Shown here: positions 1 to 64,000 of the stretch, piece after piece
Numbering within the stretch: the stretch's first letter is position 1
Layout of the letters: the number at the start of each line of letters is the position of its first letter
NCBI GenBank assembly: GCA_036426205.1
Contig: CM071568.1
Coordinates: forward strand, 117,170,311 to 117,234,310
DNA: 64,000 bases
Source: Ascaphus truei
Lineage: Eukaryota > Chordata > Amphibia > Anura > Ascaphidae
Direction: 5' to 3'
Position numbers and translations under genes: made by a program
Notes under the pieces: generated by a model
What the model was told of the DNA's origin: nothing
Databases searched by the model: none
Seen by the model: the letters and a program-made list of their open reading frames with translations, nothing else

Positions 1-845
1 CCGGGAGACCCCGTCACAGTCCCCGTCCCCCCTGTGCATCTGCTGCTGCCTCTCCTCCCAGGGAAGACAAGCTCAGCAGCAGGAGCTGGCCGCAACCTCC
101 CCAGCACGCGAAACCTGCAAGACGGGCGCCGGAGGGAGGGGGGAGAATAACATACACACTCAGACCTCACTCCCGTAGCTGTAGACAGCTTCACAGCTTC
201 CCTACTCCCCCTTGCCCCCTCATTGACTCCCTGCCGCACTTCGTGACGCGTCGCCACTTGGGATCACGATCCTCGTGTATCCCCTGCTGACTGACACGTC
301 ACAGTGCGCAGAGAGCCTTGCAGCGAGGGGGGACTGGGGCCGGCTCGGGAGGAACTCGGGTCTGGTGACGTGCTCGCCTGTCGGATGCAGCGGGACCCAG
401 GCCTATTGTGGATCTGGGCCCAAGAGTCACTGGAAATTAAATAAGGCTCTCCCACTTCAATGATTATACCATCATTGCTAAGCTACTCCTTTTTTTTTTT
501 TTTGATTGACAGATTGTTTTTCTGGTATATAATTTGTGATTTCTAACAAATTATTAAAGATACGCATGGTGATAGTGTGTAATTAACTGCAGTGTTGATG
601 GATTAATGCAGTGAATTGCACGTATGGAGTATTTATTAAACGTTCAAGTCATCATGTGACATAAAATCCGAACCAAACAAATATATATTACACCTAAATA
701 GTAAATGCAGTGTGAATGACAACAAAAGTAATACTTGACACACAAAATATTTTAATTGTGGCTCGATCGGATGACCATATATTGGTAATACGTAGGAAGC
801 ATTGATTTTGACATTGTAATAAATGTGGAGTTAAATTCTAGTAGT
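1..845. other. GC-rich segment then AT-rich sequence, no gene supported
   Basis: Positions 1-470 are GC-rich with several CpG (for example gacgcgtcgcc near 246) and short C-rich runs. This could be a repeat or a small CpG island. The two short open frames there have no recognisable domain. From 470 to 845 the sequence is AT-rich and featureless apart from a T run near 490. Confidence 0.4.
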
Positions 846-853
846 CATAAAGG

Positions 854-1211
854 CAGGGGCGTAGCTGCAGCCAGGGCAAAGCCCGGGGGCCCGCGCTCTT
901 GGGGGCCCGCTCTCAATGTTGTCCAATCCGCCGACTGCGCATGCGAGTAGACCTCTTGCTACCCAATCGGCACTTGCCGGCTCCTCGTGCACATGTGCGA
1001 TCGGAGCTTGCTGGTTGCACATGCGCGGTCGGCATGTGCCAATCACACATGCCCATGAATAGCCGGAAGTGCTAATCGCGCATGCGGGGTCGGTGAGCGC
1101 TCTTCGCGCATGCGCAAACGACACTTGCCAACTGCCAATGTGCCAGTCACACATGCACAGTAAATAAATAACATTTTCCCCGGGGCCCGGCAATCTCTTG
1201 CTATGCCACTG
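854..1211. mobile_element. hAT-type MITE with 8-bp target duplication
   Basis: A 358-bp element starts CAGGGGCGTAGCTG and ends TTGCTATGCCACTG, an imperfect terminal inverted pair. It is flanked by the perfect 8-bp direct repeat CATAAAGG at 846-853 and 1212-1219. An 8-bp duplication and CAG..GGCGTAGC ends are typical of hAT superfamily MITEs. The interior is CpG-rich with several TGCGCA-type words and no transposase. Confidence 0.85.
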
Positions 1212-1385
1212 CATAAAGGTCCTGGAAAAGTGTAGGTCTGTTTTTATTTTGTATTTATTATTTTTTTATTTATTTATTTTTTTAACTTGTATTTTATTTT
1301 CAAATAAATTGTGGGGGTCGGAGGGTAGATAATGAAGACATCGGGGTTTGGATGCATGAGATTACTTTTTCACAGATTTTTGGAG

Positions 1386-1504
1386 TTATGAAGTCCACAC
1401 ACGGTCACACACTCACTGATACACACACACACAGTCACTGATACACACACACACAGTCACTGATACACACATACAGTCACTGATACACACACACACAGTC
1501 ACTG

Positions 1505-1537
<33 letters not shown>

Positions 1538-2132
1538 CACTGATACACACACACACACACAGTCACTGATACACACACACACAAGTCAAGGATACAACAC
1601 ACAGCACTGATACACACACACAGTCACTGAACACATACACAAACAGGCATGATACACACACCACACACACACAGTCACTGATACACACACACACCAACAC
1701 ACACACAGTCACTGATACACCACACAACACAGTCACTGATACACAACAACAGTCATGAAACACAAACACGTCACTGACAAACACACACACAGTAACTGAA
1801 CACACACACACAGTCACTGATCACACCCACCGTCATGATACACACAACACACAGGTCACTGCTGATACACACACACACACACAGTCACTGACACACACAC
1901 ACAGTCACTGATACACACACACACACACAGTCACTGATACACACACACACACACACACACACAGTCACTGACACACACACACACAGTCACTGATACACAC
2001 ACACACAGTCACACACACAGTCACACAGTCACACAGTCACATACACACACACACAGTCACATACAGACACAGTCACACACACACACACAGTCACACACAC
2101 ACAGTCACACACACACACACACACACACACAC
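1386..2132. repeat. Compound CA microsatellite with AGTCACTGATA units
   Basis: About 750 bp of (CA)n runs are punctuated many times by the word AGTCACTGATA or close variants, so the locus behaves as an irregular minisatellite of CACACA-AGTCACTGAT units. Open frames across it are low-complexity Val/Cys/Ser translations and are not genes. Confidence 0.9.
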
Positions 2133-2365
2133 AGTGGAGAGCAGAGGCAGCGACGGATGTGAGTGACTGGTGGGGAGGAAAGGCAGGAGATCCGTGCAGG
2201 CGGCTCCCCGCCTCCCTCTGCACACAGTCACTGATACACAGATACACACACACACAGATACACACACGCCGTGGAGAGCAGAGGCAGCGACGGATGAGAG
2301 TGACTGGGGGGGGAGGAAAGGCAAGAGATCCGTGCAGGCGGCTCCCCGCCTCCCCCTGCACCCAT
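2133..2365. repeat. Two-copy tandem duplication (about 92-bp block)
   Basis: The block beginning gtggagagcagaggcagcga occurs at about 2133 and again at about 2272. Each continues through gatccgtgcaggcggctccc. The copies differ at only a few bases and are separated by a CA-rich spacer of the same kind as the upstream microsatellite, so the duplication probably arose by slippage or unequal exchange within it. The sequence after it, to about 2652, ends in gggaaccactg, which looks like the right end of a hAT MITE whose left end I could not find. Confidence 0.75.
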
Positions 2366-2669
2366 CGCCAGGACAGGCAAATGTACAACTCCCCACCAGC
2401 ACCCCCGCTACCTTCTCCTATCACCCAGGACAGAAGGGGACAGGACACCGCGCAGACAGAGGAGCCAGAAGTGGGAAGGCAGACACATGCACACTCACCG
2501 TGTGCTCTGCACAAAGCGGAAGCCCCACCCCCGGCTTCCTCTGACCTGCAGCAAATTCCCTGCGGCCCGGTCGAGGGATGGTGGAGAGGGATAATCGTGG
2601 CGCCCCTCTAGACGAGCCACGGCGCACCAGGGCGCCGCGGCACACAGATTGGGAACCACTGCATTAAAG

Positions 2670-3835
2670 AGATCAGTCTATAGATTGTACAGTTACGTGG
2701 GGTCTCTTCCTTTTTTGTAAATTACTGAGATTTTCGCTTTCGAGGGAAATTCTGCTCCTTGGAGTATTGAGTTGTATAGTTTTTGCATTTGGGGAATTTT
2801 TGGTAATATATATTTGAAAATCTATCCATCTAGATACTTGTGTAATATACATGTTATGGTTTTTTTTGTTTAGTTCGATCTGTTTTTCCCCCGTCATATA
2901 ACTGTGTGTAGTAGTCAAAGAATGCATTGGCAATTAGATCGGGATTAGAGGTTATTTGGCCTCTTTTTGCTTTATTGGACTAATGTTATTATACGGTTTG
3001 CTGTTTCGTAATCTCGCTGCCTACATTGAATCTGCCTTATTTGTTTTTTTTTTTAATTTCCTCTTCGTCCACATCAAGGACGTCTCTGCTTCTGATGTTG
3101 GGCATAAATGTAGCTCACCTCTGAGGTTGGTCAGTTTTTTTAATGATGTTTTATTCAGGATTTGTTTGGAAGTTTAGGTTCTCCATCTTAATTTCCATAG
3201 ATGTGTGGTCTGACCCAGAAATTTTGTTTATCTTGGGTTTTTTTTGATCTTTGGGATTAAGGTAGCGTCTGTGAATAAGGTCTATTCATGAGTATGACTT
3301 GTGGAGCGGAGTAGTATGTGTAATTTTTTTGGTTCTGGGTATTTCTATCTCCAGGCGTTCACTAGGTTTAGTTTTTTCAATCTATCAAGGGTAGAGATTT
3401 CATGTTTTCTATAGTTCTGTTGTGTTCCTCCCTTCCTGGGTAGCGTATCCAGCAGCGCAACAGGGGCCAAGTTAAAAAAGCCTCGCAATATCAACCTTTC
3501 CCTGTGCTATCTCGCCGAGAGCGGCCAAAAAGTTATCGAACAAAGAATAGCTATTTTCATTGGAGGCGTCGACGTTTGCGATGGTAAGAGCTTGGCCCTG
3601 TAATGATACCACCACAATGCTGGCCGGCTTTGTCTTTTTTTAGTTAGTTCTGTGGTAAAGGATATATTTTACCTATTAATTTGGCTACCCCTCTTTTTTT
3701 TTTTTTTTTTTACTGGTGTGGACACTAGGGTTACATGAGGATAGTTTTTATCAAACACTGTAGGCTGATAGGAAGCATTAAAATGAGTCTCCTGGTGCAG
3801 TACAATGTTGCTGTTTGCTTTCTTATACTCTAGAA
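2670..3835 (-). mobile_element. Degenerate Tx1/L1-type LINE fragment (endonuclease region)
   Basis: Read on the - strand, the stretch around 3680-3830 gives EYKKANSNIVLHQETHF, then NYPHVTLVSTPVKKK, which aligns with the start of the Tx1/L1 apurinic endonuclease in the better copy at 13926-14396 (DYKRKQADVLLLQETHF...). Near 3198-3225 the + strand word atgtgtggtctgacc matches the SDH-motif region of that copy. Many stops and shifts make it non-functional. The right side is cut at about 3836 by an unrelated repeat. Confidence 0.6.
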
Positions 3836-4140
3836 CAGGGGTGCACAAACGTTTCAGTCTGCGCCCCCCTGCTTGCTCGATCCTCCCCCTCCCCCCCACA
3901 CCTGGTGTCTGGCATCTTCTGATGTCACAACATCGCGTTGCCATGTTATTTGACGCATTACCATGTTATTTGACGCATTACCATGACGTACCGCTGGAGA
4001 TCAGGTAAGGCAGGGGAGCGCAAACTTTTCCTGTTGCGCCACCCTGTTTAGCTTGCCCCGGTAAGGCCCCCCCCCCCCCCCCACCTTACAGCCACGTCAA
4101 ATGACGCTGCAGGGTCATGTGACGTGATGTCACGTCACAT
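3836..4140. repeat. Repeat with 'ggggtgcacaaacgttt' start, related to 37490-37890
   Basis: The segment begins caggggtgcacaaacgtttc and contains C-rich tracts and CATGTGACGTGATGTCACGT-like words also seen near 22735-22920 and 37490-37890. A short internal doublet (ccatgttatttgacgcatta, twice) is visible at 3941-3980. It is an interspersed repeat of unknown class; ends not fixed. Confidence 0.5.
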
Positions 4141-6209
4141 GGCCCCTAGGCATCATTTGATGCTGCGTTGCCATGGCGACGCGTCACACAGCCGGATGAA
4201 ACAAGATAAAATGCACCATAAGTTTAAGGTAAGGGGATACCCGACAGATTTATTGAATTCTCAGCGCTCCAAGGCTGAAACTCAACAAAGGTCAAATCTA
4301 CTGCAGGGTACCTCTCAGAGTAATCGCACAACTAAACCATTTTCTGTACCGTTTGTGTCTACCTTCAACACACACAGTGGACATATTCTGTGTGTGTTTT
4401 GTCCCCACTGTTTGTTCCCTTGTATTGTAGCATTCCCTCTTCCCTATTGTGTTCACCCCAATCACCACTTGATTATATGTTTATCTGTTTACAACTGTGC
4501 TGCATTACTCCCTGTACTATCTTGTGTGTACATTAAATCATTTTTTCTTGTGGCATAATCCGTAGTACTATATTATCGTATAGTCAGTGAGTGCTGGAAC
4601 TTTTGATTGTGATTATTGGTTAGGGGGGATTTGGGTCCTCCTAGTTCCATTGCACCCTGCAATTCCATTACCGTAGTGTATATATGTATATTGAAATATT
4701 ATACTTCACAGTCCAATCAGAAAGGGTCAACTGGTTGATCAAGAGTCTCACCACAGTACTGTCAATATCCACAGCGGGCCTTCTCTTTGGCCTCATGGTT
4801 CATTACTGCTCTTAGTTTTTTGCTGCTAGAGCAGTTGAAACTGTGGGGTATCTTTGTTGTTTCCTTCCTGGGTCCCACTTCCGTACACCCTTGCGCTGCC
4901 TTTGGTGCTGGTTGGGAGTGTTGTTTTTGTGGTTGTGCTCGGATGCCAAGCCGGACTAGAAACTCCTCATCGTCCTCCATGTCTTTAAGTGTGAAATTGT
5001 TGCCTTCTCTGGACACTATTAGTTTAAACGGAGAACACTACGTCTCGTGGCTTGTTGCTGTTCCGCGATCTGGGCCTATGTGCTTTGTGGCAGTCGTTCA
5101 TCTGAAAGGACTCTGGTGAATTCCCAGGTAGTAGCTGTGATGGTGAGGAGGTGCCCAGGCCATTACTAAATTTATGTGGCCTGGCTGGGGGCCCCTGATC
5201 CATATTGGGAAAATTTAGATTGTCAGCTCTGCAGCCCAGTAATGGGAAAAACGCTGTGCATTCAATAAACATGTATATGTGTCTCACACCAGGTATAAGG
5301 TGGTGAGAATCATGTTGTATCTACTATGAAATGTATTACTGTAGTAGTGTTTCCCTGTAACTGCGCAAAGAAAAAATGGTTTTAAAACCTAGCAGCCCAC
5401 AGCACAGCGAACAGATTTTAGCTAGCCCCTGCTAGGAAGGGCCTAGTAGTCTGAGATTTGCTGTGAGCGCTGGTCAGGTAAAATCATTAAAAAGGTTATA
5501 GCGCAATTTTGATAAAGGTATATAAAAAATTATTACTAAAAGTCCCCAAGGTTTAGATGTCTATTAAAGTAATGGTCAGAGGAAGTCATTCAGTATGGAT
5601 AAAAATACATTTGTATAGGAAACAGAGGGAGCTACTCCGCCCTCTAAGCTTCAAAGGACCAGTTTCAAAAGCAGCCGGATATGGAGGTGTTAACCATTTG
5701 TTAGCAAGGATATGGAGGTGTTAAACCTTTTGTTAGCAAGGAAGGGAATTTCAAAGCCACCCTGGCAGATGGCTGCTCTGCCCAGACTGAGCGGCGCCGG
5801 GTAGAGGGGATGGGTCTCATATGCTAAGTGGCCAAGGTGCAAAGTTGACACATGCCCATAGCAGACTGAGAGGCCCCTCTGCCAGGTTTGAAAGGTACTG
5901 GCAAGTCCGTAATAGGGTTAAGGAATTATTCCCAGCGAGTAGATTGGCTGCATGGGTTAAGTATAGGCATGGCCGGTGCATAAAAAACCCTGCAGCCCAT
6001 CAGGAAGCAGTTCTATCTAAGTTCCATCGTGTAACAAGATTCATCATGCAGTGAAAGATCCACCCTGTAACCAGACATAACAGCGTAACTAATAAGTGTA
6101 TTTTTTTGTAATTGTAAATCAAGCTGTGTATGTTCATTCTGTAAATAAATTACAATTTATTTTATCTCTTGCTTTGCTCAATCAAAGGATCCGGGTATTA
6201 AGGTGTTAA
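4141..6209. other. No gene recognised; one short tandem duplication
   Basis: I see no conserved domain, RNA gene or clear element here. At about 5677-5740 a 31-32-bp unit, atatggaggtgttaa...ttgttagcaagg, occurs twice in tandem with small differences. The longest open frame (4124-4558 +) has no recognisable motif and I do not call it a gene. Confidence 0.6.
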
Positions 6210-6560
6210 GTGTTGGTCCCCCGTGACAGTAGCGTCTCAAACTATCTTTGCAGGTATTTTTTAAGCTCTGTGATCTCCGGTATCCCCCGGATACCAAGAT
6301 TGTTGCACCTGCTTCTGTTCCCGGCATCCTCCTGGCACTCGAATGTCGGCAATTTGTCCTCGCAGGCGCCCGTAATCTCTTTCAGCCGTATCTTGATCTT
6401 TAATGAGTTCTTCAGTTTTTTTTTTGTTTTTTTTGGTATCTTTTCGCGCGCCCAGGTCTGTGATCGCTAGTCTGACTCCAACTAGCGCTGTGTGGATCTC
6501 CGCCTTGAGTAAGGTTTTTATGTTGAAGAATAGATTTTTTGGTTCTTACCTGTTTTTTTT
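6210..6560 (-). pseudogene. Tx1/L1-type LINE ORF1 remnant
   Basis: On the - strand the region around 6262-6320 reads NRSRCNNLGIRGIPEITELKKYL, the RRM-entry signature (R-x-NNL-x-I-x-GIPE) of LINE-1/Tx1 ORF1 proteins, the RNA-binding partners of the LINE. Upstream on the same strand a Lys/Leu/Glu-rich stretch fits the ORF1 coiled coil. Frames are interrupted. The sequence to about 7620, split by the MITE at 7083-7346, may be the 5' part of the same element. Confidence 0.6.
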
Positions 6561-7082
6561 TTTTATTATTTATTGTTTTCACTCAGGTCATCAGCAGAGC
6601 CTGCATTTTAAGCGGTCATGTTCCTCTGCGCTGCACATGCACCCCACTAATCTGTATATTTGAGAGGCCGCTTGAGTGGCCTCTTTCAGGCCTGATTGTC
6701 AGGCAGGAGGGATGCACCGTGGTATTTTTATATGTTTTATCCCTTTCTGCCTCCTCCTTCTCTGTGTTGAAGTATCAACTCCCTGCTACATTGCAGTACT
6801 TTATCTGTTCTTGTTGTAGCTATTGCTTATACTGTAACTTCTGTACTGCCTGTCTTTCCTTCAGCACACCTCCTGGGGCTATTTTGGCGAGGGAAGGTGT
6901 TTTCAACATGTCTCTGGTGGCCATCTTGAATTACAATATTTTGCTGAAGGAAGGGGACACAAACTGGGAGCAGAACTTGCCTCTAGGCGCTGCTGAGGTG
7001 GTGTTTTGTCACCCCCTGGATAACAACAAGTACACTTTGTCTTTTCTGGGTGGTCTGATTTTGACTGGGCGTACACTGCAGG

Positions 7083-7346
7083 TAGGGTGACCATATTTTT
7101 TCCGGGACAAACTGGTACAAATTTCGCACGTGCACAAATGGCAAGTGCCTATGACGCATGCATGAGCGCCGACTGCGCATTCATACGAGGGGCTGGCTTT
7201 CCGGTCGCTCGTGCACATGCGCGATTGGCACTTCCTGGCCACGCATGTGTGCGTGACCGGCAAGCGATTAAAAACCGGGACCCTGGATAAATGCCAAAAA
7301 AAAAACCAAGAATGTCCCAGCTAAACCGGGACGTCTGGTCACCCTA
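7083..7346. mobile_element. hAT-type MITE (TAGGGTGACCA ends) with 8-bp target duplication
   Basis: The 264-bp element begins TAGGGTGACCATATTTTTTC and ends ACGTCTGGTCACCCTA, giving an 11-bp inverted end TAGGGTGACCA. The perfect 8-bp repeat ACTGCAGG flanks it at 7075-7082 and 7347-7354. Related copies are at 8705-8886 and 17335-17523. No coding. Confidence 0.88.
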
Positions 7347-7354
7347 ACTGCAGG

Positions 7355-8547
7355 GATCTATCTCTTCTACTATGTGCCCTTACCTGCAGGCTTCGGGGGC
7401 CTTTTGATTTTGCCAGAGGGGGGAGGATCGCCCCATAATAGGAGCTAAATTACCTACCAGTCACTCACTTTATTGGGGAGGGGTTCAGAGAGGTCTTGTG
7501 CATATCTGGGGCCGATACGTTCTGTTTTGGGGACGGAGAGATTATACTTTCCTCTAAGACCTTCAGAGCTCGGCTGAAGTGCATCTGGTGTGCTGTACGT
7601 TCAGGCCATGCCCCTCCGATCATCATTTTTATACCCTTGAATTTACTAGGAAATTACTGTCGGAGTTCTTCATAGGTAAAATTATAGTGCATGTGTCTTG
7701 TTCGAGAGAATGCAATTTTGCTTTTTTCGTCAATTGCCCTAGAAATGGTGTCAGTACAATTGGAGAACATATACCAAAGTTGGGCCCAAATGAAGATGTT
7801 TTTCTTTCTAATTGCATTTAAAATACAGTAGGCAAAAGATTGCATGAGAACCATTAAATATAGTGCTTTTTAAATGGAGTTGCTACTAGCTTTATGATAT
7901 TTACGGTAGGTTTGAATCGCATAATTGGCACATAAGCATCAGTCTAATCCTAAAAGTGGCTATTGTGGTTTGTGTGCTTCAAATCTGTATATAAACACTT
8001 TCAGTTTGGAAACTACATAGTAGTTACTTGACTTATTTTAAGCTGTATAGACGTCAAGCCTATATAAATGAATGTACAGTAAAATCTACTCTTGAGAAAT
8101 CTCTAAAAAGATTAGCTAATAGAAGATATAAGTGTATAATTAAAGAAAAATCTGAGTTTTTGATTGATTTATATTGGTGGCATGACAAGGAACGAAGATG
8201 GCAGCGTTATGGACGAGGGTCCCTTAAACCAGAAATCTCTTTGCGTGGAACATGGTGAAAATGAGCATAAGTAAAAAATACCAACACATCGCTTTTATGT
8301 CACTAACGTTCACACATAATGCTGCTTAAAAGCCTACCGTTCTTATTAACCATCTCTTGTCTCTCTTCTTTCAATATGCTGGCTGTAGCCTGCAATTCAA
8401 GATCATTAACTGTTTTACATTTTTTCATTCATAAAGGGATCTTTGGCTACAAATTTTGGCCTAAACATGACCAGCCTGCCACCTGACCAAAGCAATCCCC
8501 AAATGCAAGGTTATGGTTATGGGAAAGCACTCTTGGACCTACTACAG
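7355..8547. other. AT-rich sequence, no gene recognised
   Basis: The first part (to about 7620) may be LINE 5' sequence. The rest is AT-rich intron or intergenic sequence. Open frames such as 8028-8258 + (rich in Lys/Arg/Tyr) lack a recognisable domain. Confidence 0.5.
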
Positions 8548-8555
8548 TTTTAAAT

Positions 8556-8913
8556 CAAGGGTCTCAAACTCAGTCTTCAAGGGCCACCAACAGGCCAGCT
8601 TTTATGGATATCCCTGCTTCAACCGAAGACTGGGCCACTGACTGAGCCACCTGTGCTAAAGCAGGGATATCCATAAAACCTGACGTTTTGGTTGCTTTTG
8701 AAGATAGGGTGACCATATTTGTCCTGGCAAAAAGCTCATGCACGAAGAGCGCTTGCCGACCACACACGTGCGATTGGCACGTGCAGTCGGCGCTCGCCAG
8801 GGGGACCAAAAAACTGGGACAGCACCTGAAAAAGTCGGGACAGTGCCCTAAAAACCAGGACTGTCCTGGCTAAACCGGGACATCTACTTTGAGGACTGAG
8901 TTTGAGACCCCTG
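8556..8913. mobile_element. Palindromic hAT MITE with a second MITE nested inside
   Basis: The outer element starts CAAGGGTCTCAAACTCAGTC and ends GGACTGAGTTTGAGACCCCTG, long inverted ends. The internal words GATATCCCTGCTT and AAGCAGGGATATCC also form an inverted pair. Flanks ttttaaat (8548-8555) and gtttaaat (8914-8921) agree at 7 of 8 bases. At 8705-8886 a TAGGGTGACCATATTTGTCC...CCGGGACATCTA copy of the 7083 family interrupts it. Confidence 0.8.
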
Positions 8914-8926
8914 GTTTAAATACACA

Positions 8927-9936
8927 TGCTGCTAAACTCCTTGAACGTCTTGATTCTCTCGCTTGCTCCACTTTCTCAACACCTATTCTCTCCTAGAACC
9001 TCTACAATCCTGCTTCCGCACTGCTCACTCCATTGAAACAGCCCTCATTAAAATAACTAATGACCTCCATGCTGCCAAAGACAGAGGTCATTACACTCTG
9101 CTCATATTACTCGACCTCTCTCCATTATTTGACACTGTGGACCACCCTCTTCTCCTTCGCATTCTTCATACTCTTGGTATTCGTAACAAAGCTCTATCCT
9201 GGATCTCCTCTTGCCTCTCCCATCGTACTTTCAGTGTCTCTTCTGCTAACACCTCCTCCTCTACCGATCTCTCTGTGGGGGTACCCCAGGGCTCTGTCCT
9301 GGGACCTCTCCTCTTTTCTCTGTACACACTTTCTCTAGATGACCTAAATGACATCTCTTGGGCTTAAATATCACTTCTATGCTGACGACACACAAATTTA
9401 CTTTTCAACCCCTGACCTTACACCTGTGGACAGACCAACGTTTCTGAATGTCTCTCTGTGATATCATCCTGGGTGGCCCTCCGCCGACTTAAACTTTAAC
9501 ATGGCAAAAACAGAGCTCCTCATACTTCCTCCCAAACCTGGCCCTACTACCTCCTTCCACATTACTGTTGGAAGTACTATCATTCACCCAGTAGCCCAAG
9601 CACGCTGCCTAGGGGTCATACTCGACTCCTCTCTCGCATTCAAAACGTTTCTAAAACCTGTCGCTTTTTCCTCCACAATATTACAGAGATACACCATTTC
9701 CTCTGTTGCTTGACTGCTAAAACTCTGACTCAGGCCCTCATTCTCTCCCGTCTCGATTACTGTAACCTCCTGCTGTCCGGCCTTCCTGCCTTTCACCTGT
9801 CTTCCCTACAATCTATCCTAAACGCTGCTGCCAGAATCACTTTACTCTTTTCTAAATCTGTCTCAGCGTCTCCCCTGCTGAAATTCCTCTCCTGGCTTCC
9901 TATTAAATCCCATATCACACATTCAATTCTCCTCAC
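8927..9936 (+). mobile_element. L2-type LINE, 5' truncated, upstream half (RT)
   Basis: The + strand encodes an L2/CR1-group reverse transcriptase. Visible motifs are [63 protein letters not shown] and the catalytic FYADDTQIYFS (9375-9405), with intact YADD but in a different frame from the upstream block. Several frameshifts disable it. It is nearly collinear with the reverse copy at 43650-47220, which shows that this copy begins at the [21 protein letters not shown] position. It stops at 9936 because a Tx1/L1 element inserted; the LINE resumes at about 14988. Confidence 0.92.
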
Positions 9937-10770
9937 TTTTTTTTTTTTTTTTGTAACTTAAGTTTTTATTGGTTTATAACAGCATGAGTTACAATACATT
10001 AAAAGGTACATGTTGTCTTGGTAATCCGGATTGTCACAGTAAATATAATGATATTGATAATAATGTAACAGAACTTCAGGATGTGGCCTCTCTGGTGAGC
10101 CGAGAGGGGCACTAAGACAAGGCCAGCCTTCCCGGTTTAACCTAACGGTTTCGGGCCAACTTTCTATCAAAGGGGACAAGACACCCCAGTTCACTTACTG
10201 TCTCATTAACAGACCCACAGACAAACAGGCGGACAATCGAATCACCCAGACTACATACACTCTGACAAGTAGACAACTATACAGTTAGACAGACAAATAT
10301 AAAGACCGACAAACAACCAGACAGACGAACAAACCAGTGGACAAACATTGAGCCAAGAGGTAGGGAAAGGAAGGGAAAAAGGGGGGTGTATGGGGGAGAG
10401 GGCGAGGGGCAAATAAAGGGGGGGAGTGCTGGTGAGTGTGGGTGTATCTCCGAGCTGTCGAGCGGTCCCTCCAGATTCCTAGAAGCTTAGCTTCTTCTCT
10501 TTGTGACCGTATATTTCATGTCTAAGTTATGGGCACCAGGGATATATTGTGAGGGCACCTCGCATCCCCCAAGGAGAATGGACCTATTTATTATCATAGC
10601 CAAATTGATGTCCTTTCTATCCCCGGGATATCTGTCTGTGCCAGCCAAGGCGTCCAGACTTTTAGAAAATTGTCGCCAGTGTCGTTAACCAAACGCGTTA
10701 ATTTTTCCATCTGGCAAATAAACCAAATGCGATTCCGAATCTTTGGGATGGTTGGTATATCTGAACTTTT

Positions 10771-13700
10771 TCATAATGCTACGATCTCACACCGCTTTGC
10801 AATTGCAAAGTGAGCAATAAGTTTATTGTGAGCTTTGGAGAGACCCGCTAGTGGTCTGTTCAAAAGTAACAGCCATGGATCAGGGGGAATAGTGAGATCA
10901 AACAGTCTCTGTATCCAATGTCTGTCTCCCAGAATGGGGAGATCCGCGGGCAAGACCACAGCATATGTAACAGGTCTGCCGATCCTCCACACCGGCGGGG
11001 GCACAGCGGGGAGGATCCTGGCACAAACCTTGATAATTTCAGTGGGGTAAGGTACCATCGCATCAGGACCTTATATGCTTTCTCCTTGAGGGTGGTGCAT
11101 ATGGAACTCTTTGCCGTGGCTAGATAAATCGCACTCCAATCCTCGTCTTCTAGACATTCTCCGATGTCTGTTTACCATTGTGATCTAAATGAAGGTAACC
11201 CCTGACCCTGTTCGCTAGTACTGATCACTTCGCTGTATAGCTGCGATGTAAGTCCCTTTGTGTCTGTCTCTGCCAGACAGAGCTTTTCGAAAGATGTCAG
11301 TGGGGGGTATGGTGCAAATTTGTTGTAGAACACCCTGATCTGGAGGTATCTAAAGAATTCTGAGTGGGGGATCTCTTTTTCTAATCTGACGTGATCAAAC
11401 GTCTTAATTTTCCTATCGTGACCTTCCAGATCTTTAACCCGATTATAGCCTTTCTTTCTCCAAATTGATATATTACTGACCGAGAGACCCGGTACGAACT
11501 CGAAGTTATTCCACAGGGCTGTCATCATAGAATGTATTTTTGTAAGGGAATGCCTAATTTTTGTGGCCTCCCAGATTGACAACGAGTTGGTCATTGAGGA
11601 TAGCGGCATATTAGCGCCTTTTCGCGCTGTTTTGGGGAGCCAGATTAAGCTGCGTAGTTCTATAGGCGCACAGGCTTCGCTCTCTAGTTCGACCCATCTC
11701 TTAGATCTCGGGTCTGGTTGCCATTGCACAATTTGGGTCAATTGTGCCGCTTTGTAATATGATAACAGGCAGGGTACCGCGAGGCCCCCAGCTAAGACCG
11801 ACCTTTTCATATTGATTTTGCTGACTCTTGGTTTTTTACCTCCCCATATAAACTTAGAGATTTCAGATTGAAGTGAGTGCAGGTCCCTCAATCTGAGTGG
11901 CACTGAGAGAGTTTGGAAGAGGTATAAGATACGGGGGAGCAAATTCATTTTTACACTATGGATTCTTCCTATCAAGGAGATCCTTTTGGATGTCCACTTT
12001 TGAAGGTCTGATTTTAGGGTCCAAATTAGGTTGGGATAATTTGCGTTATATATATATCTTTGACATTTTTTGGTGATATGGACACCCAGATATTTTATAG
12101 ATTTGTGTTGCCAATGGAATTTGAAGTTCAATTTTAATAATTTTTCCGTGTGTCTAGGGAGATTGACATTTAGAGCCTCAGATTTGGACTGGTTGATTTT
12201 GAAGCCGGAGATTTTAGAGAACCGGTCTAGCAGGTCAAATAGGTTTGGTAAGGAGGTAAGGGGTTTTGTGATCATCAGGAGGATGTCATCTGCATACAGG
12301 GCCACTTTATGGATTTGGGAATATGCGTTTAACCCTGAGATGTCAGGGTTTCCTCTGATGTGTGCCGCCAGAGGTTCAATACAGAGGGCAAATAGGAGGG
12401 GTGATAGTGGACAGCCCTGTCTCGTGCCACTCCTGATCTGGAAGGGCAGAGAGGGGTAGCCTTGGTGTACAACCTTGGCGGTGGGGTTAGAGTACAGCGA
12501 CAGGATCGCCGCACCAACCCGATCTCGAAAGCCAAATGCCGCAAGCGTCTCCTTCAGGTAGGACCAGTCTATCCTATCAAAGGCCTTTTCGGCATCCAGA
12601 CTTAACAACATACTTTGAGTGGTATCAATGTGGGCCAAATCTAGCAGATCTATGAACCGTCGGGTATTATCTGCGGCTTGTCGGCACTTGATAAATCCGA
12701 CCTGATCTGGGTGTATAAGTCTGGGTAGGATGAGACATAATCTATTGGCCAATAATTTAGCGTACAGTTTGATATCCGTATTAATTAATGATATGGGCCG
12801 GTAACTTTTACAGTCCAGCAGGTCTTTCCCTGGTTTATGGATGATTGATATAGACGCCTGTAACATTTCCTTGGGGATGGGGGCTCCCGCTAAAATAGCG
12901 TTGAACACGTGGAGCAACCTAGGGGCGAGCAACTTTACAAATTTCTTATAGTATAATCCTGAAAAGCCGTCGGACCCCGGGGCCTTTTAAGGTTTGAGTT
13001 CCTTAATGGCCTGTGTCAACTCCTCGTAGGAGATGTCAGCATTTAGAGATGCTCTATCTGACTCTGTCAATCTCACTAGATTGGAACTAGCTAGGAAATC
13101 TCTTAGCTTACTGCTCGTTTTAGCATTATGTGCCACTTTCTCTCCATTGTAGAGTGTCTCGTAGAAGGAGCCGAATTCCTCAACGATCTTCTGGGGGTTG
13201 GAAGTAGGGGTACCCGATTTTAAGCGGATAGCCTGGATGTTGTATTTGGTTTGCCTGTCTTTCAACATGCGAGCCAGCATCGTATCCGGCCTGTTCGCTT
13301 TTTCGTAAAATTTCCTCTTTGACCAACTCAGTGAATTATCAGCCCTGGAGGCCAACATCCTATTTAATTCAATTTTGGTGTCCTTTACCTCTTGTAGGGT
13401 TTGCGGATCTAGGTTCTTTTTGAGCTTAGAGGAGAGAGCCTGTAATTTAGTTTGGAGTGTGACAATTTTTGCCTCTCTCTCTTTTTTTCGTCTAGCTGTG
13501 ATATTTATTAAAGTACCTCGGAGAGTCGCTTTATGAGCTTCCCAGAGGACCAGATGTGAGGTGACAGAGCCTGCGTTGATTTTGAAAAATTGGCCTATCT
13601 CAATACCCACAGTATCACAGATCTCCGGGATTTTTAGAATTGATTCATTAAGTTTCCAGTTCGTTCCTGGTCTAACCGTGTGAATATTATTGCACCTTAG

Positions 13701-14396
13701 CTCTATGGGTGCGTGGTCAGACCATGAAATATCATGGATCTCCCCTTGGGTGACCTTAGGGACCAGGTGACAGGACACAACGAAGTAATCAATTCTGCTG
13801 TATGAGCCATGTGGGTGCGAGAAGAACGTGTAATCCCTGTCCGCTGGGTGCAACTCCCGCCAAATGTCTGTTAGTTGGTTAGTTTTGAGGCCCTTGCGTA
13901 GAGATATACCTGCTCCTTTGTTATGTTAGCTAACCCCTCCTGACCTATCTATGTGAGGTTGTAGGACCGTATTAAAGTCTCCTGCTAGGACAAAGCTTCC
14001 CTGCACTACAGAGTTTAGGGTTCTGAAGAATTTATCGAAAAAAATCGCACTCCTTTCGCAAGGAGCATGTATGCATGCAATTGTAATCTTCTGTCCCCTA
14101 ATTGTCCCTACTATTATAATATACCTGCCATCATTATCCCGCTTAGTTAGCTGTCCTTCAAATGGGATGCTATTTCGGAATAAGATGGCCACTCCGCGTT
14201 TTTTGATTTCCGCAGAGGCAGAGAAAACCTGGGAGAATTCCCTATCGAGATATTTGGGAGTGTTAGATTTACTGAAGTGTGTCTCCTGTAAGAGCAACAC
14301 ATCGGCTTGTTTTCTTTTGTAGTCTGAGAAGGCTAGCTTGCGTTTAGTGGGGTTATTAAAGCCCTGCACGTTGTGGGAGATGAAAGTTAACGCCAT
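10771..14396 (-). pseudogene. Tx1/L1 LINE ORF2 (endonuclease-RT), frameshifted
   Basis: ORF2 nicks the target and copies the LINE RNA. Four blocks in order on the - strand make up one broken protein. The block 14396-13926 starts MALTFISHNVQGFN and contains LLLQETHF and LAGDFN of the APE-type endonuclease. The block 13853-12987 holds the ISWSDHAPIELR histidine motif and a Lys-rich linker. The block 12932-11172 (586 codons) is the RT, with RPISLINTDIKLYAKLLANR, GTRQGCPLSPLLFALC and intact YADD (12285-12296). The block 11063-10771 carries a C-terminal C-x3-C-x7-H-x4-C zinc-knuckle-like end. Stops or shifts near 13900, 12950 and 11120-11060 inactivate it, but decay is modest. Confidence 0.9.
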
Positions 14397-14475
14397 TTAT
14401 TATTGTGTGTGGCTGCGCGCTTCACTATGTTGCTTAACTTACCCGTGGAATCCATGTGTAGAACCAGGCGGTCGC

Positions 14476-14835
14476 TCACTTCAGGGCACACCCCTTTAGT
14501 TTGGAAGGGGAAGGGAGGGAGGGGTGGAGGGGGAGGAAGGGGGGGCGGGTTGGGGAGGGGGGGCAGGGTAAACCACAGAGCAGGGCATCCACATCTTTTC
14601 TTAGTGCCCAGAGTTCTGATTTGAAAAACTTTTTCATGGAGGAACAGAACTCTTTCATGTCTTTACGACGCATTACCGCCATATCCTCAAGCTCTTCTGC
14701 GGGTGAATCCATTTCGGAGTCTGTGGCCTGTGGTTGTGCAGGGGAATCGGGAGTCCCGGCCTTAGCTGACTCTTTACTTTTAAAATAAGTTGATACCGGT
14801 TGCGTTTTTCGACGCAGCGTTTTTGTCGAAGCCAT
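14476..14835 (-). pseudogene. Tx1/L1 LINE ORF1, N-terminal part only
   Basis: The frame starts MASTKTLRRKTQPVSTYFKS at 14835 and runs 119 codons through an acidic segment and a KKFFKSELWALRKDVDALL helix, then into a Pro/Ser-rich tail translated from a C/G tract (14500-14575). LINE ORF1 proteins of this clade normally continue with a coiled coil, RRM and C-terminal domain, none of which follows before ORF2. An internal deletion across the G-rich tract is the simplest explanation. The identity rests on its position upstream of ORF2 and on the basic N-terminus. Confidence 0.65.
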
Positions 14836-14978
14836 CCCTGATGGTTGATATATGTTGCGCTTATCTTGGAAAGGGAAACGAACGATTTTTAACTGTTATT
14901 TATTAATATAATGTTCCAGGGGGAATGGAGCTCACACTCTAAGCTGCCATTCACCTTCCCGTCGTGCATGCGCCTCTC

Positions 14979-15530
14979 TCTCCTCACGTTTTTAAAGTTT
15001 TACACTCTTCTGCTCCTCCTTTCATCTCAGCCCTAATTTCTCGCTATGCACCATCCCGACTCTTGTGTTCTGCTCAAGGATGTCTTCTCTCTACTCCATT
15101 TGTATCTAAAGCCCTCTCTTGCCTTAAACCTTTGTCACTGATTGCCTCACCCCTCTGGAATGCCCTTCCCCTCAATAACTTACTAGCACCCTCTCTATCC
15201 ACCTTTAAGACCCACCTTAAGACACACTTGCTTAAAGAAGTATATGAGTAGCACCGTGGCTAATACTATACACATGATACATAAAGCTTGGCCCCCTGTA
15301 GACGCACTTACCAGAATTCCCTCCTACTGTCTCTGTACGTTCATCCTACCAATTAGATTGTAAGCTCTTCGGAGTAGGGACTCCTCATCTGAAATTTTAC
15401 TTTTATGTCTGAAGCACGTATTCCCATGATCTGTTACTTGTATTATTTATTTAAACGATTGTCACGTGTATTACTACTGTGAAGCGCTATGTACATTAAT
15501 GACGCTATATAAATAAAGACTTACATTACA
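14979..15530 (+). mobile_element. L2-type LINE, downstream half with 3' tail
   Basis: Resumes the L2 copy split at 9936: the [13 protein letters not shown] and SPLWNALPL-type C-terminus (in frame at 14964-15251) is followed by the 3' UTR. The last 100 bases (tgtgaagcgctatgtacatt...gctatataaataaag) are the L2 3' terminus also seen at 43650-43720 and as a stub at 25190-25235. Confidence 0.9.
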
Positions 15531-16514
15531 TGCTGCCTAGCAATAATTAGTGAATAACCTTTGAGTATGTGGGGGAGGGGGGTTGGGTTATGGGTGGAGG
15601 AGATGGAAGCTGAAACCCAAAAGGAGGTGTTCATAGACCTCCAAATAAAAATTTAAATTATGAATGAATAAAGATAAACTAAAAAGACTGTAGTAATGCA
15701 GTCTTCAGCATTCTAATGCTGCATGTTCCTTATATTATAATTGTATTCTGTATATTCCTGCTAAATAGATTGAATGTCAAGAGAAACTCGATACTTTTCT
15801 GATCTTCTTGTAACTGGCTCCGTTTTCATATGCAAGTATTCAGCACATTTTCAGCAGCGTGATTTTTATTTTGAAACACTTCTATCTTACAGGAGTTTTG
15901 AAATAGAAGCTCGTTTAGTATTGAGAAATTGGACAAAAACAATCGTCACAATGCAGCACATCAATCTAGCGTGCTCATAAAACATAATTAACCCAGGTAT
16001 TTTACTAGCATCCGCTACTGATCTTATCTGATCACCACCACTCTGAAAATAAACATGCTACAGTGTGAGACTATCAATGATGTGATGTGAGCCGAACAGA
16101 TGCAGCTAGAATTTCATTGTACAACATGCGCTGTTACACCTCTCCCCCAACCTTCCCTGCACCCCCCCCATCAACTGTGTGACCCCTACAGAGCCCCCTC
16201 CCTTCCCCCCCCCCCCCCCCCAAACCTGTCTGGATCCTGCTCTTGGCCTCCCCCACTCCCCCCTTCCATTAACAACCCTCCATCCTTCGCTGTCCTGTGA
16301 CGCCAGTCTCCTCCACCGCCTCCTATCCGCCAGCCACAATTTATTTAGGAAAATCAGCCACTGGGTGTTGTACCTGTTAAGCTATAATATATATCTGGCA
16401 CGTGACATCACATGTACAGCTGAATGATGTATCAATGGATCAATTAACCTGCGTCAAATGCACTCACACACTCCAAATTAATAGGCAAGGATCAAGATGT
16501 AGCTCCAGGACAGC
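15531..16514. other. AT-rich sequence with a C-rich tract, no gene
   Basis: There is nothing recognisable except a C-rich low-complexity stretch at 16139-16270 that includes a run of C at 16206-16221. Short open frames across it are proline-rich artefacts. Confidence 0.6.
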
Positions 16515-16517
16515 TAA

Positions 16518-16863
16518 GGCCTGGGACATGGTGCAGGGAGGAGCGCTGGGCAGCGCTGACGCTCATGCTCTCCTGCTCAAGCAGGAGATTTTTCTTGTCC
16601 CTGCATGAGCACCAGCGAGCGCACTTGTGTGCCGTGTGGGAGGCCGGGCTAACGCGCCACGTCATGGCGCCGACGTCACGGACTGCCATTGGCTTCTGGC
16701 AGTCACGTGACCGGCCCTGCGCTTCCCTCAGCGGGAAATCTAAAATTGGTCTGTCGGATGAAATTCCGCACACCTGCGGAAGCGCCGTCTAAAGCCGCGC
16801 TGATAGGGATAATGTTTCCCCTCAGCGCGCCTCAGCACAGTCTTTTTGACCATGTCCGAGGCC
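16518..16863. mobile_element. PIF/Harbinger-type MITE, copy 1
   Basis: A 346-bp GC-rich element starts GGCCTGGGACATGG and ends CCATGTCCGAGGCC, with TAA on both sides (16515-16517 and 16864-16866). The 3-bp TWA duplication and GGCC ends point to the PIF/Harbinger group. It shares ends and internal CAGCGCGCCTCAGC words with copies at 28819 and 31659. Confidence 0.82.
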
Positions 16864-16866
16864 TAA

Positions 16867-17170
16867 GAGATTAAAAACATAGAATGCCAATATAGCATAC
16901 TTCTATAATTCAGAATTAATAATATCAATGTACTCGCACACTGTACATTGGAATAAAGCGTTCTGAGCTCACAGGCTCCATCAGCAGCAAATACACAAAT
17001 AACCTCCCCACATAGCAGCCTCCAGTGAAGAATCAAGCAGGCAGGCAATGGAACAACTCTCAGGAAATGTGGATGCAGGCTGGACAGGGTCAGAAGTGCA
17101 AAAATGTCCGCCCTGCGTGTTTCACCAGGTAACCAGCTTCCTCACGGGCTCAATCGATATAGATGCGATG
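16867..17170 (-). repeat. Possible Penelope-like 3' remnant with ribozyme-like core
   Basis: On the - strand, 17100-17150 reads GTGAGGAAGCTGG...CCTGGTGAAACACGCAGGGCGG, which has the same layout (TGANGAAGC, stem, GAAAC-x-CGC) as the hammerhead-like motif in the element at 32150-35811. No coding sequence remains, so the family assignment is tentative. Confidence 0.35.
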
Positions 17171-17334
17171 GGCAAAACATATCAAAACCCCACCTAGGAT
17201 TTATTTTTGTGTAATGTAGGGTCCCACTTGTAATTAGTCACTCTTAATATGATGTGTTTAGCTAATTTGAAGGTGGAATACACCTTAAAACAACATACAA
17301 TACAAGCAATATGATGGCTAATGGAATAGGGTGA

Positions 17335-17523
17335 CCAGACGGCTTTTTAGAAAGTCCCAAAACTTCCCGGTTTTTCGCGCCGATTGCTCATGCTTGGCCG
17401 GCAAGAGCAGATCCGGCACAGCGTGGTCAGCTGTGGCCATTTACGCAAGCGTAGTGGCTCTGGCCATTCGCACAAGTGCAACAGTTGTTCCAGCTTTTCA
17501 CTGGGAAAAAATGGTCACCATAT
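17335..17523. mobile_element. hAT-type MITE of the TAGGGTGACCA family, degenerate
   Basis: The left end is TAGGGTGACCAGAC and the right end ATGGTCACCATA, related to the 7083-7346 element. No clean target duplication is visible, so it is an older or damaged copy. It lies about 290 bp upstream of the first ZNF236 exon in the window. Confidence 0.6.
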
Positions 17524-17765
17524 GATAGCGTGAAGCGCAAACGTCAAGATGATCACATTTATCGCACGTAAATAAATATGCACTGTTAAACTTTATTCCA
17601 CATTGAAAGGTTTTTTTCTCTGTGCATTTACTTTCTAACATACAAAATTGTCTGAAAATGAAGAAGCACTATATAACTAACATCGGTAGTTTTCTGTAAG
17701 ATTAAAAAATTTGATGATTACAACTCTTTAAAAAAAAAAAAAAACATTTTAATGCCATTGATTAA

Positions 17766-17918
<153 letters not shown>

Positions 17919-18332
17919 TAACGAAGTCCTACCATTTTGACGTGTGTGTTGTGTACAAGCGTTTTATATATACAGTATATCCGCAGCTCCTGACATAATG
18001 CTGCGCGGTTGCACTGCAACGGGTACATGCTTTTGGATCAGACCCTATGCGGTTATCATCCCTTGGGCTGTAACCGCTCCATGGCTTGCCCCGGTGCCAA
18101 AAACAGTAAGTCTTGCAACATCTGTACATATATACGATGTGTGCAATAACATAGAACAAGTAAGACACATGAATAGGACAGCAGTCTGTTAGCTGTAATT
18201 CTTAACCCCCTGGTTGCTACAGGGCCCAACAACATATGGCGCTGCCAGAAAAGGGGATACCATTTGATGTACTGATGAAGATCTTTGCTAGGCAAGGGTG
18301 ACTTAACAAATGATTGTAATAGAATAGGTCAC

Positions 18333-18870
18333 TGTAATGGGGACTTATGCCTGTTGAAGAAACTATCTCTAAAATCCAGCAGGGATCTGGTTAAGTGCAG
18401 CAGGCAATTAACCAGACTCCACCTGGCCAATTAAGTCTTTAAGAAAAGCCTCCTGTTGGATACAGGAGAGAGATTCCTTAGCTCACATTTGGGCTGACAG
18501 AAGGAGAACAGAGAAGCCTGCACACCGACACTGTCTTGAGCACAAAGACTGTGCTGAGATCAAGACACCCAGACACCTATAGTTCCTGGACACCGAGGAC
18601 CCAGGAACCTGCCAGAGACTGACATGGAGGGCCACCTGCTTAAGGTAACTCCTGAGACTTTGGGGTGACAGGCTGGTAATGGGAATATCCCTCCAGTCCT
18701 GCAGACAGGGTCTGGGAAAGTATGTTAGCCCTTACCAAGGGGATATGGGTTTGTTATTTTGTTGTTTTTGTATGTTTTGGCTGGATAAAGGAACAGGCTC
18801 AATAAAGCCAAGATATAATTGCACCCTAAAAGGAGTCTCCATTTGCATACCTCTGCACACATCTCTTAGA
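18333..18870 (+). mobile_element. Solo LTR, same family as the LTRs at 42690-50764
   Basis: This 538-bp stretch starts TGTAATGGGGACTTATGCCT and is collinear with the LTRs of the 42690-50764 element: CAATTAACCAGACTCCACCT, GAGGGCCACCTGCTTAAGG, a CTCAATAAAGCC polyadenylation signal and a CATCTCTTAGA end. The 5-bp flanks GTCAC (18328-18332) and GACAC (18871-18875) agree at 4 of 5. It is in the opposite orientation to the full element and has no internal region. Confidence 0.85.
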
Positions 18871-19002
18871 GACACATCAGTGGTTAATGAGGATGGACAT
18901 CCTGAGATGCAATGTCTCTCCTGCCTCAGTATCTTTTTTTTAATGTAAAAAATACATTTAAACTGGGGGGGCACATACTTTATTATTAAAAAAAACCTAC
19001 TA

Positions 19003-19642
19003 CAGCTGAACCCCGTTATAACGCGGTTCCGGGGGCCACCCGATCAGTACTTTTTAAAAATGGCCGTCGTGATCTGGGACTCCGCGCTGCCGAATGGGGA
19101 GAGCTGAGATAACTCTCCCAGAGCCCAGCGTCGCAATGGCAGGCCCCGGACTCCCCCCCTCCCCCCCCCACTCCCAGCAGCACTTACCCTTACCCAGCAT
19201 CTGCAGCAGTTGATCTGTGCAGAGAAGCTGCGAGGGGGAGGAGAGCTCATGGGATGTCAGCTGTTTCTGAGTTCCCGGCCAGGGATCAGCTCCCTTCAAT
19301 TCTCCCCCACAGCAGCAGAGATACAGGCAGGGAGAGGGGGGGGGGGCTCCCTGAGCCCAGCATCGCAGCAGCAGCCCCCGCCTCCCCCAGCCTTGCACTG
19401 TTCCTCCCCCCTCCCAGCAGCCCCACGATGCACCCAAAGGTGGGCTGACAAAAAAAGGTAGGGGGGCTGTGTGTGTGCAGTGTGTGCTGGTGCTGTGAGT
19501 GGGCAGTGGGCAGTGGGCAGTGGGCAGTGGGCAGTGGGCAAAAAAAATGTCAAAAATTTTTTTTTACTTTTTTTTTTTTATTATTCGGGGTCCATGTTCA
19601 AACCGCGTTATATGCGGATCGCGCTATAACGGGGTTGAGCTG
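19003..19642. mobile_element. Tigger/mariner-type MITE with TA target site
   Basis: The element starts CAGCTGAACCCCGTTATAAC and ends GCTATAACGGGGTTGAGCTG, long inverted ends, flanked by TA at 19001-19002 and 19643-19644. The 640-bp interior is GC-rich without transposase. It contains about six tandem GGGCAGT units at 19500-19540. TA duplication and CAG ends suggest the Tc1/mariner-pogo group. Confidence 0.8.
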
Positions 19643-19644
19643 TA

Positions 19645-21573
19645 TATTTAGATAGAGAAAATCAACAAACAAATTGGACATTTTCTAGGCTTGGAGCAGC
19701 TCTGTATTATTTGATAATGTAATGTGTTTGTGCTCAGAACCACTGACTCTAAACATGACAATCTGCTGAAAGCATTGTGCAATGTGAATATGTACCATTT
19801 CAGCGCTGGGCGACCTGTAAAACAGTGCTTTCTCTGTGATGTGTTGATTATTTATAGCACTGAAGGGTCTCGTGCCCTTTTCAGTCTCCTTTTTAAATAA
19901 ACTAGTTTATTGCTCTGAGGATTTGAATAAAAACAATCATTGCCGGGATCGATACCAACATAGTGAGAGCTCCAGGCTTAGGACGGAAGAATCTGCCAAA
20001 GCTTCATTACAAAAAGCAATATCGACTTTCATTCATTACCTGGCTAAGAGCCTTTGTGCAAGATGCATTTGGTGTTTCATGGGGATGAGAGGGAGCAGTC
20101 TCATTTTAATTAAATGGAAGTCCATAATGCTTTCTGTAATATAGTTTTGAAGATCATTCTAACCAAAGCCTGAGGCAAACTGTAGTTTTTATTTTGATCC
20201 AAACATTAGGAATAGGGACATGGGATTTGAACAATAATTGAAGATCCTATCACACTGCAATTTATTTTGAGGAAGAAGTCATTAGTCCCAGAATTGTAGG
20301 GACATAGACATTCAATAAAGTGAAAGATTTCAAAGTCATGTAACAACGTCTTCCCCTTTTAATACGTTAAGATACGGTACGTCTTAACAATTTAAAACAA
20401 ATTTGCACCAATTGCCTACCTGTCAAAAGCATGGTAATAAATATGTAATACAGCTGGCTCTCCTTAGGGATTTGGTGTGAGGAGTATCCAACTTTCAAAG
20501 AAACAATATGTTGAATAGTTTGCATACAGGCTGTGGAGTAGGCACATGAGACATGTGTAATCTGTCTCCGTCCTTGTGTGTGTCTATCTCGCACACACTG
20601 GGTGCTACTCAGGACGTTTGACCTGCTCACCTCCTCAGACTCATTGACAGCTCAGGTGACAGCATACAGCCCCTGAGGGCCTGCATTCAGGCTGGCACTG
20701 GCAGGTGAATCGCCTTGGAGTATTTACGATTGGAATGGTAAAATCGTCCACACCGTTTTTACAATAATAATGTTGTTGGATGTGTCAGTATGTGGAAGTA
20801 CATTTTTAACACTGATTGCTGCTGGGTGCTAAGTATGAACGGGTTATATATCAAGCAAACAGTGACTTAATTGACAGCAATGTGTTGGCGTTTATTACTT
20901 TATAGTATTTATTAGTCTCATACAATTGGAAGGACAGCACAACTTTTCTATCATTTGTTTAGTTAGCCCCATTGTAAAGGGGTTTTGTGTATGGGGGTTT
21001 TTTTGTAAACTAAAGTTTCTTCCTACTTATCATAAGTTCATCAAATAGATTTTTAGGTCTATTATTTGTTAACATAATTCTTAAAAAGGGAAGTTCAATT
21101 AGAGTAGTCTCCAACAAGACTGCTCAAAGGGACAGTTGTATCTCTTTTTTTGTTTTCTTTTTTTGCAATATAAAGTTCTAGTAGTCAAATTGATGCTAGT
21201 GAAATGTAGATTCTATGTAGGTTGTGCTAAGCTTTTGAGGGACCAATATGAAAGTTGGTTATATATTAAAGTCTTAAGTGCATGCAGCTTTCCATCCTGG
21301 TGATATATTGTGGGCTCCTTCCGTTTATTATGTATATGTTTTTATCTCTCACCACCACAACACTGGCATCTTTGAACTATATTTGGGGGACTCCTAATTA
21401 ATGTTCACAGTAAACCTACATGCACTTTCTTGGGTTTATAAAGTGTACTCAATAACCTCTTCACTTCAAAAAGTCACTCAAATATATTGCTGAGCCCTTC
21501 TACCAATTAAGGTTACTTGGACCCTTTCTCTTCAGCACACTTGTACAGTTCATCCCTCTCCTTGTCTTTGCAG
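19645..21573 (+). other. ZNF236 intron, no element recognised
   Basis: AT-rich intron sequence with T runs. I found no exon, RNA gene or clear repeat. The last 30 bases before 21574 are pyrimidine-rich, as expected for the acceptor. Confidence 0.6.
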
Positions 21574-21978
21574 GTCAGAAGCTCTTTAGTTGTCATGTCT
21601 GCACCAACTCTTTCTCAACCAAAGGAAGCTTAAAAGTGCACATGCGCCTACACACCGGAGCCAAGCCCTTCAAGTGCCCACACTGTGATTTGCGCTTCCG
21701 AACCTCTGGACGCAGGAAGACTCACATACAGTGTCATTATAAATCCGATTCCAGAAGGATCAGGAAATGTATTGTGCGCAGACATCTTTCACAAACAGCA
21801 GCACCCAGTATCGCAACTTCCACGGTTGAATCACTACAGCCGGTAAACCTACTGAACACATCTGCAACAGATCCCAGTGTTTTTATCACCAACAGTGCAG
21901 TTCTTTCCAGTCAGTTTGATCAAAACTTGCTTCAGCAAGGACTAATGGGACAAACCATTCTTCCTGCTTCTGTATCAG
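21574..21978 (+). CDS. ZNF236: ZNF236 exon with two C2H2 fingers and the start of the linker region
   Basis: The acceptor is tctttgcag and the donor GTAAGC. The exon (405 nt, phase 1-1) encodes [10 protein letters not shown]..., two fingers joined by HTGAKPFKC, then a basic stretch ([11 protein letters not shown]) and a Ser/Thr/Asn-rich segment containing SLQPVNLLN and FDQNLLQ. These are hallmark ZNF236 strings. The second finger contains [11 protein letters not shown]. The last part begins the long non-finger segment thought to act in protein interaction or regulation rather than DNA binding; that role is inference. Confidence 0.94.
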
Positions 21979-22639
21979 GTAAGCACGCACCTCTTTAACA
22001 CTATGCAGAAAGATGGTATCGCACAAATCCTCTTATGGAATATGATGAGAAGCCAGAAAACACAAAATACATGTACCAATGAATAAACTTCAATTGAAGT
22101 GACTGCAAGTTGCAGCATTTTAATTCATGCGTTACTTGGCTTTTTAATATATTTAATAGGGTGCAGACATTGTGTGGTCAGGAACAGGTGTTTAAAGCAG
22201 CAGCTTAACCTTCCTACAAAATTCACCAGTACCCCTGGATTGTTTAAGTGACAGGATTCCTTCTTTTTCAATAGTTAGTGAGTAGATCATAATGCTTTTA
22301 AGATATGAAGCATCACAATAAACTCGCCATGTGCTTTAAGTACATTGCTTTACTGAATAAATGTCAGGGATATCTCATTTGCAGTTGTCTTTGTTTTTTT
22401 TGTCACATGTCGCTGCAATGCTTTGCTTCTGAGCAGGATGGCAGTTAGCAAATTAATGTTGTTGGCAAAGTTTGTGCTAGCTACATTGATGGCATTTGAA
22501 AGCTAAATATTTACTATATTTGTTTGTGTTTTTATAGCAGACATAGATGGTGTGTGTCTCATGCAAGGTTTCACAAGGGTCACCAGGCAAATCTGGTGTT
22601 TGGGGATCACCAATTTGCGAACATATCTAGTATATGAAT

Positions 22640-22920
22640 GGGATACTCATTGGTTAGCCATGGGGTGTGCAAACTATTCTCCCTGCCTGTACTATCCCCC
22701 CTGCTCTCGCTCCCTTCTCCCCCAGCTCGTCCACGGCAATGTGCCATCACGCGACCCTGTGGTATCATGACGCCGGGTTGTCCGACACAAGGGTAACTGA
22801 AGTTACAGAGGCCTCGCGCGGTCCCACGGCATTTCATTTAAATGCCTTCTGGGAAGCGCGGGGCCTCGTAACCACCGCGCCCCCCAGTTTTCGCACCCCT
22901 GGGTTAGCCTATAAAGCATA
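22640..22920. repeat. CpG-rich interspersed repeat in ZNF236 intron
   Basis: Contains ccatggggtgtgcaaactattc, CATCACGCGACC and GGGGCCTCGTAAC...GCACCCCTGGGTTA, resembling the repeats at 3836-4140 and 37490-37890 (gaagtgcggggcctc, gcgcaccccag). Probably a MITE whose ends read GGGGTGTGCAAA and GCACCCCTGG. Confidence 0.5.
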
Positions 22921-23269
22921 TTGCAGTGGGGTGACCTCCTTCAGTATTGAAGATGTTACATTAACAAAAACAGGTAAAACTGTTGACCTATTACACAGGG
23001 CAGTTGCAGATTTGTCACAAAACATGTTGGGGCTAATCTCTTGCAGTGTCGCACAATCCAGCAAGTGTCCTAAAAGGTTTTAATCAAGCATGTAAATAAA
23101 ATAGGTCCAAAATATATTCACGCTTTAGTTGGTATCCTAAAGATGTACTTGACGGCATCTATACACATGATAAACCTGCTCATTATGGCACATTTGCAGC
23201 TGAAAGGGCCTATAATGCACTGAGAAGGGTTTTAATAAAGGGTTTTATTCGAATGTTCTCTTTTCACAG

Positions 23270-23415
23270 CTGGGGGTGATTTAACTGTGTCATTGTCAGA
23301 CGGTAGCTTGGCCACCCTAGAAGGAATTCAGTTACAGCTTGCTGCCAACCTAGTCGGACAGAATGTACAGATTTCTGGAATAGATGCTACAAGCATAAAC
23401 AACATAACGCTACAG
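23270..23415 (+). CDS. ZNF236: ZNF236 exon, beta-rich linker (GGDLTVSL...NNITLQ)
   Basis: The acceptor is ttttcacag and the donor GTAGCA. The exon is 146 nt, enters after one split-codon base and ends exactly on a codon. It encodes [19 protein letters not shown] followed by [17 protein letters not shown], which matches the conserved non-finger region of ZNF236. There are no Cys/His pairs, so there is no finger here. High hydrophobic and Thr content alternates with Gly, suggesting short beta-prone repeats. Confidence 0.93.
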
Positions 23416-23520
23416 GTAGCAATATATTTGTCCAAAATACCCTTGGAGCTAAAGCCAATATTTTGAACTTTACACAAAAAAATCTAAATATTTTTCTTTG
23501 TCTCATTCTGAATCTGTTAG

Positions 23521-23761
23521 ATTGATCCCAGCCTTTTACATCAGACTCTGCAGCACAGCAGCATCATGCCCCAACATCTTCCTGGAGAGCTCAACACAGG
23601 TCAGACATCCAGCAGCCTCCAGACAACTGACAATGGTGTGCAAGCTAACATGGTTATTCAGCCTATAGCAAGCTTATCTCTTCAGCCTGCCACATCTTCC
23701 TCTAACATGACAATTGGATCCCTCGGTGAGCAAGAATCCGTGCTGACCTCTAGCAGAACAT
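23521..23761 (+). CDS. ZNF236: ZNF236 exon, Ser/Gln-rich linker
   Basis: The exon begins IDPSLLHQTLQ right after an AG acceptor at the end of a 105-bp intron, and ends with one base of a split codon before GTAAGT. It is 241 nt long, phase 0-1. It contains VIQPIASLSLQP and LGEQESVLT, both recognisable from ZNF236. It is rich in Ser, Gln and Thr with no zinc-binding pattern. The very short upstream intron contrasts with the multi-kilobase introns elsewhere in this gene. Confidence 0.93.
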
Positions 23762-23877
23762 GTAAGTTCTAACCGTTTCAGCAGGTGCAGGGGTAAACTT
23801 GTCCACTATTGTTTTCAGAGGTAAAAATGGAAAGCAGCAAACTACTCTACTAGCTACTTGTTTTTACCATCGCAAAG

Positions 23878-24011
23878 TTTTCTGAGATAAGAGCTTGCAT
23901 TGTTCCTATCCACACACACTTGACCCTATTCCGTATGGTGAGAACTGGGGTAATACACCGGTAATGACGCAGGGACTTCCATTAGCTTGAATTGAAGTAT
24001 TTTGACTGTAC
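23878..24011. repeat. Interspersed repeat, copy 1 of 2 in ZNF236 introns
   Basis: The segment tgttcctatccacacacact...gtattttgactgtaca recurs at 25012-25138 with few differences, including ATTCCGTATGGTGAGAACTG and GGTAATACACCGGTAATGAC. The two copies lie in successive introns in the same orientation, flanking the exon at 24746-24925. Confidence 0.8.
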
Positions 24012-24745
24012 ATTAACATTAAAATGACTCTTTACAGCAACAGATTGCCATGGTAACAGTTGTTGCCATGGTAATAATAAACTGGTGAAACCCGCAAAAA
24101 AAAAAAAAATTTAAATTTGGAACTAGATCAGCACAACATAAAATATTACGTTCTGATTTTTTTCCCTTTTTTTCATATATAAACCTATATCACACCTTCC
24201 TCAGCCGGCTACCAGCTGTCCTTATATACATTTACATCTGCTCCACTTTCCACCAGTTTGTGATTGTCCTCTTTATCTACTGATAACTGATCATACAGTA
24301 TGTGTCCCGAGTTTAGCTGATGACTTGCTCCAGTGGATAATGTGTTGTTCAGTAAATAGGAGAGTGCGTCACCCGTCAATTAATGAAACCTTCATTCTAT
24401 ACTTTATGTAACATATTGCATGCTACACTATAAAAATAACTACTACTTTGAAATGTGACTAGGTCAAGCATAATATTTTTTCACTGTGCACATCAAAAAA
24501 ATAAATGCATTAAAAACATTTTCACCTTCCAAAAATCCATAAAAATACCCACTGTTGCAAAGCAATCTCTGTGGAGCAAGTTTATTTTTAGGATTGATAT
24601 TGACTATGTTTCTGCATTTGTAAAAAGGTTGATATTGATATACCAATGCTTGAATTACTGTGCCTGAGGCATGAGGGTTTTTAATAAACCAGATATCATT
24701 ATTTGACTAAGTTTTGCTGAATAATATGCCTTTCTTTTTATTCAG

Positions 24746-24925
24746 CTGGCCAGGACCTTTCTCAGGTTATGACTTCTCAAGGACTGGTAACCTCATCTAA
24801 TGGACAACACGAAATCACATTGACCATTAATAATTCCAGTCTGAGCCAGGTTTTGGCTCATGCTACTGGTAACACACCCACCACTTCAAGCGGATCACCA
24901 CAGGAAATAACTCTCACCATATCTG
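24746..24925 (+). CDS. ZNF236: ZNF236 exon with two EITLTI repeats
   Basis: The acceptor is tttattcag and the donor GTCAGT. The exon is 180 nt, phase 1-1, so skipping it would keep the frame. It encodes [15 protein letters not shown], then [19 protein letters not shown] and [12 protein letters not shown]. The two EITLTI motifs are a signature of ZNF236. An open reading frame continues past the donor into the intron, but splicing at GT fits the phase of the next exons. Confidence 0.93.
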
Positions 24926-25011
24926 GTCAGTTACAGTCCATAAATTACTATTTATTTGCTTTCTGCTTTTTAGACAGTCTGTTTATTCTAGTTTTTTTTC
25001 CTGAGATAACA

Positions 25012-25138
25012 GCTTGCTCTACTTTGTTCCTATCCACACACATTTGCCCCTATTCCGTATGGTGAGAACTGGGGTAATACACCGGTAATGACGCAGGGAC
25101 TTCCATTTGCTTGAATTGAAGTATTTTGACTGTACAGT
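25012..25138. repeat. Interspersed repeat, copy 2 of 2
   Basis: Same sequence as 23878-24011. The pair forms a direct repeat about 1.1 kb apart. Unequal recombination between them would delete the exon between. An L2 3' stub follows directly at 25190-25235. Confidence 0.8.
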
Positions 25139-25331
25139 AACCCCTTTCTTCTAATTATAGGATAGGGTGCAGTGTCGGGCTTATATGTTACTGCTGTGAA
25201 GCACTATGTGCATTAATGGTGTTATATAAATAAAGCAAATGAGATGATCTGCTGCACACCATATTATCAAAATACTTTCATAATTACCGGTGCTCTTGTG
25301 CTGAGGGGTAGCCTGCTGGAGACCCAAATAG

Positions 25332-25469
25332 TATCAGGAAACAAGAGTAACACAAGGCACTTCGGATTTTCTAATGCTGAATTTTAATGAGCCAAAAAGC
25401 CGTTTTTGGCTCATTAAAATTCAGCATTAGAAAATCCAAAGAGCCTTGTGCTATTCTTGTTTCCTGATA
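25332..25469. repeat. 138-bp near-perfect palindrome
   Basis: Two 67-base arms around a 4-base centre (GCCG, 25399-25402). The left arm begins TATCAGGAAACAAGA and the right arm ends TCTTGTTTCCTGATA. I count 4 mismatches between arms, about 94% pairing. A tail tatataaataaagacatacatac follows immediately. Confidence 0.93.
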
Positions 25470-25730
25470 TTATATAAATAAAGACATACATACATACATA
25501 CATACATACATACAACCCTTTCAATAACATCCTAGTTAAAGTTGAACAGAATCTTTCCTAGTATACACCTAGTCATTTCTGTTTTGAAGTTTTAACAATA
25601 ATACAGAAACATTTTCTGTGAAATTGCTAATCTCCAATGGGGTTTTTTTTGTCTGAAACTTCTCACCGTGTTATGTTTCTCTAATTTATTTTCTTTCAAG
25701 GCTTTCATGGTGTTCATTTTTGCTCATTAG

Positions 25731-25889
25731 GTCAAGATATCATACATCTTGGCTCTTCTGGAAGCACCGAGCTGAATGGTAACCTAAGACTGAACACACC
25801 TGCAATTACTAATCAGTCGCCTGGCGCTTCTTTATCATTAAGCACTGATCAAATGTTATCACAGGCCACTACTTTCACAACCACCTCCG
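25731..25889 (+). CDS. ZNF236: Probable ZNF236 exon (phase-symmetric, possibly alternative)
   Basis: A tttttgctcattag acceptor and a GTAACG donor bound a 159-nt phase 1-1 segment with no stop. It encodes GQDIIHLGSSGSTELNG and then SPGASLSLSTDQMLSQATT. Composition (Ser, Thr, Gln, Leu) resembles the flanking exons. It can be included or skipped without frame change. From memory, mammalian ZNF236 runs from the EITLTIS end straight into an ELNTTSGS-like sequence. This exon may therefore be lineage-specific, alternatively used or wrongly called. The fit of both splice sites and both phases is the main support. Confidence 0.65.
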
Positions 25890-26056
25890 GTAACGACAAC
25901 AAATCATTTGCTTTTATTTTGTAACAATTTTTTTTTTTACTGTATCTACTGTCCATGAACAAAATTGAATTGACTTGGGGGTTTGAAATACTTCTTTTTT
26001 GAGGCAGACTCTATAGCTCTCTTGCATGAAAAAGGAAATGCAGATGATCAGGCTTA

Positions 26057-26187
26057 GGCCCTTATTCTGTAAGGTGTGATAGTGCAGATAATGTGCTATC
26101 GCATGAAAAGAAGTTCCATTGACTTTAATGGGGCTTTTCATGCGATAGCATGTCATCTGCGCTATCAAGCTTTATAGAATAAGGGCC
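26057..26187. mobile_element. Short palindromic MITE (GGCCCTTATTCT ends)
   Basis: A 131-bp element begins GGCCCTTATTCTGTAAGG and ends TATAGAATAAGGGCC. Inner words GTGCTATCGCATGAAAAG and CTTTTCATGCGATAGCAT pair around a short centre. TTA precedes it; TTT follows. Probably Harbinger-like. Confidence 0.75.
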
Positions 26188-26549
26188 TTTGTGTATATTA
26201 GACAAGACCAGATGTAGCAGATGTTATTGCACCTGTTAACATGAGGCATTGTGTTAACATCCTGGTAACGCACACGTTATTTTTAGGTATATTTTATTTA
26301 TTACATTGAGAGTTACCTCTCGTTTTCAAGTATGTCCTGGGCATAGAGTTAGGTGACAAATAATACATGGTTACAATACGTAGTTGCATAAGTGAACAGG
26401 GTATACATTATATACAAGACATTGCATGCACAGTTGGAGATAATGTATATTATAGGCACATGTAACAGTTACAGACCAGATTAAAATGTGATGTAATGTA
26501 ATTATGTTTGTTAATGCATTTTTTCTGTGCACTATTTAAGTAATAATCC

Positions 26550-27850
26550 CTGAAGAACATGGCATTACTGGCCAATAATGCCCTGGCTGGAAGAGTTGAA
26601 GGCCTGAGGGAAGCCGATGAATTTATAACCCAGCCAGGGCATTATGGGCCAGTAACGACTTGTCCTGAGGGGATTATTATTATTATAGGCTAAATGTAGG
26701 CTTTTTTTTTTTAAATACCTTTTTCATAAAAATAGACACTTTTGTAGTTATATTTATTTTTATCAGCATGATTGTCTACACCCACAAAACACACACCCAG
26801 AAGACACACACCAATAAAACACTCTGCTGGCCCCCTTTACACCCACAAAACACGCACAGACACACACACCTTTCCCCTCACTCCCCTGTGCGGAGCTCTC
26901 TTCAGGCAGGATGGGGGAGGAGTTAGTGCCTGTCACGCTCGCCCTGCCCACAAACAAGACAAGACCCCGGCACTGAGGTGGGAAGGTATAATACCACACA
27001 CCCGCAGCAGTGGAGGCGTGCTTGGAAGGCGGATAGTTTAGCGTTGCCGGGTCTGGGTTGGAGAGTGTAGGAGATGTGGTATACTTGCCGAGTCCTTGGA
27101 TTGGAGAAGACAGGATAGTAAGGCTCTGTAAGCCATGGTGTGGGATTGAAGAGAGCAGCGTAGTCAGAGTTCTTATGCCGTGTCCAAGGGTAAGAGAGAT
27201 CACCGTAGTCGAAGGTATGCCAAAGTCCAAAATCCAGAAGGGTCCACAAACAAGCCGAGTCGGTACACAAGAGGTTAACTGCAAAGGAGACAGAGCACTG
27301 CACAACAGACATGAGCTTCACGAGGCTACATAGAATTATGCTGAGCAAAGCCTGGAAGGAATCAGGAAGTATTTACGGACAGAGCAGACCAATGGGAACA
27401 GGAGGCCGAGGCGCGACCCCAGCGGAGCTGGGATAGGCTGGAGGCAACAAGGCAGGGAGGAGAGACTTGCCACGCAGCTGGGGATCGTCGCACGTCATCG
27501 CGTGTGCGCCCCGCGCGGGAGAGATGCGCGACGCAGGCAGGACCAGGTTCCGCGCATGGGCAGGAACAGTGGCCACAGCGGCAGCAGGTAAGGAGGGAAC
27601 ACACCGCAAATGACGTCCCCGATTTCTTACAGTGCCTTCATGGTGCCTCCTGTCCAATCACCTCCCCTGTCTGAGAGCTGATCTCACTCTTTTTGAATGA
27701 GAACTGAAAGCTGATTGGTTGAAAAACTTGGCAGGGTGCCAAAAATTCCAGGCCTTTACTGATTGGTTAAAATTCCGGGCATTATCAGAGAGCAGAGATT
27801 TCAATAATGCCCGGAATTTAACAGCTTTAGCCTATAATCTGCATTAACAT
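26550..27850. mobile_element. Palindromic element (ATAATGCCC words) interrupted by a solo LTR
   Basis: Left part (26560-26690) has AATAATGCCCTGGCTGG and CCAGCCAGGGCATTATGGG. Right part (27700-27830) has AATTCCGGGCATTATC and CAATAATGCCCGGAATT. The two sides bracket the solo LTR at 26931-27631. Probably a MITE with long inverted ends; exact ends are not fixed. Confidence 0.55.
26931..27631 (-). mobile_element. Solo LTR with perfect 5-bp target duplication
   Basis: On the - strand it starts TGTAAGAAATCGGGGACG and ends GAGCGTGACA (TG...CA). GTGCC flanks it on both sides (26926-26930 and 27632-27636). The 701-bp, GC-rich sequence contains no coding. The TGTAAG start resembles the gypsy LTRs at 56185 and 61210, so it may be a distant relative; the rest is not obviously alike. 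Confidence 0.85.
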
Positions 27851-27896
27851 GGGCAATAATGTCTGCTACATATATATACAGTATGTGTAGAGGAGT

Positions 27897-27919
27897 ATGG
27901 GGGGGGGGGGGGGGGGTGG
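27897..27919. repeat. Poly(G) tract
   Basis: A run of about 19 consecutive G on the + strand in a ZNF236 intron, after TATGG. A possible quadruplex former. Confidence 0.85.
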
Positions 27920-28499
27920 CGAGAAAGGTAATAATCTTTTAAATTGCAGTACCTAAAAAAAGATTACAGGAAAGGCATGAAAATGACAAGTAAAATATTC
28001 AGTATCCTGTCTTTACTTTGTTCACTTTTGCTTATGTAATATGTATTAAATCCATCAGGTGGCAGACCATTGACTGCCATTTTTTTCTGTTTCTAGAAAA
28101 AAATGAAACAAAGGCAAGCCAATCTATGCAATATAAAAAGTGACATACGCCGCATACAATTGTTGACATTTAAAAAGAAGTCTGTTTTTCAATTTAAAAG
28201 TATTGCAGGCTGCACTTATATGGAAAATAAATATGCTGTGAACAGAGCTGCAGCGATAAGTCTTTTTATTGTTTTGTCCCTGATACATTTGCAGACCCAG
28301 AGAGCATCGCTCACTAGTACAAGGTCCTTAGTAGGCTTGCAGAGGAATGCTCTTTACCAAAAGCACGAAAGTCACCATTTACTGGTTGTCATGTAACCCA
28401 TTTTGCTACAAAAATGTATTTGCAGGCCTCACTGCCCAGAATGTGGTAGATCCACAAGAGTAAAGCGTTTAATTATTTTGTTTTGTATATTTATATCAG

Positions 28500-28684
28500 A
28501 ATTGACAACTTCAGCTGGCAGCCTCCCTTGTACAACCTCAATAACGCAAGCCCCTGTATCTACTCAGAATTTGGTTATGTCGTCTGGAGTGGCAGGGGAT
28601 GGCAGCGTCACCCTGACACTGGCTGACACACAGAGCATGCTGTCTGGAGGCCTTGATGCCGTGACTCTTAATATCACTTCACAG
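28500..28684 (+). CDS. ZNF236: ZNF236 exon (ELTTSAGS...VTLTLADTQ...NITSQ)
   Basis: The acceptor is tttatatcag and the donor GTATGG. The exon is 185 nt and ends on a codon boundary. It encodes [48 protein letters not shown] and TSQ, all close to the ZNF236 sequence I know. The exon lies in the non-finger linker. The reading frame seems to extend into the intron for some codons, but the GT donor joins the next exon in phase 0. Confidence 0.93.
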
Positions 28685-28818
28685 GTATGGCTGAATTTAA
28701 TAGAGATCTATATTAGCATAGTGTTCAGACATTTTATGTTATTCTCATTTAATATGCATTAACAGAACGTGTGTGTATTTTAATGTACTGTATAATGGAT
28801 AAGCAAGGTACTGTATTA

Positions 28819-29162
28819 GGCCTCGGGCATGGTCAGCGCTTACGCGCTGACCCGTGCTTACGCGCTGACCCGTGCTGAGGCGCGCTGGTACTTACCAGTG
28901 AGCCCCTACAGCCGCAATGAGAGCGGCTTTAGTAGGGGCTCGCCTACGCTTCCGCACGCTTGGTCTTAGGTAAATTTTAAATTCAAGCGCTTGCCGGATC
29001 GCAGGGCCGGTCACGTGAGCGGTTCGCCCAATGAGGGCGAACCAGCTCCGTGACGTCACTGGCCCGCCCCCGGACGGCGCGCTGTCTAAGGCCAGGGAAA
29101 GCACCCGCTTTCTCTCAGCCTCAGCGCGCCTCCACCAGCAAGCAATAACCCTGGACGAGGCC
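28819..29162. mobile_element. PIF/Harbinger-type MITE, copy 2
   Basis: 344 bp, starts GGCCTCGGGCATGGTCAGCG and ends CCCTGGACGAGGCC, with TTA on both sides (28816-28818, 29163-29165). GC-rich interior similar to the 16518 copy. A short doublet (cttacgcgctgacccgtg) near 28840-28875 suggests local slippage. Confidence 0.82.
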
Positions 29163-29363
29163 TTATAAAGCTACCGTAACAAAACTAGGATTTTAAAGGT
29201 GATAAGAGTTAGACCTTCAATAAAATGTCAAACTAGTTTTTGTGTTACCAGTTTGTTTAACCCAGTGTTTTCCAATCCTCTACCTGACCAGATTGAAGGA
29301 ATATTCACTGAAAGTGCACTTAACTTATCTGCAAATGTGTGATTTAGCTGGTTATCCTTAAAA

Positions 29364-30226
29364 CACGGATGGCCAACTCCAGTCCTCAAGATAGGTTTTA
29401 AGGATATCCATGTGTAACAGTGTTAAACCCCCCCACCCCCAATCACAGATAGGGCCATTACAGGGTGTGTATATGTTGCATACCTGCTGGTAACAAGAGG
29501 GCTTAGTCGTCCGCAATGACTTTGGGACACAGGAACAGGCTTATGAGGTCCATACCCCACATAATACTTGGCAGTGCAGCGCCTCCATCTTCCGCAGGCT
29601 CCAGGGATATGGAGTCGATCTCCCACGGTAGAACTTGTAACTCCACCCCCTCCCCGTCCCACCAACCCCCAGTTAGTTCACACACCAGGCCGGAGGTATA
29701 TTGCAAACAGGACTGGTTTATTACTACAGCCTTTGCTGTAATACACAGCTACTCGGCAGTCGTCTGCCGGATACAGTCTCTTGGCTCACAGCTATCACTG
29801 GAGATGGTCCCTGGACCGTCAATACAGGCCAAGGACACCCACAGCCGTCCTAGCTCTTCCCCACCTCCCTAGCGGAGGCAGAGGTATAGTCATACTCACT
29901 CCTCCCCGCAGGGAAGAACACATGGCTAGGCCCCAATCTCAGGCTCCCAGTCGTGTGACCTTCCTTCCTCAGGGGGAAGGAACAACCTCTACATTTAGGG
30001 CAGTCCTGCCCTTAAGTACAGCCAGAAGGTGGACACCCCGTTGTCCCAGCTACAGCAGGAATAGTTGCCAGGGGATACCTCGCTACACATGCTTCAGCAC
30101 AGGTGACTCAATCTGTGGATCAGTCATTGATAAGAAGTCGCTGATTGAGCCACCTGTGCTGAAGCAGGGATATCCTAAAAACCTGACGTGTTGGTGACCC
30201 TTGAGGACTGAAGTAGGCCACCTCTG
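29364..30226. mobile_element. hAT palindromic MITE split by a solo LTR
   Basis: Ends CACGGATGGCCAACTCCAGT and ACTGAAGTAGGCCACCTCTG are inverted. The flanks ccttaaaa (29356-29363) and ccctaaaa (30227-30234) agree at 7 of 8. Right-hand words CACAGGTGACTCAATC and GATTGAGCCACCTGTG pair, as in the relative at 8556-8913. Removing 29413-30091 restores its GGATATCCATGCTTCAGC middle. Confidence 0.82.
29413..30087. mobile_element. Solo LTR nested in a hAT MITE, 4-bp target duplication
   Basis: 675 bp, starts TGTAACAGTGTTAAAC and ends ACCTCGCTACA. CATG is duplicated at 29409-29412 and 30088-30091, inside the MITE. No coding; family differs from the 42690 LTRs. Shown without strand because I could not place a polyadenylation signal. 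Confidence 0.85.
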
Positions 30227-30547
30227 CCCTAAAACAAGGTCTGACTGAGGTATCCTGAGCAGAGGATTCAAGAACACTGGCTTAACCTCACATGATTGCC
30301 TATTTTCTGCATTATTTATGTTGCCTAGCGCATTACTCCAAAAAACACCAAAATGCCATTCTGCCTAAGAAATACTCACGTTTGTTACATTCTCAAAACT
30401 CCCTCACAGGAACTGTCTCTGCAGCATATATTATATTATTTGTTTCACAGCAAAGGCCGGGTGCCAGCCTCCAATGGAAATTACACTTTAAGAATTTATA
30501 TATATATATATATATAAAAATATATAGGGTAATGTGCTCTGAGAATA

Positions 30548-31095
30548 TATATCATTTAACTAGAATAAATATCCACCAATGATGAGAATTGTACTTTACA
30601 AATATCAATTTATTAATCATGAATTACTTTATGTAGAATTCAATCAAAGACATTAAAAAAATCCTATAAAATATAAAACAATGAAAACAAATCACTACAT
30701 TAATGTATAGATTTGTTTAAAGATAATGTCACATAGAGGCTGGAGGAAAAGGAAACGGTTAAGATTCCTCCCCTCCGTTGTTTCTATAATAATCACAGAG
30801 ACGCTCTGTATCCAATGAGAAAAGGTAAAAAAGTAGTGCATTTATTTACCTGTGAACAACGGCTGTTTTACAGAATAACAAGTTCTTGATATAGGATCTT
30901 CAAGCAGCGGCTGACACAACCACAGGATTAAAAATCTTTTATGATGACGCCTTAAAACTATATATGAAGGAACTGCGAGTCAAGTAATCATGAATTACTT
31001 TATATAGAATTTAAAGAACAAAAAAAGACATTTGTAAAATACAGTTCTCATCGTTGGCGGATATTTATTCTAGTTGCATTATTTATAGTCACATA
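30548..31095. mobile_element. Element with 46-base inverted ends, non-coding
   Basis: The left aactagaataaatatccacc...gtactttacaaat and right atttgtaaaatacag...ggatatttattctagtt are inverted copies of about 46 bases with a few mismatches. A second word, atcatgaattactttat, occurs in direct orientation at about 30618 and 30988. Class unknown. Confidence 0.65.
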
Positions 31096-31441
31096 CAGCA
31101 CCGACATTGTTTATTGCACTAAATCACGACGGCACGCCGAGATCTACCCCAGCTGCCGCCAGTAACAACCGCGCCGCCGCCGCGTTTCCCCCACGCACCC
31201 CCCCTCCACTTCGCGCGCAATTTAAATCCCTTCCCGACCCCGTACCCGGCTCCTGCTCTGCCCCTCTGCTTCCCCGCACCCCCGCTTACCTTCATTTGAT
31301 CTCCAGGGGTGTCGGGGAAGACGGGGAAGCCGGGCGCGCATGTTACTGTGACGTCACAGTGCGCCGCCACGCGCCGCGGCTACCCGCTTCCCAGCCGCAT
31401 GGAGCCGGCGGCTTTTGCTTCAATAAGCAATGTCGCTACTG
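31096..31441. mobile_element. TA-flanked MITE with a GC-rich core
   Basis: Starts CAGCACCGACATTGTTTATTG and ends CAATAAGCAATGTCGCTACTG. TA lies at 31094-31095 and 31442-31443. The 346-bp core is very CpG-rich (GCCGCCGCCGCG; GTGACGTCAC). Mariner-type by its target site. Confidence 0.78.
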
Positions 31442-31658
31442 TAGCGTGCAACCCATTACCCTATGTTTTTTTTTTCCTCTTTTTTTAAAAATATTTTTTA
31501 ATTTATTTATTTGTTATAAATGCCTAGCACATTAACATTTCTGTAATACCCAAGTAATGAGATGAAAATCGCATACCTGCCAACTAACTCCAGGTTCACA
31601 GAGTGGGAATGATCCAGTCCTGGATTTGGATTCCAATTTGCATTTGTTTGTATATTTA

Positions 31659-32012
31659 GGCCTGGGACATAGCAGGTTCAGCCGCGCTGAGCCGCGCTCC
31701 TGCTCTGCCTCGCCTGCTCAAAATGGTGCTTTTTTCTGTCCTGGCAGGCGAGGCAGTGAGCGCGCTCTGGAGGCGGAGGGGAGGCGGGGCTAGTCCCTCG
31801 CTCCCATTGGATGTGAGCGGTCACGTGACCACTTCTCCGCTTCCCCAAGCGTCAAATTTGAAACTTGCCTGCCTCGGCAAAGTTTCTGAGCCTCCACACG
31901 CATCCGCACGCATGCGGAAGGGGATACTATAGCCACGCTGATGACAGATGCAGGGGGTTGGTGCATCTGCTCAGCGCGGCTCAGCGAGGCTGAACCTACT
32001 ATGTCCCAGGCC
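31659..32012. mobile_element. PIF/Harbinger-type MITE, copy 3
   Basis: 354 bp, starts GGCCTGGGACATAGCAGGTT and ends AACCTACTATGTCCCAGGCC, the longest inverted ends of the three copies (about 25 bases with a few mismatches). TTTA occurs on both sides (31655-31658 and 32013-32016). Least decayed of the three, so probably the youngest. Confidence 0.85.
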
Positions 32013-32149
32013 TTTAGTAGAATGGTACCAAAGTTCCCAGCAAAAAAGGAGGCTGCGCTCGTCTGCTTCCTCCTGGACAGCTTTGTTGCACACCTTCTCC
32101 CGCAGCTCCCAAATTCTCCGGCGATCACCCGGGCCAACAGTCACAAGAT

Positions 32150-33592
32150 ACAAAAAAGTTGGAGCGCAGAGAGAAAAAGTGGTGTTAGACAAAATCACTT
32201 TAATGGGTAAAATTACATATGAACACTTACAATCAATACAGCTGCATCGCCCATGGGGTTCCAAGTCTATCCTCGCTACCACTGCCTCCCTCGGCAGTGC
32301 CTTGCTGCGAGTCTCTGCCCTGCTACAACCCGGAAGAGGAAAGCCAATACTAGACTCTCTCGCGAGATCGCTCCTCGGGAAGTGCTAGCTCCGACTGGAT
32401 TAAGACCCCTGTAGGCTAAGGGTACCACTCACCAAGACCGATGTGTGTACCCTATATTCTAAGCAACCCCTCAAGCGTTTCGCGCGATCTTGCGCTTCGT
32501 CAGGGATAAACATCTCAGGGGCTGCCTTATATAGGCCACCACCCCCTAATCGTGCTAAATCCTTACACTTGTGCATTGTGCTGGGTCGCAAATGAATAAT
32601 TAGTGATCCGTGACTACAATACACACTTTCAACATGACATACATAATAAACATTTCTTATAATAACATATCATTAAATTTTAAAAATAAAAACCCCTATC
32701 TCACAACTTTAAAAATCCCCTTAAAACATTATATCAAATTACTATAAAGTCCTTAAATGTCCTTTGCTTATACTTAGATCCTAGAATCAATCACCTGTTA
32801 GTCAGCATAATTAATGGCCAATCTATTACCACTTACTTCTGCTTGCTATGAAAATTAATTATACAATTTATATATAAAATATAAAATATCTATATCCTCT
32901 TACACCTGTTAAAAATTACTTAAAAGTTACCAACTAAAATTTAGAAACTGTTCAACCTAAAACTCATGTGTTTTGCTTGTTGGTTTGATAAATTAGATTC
33001 ATATAGCTATCTAAGAAAGGGGTTTAGCTCTATCATTTCATTCAGACCGTCAGGTATTTTTACTCTTAAGTGTATATATCCAAAATTTTCGCGTTGGAGT
33101 AACTTAGATCTCTATTCCCTTTTCTATATCTTTTTGGACTAACCTCACAACCTCTAAGCTTAGGCCTTCAGTTAACCCATTGTGTAGTGCCAAAAAGTGC
33201 AGGGACAAATATGCACTTTTTGCCATTATCCACATGCGTTTGGCATTCCTAATACCGTTAACATGTTCCCCAATTCCGCACTTAAGTGGTCTTATAGTTT
33301 TTCCAACATAACATTTGTTACAAGGACATGTGATAATGTAAACTATATTGTTTGGCAATGTGATAAAATCTTTAAATTCTGTATTCTGACCCTGTTTGTT
33401 GATTCACAAAGACCGCTCATAGTGTATTGGCACATTACGCATTTCCCACATTTAAAATTACCCAAAGTTTTGTCAGAAAATGTGTTTTGTTTTAGAGCTT
33501 GGATCCCTTAAAAAACGGGCCGCCAAAATATTTTTCAATTTTTGCCTCTTCCTAAAAACAACCTTTGGTTGTGTCCTTGAGTGTTTTACCCA
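32150..33592 (-). mobile_element. Penelope-like element, inverted partial copy
   Basis: On the - strand, 33590-33450 matches the + strand 34567-34740 coding (TLKD.PKVVFRK...). 33358-33104 encodes NIVYIITCPCNKCYVGKTIR, the GIY-YIG nuclease signature. 32510-32380 matches the 3' module at 35685-35811. The copy continues past 32380 to about 32150 (ACCACTTTTTCTCTCTGCGC), so it carries more 3' sequence than the + copy. It joins the + strand copy head to head at about 33592. Confidence 0.85.
32480..32505 (-). ncRNA. Hammerhead-like motif, inverted copy, weaker
   Basis: On the - strand it reads CTGACGAAGCGCAAGATCGC followed by GCGAAACGCTTGAGG. Same core as 35681-35720, but the ACGCGT palindrome is changed to ACGCTT and stem I pairing is reduced, so it is less likely to be active. 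Confidence 0.4.
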
Positions 33593-34553
33593 AAATGGGT
33601 ACACCTTCCTGGCACCAATCACTATGGCCCTTCCATCCTACATAAAGGACAGTATGGCAGTCTTAAATTCAATGGACAAGATCCAGTGGGAGGAGAATTT
33701 CATTTGGGCAACATTGGATGTAAGCTCCTTGTATACATGCATAGAACATGGCCTGGGGATCAGGGCGGTGTCTCATTTTCTGTAACCAACAACCAAAACA
33801 CGCTACAGCATGCAGCAGAGTTTGTGTGTGTGATAAGCATTTTGTTTATTCTACAACATAACTACTTCCTGTTTGAGGGCGAATACTTTATTCAAGCCAA
33901 TGGAACAGCTATGGGTACCCGTTTTGCCCCCAACTATGCGGGGATATTTATGGGGAAATGGGAGATAGGTTCGTGTGGATAAGACGAGTTTAGCCAATAC
34001 TTGGTTACTATGGCAGGTATATAGACGACATTCTAATTATTGGTTCGGAACTAAAGATTACGATAAATTCATTGCATTCTAAACAAAAATGATAGAAATA
34101 TTGTTCTTAGTGGAGAGATTGACTCTGTAGAAATTAATTTTCTGGACCTTAACCTAAAAGCAGTTGGCAACCGTATAGTTACCAAAACCTTTTTTAAGAA
34201 GGTGGATGCTAACTCCTATCTAGACTCCAGTAGTAATCACTCTATGAATTGGCTCAATAATATACCATATGGGCAATTTTTGCGGGTGAAACGAAATTGT
34301 TCAGAACCCAAGGATTTTACTGAACAATCTAATATCCTAAAACAGCGCTTTTTAGATAAGGGCTATGATAAAGATTTAATACAGAAATCCTTTGTAAAAA
34401 GTGAAAATAGAGCAAGACACACATTACTAGCACCAAACAGGAAAGTGAGATCCGATAAAAATGAGACAACGCCTATGTTTATAACGGGCTTTTGTAAACA
34501 GGAATCCAAAATTAGACATTTGGTGAATAACGCTAGGTGGGGGAGGTCTTACA

Positions 34554-35174
34554 ATGTTGTGTGCGCGCGGGGATTTGGGTAAAACACTCAAGGACAAACC
34601 AAAGGTTGTTTTTAGGAAGGCCCAAAATTTGAAAAATATTTTGGCGCCCAGTTTTTTAAAGGGATCCAAAGCTCTAAAACAAACACATTTTCTGACAAAA
34701 CCTTTGGGTAATTTTAAATGTGGGAAATGCGTAATGTGCCAATACATGTCTACTGAGAAGGTCTTTGTGAATCAACAAACAGGGTCAGAATACAGAATTA
34801 AAGATTTTATCACATGCCAAACAAATTTTATAGTTTACATTATCACATGTCCTTGTAACAAATGTTATGTTGGAAAAACTATAAGACCACTTAAGGTGCG
34901 AATTGGGGAACATGTTAACGGTATTAGGAATGCCAAACGCAATGTGGATAATGGCAAAAAAGTGCATAATTTGTCCCTGCACTTTTTGCACTACCACAAT
35001 GGGTTAACTGAAGGCCTAAGCTTTAGAGGTTTGGAGGTAGTCCAAAAAGATATTAGAAAAGGGAATAGAGATCTAAAGTTACTCCAACGCGAACAATTTT
35101 GGATATATACACTTAAGAGTAAAATACCTGACGGTCTGAATGAAATGATAGAGCTAAACCCCTTTCTTAGATAG
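34554..35174 (+). pseudogene. Penelope GIY-YIG endonuclease region, 206 open codons
   Basis: An uninterrupted frame covers the RT-nuclease linker, the Cys-containing FKCGKCVMCQYMS segment, and the GIY-YIG domain (YIITCPCNKCYVGKTIRPLK, RIGEHVNGIRNAKRN, LHFLHYHNGL). Its end, SKIPDGLNEMIELNPFL, is the usual C-terminus. Compared with the inverted copy at 33104-33358, which has a shift inside the domain, this is the better preserved one. It makes no complete protein because the upstream RT is broken. Confidence 0.85.
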
Positions 35175-35647
35175 CTATATGAATCCTAATTTTATAACCA
35201 ACAAGCAAAACATGAGTTTTAGGTTGAACAGTTTCTAAATTTTAGTTGGTAACTTTTAAGTAATTTTTAACAGGTGTAAGAGGATATAGATATTTTATAT
35301 TTTATATATAAATTGTATAATTAATTTTCATAGCAAGCAGAGTAAGTGGTAATAGATTGGCCATTTAAATTATGCTGACTAACAGGTGATTGATTCTAGG
35401 ATCTAAGTATAAGCAAAGGAACATTTTAAGGAACTTTTATAGTAATTTGATATAATGTTTTAAGGGATTTTTAAAAGTTGTGAGATAGGGAGTTTTTAAT
35501 TTTTAAAATTTAATGTATATGTTATTATAAGAATTGTTTATATGTATGTCATGTTGAAAGTGTATTTGTAGTCACAGGATCACTAATTATTCATTGCGAC
35601 CAGCATGCACAAGTGTAATGGATTTAGCACGATTAGGGGGGTGGTGG

Positions 35648-35660
35648 CCTATATAAGGCA
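35648..35660 (+). promoter_or_regulatory. TATA-like box upstream of the ribozyme-like motif
   Basis: CCTATATAAGGCA lies about 30 bases upstream of the hammerhead-like core, in the module that Penelope elements carry as a pseudo-LTR. The inverted copy has the same word on the - strand (about 32524-32536). A promoter role is inferred from family knowledge. Confidence 0.45.
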
Positions 35661-35680
35661 GCCCCCTGAGATGTTTAATA

Positions 35681-35720
35681 CCTCCTGACGAAGCGCAAGA
35701 TCGCGCGAAACGCGTTGAGG
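35681..35720 (+). ncRNA. Hammerhead-ribozyme-like motif in Penelope 3' module
   Basis: Visible parts in order: CCTC (35681-35684), core CTGACGA (35685-35691), an unpaired A, stem II GCGC-AAGATC-GCGC (35693-35706), core GAAA (35707-35710), CGCGTT, then GAGG (35717-35720) pairing with CCTC as stem I. ACGCGT is self-complementary and could give stem III only as a dimer, as described for Penelope hammerheads. The extra A after CTGACGA departs from the consensus, so activity is uncertain. Confidence 0.5.
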
Positions 35721-35811
35721 GGTTGCTTAGAATATAGGGTACACACTCGGTCTTGGTGAGTGGTACCCTTAGCCTACAGGGGTCTTAATCCAGTCGGAGC
35801 TAGCACTTCCC

Positions 35812-36535
35812 GGGACAGGACAGGCTTTTGGGTTCTTCGGTACAATGCCTCCATCCTTGCAGGGATCTGCCAGAGGCAGAGAGTAGCCCCTACAGGACCC
35901 CCTTCCAGTAATTCACACGCAGGGAAGGGGTTAGTAACCCTGCTCCAAAACTGGGCAGGTTTTAATGAAGGACAGGCATCACACCATACTACATGTAACC
36001 CATTAACACCCCTCCCCCGCCCCCTCTCCCCCAGGCATGATACTCCCAACTGCCATTAGGCCTGCACCTGGATATGGCAACAAATGAACCAGCAGCCTGA
36101 CGGACTCACAAGCTGGCCCATGTGAGAGGACTTTATCCCTAACACTGCCTGTACCTTACCAGGACATACATGCTAGGGCCAGGAAACACATAGCATGGGG
36201 CACTAGGCTACACTTTGCATAAAGACTATTTAGTTAAAGTAAAAGTGGAATTATTGAAAATATGATACAAAGGGTTAAGATAGTTTTTGTTTTTAAGTTT
36301 GCCAGGACAGCACTGGTGAAACAAATAGGTACATAGATTCCAATTAAAGCGAATTAATGATATCTCAAGTATTTTCTGAGACTGTTACATGCTCTGATAG
36401 TTTTGCCAATAAAATGAAAACCGCACAAATATCAATACATGTTTATTACTTGAATGTACAGATGCAACCTTTCCTTATGGCCCAGCGTCCATGGAAAATC
36501 CTTGAGCATCTCGCAGACACTCCACTGGAAAGTCC
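35812..36535 (+). other. ZNF236 intron, no feature recognised
   Basis: The sequence directly after the Penelope copy is moderately GC-rich to about 36060, then AT-rich. I recognise no element or exon. At 36536-36640 there is half of the hairpin repeat seen at 63818-63925 (gcccattggattaacag...gaatgggact). Confidence 0.5.
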
Positions 36536-36702
36536 ATAGCAGGCCATAATGGCCCATTGGATTAACAGAGAGGGGTCCCTGCGTCTGAATGGGACTCGCG
36601 CTGTGTAAGTCTACAGGGCTGCATCTGTCAGTAAGAGACATGCATTAAGAGTGAGCCTGAATCAGTCACTCTACCTGCGCTCCTCTTACAGGCTATTGTG
36701 CA

Positions 36703-36931
36703 GCTTTTATTTTAATAACACAGTATTGTGGGTGCTGTTATCCCAGTCATGTTTAAATTCTCCCGTGTCATGGCCCATGTGACCGGGAGATTTAAACAAA
36801 GCAGGGGGATACTGGCACCCGATAACAGGGCCTGTAACTCGGGAAGCAGTGGGTACCCGAGGCTGAAATGAATGCGGTTCAACTCCATATACCCTCTTCA
36901 ACAAGACTGTGTTATTAAAATAAAATAAAAG
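36703..36931. mobile_element. MITE with TTTTAATAACACAGT inverted ends
   Basis: Left agcttttattttaataacac and right gtgttattaaaataaa...agcagct are inverted. Inner words GTGGGTGCTGTTATC, GGGAGATTTAAACA and GGCACCCGATAACAGG form more pairs. No coding. Target duplication not determined. Confidence 0.65.
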
Positions 36932-36969
36932 CAGCTAGCCGCTAAGGAAATGGGTTAAGACAGAGTACC

Positions 36970-37165
36970 AGGTTTATTGGGGGTAGAAGGGGTGGGTGAA
37001 GGGGGTAGTTGCCTCAGGGTGGGTGGTTGGGCCTACCGGGAATGTTGCAGGAGGTGTTGACCCCTTCACTAGCATAGCAGTGGTAAGTGTTATGGTAATG
37101 AAAGGGGTGGCCCAACCACCCACCCTGGGGCAACCACCCCCTTCACCCACCCTCCCTGCCCCCAA
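36970..37165. repeat. Inverted repeat of GGGTGGTTG / CAACCACCC words
   Basis: tgggtgaagggggtagttgc (about 36993) pairs with gcaaccacccccttcaccca (about 37131). The spacer contains gttgaccccttcactagc and further G/C-asymmetric words. Looks like a MITE core. Confidence 0.6.
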
Positions 37166-37489
37166 GAACCATTACAATACAATACAAACCCCAATATAAT
37201 ACATTGAACATTGAATAACCTCCCCCTTCTCTTCCGCTCCCACCCCCCAACACATACAGTACAATAATGGGCAACATCCATACTATCCATACCTGGATAA
37301 TAGCATATTTGCCCATTGAAAAATAAAACCTAACCAGAACATGACCCGGCCAGCATATAGTAAATTAAAGTTGTACGTACCCCTGCCAGGTTGAAGGCCG
37401 TCCTTGTCCCCATTGTCTTCCTCTTCAGTGGGCACCGAGAGTAAATTAAAAAAATGAACTAATGGCCACTAACCCCTTAATCACCATAG

Positions 37490-37895
37490 CGTAGGGGTGC
37501 GCACAGTTTCTCTCATACGCCCCTGTCTCCTCTCTCCTCTGGCTTGCGCCCCTTCCCCCCCTGCATGGCTGTGGCATCAAATGATATTGCGGGGTCATGT
37601 GATGTCACGTTGCAAAGTTTCTCTCATGCGCCCCTGTCTCCTCTCTCCTCCGACTTGTGCCCCCTTCCCCCCTGGGTGGCTGTGGCATCAAATGACGTTG
37701 CGGGGTCATGTGATGTCACGTTGCCATGGAGACGTGTCGCTGGAACTCCAGGTAAGTGAAAGTTAAAGGCCTCGTGCTATCCCCGGAATTAATTTTAAAT
37801 GCCTTTGGGGAAGTGCGGGGCCTCTGTAAAAGCCACGCGCCACCCCAGAAAATCTCAGGGGGCACGTCCACCACTTTGCGCACCCCAGCCTTAGC
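37490..37895. repeat. Repeat with an internal 110-bp tandem duplication
   Basis: The unit tttctctcat.cgcccctgtctcctctctcctc...catcaaatgatattgcggggtcatgtgatgtcacgttgc occurs twice in tandem (about 37507-37616 and 37617-37724). The whole block starts GGGGTGCGCACAG and ends GCGCACCCCAG, inverted ends shared with 22640-22920. Confidence 0.75.
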
Positions 37896-37999
37896 GGTTA
37901 TTAACCACTATGGTAATTAAGGGGTTATCCCCCTCCTGCTACCCACCCAGGAGACCATCCTCCCTGGGATAAACTACCTCCACCCCCAATAAACCAATT

Positions 38000-38410
38000 G
38001 ATTGGCACAATGGTACACCATGCCCATATTATGAGCATGGTTTGCCACTATGGCAATGAATGGGCAAGCTACAAATAAAAAAACAAGCACTGAATAAAAC
38101 ACATTACATTTCAATGAAAAAAAAAAAAAAGCGTGTGTGCCGAACACGGACACTTTCAGTGAAACTTCTTTGACTTGTCACTTTTGTCACAGAAATTGTA
38201 TTTGTGATGATGTTTTTCATAAAATATCTAAACACAATTTCAGTGACAAACCACAAAGATGTTTGACACATCCTGTGTTAGCTATTTGCACTTGTATATT
38301 TATAACCTGTGTTAGCTATTTGCACTTGTACTGTATATTTATACAAACTGATTGCACAGTGGTACACCATACCCATAATATGAGTATGGTTTGCCACTAT
38401 GGCAATGCTA
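38000..38410. repeat. Direct repeat pair of a 'gtacaccat...ggtttgccactatggcaatg' unit
   Basis: A unit of about 65 bases occurs near 38001-38066 and 38343-38407 with few differences. Each contains a small hairpin (CATGCCCATATTATGAGCATG or CATACCCATAATATGAGTATG). Between them, tgttagctatttgcacttgta is also tandemly doubled near 38276-38330. Confidence 0.65.
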
Positions 38411-39880
38411 ATTTTTATTTTGGTCCTTTACCAATTCCACGGACAGTATGCACCCAGTTTTTTTTTCTTTATTTTGTCCATTAGTGAGTGCCCTGTTTTC
38501 TGTTTCTATACATCTATACATGTATTCATCTATACAGACAATATGGTGTCTCTGTTGTTATGACTTAAAATCTTCCCATCTTCAGTTCAGAACAACTTTA
38601 GTTTCTGCAAACATTAGTATGGAATTCTAAATAGTGTTTGCATAACCTATGTTAAGTTTAGAAAGAACTGCATATGTTCAAGGTTTTATAAATAAATTAA
38701 TATGCTGCTGCTGTATCTCATTTGCTGTACTGCATTATGTTCAAGTTGCTTTTCAGGTAACTGTTTGGATATTGTTTTTATAAAATAATTAGATATATTC
38801 TAGAAAAACAGTGACTAAACATTAATTAATTGCTCAACGTGTCCGTTAAAATAAGTTGCAATGAGCGGTTAATTGGCGCAGCTTGCTAGGTTCAATTTCT
38901 AGTAAACCTTCTTAAATGGAATCCTAGTCTCTGACCTGTTGACGACATTAGCACTAATTCAAAGAGGCTTCTGGGTAGGAACACTTAATCAAGTTGACAT
39001 TTTATCTAGTATCTAGGAAATATAATTTGTGGCTGCAGAAATATTTTTAGGACAGTATACGTTTGCAAACACCACCTGGTGCTCATACACTGAGTAAACA
39101 ATAGGCAATCTAACAAGCTATATTTTCTACATCTATCTTGTGTTGTATAGTGTATGTCTAAATCTGATGGCATATGGAATCCTATGGCACATTTTGCATT
39201 AAAACCTTAAACTAAGATATCTGACACCATAAAATAAATATATATTTAAAAGTTTTTAGCTGATTTATAGGAAAATAATACCCAACCATTTTTATAAGCA
39301 TTTCCTAAAATCCCATCTGTCTTATCTTTCTAATGCATGTCCACTGAGCAGCCATTGATTGCTTCTTTGAAAATGTGAGGCTTTAAACATAAATTAACTT
39401 GGGGCCATGTTTCACTCTCTGCAGGCTCAGACAAGCTAATGCTGATTCAGAGAATGTAAATACATTTTAATGCCATTATAGCATGAGCAATTGGTAATGG
39501 TATGTGAAAGACAACGGAATATGAAATGGATATCCGGCAATATTGTTAGAGTTTCCGTACAGACTATATTCCACGGTTCTTTTATGGAACAGGGAACTCT
39601 GCAATATACTGTAGTTGCTTACAATTCTTCACCCCCCCCCCTTTTTTTTGCATAACCAACTCCAACTTACATTTTTAGGATCTAAACTCTTGTTAGAGAC
39701 ACGTAAATGGTCCGAGATGGAATAAGGTTGGGTTTAGCAGATCATTTAGAGATTAATTGTTACTACAGAATTTCCTGAAAATCAGATTGAAAACCAGCTA
39801 TAAAATGGGAGTTTGAAATTTTCTGTACATTTAGTTTTTCTCACATCTAACAAAAAAAATGGTTCCAGATTTGTATGCCT
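38411..39880 (+). other. ZNF236 intron, AT-rich, no feature recognised
   Basis: About 1.5 kb without a recognised repeat, exon or RNA gene. It is the longest apparently unique stretch in the big intron. At 39890 a repeat start (CAGGGATGGGCAATTATTTT) resembling a hAT MITE left end begins. Confidence 0.55.
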
Positions 39881-40059
39881 CTAAATCAGGGATGGGCAAT
39901 TATTTTAGCTGGAGGGCCACTTGACGAGCTTTATTAAGCTTTGCGGTCCAGATACTGAATGTAGAATCTACATTGTTTGTGGCCGTGATGCTTACAAAAG
40001 CTCCCATCCTCACAAGCTTCTCCCCTACCCTTTCTCTTACACCCCTAACTCTTCTTACT

Positions 40060-40530
40060 CCCCCCTCACTCACATTCTTTCCTCTCTCTCTCCTCCCTCT
40101 CTCCCTTCTCTTCCCTTCTCTCCCTTCTTCTCTCCCTTCTCTTCCCTTCTCCCCCTTCTTCTCTCCTCCTCTCTTCTCCCCTCCTCTCTTCTTCCCCCCT
40201 CCTCTCTCTTCTCCCAACCGCCTCTCTCTTCTCCCCGTTCTCTTCTCTCTTCTCCCCCCTCCTCTTCTCTCTTCTCCCCCCCTCTCTTCTCTCCCCCCTC
40301 CTCTCTTCTTCTCCTCCCGCCTCGTCTTCTGTCTCGCTCGCCCCCCTCGTCTCCTCTTCTCTCCTCTCTACCCCCTTCTCTCTCTTCTTTCCCCCCTCCT
40401 CTTTCTTCTCTCCTCTCTCTTCTCCCTCCCTCCTCTCTCTTCTCTCCTCCCCCCTCTGCTCTCTTCTCTCCTCCCCCCTCTGCTCTCTTCTCCTCCCCTC
40501 CTCACCCTCTCTTCTCCCCTCTTTTATCCT
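40060..40530. repeat. Long polypyrimidine (CTCTTCTCC) tract
   Basis: About 470 bp is almost purely C and T on the + strand, built of CTCTCTTCTCCCC-like units. The serine/proline/leucine frames through it are artefacts. The asymmetric purine/pyrimidine strand could form triplex DNA and slow replication. Confidence 0.92.
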
Positions 40531-40639
40531 TATAATTTTTTGGAAAAGGTGATCCCACCCTCAGTTTGTTTCCCTTCACTGCATCTCTGACACATCCACA
40601 GCTCACTGCCCTATGCGTTTCCATAGTTTTTCCATGATA

Positions 40640-41220
40640 ACCTTCTGGAATCCAAAACAGTCTTTTTTTAAATATCCAATTGGGTTTATATTCACTAATT
40701 CCATGTCTTTTTAAATAAAATTAAGTAATTACGTCAATTAAGTAATTACGAATCCGGTTATGTGCAAAAGTAAGTGAAACCTGGTTTTATCAGCTAAGTT
40801 AAAGGGGATAATTAGAATCCGTTGCTTAAATAATTAGGTAGAACTTCAGGGGTGAGTTTGGGAGGCCACACCTATATAAAGATCAGAAACTTTATGTAAA
40901 GCGGAATGGGCCAACCAAAATTCCTCAAAATCGATGTGAGAAACTGACCAGCAGTTACAGGAAATGCTTAGTTGAAGTCATTGCTGCTCAAGTGAGTGCC
41001 ACCAGGTACTGTATCGAATTGTTCACACATGGATATTGAATGTTGAATTATTTGTGGATAAATAAATGTTGAAAAAGTATCATGTTTTTGTGTCATTTGT
41101 TTGATCAGGTTATCCGTATCTATTATTTGGACTTAGATTAAGATCTAATAACATTTAAGGTTTGAAATATATGAAAATCCTATGGTGTTCCCAAACATTT
41201 TCTCGCATGTACTGTATGTC
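40640..41220 (+). mobile_element. Tc1/mariner-like element remnant, internally deleted
   Basis: The 3' part (cctcaaaatcgatgtgagaaactgaccagcagttacagg...gaagtcattgctgctcaag) resembles the C-terminal transposase and downstream sequence of vertebrate Tc1 elements, and the region ends ttcccaaacattttctcgcatgtactgta, a typical Tc1 right side. The left side (gtgcaaaagtaagtgaaacc) fits the 5' non-coding part. The transposase body is missing. Confidence 0.55.
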
Positions 41221-41968
41221 TGAATCATTAGCAAATGCTAAAAATGATAATGAATACATTACATAATGGATGCCTCTAGAAGACAAGTGAGCATCTCTTT
41301 CACAGTCTTCACTTTTAATGCTGCAGTCCCCACTTTTTTTTGATTTATTTTTTTATTGTACCTTCAGGTACCACCCCAGTTCCCAAGATATTTGAAGTCT
41401 TTTCTGTCAGTATGTGACACAAGAAAATGCATACACAGTATGGCTATGAGGTCACCATTAGAAAGTCACAACGTCATCTCCTGGTGACATTGCATCTTTC
41501 TATTTGCCTCCAGAGTGAGCTTGACCCCACTGACGTAATTTGCCTGATGGACAAAACTAGTCGGATCTCAAGAATCCCTTTAAAGTACAGCCACTGCGTA
41601 TCTGGTCAGAGATACCCACTGGTTCAAGTACAATATAAATAACTAGTATATAATTAGTATGGACTGTTGTTCTATCTAAAGTATGCTGTGGTGGTAAAAC
41701 TATTTGGAAAATTGGGGATATGCAATATGAAGCAGGACAAACAACCAGAGGAGAGGAGGAGCTTAAACAACTTTTGCGTCTTCCTGTTACCTTGTTTGTT
41801 TTAATTCCTATGTATTTTAAAATTGTATTATTCTTTTATCCCAATAATCTTACACCCTTAATATCTTACTTCCTTTAGTTTTGGTTCTAGGTGGGTATAC
41901 GTCGGCTGTCTGATTGTGATCACTTTGGTTTCTAGAGGTTGTATTAATAACGGGTTTCTTTTCATTAG
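41221..41968 (+). other. ZNF236 intron, no feature recognised
   Basis: AT-rich intron. The open frame 41427-41642 + has no recognisable domain and no supporting splice sites. I do not call it. Confidence 0.5.
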
Positions 41969-42097
41969 GGTCAACAGTTTCCTGGCATCCTTTCAGATAA
42001 CAGTCTATCTGCACAAAATGGGACGGGTTCACAGCAGGTGATTCTGGTGAGCCATGCAGCAGATTCCTCCATCAACACAAATGAACTAAACTATCAG
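41969..42097 (+). CDS. ZNF236: ZNF236 exon ([13 protein letters not shown]...)
   Basis: A 129-nt exon (43 codons, phase 0-0) between a tttcattag acceptor and a GTATTG donor. It reads [18 protein letters not shown], then [13 protein letters not shown] and NELNYQ. It matches the ZNF236 segment that precedes the last group of fingers. It follows a 13.3-kb intron that contains the Penelope-like element and several MITEs, and precedes the 9.1-kb intron that carries the lamin-like LTR element. Confidence 0.92.
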
Positions 42098-42689
42098 GTA
42101 TTGAAATCGATGATCTGTAAAATAAAAATAAAAAATAGGACTTCAGTACGCGTAAGATTGTCTACTTATAACTTGTCTTATAATATCTTGTCCTAAGATG
42201 CATAGTTGTCTAGGCTTTGATGCCATTTAATTGACCCTCTCGGGTGTGCTACTCCAGGACCAATGCGGCTACTACAACTTGAGCTGAATCCTAATTTGGA
42301 TAATAAATGTGACATCTTGCACGTTTTTACTAAAAGATTACCGTATAACTAGGCTGTTGCATGCAATAACTTGAGTCACCATATATTATGTAAGTGAAGC
42401 AAGTAACGCTTTGTCATCCTGATTTTTCTTTTTATTTGAAAGTGCATGTTTTTGGTTAAAAAGACATCAAGCAAACGATTAATCTAATTGTAATAGTTCA
42501 GTATACAATGTTAGTGGGGCAATATAGTGCATAAGGATGTCCCTCATTAACTGAGCGTCATATTCAACACTGGTAAATCCTGTCCATCTAAAACTACCAG
42601 TGGCCCATTTTAACTGCTTTTAGCAACAAAAGACAGTACACAATTCCCTCATATCCTATCATGTTGGTTAGCAGACGTGAATTGATGTG

Positions 42690-43159
42690 TGTAAGAGATG
42701 TGTGCAGAGGTATGCAATGGAGGCTGTTTTTAAGGAGAAATTAAAATAAGGCTTTATTGCCTGTTCCTTTTAAACAATACATCAAACAAAAATATACATA
42801 AAACAATAAACACCTATCCCTGTGTAAAGGGTAACTTACTTCCCCAGTCGCTCTCCCCACTTATCACCCCAAAGTCTCAGCGGTACCTAAACACAGTTGG
42901 CCCTTCAGGTAGTTGTCTGCTTGAGGGTCCAGGCATAAAGGTTTGGTCCCTTTTTGTCTTGCTCTCAGACCACAGCCCTCTGTTTCCTTATGTCAGCTCC
43001 CCTTGTGAGCTAAGGAATCTCCTTTCTGTTTCTCAGACCAGGCTTTGTCTAAAACACCTAATCAGCCAGGTGGAGTCTGGTTGATTGCCTGGTTGATAAA
43101 CCAGCGCACTACTGGATTTAGAGGCAGTTTCTCTCCAACAGGGATAAGTCCCTGTTACA
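42690..43159 (-). repeat. 3' LTR of the lamin-like element
   Basis: 470 bp. On the - strand: TGTAACAGGGACTTATCCCT start, CAATAAAGCC polyadenylation signal (complement at about 42751-42760) and CATCTCTTACA end. It lacks roughly 45 bases present in the 5' LTR (a GCAGGAAGGGG-type segment near 50425-50460). Otherwise the two LTRs are close, with scattered substitutions. Confidence 0.9.
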
Positions 43160-43178
43160 TAACTCCCCTGTTTGTGGG
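43160..43178 (-). promoter_or_regulatory. Polypurine tract next to the 3' LTR
   Basis: On the - strand AAACAGGGGAGTTA sits directly before the TGTAAC start of the LTR, in the place where plus-strand priming occurs in LTR elements. Short and interrupted by TT, so only a moderate match. Confidence 0.6.
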
Positions 43179-43179
43179 A

Positions 43180-43641
43180 AGCTCGGGCTTACCACGGCCA
43201 AAGTCCATCCTTCCACTCTCCCTCAAGATATCTCTGTGACTCGAATGAGAGTGGATGGAGTACGAGAACCCTCAGTCCCGCTGGGATTGGCTCCCCTTTC
43301 TCCAGGTTATTAGTGTCTCCTCCAGAAGGTGCTTGAGATCAGCAGTCCTCGGTCGCTCAAGGAGGACTTTTTCCAAGTTCAGTCTTTCTACTGACCGTGT
43401 GGTCATGAGGTTTTCAAAGCGTCAGGCGATTTTCTCTCTCTGTAGGCAGACTGTATGGCACCAGTCGCAGAGCGTTTACACATAGTTTTCTCTCACAATC
43501 TTTTCCATGGACTCCAATTTAGCACCAAATGTCCATTCCTTGTAACCCTTGCTCAGGTCTTGCAAAAGCCTCTGTCAGCTTGCTTCTGAATTCTATCTGA
43601 TGTCCGGAATCTATTTCTACTATTCTAGACTTGTGCCATTT
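43180..43641 (-). pseudogene. Lamin-like rod segment, second part, and element C-terminus
   Basis: Across the L2 insertion the - strand resumes MKWHKSRIVEIDSGHQIEFR, SKLTEAFARPEQGLQ, matching lamin [29 protein letters not shown]. About 45-50 lamin residues between the two parts are absent, a loss that predates the L2 insertion. The rest, in shifted frames (SVERLNLEKVLLERPRTADL, LKHLLEETLITWRKG), stays coiled-coil-like to near the purine tract, then GRGKPELPTNRGVM. I do not recognise this final part. Confidence 0.72.
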
Positions 43642-44149
43642 CATGGTATTGTATTGTATGTCTTTATTTATATAGCGCCATTAATGTACATAGCGCTTCA
43701 CAGTAGTAATACATGTGGTAATCAAATAAATAACAGATAATATAAATAACAGATCATGGGAATAAGTGCTTTAGACATAAAAGTAACATTTCGGAAGAGG
43801 AGTCCCTGCCCGGAGGAGCTTACAGTCTAATTGGTAGGTAGAACGTACAGAGACAGTAGGAGGGAGTTCTGGTAAGTGCGTCTGCAGGGGGCCAAGCTTT
43901 ATGTATCGTGTTCAGAATATCCACAGTGCTATTTATTGCTTCTTTAAGCAAGTGTGTCTTAAGGTGAGTCTTAAAGGTGGATAGAGAGGGTTCTAGTCGG
44001 GTACTGAGGGGAAGGGCATTCCAGAGGTGTGGGGCAGTCAGTGAAAAGGGTTTAAGGCGGGAGAGGGCTTTAGATACAAAGGGGGTAGAAAGAAGACATC
44101 CTTGAGAAGAACGCAAAAGTCTGGATGGTGCATAACGAGAAATTAGGGA

Positions 44150-45928
44150 TCAGATGTAAGGAGGAGCAGAAGAATGTAAAGCTTTAAAAGTGAGGAGAAG
44201 AATGGAGTGTGAGATGCAAGATTTGATCGGAAGCCAGGAGAGGGATTTCATGAGGGGAGATGCTGAGACAGATCTAGGAAAGAGTAGAGTGATTCTGGCA
44301 GCAGCATTTAGGATAGATTGTAGGGGAGACAGGTTAGAGGCAGGAAGGCCGGACAGCAGGAGGTTACAGTAATCAAGACGGGAGAGAATGAGGGCCTGAG
44401 TCAGAGTTTTAGCAGTCGAGCAACAGAGGAAAGGGCGTATCTTTGTTATATTGCGGAGGAAAAAGCGACAAGTTTTAGAAATGTTTTGAATGTGAGGGGC
44501 GAATGTGAGAGAGAAGTCGAGTATGACCCCTAGGCAGCGTGCTTGGGCTACTGGGTGAATGATTGTAGTTCCAACAGTAATGTGGAAGGAGGTAGTAGGG
44601 CCAGGTTTGGGAGGAAGTATGAGGAGCTCTGTTTTAGCCATGTTGAGTTTAAGGCGTCGGAGGGCCATCCAGGATGATATAGCAGAGAGACATTCAGAAA
44701 CTTTGGTTTGTACAGCAGGTGTAAGGTCAGGTGTTGAAAAGTATATTTGTGTGTCGCCGGCATAGAGGTGATAATTAAAACCAAAAGATGTTATTAGGTC
44801 ACCTAGAGAGAGTGTGTACAGAGAAAAGAGAAGAGGTCCCAGGACAGAGCCCTGGGGTACCCCCACAGAGAGATCAATAGAGGAGGAGGAGGTGTTAGCA
44901 GAAGAGACACTGAAAGTACAATGGGAGTGGTAGGATGAGATCCAGGATAGAGCTTTGTTCCGAATACCTAGAGTATGGAGAATGTGGAGGAGAAGAGGGT
45001 GGTCCACTGTGTCAAATGCTGCAGAGAGGTCGAGTAATATGAGCAGAGTGTAATGACCTCTGTCTTTGGCAGCATGGAGGTCGTCAGTTATTTTAGTGAG
45101 GGCTGTTTCGGTGGAGTGAGCAGTGCGGAAGCCAGATTGTAGAGGGTCTAGGAGAGAGTATGTGTTGAGAAAATGGAGCAAGCGAGAGAATACAAGACGT
45201 TCAAGTAATTTAGAGGCAAAAGGCAGGAGGGAGACAGGTCGATAGTTAGAAAGACAGGTAGGGTCAAGCTTGCTGTTTTTGAGTAATGGTATGACTGTTG
45301 CATGTTTGAAGGAGGATGGAAAGGTTCCAGAGCAGAGGGAGGAGTTAAAAATGTGTGTGAGCGTAGGGATTATAGTAGGAGCAAGATGTTTTAGGAGATG
45401 GGAGGGAATGGGGTCGAGAGGGCATGTGGTAGAGGGAGACGAGGCGATCAACAGCGACACATCCTCCTCTGAGACAGTGGAAAAAGAGTCAAGGAAGGCA
45501 GGAGGAGAGTTAGGAAGAGGTGTAGGATGGGAGGAAGAAACAGAGAGGATGTTCTGCCGTATGGATTCTACCTTTTCCTTAAAATAGTCAGCAAAGTCCT
45601 GAGCGGAGATGGAGGAAGGAAAGGCAGCTGAGGGTGGTTTGAGTAGAGTATCAAAGACAGAGAACAGTCGGCGTGCGTTAGACTTGTGCATGTTGATTAG
45701 TGAAGAAAAGTAGGCTTGTTTAGCTTGCGAGAGGGCAGAGTTGAAACAGGATAGCATAAATTTGTAGTGAAGGAAGTCAGCGAGAGTGTGAGACTTCCTC
45801 CAGAGGTGTTCAGAGGAACGAGTGGAGGAACGCAGCATGCGCGTGTGGGAATTTAGCCAGGGTCTAGGGTTAGAAGGGCGAGTGCGGCAGAGAGAACGCG
45901 GGGCATGTAGATCAAGTGACGAGGACAA
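44150..45928 (-). pseudogene. L2 LINE ORF, reverse transcriptase, 592 open codons
   Basis: Long frame with RT motifs in order: [91 protein letters not shown], then [13 protein letters not shown] and [15 protein letters not shown]. The catalytic YADD is YAGD (44751-44762), so the first catalytic Asp of the pair is lost, and the protein is inactive even though the frame is open. The C-terminus continues at 44116-43820 (LKPFSLTAPHLWNALPLSTR). Confidence 0.9.
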
Positions 45929-46377
45929 GGCAGAGTTGTAGTTCCTGACCAGGTTGTCAGGGTCTGTAGCAGAGCTGAGAGAGGAGAGGGAGGAGTGTAA
46001 AGTGGACTCAAAGTCAGGTAAGTGAATAGAGCGCAGGTTTCTGCAGAACCGGGGGGTAGATGGAGGTGGAGAAGGGGAGAAGCGAGATAGAGAGAATGAG
46101 ATGAGGTGATGGTCAGAGAGAGGAAAAGGGGAAATGGAGAAATCAGAGAGAGAGAAGTTTTTAGTGAAAACCAGGTCTAAGTAGTGGCCATCCTTGTGGG
46201 TGCTGGCTGCAGTCCACTGTTGAAGGCCAAAAGAAGAGGTTAGAGAAAGAAAGCGGGAAGCCCAAGGGAGAGAGGCGTCATCAATGTGGCAATTGAAGTC
46301 CCCAAGGAGAAGAACAGGGGAGTCTGAGGAGAGAAAGAAAGAGAGCCAGGATTCAAAGTGAGAGAGAAAGGCAGAAG

Positions 46378-46475
46378 GGGGATGAGTAAAGGTAGGTCTC
46401 AGTTACAGCAAAGAGAAGCAGGGAGTGAGAGAGAAAGAAGTCATGTACAGAGAGGAAGGGGGATGAGTAAAGGTA
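46378..46475 (-). repeat. Templated duplication inside the L2 LINE
   Basis: ggtctcagttacagcaaagagaagcagggagtgagagagaaagaagtcatgtacagagaggaa at about 46395-46458 is a copy of 46711-46773. It is bracketed by a doubled ggggatgagtaaaggtaggt (about 46379 and 46458). The patch ends both open frames with the same MTSFSLTPCFSLL string. Confidence 0.85.
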
Positions 46476-47218
46476 GGTGGGCGATAGATGACCGCCACAT
46501 GGACAGGGAGAGGAGAGAAGATCTGGACAGTGTGAACCTCAAAGGAGGGAAAAGCAAGAGAGGGGGGAATAGGAAGGGTTCGGTAACGGCAGAGAGAGGA
46601 GAGCAGGAGCCCCACGCCTCCACCCCTGCCATCAGGGCGCGGAGTGTGGGAGAAGGAAAGGCCACCGTAGGAGAGGTCAGCTTCCAGAGCAGAGTCAGAC
46701 TGAGTGAGCCAGGTCTCAGTTACAGCAAAGAGAAGCAGGGAGTGAGAGAGAAAGAAGTCATGTACAGAGAGGAACTTGTTAGAGAGGGAGCGAGCATTCC
46801 AAAGGGCACAGGAGAAAGGCAGAGAGGAGGGAGGGTGGCAGGGGATGGGTATGAGGTTGGAGGGGTTGACACCAGAAGGAGTAGAAGTTGCATGTGGGAG
46901 GCGAGGACGAGAGCAAGTTGAAATAAGACAGGGACCAGGATTGGGAGAGATATCCCCAGAAGCAAGGAGGAGACGCATGGATAGAAAGAGAATGTGTGAG
47001 GATGATTTGTAGGGGTGTTTTTTAGTGCAGGGGATATAGCTGTGTGGTGTCAGAGGACGCAGGTAAGAAAGGAGTTCATGTGAACTGAGGAGTGGTGAAG
47101 GAAGGAGAGATGGGGATATATGAATAAAGTTTGAGACATACTGAGGCTGGTAAAAAGAAGTGCATAATTTGAGAAGAAGGGAAGTCACAGCAAATATAAA
47201 TGGTAAAGGCAGCATCAC
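46403..47218 (-). pseudogene. L2 LINE ORF, N-terminus with 2A-like motif and endonuclease
   Basis: The frame starts MMLPLPFIFA two bases inside the element and is hydrophobic and Ser/Leu-rich for about 85 residues. It then has GDISPNPGP at residues 88-96 (46931-46957), a 2A-like ribosome-skipping motif (D-x-x-x-N-P-G-P). The endonuclease follows from about residue 135 (CALWNARSLSNKFLSVHDFF, TETWLTQSD, GGGVGLL). It ends in a duplicated patch near 46403. The rest of the endonuclease (46400-45930) is in other frames. Confidence 0.8.
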
Positions 47219-47228
47219 AGCATGGTAT

Positions 47229-47560
47229 CACTAAAGAGCATTTAAGAATAGCTATTTGAGTTTTCAGCTCTTGAAGCTGTCCTTCTGCACTTCTTTTTCC
47301 ACTCAATGCAGTTGCCAGTTCAGCTTCATTGGAATTGGGTTGCGATTCCACATCTCCCAGTTGATTCAGAGTAAGAGTAAACCTTTTCTCTATTTCTGAT
47401 CTGCAGCTGCCGGTGCTCCTCCCGGATGTTGTCCAGCTCCAGCTGCAGCCAGACCCTCTCATTGTTCATGTGTTCCAGCAATTTGCGGGCATCGGCCATC
47501 TTGGCCTCATAGTGCAGTGTTAGGCTGGCCCCTTGACAAACAGATATCTCTTCACTCTCT
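47229..47560 (-). pseudogene. Lamin-like rod segment, first part (coil 1A/1B)
   Basis: On the - strand it reads LTLHYEAKMADARKLLEHM, NNERVWLQLELDNIREEHRQ and LQIRNREK, then after a one-base shift LGDVESQPNSNEAELATALS and GKRSAEGQLQELKTQIAILK. This tracks the lamin rod segment with YEAEL-DARK, ERARLQLEL, REEFKELKARN, NSKEAALSTALSEKR and EGELHDLRGQVAKL. Residue matches run over about 85 positions without introns at the places where lamin genes have them, so the source was a spliced RNA. It ends at 47229, where the L2 insertion begins. Confidence 0.8.
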
Positions 47561-47995
47561 TCCTTTTTTTGCGAGCTTGATCTTGAGCTCAGCAATCTGC
47601 GTCTGCAGAGGTGCAAGTTGCTGGGATGTGTGTTTAGCTGCCAGCTTTAGCTCTTCCACTTCTAGGCTTTGCTGCAAGTTTAACTCCTCGGCGAGAGATC
47701 CCTGTTTCTTGACTGCATCCTGCAATTCTCCTCTCAGGGTCTTTATCTCTTCACTGTGCTTTCTCTGAGCTTGCTTCCACGTATCCTTCATTATATTGTG
47801 GAGCACTGTGGATTTCTTTGCTAGGGCCACAGCTGCTTGCCTCAGTTTCTGGACCTTCTTGTGCTCCCTCTTGTAGCGAGTCACCTGGCCTCTAAGCTTG
47901 GCCTCCAGCAAAGCTCTGGTGTTGTTCAGGGTAGCCTTCAATTCCTCTTGCTTCTCTGCGGGGAAGCACTGGGTAATCAGCCGTTCCTGCAGCAT
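47552..47995 (-). pseudogene. Element protein, middle coiled coil
   Basis: 147 open codons, MLQERLITQCFPAEKQEELK, then KKVQKLRQAAVALAKKSTVL, EEIKTLRGELQDAVKKQGSL and QTQIAELKIKLAKKG. High Leu/Lys/Glu/Gln content and heptad spacing show a coiled coil. It leads by a frameshift near 47560 directly into the lamin-like part. Identity unknown. A cellular long coiled-coil protein is an alternative source. Confidence 0.6.
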
Positions 47996-48139
47996 TTGTA
48001 CTTCTTTAACAGCCTGCAGATTTTCTTCCTGCAGAGTTTACTGTTTCTCCTCAGCATTCTGGAGGTGCGTACGCAGACCTTGCCATTTGTTCTGCAATAT
48101 CTGCTCTGCTTGTGTGTTTTGCTCCAATGCTTCAAACTT

Positions 48140-48843
48140 TTAATCTTCCAATAGTTTCTTTATTTTTTGTAGCTTGTGCAGCTTTTCCTTCTTTTCATTG
48201 ACATGGTCAGTCACATCAGAATTTTCTTCTTTCAACCTTGTATTTTCTCTTTTTACAGTTTCCTCCTTGTAGTCCTCCTTCCATTTACGCACTTCTGACT
48301 TGAGACTCCCGGTCTCCTGGTGCAAGACTTTTATCTCTAGGTTGAGGGTCTGAAGCTCCTTCTGAGAGACTTTAAGATCCATACTAAGACTGAGGATAGC
48401 TTTTTGAGATGTCCAGCTCCTTAATGACACAGAAGTTCCCTTTTAAAGACTTCCAGTTCTGTGTGACAACTGCTGATCTCTTGGTGGGAGGCATCCAGTG
48501 CTATGCGGAGAGTATGAACCTCATTCTGTAATATGTCCACCTCTGTCCGGACACTGTTGACCTCCTGGCGAGAAACATCCAGCTCTAACTTAAGTGTATG
48601 GGCTTCTTTCTGGAAGATCTCCCGTTCGGTACCTAGCCTGTGAAACTCTTTCTGGGAGATTTCCAGGCCGGCACGGGGACTGCGAATTTCTGTTTGAGAG
48701 ACTTCGATGTCCATACCGAGGCGGTCAACCTCCTTTTGAGAGCCTCCGAGTTCTGCACCGAGTTTGCGAGACTCCTTCTGATATAGTCCAAGCTCTATAC
48801 TGAGACAGTGCCTTTTTTTAACCTCCTTCTGTTTCTGCTGCAA
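48140..48843 (-). pseudogene. Element protein, tandem 14-residue coiled-coil repeats
   Basis: From 48843 the frame reads at least nine consecutive 14-residue units of the pattern L-x-x-S-Q-K-E-x-x-x-L-x-x-E, for example LGGSQKEVDRLGMD, LEISQKEFHRLGTE and LDVSRQEVNSVRTE. After a frameshift near 48425 the series continues (LKVSQKELQTLNLE, IKVLHQETGSLKSE) and then runs into a less regular KWKEDYKEETVK... coiled coil. Fourteen residues are two heptads, so the product is a long coiled-coil rod with 42-base DNA units. I know no retrotransposon protein with this design. Confidence 0.75.
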
Positions 48844-49528
48844 GTATCTCCTGTTTCAATCATTTACAGAGGAGAGCAGAGTCCTGCCTGGTATTTTTCA
48901 GGGCATCTTCAGGACTGGTCAAGGGATCGTCGCTCATGGGTTCCGGCCCTTCTTCCTCACTGTCGGCACCAGACAAACACTTCTTTGGAGTACACAACTT
49001 TTGCCTTGGGCCCTCTGAATATTCTCTCATCCATGGGACGAATTCTCCATTTCCTCTAGGCTGCAGGGCATCTCAGTCCCCCTTTTCCTCTGTGGGATCT
49101 GTGGACGTGTCTGATCCTTCCATGGTAATTGGAGAACCTCTTTTTCCGCCTTTTTGCTTTGGACAACTCCGTTCTATCAGGAGTACTGGAGTCTCCTTCT
49201 AGATTTGAAACTTCATCAGTTTCACAGCATCCACCATGCTTTTTTTGCAGTTGCATTAGCTGGCAGGAATTTTCGTGGTCATAGAGAACATGTTCGGTGC
49301 GTACTAAGTTTAGGCACCTCCACCATCCTAGGGGTGTTTTGTAGGTGTGTCTTGTTTCAGGTTCCCCATAAGAGATATCTTCATTGTTATCCTCATAGGA
49401 CTGGAAGGGCCACTCTTCTGTGGTGTAGGGTCCTCCATTTTGGTGGTATCAGGTGTATTTTTCTTCCTGACCTCGGGAAGCGCTATTGCAGTTGTTTTCA
49501 CTGTATTCGCTAGAACCCCATCTGGTAG

Positions 49529-49924
49529 TCATACAGGTGGGCAGACTTTGCTTGCAAAGTTTGTAGTTCTCACAGGCTTCTCTGTAGAATTTTTCTTCTT
49601 CTTTACTTTGGTATGTTTTGAAACATCAGCAGTACTGTGCACACATTCTTTCTCATCAGTGATACGGGATGTGCACTTGCTAAGTAGTACGTCTGTACCT
49701 TCTTTGTGACCACAGCGTATTTCTTGCTGCTGCAGTTCCTTGGCTCGTTGAAAAAAATATTCCTCTGGCTGTTGCCCTTTTTCTGTGGCCACGCAGGGAT
49801 CATCCTCATCATCCAAATAAGGCCTAAAGGGACTCTGCTCTGTGCGGCTGGGCTCTTTACACCAGGAACACATTTTCTTCCCTATTCTTGCAGAGTCTGT
49901 ATTTGAATTCAGCTGGGCGGCCAT
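49529..49924 (-). pseudogene. Element protein, N-terminal part (131 codons)
   Basis: The frame begins MAAQLNSNTDSARIGKKMCS at 49924, about 325 bases after the primer site, a normal leader length. It contains CSWCKEPSRTEQSPFRPYLD and an EEYFFQRAKELQQQEIRCG helix, then Lys/Thr-rich sequence, and stops at a TGA after CPPV. The same frame is open after the stop (LPDGVLANTVKTTAIALPE...), so the stop is probably a mutation. I do not recognise the family. The CSWC...CGHK cysteines do not make a retroviral CCHC box. Downstream pieces (49256-48860) include a KAKRRKKR basic run and an acidic SGADSEEEGPEPMSDDP run in shifted frames. Confidence 0.65.
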
Positions 49925-50234
49925 TTTAAAATCCTATGGGTTTTTTTTTCCTTTCTTTTCTTTCACAAGGGGTGGGGTAGACTCTGGTCACAGCATTAGT
50001 CCCTTGTGTGGGTCACTGTATGTCGCAGTCCTCCCAGTCAAACTGTGGCATTGTGGCTTTCTACAGTGCAGTGTAGTTTTCCTGCCTGGATGTGTAGTCC
50101 TTTAATTCCGGTCACTTCTGCATATGTTTTGTTGCTCAGACTGTTGCAGGAACTTTATGCTGGCAAAAACACAAATATTTTCATAGGCGGTCTCTAGGAC
50201 CCCTTTTGAACTTCAAGGGCCACCTCTCATCTCA

Positions 50235-50247
50235 ACTTCTGACACCA
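50235..50247 (-). promoter_or_regulatory. Primer-binding site, tRNA-Leu type
   Basis: Two bases inside the 5' LTR the - strand reads TGGTGTCAGAAGT, complementary to the 3' end ACTTCTGACA-CCA that I recall for vertebrate leucine tRNA (CAA). The 13-base match fits minus-strand priming; beyond it the match fades. Confidence 0.75.
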
Positions 50248-50249
50248 TA

Positions 50250-50764
50250 TGTAAGAGGTGTGTGTAAAGGTATGCAATGGGGACCATTTTTAAGGTGAAA
50301 TTAAAATAAGGCTTTATTGCCTGTTCCTTTTAAACAATACAGCAAACAAAAATATACATAAAACAATAAACAAATATCCCTGTGTAAGGACTAACTTACT
50401 CCCCCAGTCCCTCTCTGCAAGGCTGAGGGAGGAAAGCCCCTTACCAACTTTATCAGCCCAAAGTCTCAGCGGAATCTTGAAGCAGGTGGCCCTTCAGGTC
50501 AGTGGTATCCGGGTAGTTGTCTGCTTGAGGGTCAAGACATAGAGGTCTGGTCCCATTTGGTCTTGCTCTCAATCCACCGCCCTCCTTTTCCTTATGTCAG
50601 CTCCCTTGTGAGCTAAGGAATTTCCTTCCTGTTTCTCAAACCAGGCTTTTTCTAAAACTCCTAATCAGCCAGGTGGAGTCTGGTTGATTGCCTGTGTGCA
50701 ATTAACCAGCACACTACTGGATTTAGACGCAGTTTCTCTCCAACAGTGATAAGTCCCCGTTACA
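50250..50764 (-). repeat. 5' LTR of the lamin-like element
   Basis: 515 bp. On the - strand it starts TGTAACGGGGACTTATCACT and ends CACACCTCTTACA, with CAATAAAGCC about 80 bases before the end. Promoter and start of transcription would lie here. The downstream sequence (50249 and lower) is the element leader. Confidence 0.9.
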
Positions 50765-50769
50765 ATGTG

Positions 50770-51182
50770 ATTTTAAGATGCCTTTTCAGAATTCAGGAGC
50801 GACACAAAAATAGCTGTAGGGCATTGCAGGATTGTCAAATAGTCAATATTTGTACATAAATTCAAACCTTATGAGTTTCATTATATATGACATATGTATT
50901 CAACAATTTTTGATGTCATAAACAGATCCAAACTTTGAGGTACATATTGAAATATAGGTAGCATACCTAGTCATGCCTTTGTGATCCTATATTACTGTTA
51001 TGTTTGTAATGGTAATGCAATATTTTAAATCTTCTCAAATACTTTTTTTCTTGAAAGGATACATACAGTACATTCCCAGACAACGCCGTCAATCTACCTC
51101 TGTTTTATATTGTGCATTTGGCACTTTCTCTTTACCATAGTGATGCATAATTTATGAGTGAAACATGTTCTTCTGTTTACAG
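50770..51182 (+). other. ZNF236 intron, no feature recognised
   Basis: AT-rich intron sequence between the LTR element and the next exon. The final bases ttcttctgtttacag form the acceptor. Confidence 0.6.
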
Positions 51183-51377
51183 GTTAGTGATGATGCTCTT
51201 ATTGAAAAGGACATTCAGGCTGATAAGGAAGACACAATACATCAGTGTTTTGAATGCAGTCATTACTTTGCTTCAGCCTCTGTACTGGCAGACCACTGTA
51301 AAGAAGCTCATGGCAAAGAGCGAATTCATGTTTGCCCCCTCTGCAATAAAGCCTTTAAGAGGGCCTCTCACCTAAAG
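51183..51377 (+). CDS. ZNF236: ZNF236 exon with a finger and most of a second finger
   Basis: The acceptor is ctgtttacag and the donor GTAATT. The exon is 195 nt, phase 0-0. It encodes [17 protein letters not shown], then the finger [22 protein letters not shown] (C-x2-C-x12-H-x4-H), a KERIHVC linker and [15 protein letters not shown]. The second finger is split by the intron just before its histidines, which are supplied by the next exon (EHAQTH). This is the expected arrangement for the C-terminal finger cluster of ZNF236. Confidence 0.93.
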
Positions 51378-51532
51378 GTAATTGACCAAGATAACGTCTT
51401 ATGTGTTTGTGTCTCCTCCTGGGGTTTATCCATTATACGCTTAACACTCTTCAGGTCGGTATCATGCATGATCACCCATGTCTGCATTACAGAAGAGGGC
51501 TGTAAATGGTATTGTTTTTGTAATTTCAACAG

Positions 51533-51662
51533 GAGCACGCGCAGACCCATCAGCCTGGTCCTTCGCGAAGTTCTCAGATGCCAAAATTGTTTAAATGTGA
51601 TGCATGTGAAAAGGCGTTTGCCAAGCCAAGTCAGCTGGAAAGACACAGCCGTATTCATACAG
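51533..51662 (+). CDS. ZNF236: ZNF236 exon completing one finger and encoding the next
   Basis: The acceptor is tttcaacag and the donor GTAATA. The exon (130 nt, phase 0-1) encodes [18 protein letters not shown], then finger [21 protein letters not shown] and HTG. The split last codon implies at least one more exon, expected to continue with the ERPFHC-type linker and the last fingers. I did not find that exon before 64000, so the following intron exceeds 12 kb. Confidence 0.93.
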
Positions 51663-54570
51663 GTAATATAACTGCAGGGTAATTGGGGGGACAAAGTGAT
51701 GCACTCCGCATATGCTGGAACCTCTGGGTTTTTTTGCAGTTTCAATGGAAACCATGGTTAAATTAATTGGGCTTTTAACTTGGGGTGAAAAAAGTTGGAG
51801 CAGGAGGATTCCATGTATAATAAGAGAAGTGAATCTCTAAAGTGGTGCTACAAAAAAATCCAGTAGGAATGATGTCCAGGGCGGAAGAACGACAAATGCT
51901 TTTTTAGGCAAATAGACTGATCATGCTCTGAGTATACTCCTGTGCCATCATGACCATTGAAAGCCCGAACCAGAGGTATGAGTCTGCAGGAAACAGACCA
52001 ATAACTGAAGCCCCGCAATGAAGCAGCCCAACAGGTAAGGTCAATTATATCCTAACAGCTCTAGGTTCAGGCATATATACCGTATTTCCTCGATTCTAAG
52101 ACACACCTGTTTTTCCTGTTTTCACATGTCTGAAATAGGGATGCGTCTTAGAATCGATGTAATTAAAAAAAACAGCTCGAGGGTGCTGCTGGAGATGCTG
52201 GCTTCACAGTGCAACAGAAACAGCATGGCTCCGGTCACTCCCCACCACCACTCCCTTATACCCCTCTCCCCTCCATGAGGTGCAGAGAAATCAGCTTGAG
52301 ATGCCTGCCAAGGATCCTCAGAGTGCAGCATCATGGCTCTGATCAAGGTGTGTGTCTCCACCTCCCCCCTGTCAAATCTCTGTGAACTGCAGGAGGTGCA
52401 GAGGGAGCTGTCTGTCTGTGTGTCTGTCTGTGTGTGTGACCCCCTTCCCCTCTGTAAGGATTCTGCTTGATCCGTGCCAGATTTTCACTACGGTCCAGGT
52501 TTTCTCTCCTGCCCTTTCTGCTCTCTGTAGCCATTTTGGATACTGGCAGCGTGCTTTATAGGCTGCAGTTACCATAGGGAGTCGCCGAGCAAAGTTCTGT
52601 GTTTGCAGCTCCTGTCGGTCTTTGCAGTTACGCCTTATCCTCTTGCATGTTTTGAATTCCTGTTGCTGACCCCGGACCGTGACCCCGACCTCGCTGCCTT
52701 CTGCCTGCCCTGACCTGCACTTGCCTCCTCGACTTTGCAACTCTGCCGCCATCCCTGACCCCTGCTTCTTTACTGACTAAGGATACTCTTACAGGACTCT
52801 GTCCCTGGGTTGTGGTCGGTTTATTTGCATCCCTACCTCAGCCCTGCGGGTCCGCCTCCTGATTTGAGAGAAACACCGTCACACTCTCCCCCATGTCAAA
52901 TCTCTGTGTGAACTACAGTAGGTGCAGAGGAAGTGGTGTGTGTTTGTGTCTGTGTGTCCCTCCATTCTCTTCCTCCCTCCATTCTCTCCCCCTCCCCCAT
53001 TCTCTTATATTCGGTACATGGAAAAACGGAATGTTTAAGGAAATAGTACACAAATTAATCAATCATCAAGCTGGTAATGCTATCACATACATTCATCAAT
53101 TTAAAAAAAAAGTAGAGGGTCAAAAAAGAAATACAAACTCATGGTGGGCAATATTTGTTCTTCATCACTTATCACTATGCGGTCAGAGGGACCAGCATTG
53201 CTCTAACTCTAAGATATTGCCAGCCCCTCCAGCAGTGAAGAGGTTATTTATGAGGGAACGGTCAGTAGGTGGCATGGTTTAATCACAAGGCTGTGCCATA
53301 AGGAACTGAGTAATTCAGAAAGCAAGCCATGGGCAGCACAGGTGTCAGCTAAAAACTAAGAGGAAAAAATGAGTAGGGACATTTTAAAAGGCCACAGAAA
53401 TGTGACATGGTTGTTTCAGACACTTTAATATTTCCAACTTTAAGAAATAAGTGAAAACAAAGGGATCGCATTACTCTTTCGGTATTGTACCACAATTATG
53501 ATCACAGTCAGTGCCGCAGTATTGTCTAGGGGCCACACTTCCACCCTATTGATTTTTTCCCCTTCAGCTTATCAGAAAACTGAAATTGTTCAGTACAGCA
53601 TGGTATGAAGTCTCTCACCTAGGAGTTAACAGCATCCTGCAACACAACATTGAACCCTAAAAGTCCCAAGTCTACAAATAAACAAAAATATAAAAGCAAC
53701 ATTCTGATGATATTTTTTGTCCATGAGTTCAATGTTTCTAATGTTTGAACCAGACTGAGTTCTTAGATGTCCTTTTAAGTTGAGATGAAATAGCAAGCAA
53801 GCTTATTTCAGGAGAAACAATTAAAGTACATTAGAGGATTGCACAAGCAAGCAGACTGAATTCATACTTAACCCTTCACTGCCAAGAGCTGACCAGGACA
53901 CTGAACTACTTACATGCATGCAGAGGTTTCTATCATTATTTATTTTAATACACAGTGTGTCCAGACTAAGAGAGGTTTTACTTTATGTCCATGCCTTTTT
54001 TAGTGTGGTGTGTTGTATGCACACAGACACACAGACACACACAGAGACACAATGTCTCCTTAGGGAGCTGACTCTCATGCTGATTTTCCTCTCTGTCAGT
54101 CGTAAGCTAACAGCAGAAGCAGGGAGAGGAGAGAGCTGCCAGCTGCTGCTGCTGCTGCTGCTGCTGCCGGATAAGTCCTGCGTGGGGGTGCCGCTGCGCC
54201 GCCGGGTCTGGGACAGCTGGGAGAGTTATCCCAGCTCTCCAGCGGACGAAGAACCCCTGATCACAGCCATTTGTTTTCCAGCGATCCACTTAGAACGCGA
54301 TCGCATTTTGTGGACCCCAAGCGCCGCATTATAACTGGGTCCAGCTTTACCTACAAATTTAAACTGAGAAATATCACCTAAATGGCAGTTGGTGAAATAT
54401 CTAGAAACCGGCAGTATCAGATCTTGTTTCTTTATAGATCGGATATCAGCCATCATCCTCACTTTTGAGGTCGGATGGTCCTGCCTACGTAACCTTTTTC
54501 GCAACCACATGTAAGATGGTAAACTACATGGGTAGAGTTGCAATTTATAAACGTTGAGATTCTGTGGTGA
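51663..54570 (+). other. ZNF236 last visible intron, few features
   Basis: Contains the left end of a Tigger-like repeat at 52079 (TACCGTATTTCCTCGATTCT, with an internal inverted copy of TTCTAAGAC near 52146), a CTGTGTGTCTGT microsatellite near 52410, and a (CTG)n run of about ten units at 54139-54167. No exon or RNA gene was recognised. Open frames at 52343-52752 and 53918-54334 lack domains. Confidence 0.55.
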
Positions 54571-55500
54571 TATCTATGTCACGGTAGACCAGGTCTTACC
54601 AACACATTAATACCGGGATCCTTGATTGAGCACCAAGATGGGCAAAATAAATTGTAATTTATTTCCTTTTAAGACAAACACACAATATTCACCATTACAG
54701 TCAATAAAACAGTTATTGGGATGGGGAAACAAAATCAAATGTCCACAGAAAGAAACAAAGTCTCTGGGCACCCCTGCATGCATGCAAGTGGGTGCACAAT
54801 TTAATTCATGCGGCAGTCCTTGGCTAGGGACGCAACTTGCCACCCGTATATCTTCGCCGAAGGGAAAGATTTCGTAATGTCCTTACAGGATTTGTTCGGG
54901 AATCCTTAGCTCAAACGAATCCTGGAAGAGGGGTGCAAATCTTCGTTACGCTGTAGTTAACCCCTCACACTCCGGAACCACTGATGCTATGACTTGGACG
55001 TTTCTTGGTTGATCTTAGGTGAATCTCTCTAGGACTGGGCTGCAGGCATTTTTATAGGGTTAAGAGCCGTATCCCTAACATACACAGCCAGTCCTCCCGT
55101 GGGAACAACTTTTCCCACCTATCCCAGACATGCCAGTAGCTCACAAAAAGGGCAGAAGTTGCTTCCCGGTTTGCTCAGAGCATGTGCCAACCTGACACCT
55201 AAATTGCTTGGCTTACCGGGCCCAACCTCTTACCCGGTGACAGTAAGTCTGGGGTTTGGCTACCAAGTGTGAAGTGCCCATACTTCGCACCGGTATCTGA
55301 TATTACAAATATCCCGGCCACCCTAACACCTCGGGTCTCTAAGGCTTTTCAACTCTGGACTTCTCTAGACACTGGGGCACTACCTTAGCAGGGTGCCCTT
55401 TGAAGTACGAAGATGACAAATCCCTCAGCTCATTCATCCATAACATGGGCATGTTAATGGATTCATTGCTGGTCTGGCAGGAAAGGGTTCCTGCCTGTAC
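54571..55500. other. Possible LTR-like segment, unresolved
   Basis: TGTCACGGTAGACC at 54577 and CCCGGTGACA ending at 55242 look like LTR ends on the - strand (TGTCACCGGG...CCGTGACA) with an AATAAA on that strand near 54704. No target duplication was found, so I do not call it an element. Confidence 0.25.
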
Positions 55501-55539
55501 ATTTTAAGACACCATTGCAATACAGTGTGTGTGTATACA

Positions 55540-55800
55540 CACACACACTCTTGCATCACTTGCTTTCAGGAACCTTTTGACACCTCTAGCCATAAAACAC
55601 ATCCACACCGGGGGAAGGACCAGCACAGATAACATTCCAAGAGACACTGTTTTTAAGTATACCTTTTGCTTGCTTCATTCATTGTAACATCGCCGGAAGA
55701 AGAGATCAGTGTATCTCAAAAGCTCGCACAAATAAAAGCATTTCGTTAACCACAGAACGGTATCATCTATTTATTTTTTTATTATACAGCGCAACTCTCA
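55540..55800 (+). repeat. Interspersed repeat, + copy (inverted partner at 62550-62830)
   Basis: Includes gaagaagagatcagtgtatc and aaataaaagcatttcgttaa...gaacggtatcatctatttat. The 62550-62830 region is its reverse complement. The two copies bracket the gypsy element at about 6.8 kb apart. Class unknown. Confidence 0.7.
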
Positions 55801-56184
55801 ACAAATTGTTAATGCAGTAAAAAATAAAAACCACACTTAGCCAAATCAATCAAAAACCGAGAGGTATTAACCCTTAAAATCAACTAACCCTACAGACTGC
55901 TGCCACTTAGGTCCACGGCTCCACAATTGCCGCCTGGAATTGTATAGGAAAGAGTGACCTAGGCGCAAATCAACAGGGAAAGAGAAAAAAAGGAGAAAAA
56001 AAAGAAGAACATCATAGGGCAGTATATCTATACAATTCAGATGATTAATTGGTAAGATATGCACTTACACTTAATAAAGCAAATAACAGCCTTTAATCCA
56101 CTCAGGGATTCAGGAACACTGCTTTCAAAACTTGTATGTTTCTGTCTGTGGTCTTTCTTTCTCCAGGATCGTTGATTACACGGT

Positions 56185-56965
56185 TGTAAGGATTATGGAG
56201 ACACGCCGTTCACGGCGTGCCTCCCACTTACCTGCTGCCTCGCCTAACATCATCCTGACTCGCAGGGACGCCGGAGAGAGGGCGCGCGAGGCCCCTGCAC
56301 TGTGCGGCGCGCGCACACGTTCTTCTCTCTCTTCTGCCTCGGATCAGGGCGTGGGGGTGCGCACGCCAGCCGCAGGCGACTGCTACACAGAGGCGGCCAC
56401 ACGGAGGCGCAACCGCCTCTTAAAGGTACAGGTCCCAAGACTGTTGCTGCTATTGAATGCAGCCAGATTGCTGCCCTTTATGCCTCATCTTGGGACTCAT
56501 AAGGGACCTATCCTGCTACAGCTGGCTCCTTCTACACACCCCTTTATGGCTGCAATCCTATTGGTTCCTCAATCCTATTATACCTGCCAAAATCACTGGT
56601 TCTTTGGTTGAGCATAGTACCAGTTGTCCTTACCATTCTCTGCCTCCCTAGTTCTTTTTTAATGATCTCCTCGTGTATCTAACCGGCTTCCGTACGTCTT
56701 CCGCACTCTGGATCCAGAACTCGGCACACGGCACATTCGGACTCTCCGCATCTCTGGCATCCCGACCTGGCTTACGGTAAACGACAACGTCCTCTCTCTA
56801 ACCCTGGATTTGGCAAACGGCACTCTCTACCAACCGTACCTCTCCTGCCCCGATCCGGAGATCCCGACCAATCTACTTTTGACGTGTCCTGTGGCTGTGG
56901 GTGGTGTTCCTACCTTCCACCTCAGCACCGTGGTCCCGTCTGTTTGTGGTGAGCACATCCTAACA
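56185..56965 (+). repeat. 5' LTR of the gypsy element
   Basis: 781 bp, starts TGTAAGGATTATGGAGACAC and ends GAGCACATCCTAACA. CpG-rich first 250 bases (CGCCGTTCACGGCGTG hairpin). It differs from the 3' LTR by many small indels, so the insertion is old. Confidence 0.92.
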
Positions 56966-56985
56966 TATGCTCAACCCAACAAACA

Positions 56986-57910
56986 TGGACCAAGCTGAGG
57001 TGGAGCGACTTTAAATGCCCATTCTGCTTGTTTACCAGATTAGAGACTTATTTGGAGCATCCGATAGACGCTTGGATACCATGCAGCAAGCTCCACTCTC
57101 TTACTCTTCAGGTCCGAACCCTCACACTCGGCAATCTCCTCTCGTGGCACCTATGCACAGCCTAACCCTTTTTCGTTATCTCCGTTCAATCCGGAACCAC
57201 GTATTCCGCCACCAGACATTATGCGGGGGATCCTCAAGGATGTCGGGGATCATTAACCAAGTCTTGTACAATTTAGGCTCTCTCCCTCTCGCTTGTGTCT
57301 TCTGTCTCCAGGGTCGGCTACATCTACTCCCTTCTCAACGACCAGGACTGGCGTGGGCCTCTCCCACTGGGAGCAACAGGGGCGCTCACAAAGGACATCG
57401 ATCTCTTCGTTGAGGAATTCCGAAGAGTTTGACACACCAGCACGAAAGTTACAGCAGCTTCTGCTCTACCACATTAACCAGGGAGACCGTTCGGTTGCTG
57501 TATATGCGGTGGAATTTCGCACTCTTGCTGCTGAAAACAGGTGGAACGATGACGCCCTATCTTCCGCGTTCTGGCAGGATTATCGGAGACCCTAAAGGAC
57601 GAGCTCGCCGCACGAGATCGTCTACTAACCAGAGGACTTAATCGCTCTGGCTATCGGTGGATACACGCCTGCTGGAACGTAAATATGAACGTACTATTAT
57701 CGTTTAAGGGTTCCAAGAACTCTTGCACCCTCCTTCGTGGCTCCGTCACCTTCTTCCGGGGACATTCCTGAACCCATGCAGTTGGGGGCAAGACTATCTC
57801 CGGCTGAGAAGTTACGTAGACGCAACGGCGGTCTTTGCATGTACTGTGGCAATTCCACTACGCCGTGTCCCAGTGCCCCTATAAACCGGGAAAACCCGCA
57901 CTCCCACTGA
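56986..57910 (+). pseudogene. Gypsy gag with CCHC remnant
   Basis: MDQAEVERL opens at 56986 and stops soon after. Later frames give LFVEEFRRV..-type capsid words and a LSPAEKLRRRNGGLCMYCGN (57785-57850) nucleocapsid start; the His and last Cys of the CCHC box follow in a shifted frame (about 57885). Binds RNA and forms the particle in intact relatives. Confidence 0.7.
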
Positions 57911-57999
57911 GATCCGGGAGAGTTTCATTGGGAATACTGACCCCTTTCTCCATCATCCAAAACATCTTCCCACCAGGATAGTCTTACTATAATACTGTT

Positions 58000-60775
58000 G
58001 GAGAGGGGTTCCACACCCGGCACGGGCGTTTATTGATTCCGGTTCGGCAGTAATTTCATTGATGAAACTTTTGCTAGACAGAACAATATCCCTTTTGTCA
58101 ACAAGGAGACGCCTGTAGGTCTGGAGGCCATCGATGGTCGACCTCTTAAGCAGCATATCACGCTTCAGACAGTACCTCTCCTACTGCAGTTCGTGGACGC
58201 ATACAGAGATCATTACTCTCGATGTCATCCACACGCCCTCTGCTGAGTTGATTTTGGGTCTTTCCCTGGCTTCAAATTCATAATCCTCGCATCGACTGGA
58301 CGGATCGGGAACGGTTCAGTGGGCTCCTTCTTGTGCAAGACATGTACCACGGGTTTTCCAGAGGATGGAGGAGTGTCTACCATATCGAGAAGATCAAATC
58401 CTTACCTTTGTGTACTGGGATTTCCGTGACGTATTTGACAAAGCACGGTCTGAGGTACACCGCCGCACCGCCCGTTTGATGTCCCATTGACTTACTTCCT
58501 GGCGCACCTCTTCCCAGGGGAAGATCTTATCCTCTCTTCTCCCAGAGACAAAGGTATGAACACCTACATTGCCGAGAACTTGGAGGAGGGGTTTCATCAG
58601 GAGGAAGTCTTCCTCCCCGGTCGGAGCAGGTTTTTTCTTTGTCAAGAAGAAGGACGGATTCTCCGTCCAGCATAGACTATCGGGTTGAATAATATCACAT
58701 CGCAAGAATCGCTACCCCCTGCCTTTGATTCCAGAATTATTCGACCGCCTCCAGGGAGCAACCTCTTTTCTAAAGGATCTGAGAGGTGCCTACAATTTAG
58801 TAAGGATACGAGAGGGGGACGAGTGGAAGACTGCTTTCACACCCATGACGGCCACTCGAGTGTCTTGTTATGCCTTTCGGGTTGTGCAATGCACCAGCAG
58901 TTTTCAGGATTTTGTCAACGAGATCTTTCGGGACATTCTCAACACTTTTCTTATGTTTATTTATATGACATCCTCATCTTTCTAAGACCGCTCAAGATCA
59001 TATTAAACACGTTCAACAAGTACTATTACGTTTACGGGAGAACCATCTTTTTGCGAAATTGGAGAAGTGCCAGTTCCACCTAAATCGTGGCATTCTTGGG
59101 TTACGTTATCTCGGATTCGGTTTCAAAATGGATCCGGAAGAAAACTTAAAGCTATTCTGGAGTGGCCTCTTCCGACTACTCTCAAAAGCCGTTGCAACGC
59201 TTTTTAGGTTTTGCGAATTATTATCGACGGTTCATCCGCAATTTTTCTGATACCGTATCCCATAACCGCCCTCACAAGAAAGGGGCAGATCCGTCATCAT
59301 GGTCAGTGACCGCTAAAGAAGCGTTTGAGAGTCTCAAGAAGGCTTTTGTGTCTGCTCCCATCCTCACCCACCCAGATCTCTGGACTCCCGTTCACCTTGG
59401 AGGTAGATGCCTCGGACATTGGGGCCGGGGCTGTTCTGTCCCAGATAACTTCTCCGTTAGCCAGACTGCATCCGTGTTTTTTTTCTAAGAAATTCTCTCG
59501 CTGAACAGAATTATGATGTTGGAAATAGGGAGCTTTTGGCGATCAAATTGGTTTGGAGGAGTGGAGACATTTCTTAGAGGTACGAGACACCTATTACCAT
59601 CCTACGGACATAAGAACACTCCTTTACCTGGAGGGGGCACGGCGGTTGAATGCTCGACAAGCCGCTGGGCTTTGTTTTTTTCACGATTTATTTTCATTCT
59701 TTTATTCCTGGCTCCAAGAACCTTAAGGGGGACGCTTATCTCGACAATTTCTTGCGGATGACAGGTCCGGGAACAGCTTGAGTCTATTATCCCCTCTAGT
59801 TGGATCCTGTCGCCAACTTTTGGGTCATGAGCAAAATTCATCGGAACAGTCACAGACGCGAGGGGACTCAGGTTCCGGAGGGAAGACTTACACGGCATCT
59901 CCAACACCGCAGGAAGGTTCGTGTGGTGTCATTCGTCAATCAGCAGGAACACCGGGATACGGAAAACCAACGATCTAGTTCAACGTACGACCTTCTGGTG
60001 GCACAGGAGGCTAAAGACGTAGAGGAGTTTGTCAAAGCATGTAGCATTTGCGCTCGTAACAAAGTACCTCGTGTCAGACCGCTGGTCTACTCCTTCTACC
60101 CATTCCAGATCGCCCCTGGAGTCATATCTCATGGATTTCATTGTGGAACATCCAGAATCCAAAGGGAAGGATACTATTTTAGTGGTCACGATCGATTTTC
60201 CAAGCAGACGCACCTTGTTCCTTGAGGGGTCTTCCAAATTCCCCCAGGCTGGCAGATGTGTTTATTCAGGAGATTTTTCGCCTTCACGGAGTTCCTTCTA
60301 CCATTGTCTCTGACCGGGGGCTCGCAATTCGTGTCAAAATTTTGGCGTGCCTTTCCAAAAGGTGGGGAATCGTCTTCACTTCTCCTCAGGATACCATCCA
60401 CAGACCCAATGGGCAAACGGAGAGAGTCAATCAAAGCTTAGAACAATATCTCCGATGCTTCATCACGGATACTCAGGAGACTGGGTGGATCACATTCCTT
60501 GGGCCGAGTTTGTCTTGAACTCTTCCGCAACGACTCCTCTACCCAGAATCTCCGTTTTTTATAAATTATGGATTCATCCTTCCCGGTTACCCTTCTCTTC
60601 ACTACCATCTGGGGGGTGCCAGCAGTGGACAAACACGTTCTCTCACCTAAAGGTCTTGTGGTCTAAGATACAGGAGAACTTGAGGGTAGCTACAGGGAGA
60701 CAGAAACTCCAAGCAGATCGCCTTCGACGACAAGTGCCGGAGTTCGTTCCAGGGGGACACGGTGTGGCTTTCATC
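58000..60775 (+). pseudogene. Gypsy pol: protease, RT, RNase H, integrase, broken
   Basis: Protease: a FIDSGSA active-site word at about 58027 in a broken frame. [22 protein letters not shown] (about 58780-58840), [17 protein letters not shown] and YLYD at 58963-58974 in place of YLDD. RNase [21 protein letters not shown] (59317-59376), then a DASD word at 59408. Integrase: KACSICARNKVPRVRPL (60034-60085), DFIVEHPESKGKDTIL, RLADVFIQEIFRLHGVPSTI, VSDRG and TERVNQSLEQYLRCF. The order and words are those of sushi-like gypsy pol. At least ten shifts or stops make it non-functional. Confidence 0.85.
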
Positions 60776-60989
60776 TAGGAATATCGGTTGAAGGTTCCTA
60801 CCATGAAGCTTGCTCCAAGTTCCTAGGTCGCCCTTTCCCGTGGTTAGGAGGATTACCTGTGGCTTACGAACTACGCCTTCCACCTTCTATGAAGATTTCA
60901 CCAGTTTTTCATGTATCTTTACTCAAACCAGTGTTTCGCAGCCCTCGCTTTTCCAAGAAAACTTCTTCTCCACCTCCGATTATGATTTC

Positions 60990-61165
60990 AGGTCAACAGG
61001 AGTACGAGGTTCCAGTTTGTCCTGGATTCAAGAAAGTCAGAGGAGGATACAATACCTGGTTCACTGGAGGGGGTTCGTCCAGAGGAAACGTTCTTGGATT
61101 CTTACCGGGATCTTCACGAACCTCAACTTCTACGGGCTTTTCACTCGAAGAAACCCTTCCAAGCC
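60990..61165 (+). pseudogene. Gypsy C-terminal chromodomain
   Basis: Across two frames the sequence gives QQEYEVP, then RRIQYLVHWRGFVQRKRSWI and YRDLHEPQLLRAFHSKK, the chromodomain that ends integrase in chromoviruses and directs insertion to chromatin marks. It is preceded by the sushi-like PPSMKISPVFHVSLLKPVF (about 60885-60940) sequence. Confidence 0.85.
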
Positions 61166-61209
61166 TTATCCTGGTGCCGGGGAGGTCGCCCCCTGAGGGG
61201 GGGGTTTAC

Positions 61210-62007
61210 TGTAAGGTTATGGAGACACGCCGTTCACGGCGTGCTCCCCACTTACCGCTGCCTCGCTCTGACATCATCCTGACTCGCAGGGACGCCGGAG
61301 AGAGGCGCGCGAGCCCCTGCAACTGTGCGCGCTGCGCCACACAGGTTCTTCTCTCTCTTCTGCCCTCGGATCAGGGCGTGTGGGGTGCGCAGCAGCCGCA
61401 GGCGCTGCTACACAGAGGCGCGGGCCACACGGAGGCGCAACCGCCTCTTAAAGGTACAGGTCCCAAGACTGTTTGCTGCTATTGAATGCAGCCAGATTGC
61501 TGTCCTTTATGCCTCATCTCCTGGGACTCATAAGGGACCTATCCCTGCTACAGCTGGCTCCTTCTACACACCCCTTTATTGCTTCAATCCTATTGGTTCC
61601 CATCCCTTATTATACTGCCAAAAATCACTGGTTCTTTGGTTGAGCATAGTACCAGTTGTCTTACCATCTCTGCCTCCCTAGTTCATTTTTACTGATCTCC
61701 TCGTGTGATCTAACGGCTACGCTACGTTCTTCCTGCACCTCTGGCATCCCGAACTCGGCAAACGGCAATTCGACTCTCAGCATCTCTGGCTCCGACCCTG
61801 GCTTACGGAAACGACAACGTCCCTCTCTCTAACCCGTATTTGGCAAACGGCACTCTACAACAGACCCCTGCCCCGACCTCTACGCCCCGATCCGGAATCC
61901 CCGACCAATCTACTTTCAAGACGTGTCCTCGTGGCTGTGGGTGGTGTTCCTACCTTCCCACCTCAGCACCGTGGTCCCGTCTCGTTTGTGGTGAGCACAT
62001 CCTAACA
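61210..62007 (+). repeat. 3' LTR of the gypsy element
   Basis: 798 bp, starts TGTAAGGTTATGGAGACACG and ends GAGCACATCCTAACA. Collinear with the 5' LTR, including the CGCCGTTCACGGCGTG hairpin and the GGCAAACGGCA words. Confidence 0.92.
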
Positions 62008-62029
62008 ACGGTGTCCCAACAGCAATCGC

Positions 62030-62460
62030 GGTGTATCTGTATTGCAGATTGTACCTAACAGATAGATCTCGTAAAGAGAATAGGTAGGGAATAAAAAAGG
62101 AAAAACAGGGATAGTGTAAAACCTTTTAATAAAATGTAACGAAAAATAAAAAAGTTGGTATCCAACTCACATTCTGTGAGTTAAAATATAAGCAGTTGAG
62201 AGTAGTAGCGAGTCTCTCACACTCGGTTATCAGAGGATGCCGGTTACCAGCACAGTTCACTCGGGCGGTTACTTCCGCATCACGTGGCCCGGCTCTCGCG
62301 AGATTCTGTCTCTGAAGTTAAGGATACACTGCCTTGGCTCCGTGGTGAGGAATCAATCTCTCGGCGTGTCTCTCCACTGCTCCTAAAAACGCCTGCCCTA
62401 CGCGTTTCTCCACTTCGAAGTGCAGCTAGGTAAAAAGAAACCATAAACATACATATAAGT
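62030..62460 (-). repeat. Possible Penelope-like 3' module
   Basis: On the - strand, 62425-62385 reads CTGCACTTCGAAGTGGAGAA followed by ACGCGTAGGGCAGG, similar in layout to the stem-GAAA-ACGCGT part of the motif at 35681-35720, but without a CTGANGA core. It continues to a T-rich end near 62085. No coding seen. Confidence 0.35.
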
Positions 62461-62483
62461 TTTATAATTGCTGCATAGGCAGA

Positions 62484-62487
<4 letters not shown>

Positions 62488-62530
<43 letters not shown>
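62488..62530. repeat. (CA)n(TA)n microsatellite
   Basis: acacacacacat followed by about sixteen TA units. A simple repeat. Confidence 0.95.
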
Positions 62531-62531
<1 letters not shown>

Positions 62532-62549
62532 GTAGAGGTATCAGTACCG

Positions 62550-62830
62550 TGTTAGCCGAGCTTCAATAATCAAAAAATAAATAGATGATACCGTTCTGTG
62601 GCTAACGAAATGCTTTTATTTGTGCGAGCTTTCGAGATACACTGATCTCTTCTTCCGACGATGTTACAATGAATGAAGCAAAAGGTAAACTTAAAAACAG
62701 TGTCTCTTGGAATGTTATCTGTGCTGTTCCTTCCCCCGGTGTGGATGTGTTTTATGGCTGGAGGTGTCAAAGGGTAACTGAAAGCAAGTGAAGAAAGAGT
62801 GTGTATGTGTATCAGTGTGAATAAAAATGA
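62550..62830 (-). repeat. Interspersed repeat, inverted partner of 55540-55800
   Basis: Reverse complement of 55540-55800: it contains gatacaccggttctg-like words, gcgagctttcgagatacactgatctcttcttccg and aatgttatctgtgctgttcc. It extends further left (taccgtgttagccgagcttcaataatc) than the + copy. Confidence 0.7.
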
Positions 62831-62839
62831 ATGGAGAGC

Positions 62840-63720
62840 CCACAGTATATACAGTGCTTTACACAAGGTGTAATTAACTTTCGTTAATTCTACGAAACTA
62901 GTTGGATGTAACATTCTATTGCCTTATATCTGCTTACATTGGCCTTTGTCTATGTGTTGGCCTGTCCTGTTTTTATTTCATCCTGTGTGCTGTTTTGGAC
63001 ACTTGTGAGAGACTTTGTAAGACTGTTCAAACTTCCCTATTGAATCCACCACTGCTGTGAAGACAGCAGCAAGCTGCGTTTTAACCTCTGTGCAGAGGAT
63101 ACACCTGCCGAGGTACAGGAGCAGCTTCATATCGGCTAGGAAGCAGGAGCGATTTCACCGAGCCCCAGTACCAGCTGCTGAACCTGGCTGCATGAAGGGA
63201 AATCCCCTTGGGAGTGAAAAGACTGACGTCCTGCCCCAGAATCAACTGAGCTGCAGCAGCAGAGGGAAGCAAGCACCTGAATCTACAGCTAACAGCCGAG
63301 TGGTAAACAGTGTGATACACACTACATGCCTTTTACCAACCTTTTTTTATGTACGCAGATATATTACCCCCTTTTTAATTCTATAATATATTGTTGAATT
63401 TGCTTCACTATTTGGCGTTGTGCGCTGTTTTCTTTTGTTTCCATTCTCTTAGTGTGTGTGGGGTGCTGAGCCACCCCTGCGTTTACAGCTGCAGACGCCA
63501 TTATCCCCAACACGGTTATGTGGCACTTATTATTTAATGTTTAATTTTCTCACTGTGGGAGTTGTGGTTTAATTTTTTATATATTTTTTATCACTAAATT
63601 GATGGTATAGTCACTGTACTGTATATATTTATACATTTAAACTTTATAGGTAGTTAGGTAGTAGCGCACAGTTTTGTTTTTTGCTTTATGACGTATGTTG
63701 TTATACAGACGAGACCACGA
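62840..63720. other. No gene recognised
   Basis: AT-rich with a Ser/Gln-rich open frame (63057-63386 +) that has no known domain. The word ctatttggcgttgtgcgctg near 63408 resembles sequences found at Penelope ends, but support is weak. Confidence 0.4.
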
Positions 63721-63726
63721 GTATTC

Positions 63727-63930
63727 TAAAGCTTGCCTTAAACTAGCCCGGTTACATTCTGGGTATGTGCTGGGTGTAACCTGGCTAGTTTAAGGCAAGT
63801 TTAAGGCATTTCCGCATTGGCTAATGACCCATAGGATTAACACAGCAGTGGTCCCTGGCACTCCCATTCAGTTTGAATGGGACTGCCAGGGACCCCGCTG
63901 TTAATCTGATGGGCCATTAATCAATGCAGA
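63727..63930. repeat. Two adjacent hairpins
   Basis: Hairpin 1 (63732-63800): gcttgccttaaactagcc pairs with ggctagtttaaggcaag, with gttacattctgg and gggtgtaac inside. Hairpin 2 (63815-63927): cattggctaatgacccat...gtccctggcactcccattca pairs with gaatgggactgccagggac...atgggccattaatcaatg. Likely a composite MITE; half of hairpin 2 recurs at 36536-36600. Confidence 0.8.
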
Positions 63931-64000
63931 AATGCTGGGTCTAGTTTAAGGCATGTATGCAGCATGTACCTGGGTGTACCTGGGTCTTTTTGGCGATTGC

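Follow-up and report, generated by a model that had tools for sequence, protein, structure and literature searches.

A Non-Autonomous LTR Element Family of Ascaphus truei with a Lamin LIII-Type Rod Segment in Its Reading Frame

Organization of the Window Copy

The window, a stretch of 64,000 nucleotides from the frog Ascaphus truei, contains a minus-strand LTR element at 42690-50764. Its features, in the order of the forward strand, are:

42685..42689 and 50765..50769, no strand: target duplication ATGTG, perfect over 5 bp, read from the sequence
42690..43159, minus: 3' LTR with TG...CA ends, aligned with the 5' LTR
43160..43169, minus: polypurine tract AGGGGAGTTA, adjoining the 3' LTR, read from the sequence
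43500..43641, minus: lamin rod segment, second block, where the match resumes (by eye); in sister copies it follows on from the first block without a break (tblastn)
43642..43649 and 47221..47228, no strand: target duplication of the LINE, CATGGTAT, 8 bp, read from the sequence
43650..47220, minus: LINE inside the lamin segment, with RVT_1 (E 4.1e-33) and an endonuclease domain
47232..47646, minus: lamin rod segment, first block, with the significant match at ~47230-47560
47647..48859, minus: long coiled coil (CC), with 42-base repeats at ~48646-48806
49529..49924, minus: NT, the start of the frame, frameshifted further on; homologous pieces at sister loci
49832..49870, minus: zinc-knuckle-like motif, degenerate in the window copy (histidine and last cysteine lost)
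50230..50247, minus: primer binding site TGGTGTCAGAAGTTGAGA, found by motif scan, 2 bases off the 5' LTR
50250..50764, minus: 5' LTR with TG...CA ends, 89.3% identity to the 3' LTR (469 aligned columns, K2P 0.115)

Paired LTRs with TG...CA ends, a target duplication, a primer site and a purine tract are the hallmarks of an LTR retrotransposon. The sequence-only reading had claimed such an element, and all of these features were located by sequence, motif scan or LTR alignment. The primer site is presumably tRNA-Leu-like; it is also found in several sister copies, and a GGGAGGTA-type tract precedes the 3' LTR in sister copies. Among seven solo-looking LTRs, four are flanked by a perfect 5-bp duplication, two by one with a single mismatch and one by none.

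The LINE, which we take to be of the CR1/L2 type, is absent from the corresponding lamin point in all 38 sister loci and is private to the window copy among those read. The two lamin blocks of the window copy are one block with the LINE between them, and the LINE insertion is the later event. Frameshifts, stops and the LINE disrupt the frame of this copy. The lamin-like part of the cargo, which had been described as a lamin-like coiled-coil gene alone, is indeed present; the cargo, however, is a chimera in which lamin is only one part, and the LINE also lies within the window copy.

A Frame Common to the Sister Copies

Sister loci were picked by similarity to the lamin stretch of the window, and 38 of 39 places were read. 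The candidate numbers of the first look (5,082, 5,614, 8,147 and 3,604) are not copy counts. The lamin piece is present in 38 of 38 loci, selected as they were by likeness to that stretch; the real evidence for a family trait is not this count but the recurrent order of the pieces around lamin, LTR-leader-NT-CC-LAM-INT3-LTR. The lamin piece runs directly into the downstream piece in 32 of the 38 loci, and in sister copies it shares a single frame with the other parts of the element. Hence, to the question of whether the lamin part is common to other copies, the answer is positive.

No gag-pol domain was found in the seven non-LINE frames scanned in the window, nor in five frames taken from four additional copies, and on this basis the element is filed as non-autonomous. 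The earlier description of an interior with a long coiled coil instead of gag-pol is thus upheld for the frames scanned, in the window as in the sister copies. The interiors measure ~3.2-4.0 kb in four copies, and at least 24 places are listed with open frames of 725-820 codons (the letters were read for one). In the copies read, the gag-pol position is occupied by a single frame, composed of NT with its zinc-knuckle-like motif, the long coiled coil and the lamin rod segment.

A CX2CX4HX3C variant of the knuckle motif is present in several sister copies. For P0001, the CCHC knuckle gave a Pfam E-value of 0.13 with the whole protein and of 0.015 with the first 61 residues, neither of which reaches the cut-off. 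No capsid match was found in a comparison with Retroviral/Ty3 Gag. The window coiled coil alone found no match in the protein database or in the PDB; a possible likeness of this non-lamin coiled coil to RAI14/UACA-type proteins was considered.

Constraint on the Frame

Frameshift-size indels common to three or more copies are absent from the CC-LAM, CC mid and NT pieces and number one in LAM alone, whereas 23 were counted in the LTR and three in the leader. The difference between coding pieces and LTR indicates that the frame was kept while the family spread. INT3, the piece after lamin, also has no shared frameshift-size indels, so no contrast is obtained from it. Where an indel is common to just two copies, it usually has frameshift size even in the coding pieces (8 of 9 cases for CC-LAM).

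Between subfamilies, the coiled coil has a median dN/dS of 0.47, vs. 0.83 and 1.14 in the shifted frames. For the lamin part alone, the value is 0.69 in frame vs. 0.63 and 0.96 shifted, and residue constraint is not clear. Within the window subfamily, dN/dS is too weak an argument alone, because the LTR control of the method itself falls below 1 (0.74, 0.65 and 0.92). In the shared-change test, one of five reference frames was contrary (L030 NT, 4.75 vs. 3.75), and singletons are neutral. As to purifying selection on the lamin frame, the indels therefore speak for preservation of the reading frame, but not clearly for constraint on the lamin residues.

A non-autonomous element need not encode anything in order to spread, and the frame may be captured ballast without a role, its coding look coming from a few recent masters. 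In the lamin part the residues are weakly constrained, and the singletons are neutral; both agree with this reading. The indel difference between LTRs and coding pieces, seen in the same copies, argues against it, as does the coiled coil, whose dN/dS is still near 0.5 between subfamilies ~0.4 dS apart. We consider a passive passenger the less probable account of the frame.

Relatives with Other Host Segments

One relative (L048, with LTRs partly read) carries a lamin and nonmuscle myosin chimera in one open frame. TULP3 and WASP may be added in two others, according to gene models only. The tail of P0002 comes from a host gene, condensin subunit 3 (E 1.8e-45), and contains a block that is repeated internally; it was not counted as a capture, since the gene model may have fused neighbours, and the same caution applies to the gene models P0007 and P0010.

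RefSeq-type models exist for relatives, and an L049-type copy was read with a different 3' LTR (its 5' LTR is beyond the part read). Both observations would suit a host multigene family, or an exapted gene, merely flanked by LTRs. In the window family, on the contrary, the frame fills the interior from primer site to purine tract, and 8 of the 19 ten-kb loci show LTR sequence on each side of it (several partial, by map reading), which makes a host family improbable.

Origin of the Lamin Segment

The coiled coil had been said to end in a match to the nuclear lamin rod, and the match is beyond chance: the frame at 47326-47646 matches lamin A/C with an E-value of 1.4e-8 and the frame at 47076-47465 with 2.1e-5. 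Coiled coils readily match one another, and the CC piece gives many weak Pfam matches, but an unrelated coiled coil merely resembling lamin is very unlikely, as lamins are the best matches by far in the PDB and the protein database, the lamin part of the copy L050 has 44% identity over 208 residues, and the tree selects one lamin type.

In this tree, the element lamins form one clade (100/99), joined to frog lamin LIII/B3 (100/100); lamin A and lamin B1 were rejected as partners. The lamin type with which the segment groups, a question that the sequence-only reading had proposed to settle by a tree, is thus lamin LIII/LMNB3. The homology concerns the rod segment: the lamin tail domain (PF00932) and a full rod were not found in the element frames scanned, which have part of the rod only, and their Filament matches are mostly below the cut-off.

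L050 spans host exon borders without introns, while the host LMNA exons lie apart; hence, the source was a spliced mRNA. This origin was read from L050, a copy whose own LTRs are outside the sequence fetched. For the copies read, the segment belongs to the LIII/LMNB3 group, comes from spliced RNA and goes back to a single capture. Skipping of exon 3 was considered for the lamin gap of the window subfamily and rejected: L050 retains the stretch, and the missing codons (~37-40) do not start at the host exon border, so the gap reads as a later in-frame deletion.

A processed lamin pseudogene that landed in one element would also be intronless, but this reading is refuted for the copies read, as this lamin piece occupies an identical position within the frame at the sister loci and recurs in deeper relatives, and the element lamins form one clade.

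Interpretation

The window element is best explained, with a probability of roughly 0.85, as a dead member of a non-autonomous LTR family whose rod frame includes an LIII/LMNB3-type lamin from spliced RNA, captured once for the copies read and kept during multiplication. The capture probably occurred by a template switch onto co-packaged germline lamin mRNA during reverse transcription. Movement would take place in trans, via the proteins of a putative autonomous LTR element. The encoded rod protein may have a role in the cycle of the element itself; the simplest such role would be that of a Gag-like partner that binds RNA and multimerises. Subsequent switches seem to have swapped the 3' half of the frame for other host segments, as found for myosin in one copy and suggested by gene models for TULP3 and WASP. 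Overall, this is a long-lived element family that looks like a jumping element collecting host messages.

A more far-reaching scenario is unlikely to hold as a whole. A vertebrate LTR family, having lost its viral genes, would have built a Gag-like protein from host messages, with a knuckle-like RNA-binding start and a multimerising rod of several coiled coils, germline lamin LIII among them. Repeated template switches would have exchanged the 3' half of the frame (for myosin, TULP3 and WASP), and the cassette would have moved from one LTR family to another; in oocytes, the rod would carry the element RNA at or near the nuclear envelope.

Comparison with Known Systems

The closest known systems are maize Bs1 and the crocodilian ERVs. 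Bs1 is an LTR retroelement whose interior contains parts of more than one host gene, several in all, acquired in the form of RNA (PMC13317346). The frog family likewise has a host coding segment from spliced RNA inside its LTRs. Bs1 differs as a plant element with pieces of enzyme genes, and the accessible part of its description mentions no lamin or cytoskeletal rods, no germline donor and no frame kept across subfamilies (PMC13317346).

Crocodilian ERVs are vertebrate LTR elements that captured the host mRNAs of KIT-ligand and nectin3, with intact frames and purifying selection reported; according to the same source, host mRNA capture is relatively uncommon (PMC4299795). These ERVs retain viral genes (KIT-ligand came without loss of an ERV domain, and nectin3 replaces env) (PMC4299795), whereas no gag-pol was seen in the scanned frames of the frog family. 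LTR elements of bdelloid rotifers are similar in that the same extra ORFs occur in different retroelement lineages; they differ in having both gag and pol, and their modules are enzymes or env-like (PMC5408684). In the open-licence papers searched, no LTR element was found to have captured a gene for a lamin or another intermediate filament.

In Xenopus, lamin LIII, the type of the donor, has been described as specific to the germ line (PMC4053831), which fits a capture in cells where insertions become heritable. The frog family appears to depend on a frame of host origin, and it reached many copies with that frame intact. Its chimeras form a naturally occurring series in which the joining of messages during reverse transcription can be studied, and it offers a way to test coiled coils as a stand-in for Gag.

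Structure of the element

The minus-strand element at 42690-50764 of the window has the terminal signals of an LTR retroelement.

Terminal features of the element
42690-50764, minus strand: two LTRs, 470 and 515 bases long, with 89.3% identity over 469 columns (K2P 0.115)
Both ends: target duplication, ATGTG
2 bases from the 5' LTR, interior side: primer site
Directly ahead of the 3' LTR: purine tract

Five other copies gave LTR divergences of 0.103-0.124, one of these values coming from a partial LTR. If neutral change runs at 1-3e-9 per site per year, the LTR divergence of the window copy would place its insertion at ~20-60 million years ago, as a rough guide only. A diverged LTR from a related family, ~69% identical to the LTR of the element and in the opposite orientation, spans the 536 bases at 18333-18868.

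From 5' to 3', the interior of the window copy begins with ~300 bases of leader, followed by the N-terminal stretch NT and by CC, a long coiled coil containing 14-residue repeats. Next come the lamin-like block LAM, a LINE and, downstream, the piece INT3, which opens with the remainder of the lamin-like block. The LINE, which we take to be of the CR1/L2 type, encodes endonuclease and reverse-transcriptase domains and is flanked by an 8-bp duplication. It was found at this insertion point in none of the 38 sister loci read; in one of them, L044, a fragment of a related LINE lies elsewhere in the lamin block. Further pieces of the LINE family lie at 8932-9940 and 14979-15530 (90% and 88% identical), and a perfect 64-base direct repeat within the LINE (46394-46457 and 46711-46774, 317 bases apart) is a recent duplication. 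The reading frame of the window copy, taken as it stands with no breaks repaired, is broken at several places.

The protein P0001 begins with CX2CX4HX4C, with Pfam support below the cut-off. The motif in several copies of the window family resembles CSWCKEPSHTEQCP; the window copy has lost the histidine and the last cysteine. For the annotated protein P0003, helices are predicted at 53-75, 81-163, 170-303 and 308-473. Overall confidence in this fold is low (pLDDT 58.6), with values of ~85-92 across most of the lamin part.

Sister copies

The LTR query gave 41 matches, with 40 places scored. At the seven non-window loci read from this search, the internal sequence of the family was found within 1.5 kb in none, and the 5-bp duplication was perfect in four, had one mismatch in two and was absent from one. 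The CC-LAM query gave 42 matches (40 places scored), with 81-91% identity for those outside the window. Reading covered 38 of the 39 non-window places, 19 with ~1.5-kb flanks and 19 as loci of ~10 kb. All 38 contain lamin sequence because all are hits of that query, and the share of LTR copies bearing the cargo is not inferable from them, since they were picked by likeness to the window. The lamin sequence runs on into INT3 after 9-10 bases in 32 loci; the other six are truncated, deleted or continue into other sequence. LTR sequence flanks both sides in 8 of the 19 ten-kb loci, in several of them incompletely. The cargo is a family trait, not a single accident.

Two adjoining cargo-bearing copies with different LTR subfamilies occupy L030:1642-9887. 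A young copy, L051, carries ~4 copies of a ~60-base unit at 720-960, after a GTAT run and upstream of the start codon.

Origin of the lamin segment

Protein searches with the frames of two other copies returned ten strong matches (2 + 8), all from Ascaphus truei; below the eight in one search came Bombina lamin-L(III), two Rhinoderma lamin-B3 isoforms and one fish protein. A lamin tree was built from 19 rows, three human lamin sequences being included. All 13 element rows form a single clade (100/99), which joins the two LIII/B3 rows (100/100); the tree does not separate a position inside LIII/B3 from one beside it (47/0). Two lamin types were tested singly, and a placement of the element rows with either of them, lamin A (AU p 1e-6) or lamin B1 (p 6e-4), was rejected.

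The host LMNA matches at C8:75120861-75126118 are separate exons, and the copy L050 spans lamin residues 65-272 continuously, apart from small gaps and a single TAG. The captured lamin therefore comes from a spliced RNA, as read from the L050 run (the LTRs of L050 lie outside the sequence read). The window subfamily subsequently lost ~37-40 codons within the lamin part.

Conservation of the reading frame

Frameshift-size indels were counted as those common to at least three copies/singletons: 0/65 in CC-LAM, 0/38 in the middle of CC, 0/33 in NT, 1/25 in LAM alone, 0/27 in INT3 after the lamin, 3/10 in the leader (11 copies) and 23/47 in the LTR. CC-LAM differs from the LTR (Fisher p 3.8e-8) and the leader (0.0038), with p = 1 against INT3; for LAM alone, p is 0.0029 against the LTR and 0.099 against the leader. 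Two-copy indels are also mostly of frameshift size in the coding pieces (8/9 in CC-LAM). The contrast between coding pieces and LTR is strong, not perfect, as the LTR may just be the faster-evolving sequence.

In CC-LAM, the singleton non-synonymous/synonymous ratio is neutral (3.53, expected 3.59), and shared changes are lower, at 2.45. They fall under expectation in four of five reference frames (lowest 1.74); L030 NT shows the opposite (4.75 vs. 3.75).

dN/dS in frame; in shifted frames
CC vs. divergent copy L030b: median 0.47 (32 copies); 0.83, 1.14
NT: 0.57; 0.69, 0.86
CC-LAM within subfamily: 0.62; 0.69, 0.86
L012 CC: 0.60; 0.97, 1.03
L023 NT: 0.53; 0.80, 0.68
LTR control: 0.74; 0.65, 0.92

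The value of one antisense frame, whose third positions coincide with those of the coding frame, is close to that of the coding frame (0.53 for L030b CC). Compared with L049, the lamin part gave no clear constraint (0.69 vs. 0.63, 0.96). We interpret these sequence comparisons to mean that the lineage that spread kept its frame, under loose constraint on the residues, as would be expected of a rod.

Chimeric frames and a likely second LTR type

Open frames of 725-820 codons without internal stop occur at at least 24 places (letters read for one, L049). At L048, an open frame of at least 717 codons continues from lamin into the rod of nonmuscle myosin (residues 1099-1193 of Myosin-9, E 2.4e-11; Myosin_tail_1 52.6 bits, cut-off 38.1). 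In the annotated protein P0007, the same coiled-coil start leads into the greater part of a tubby domain (TULP3 as best match, E 1.6e-110) and on to a tail in common with P0003. In P0010, the coiled coil is fused to the portion of WASP/N-WASP running from CRIB to the C-terminus (E 8.2e-25). Both chimeras could stem from gene models splicing neighbours together. The annotated protein P0002 (Ascaphus truei LOC142490643) has lamin and myosin rod joined to a fragment, repeated in part, of condensin subunit 3; this may be a capture or a gene-model fusion.

The L049-type copy on contig C13 has a different 3' LTR (TGTCAGGATC...GTGACA) and a different purine tract, and reading 1.1 kb out from its start codon did not get as far as its 5' LTR. 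The frame of this copy ends in a tail that presumably resembles the end of a Ty3/Gypsy pol. There thus seem to be two or more LTR types that house the cassette.

Relation to known elements

Among published elements, maize Bs1 (PMC13317346) is nearest in kind, crocodilian ERVs carrying KIT-ligand and nectin3 (PMC4299795) are nearest among vertebrates, and rotifer elements (PMC5408684) are nearest for modules common to separate lineages. The available portion of an anuran genome survey that included Ascaphus truei (PMC12822217) describes no such element.

In this family, a lamin segment derived from spliced RNA is joined to a coiled coil within an LTR element in which gag-pol was undetected, and has spread with its frame kept. 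Capture may have proceeded through template switching, the element would be mobilised in trans, and the rod protein might play a helper role.
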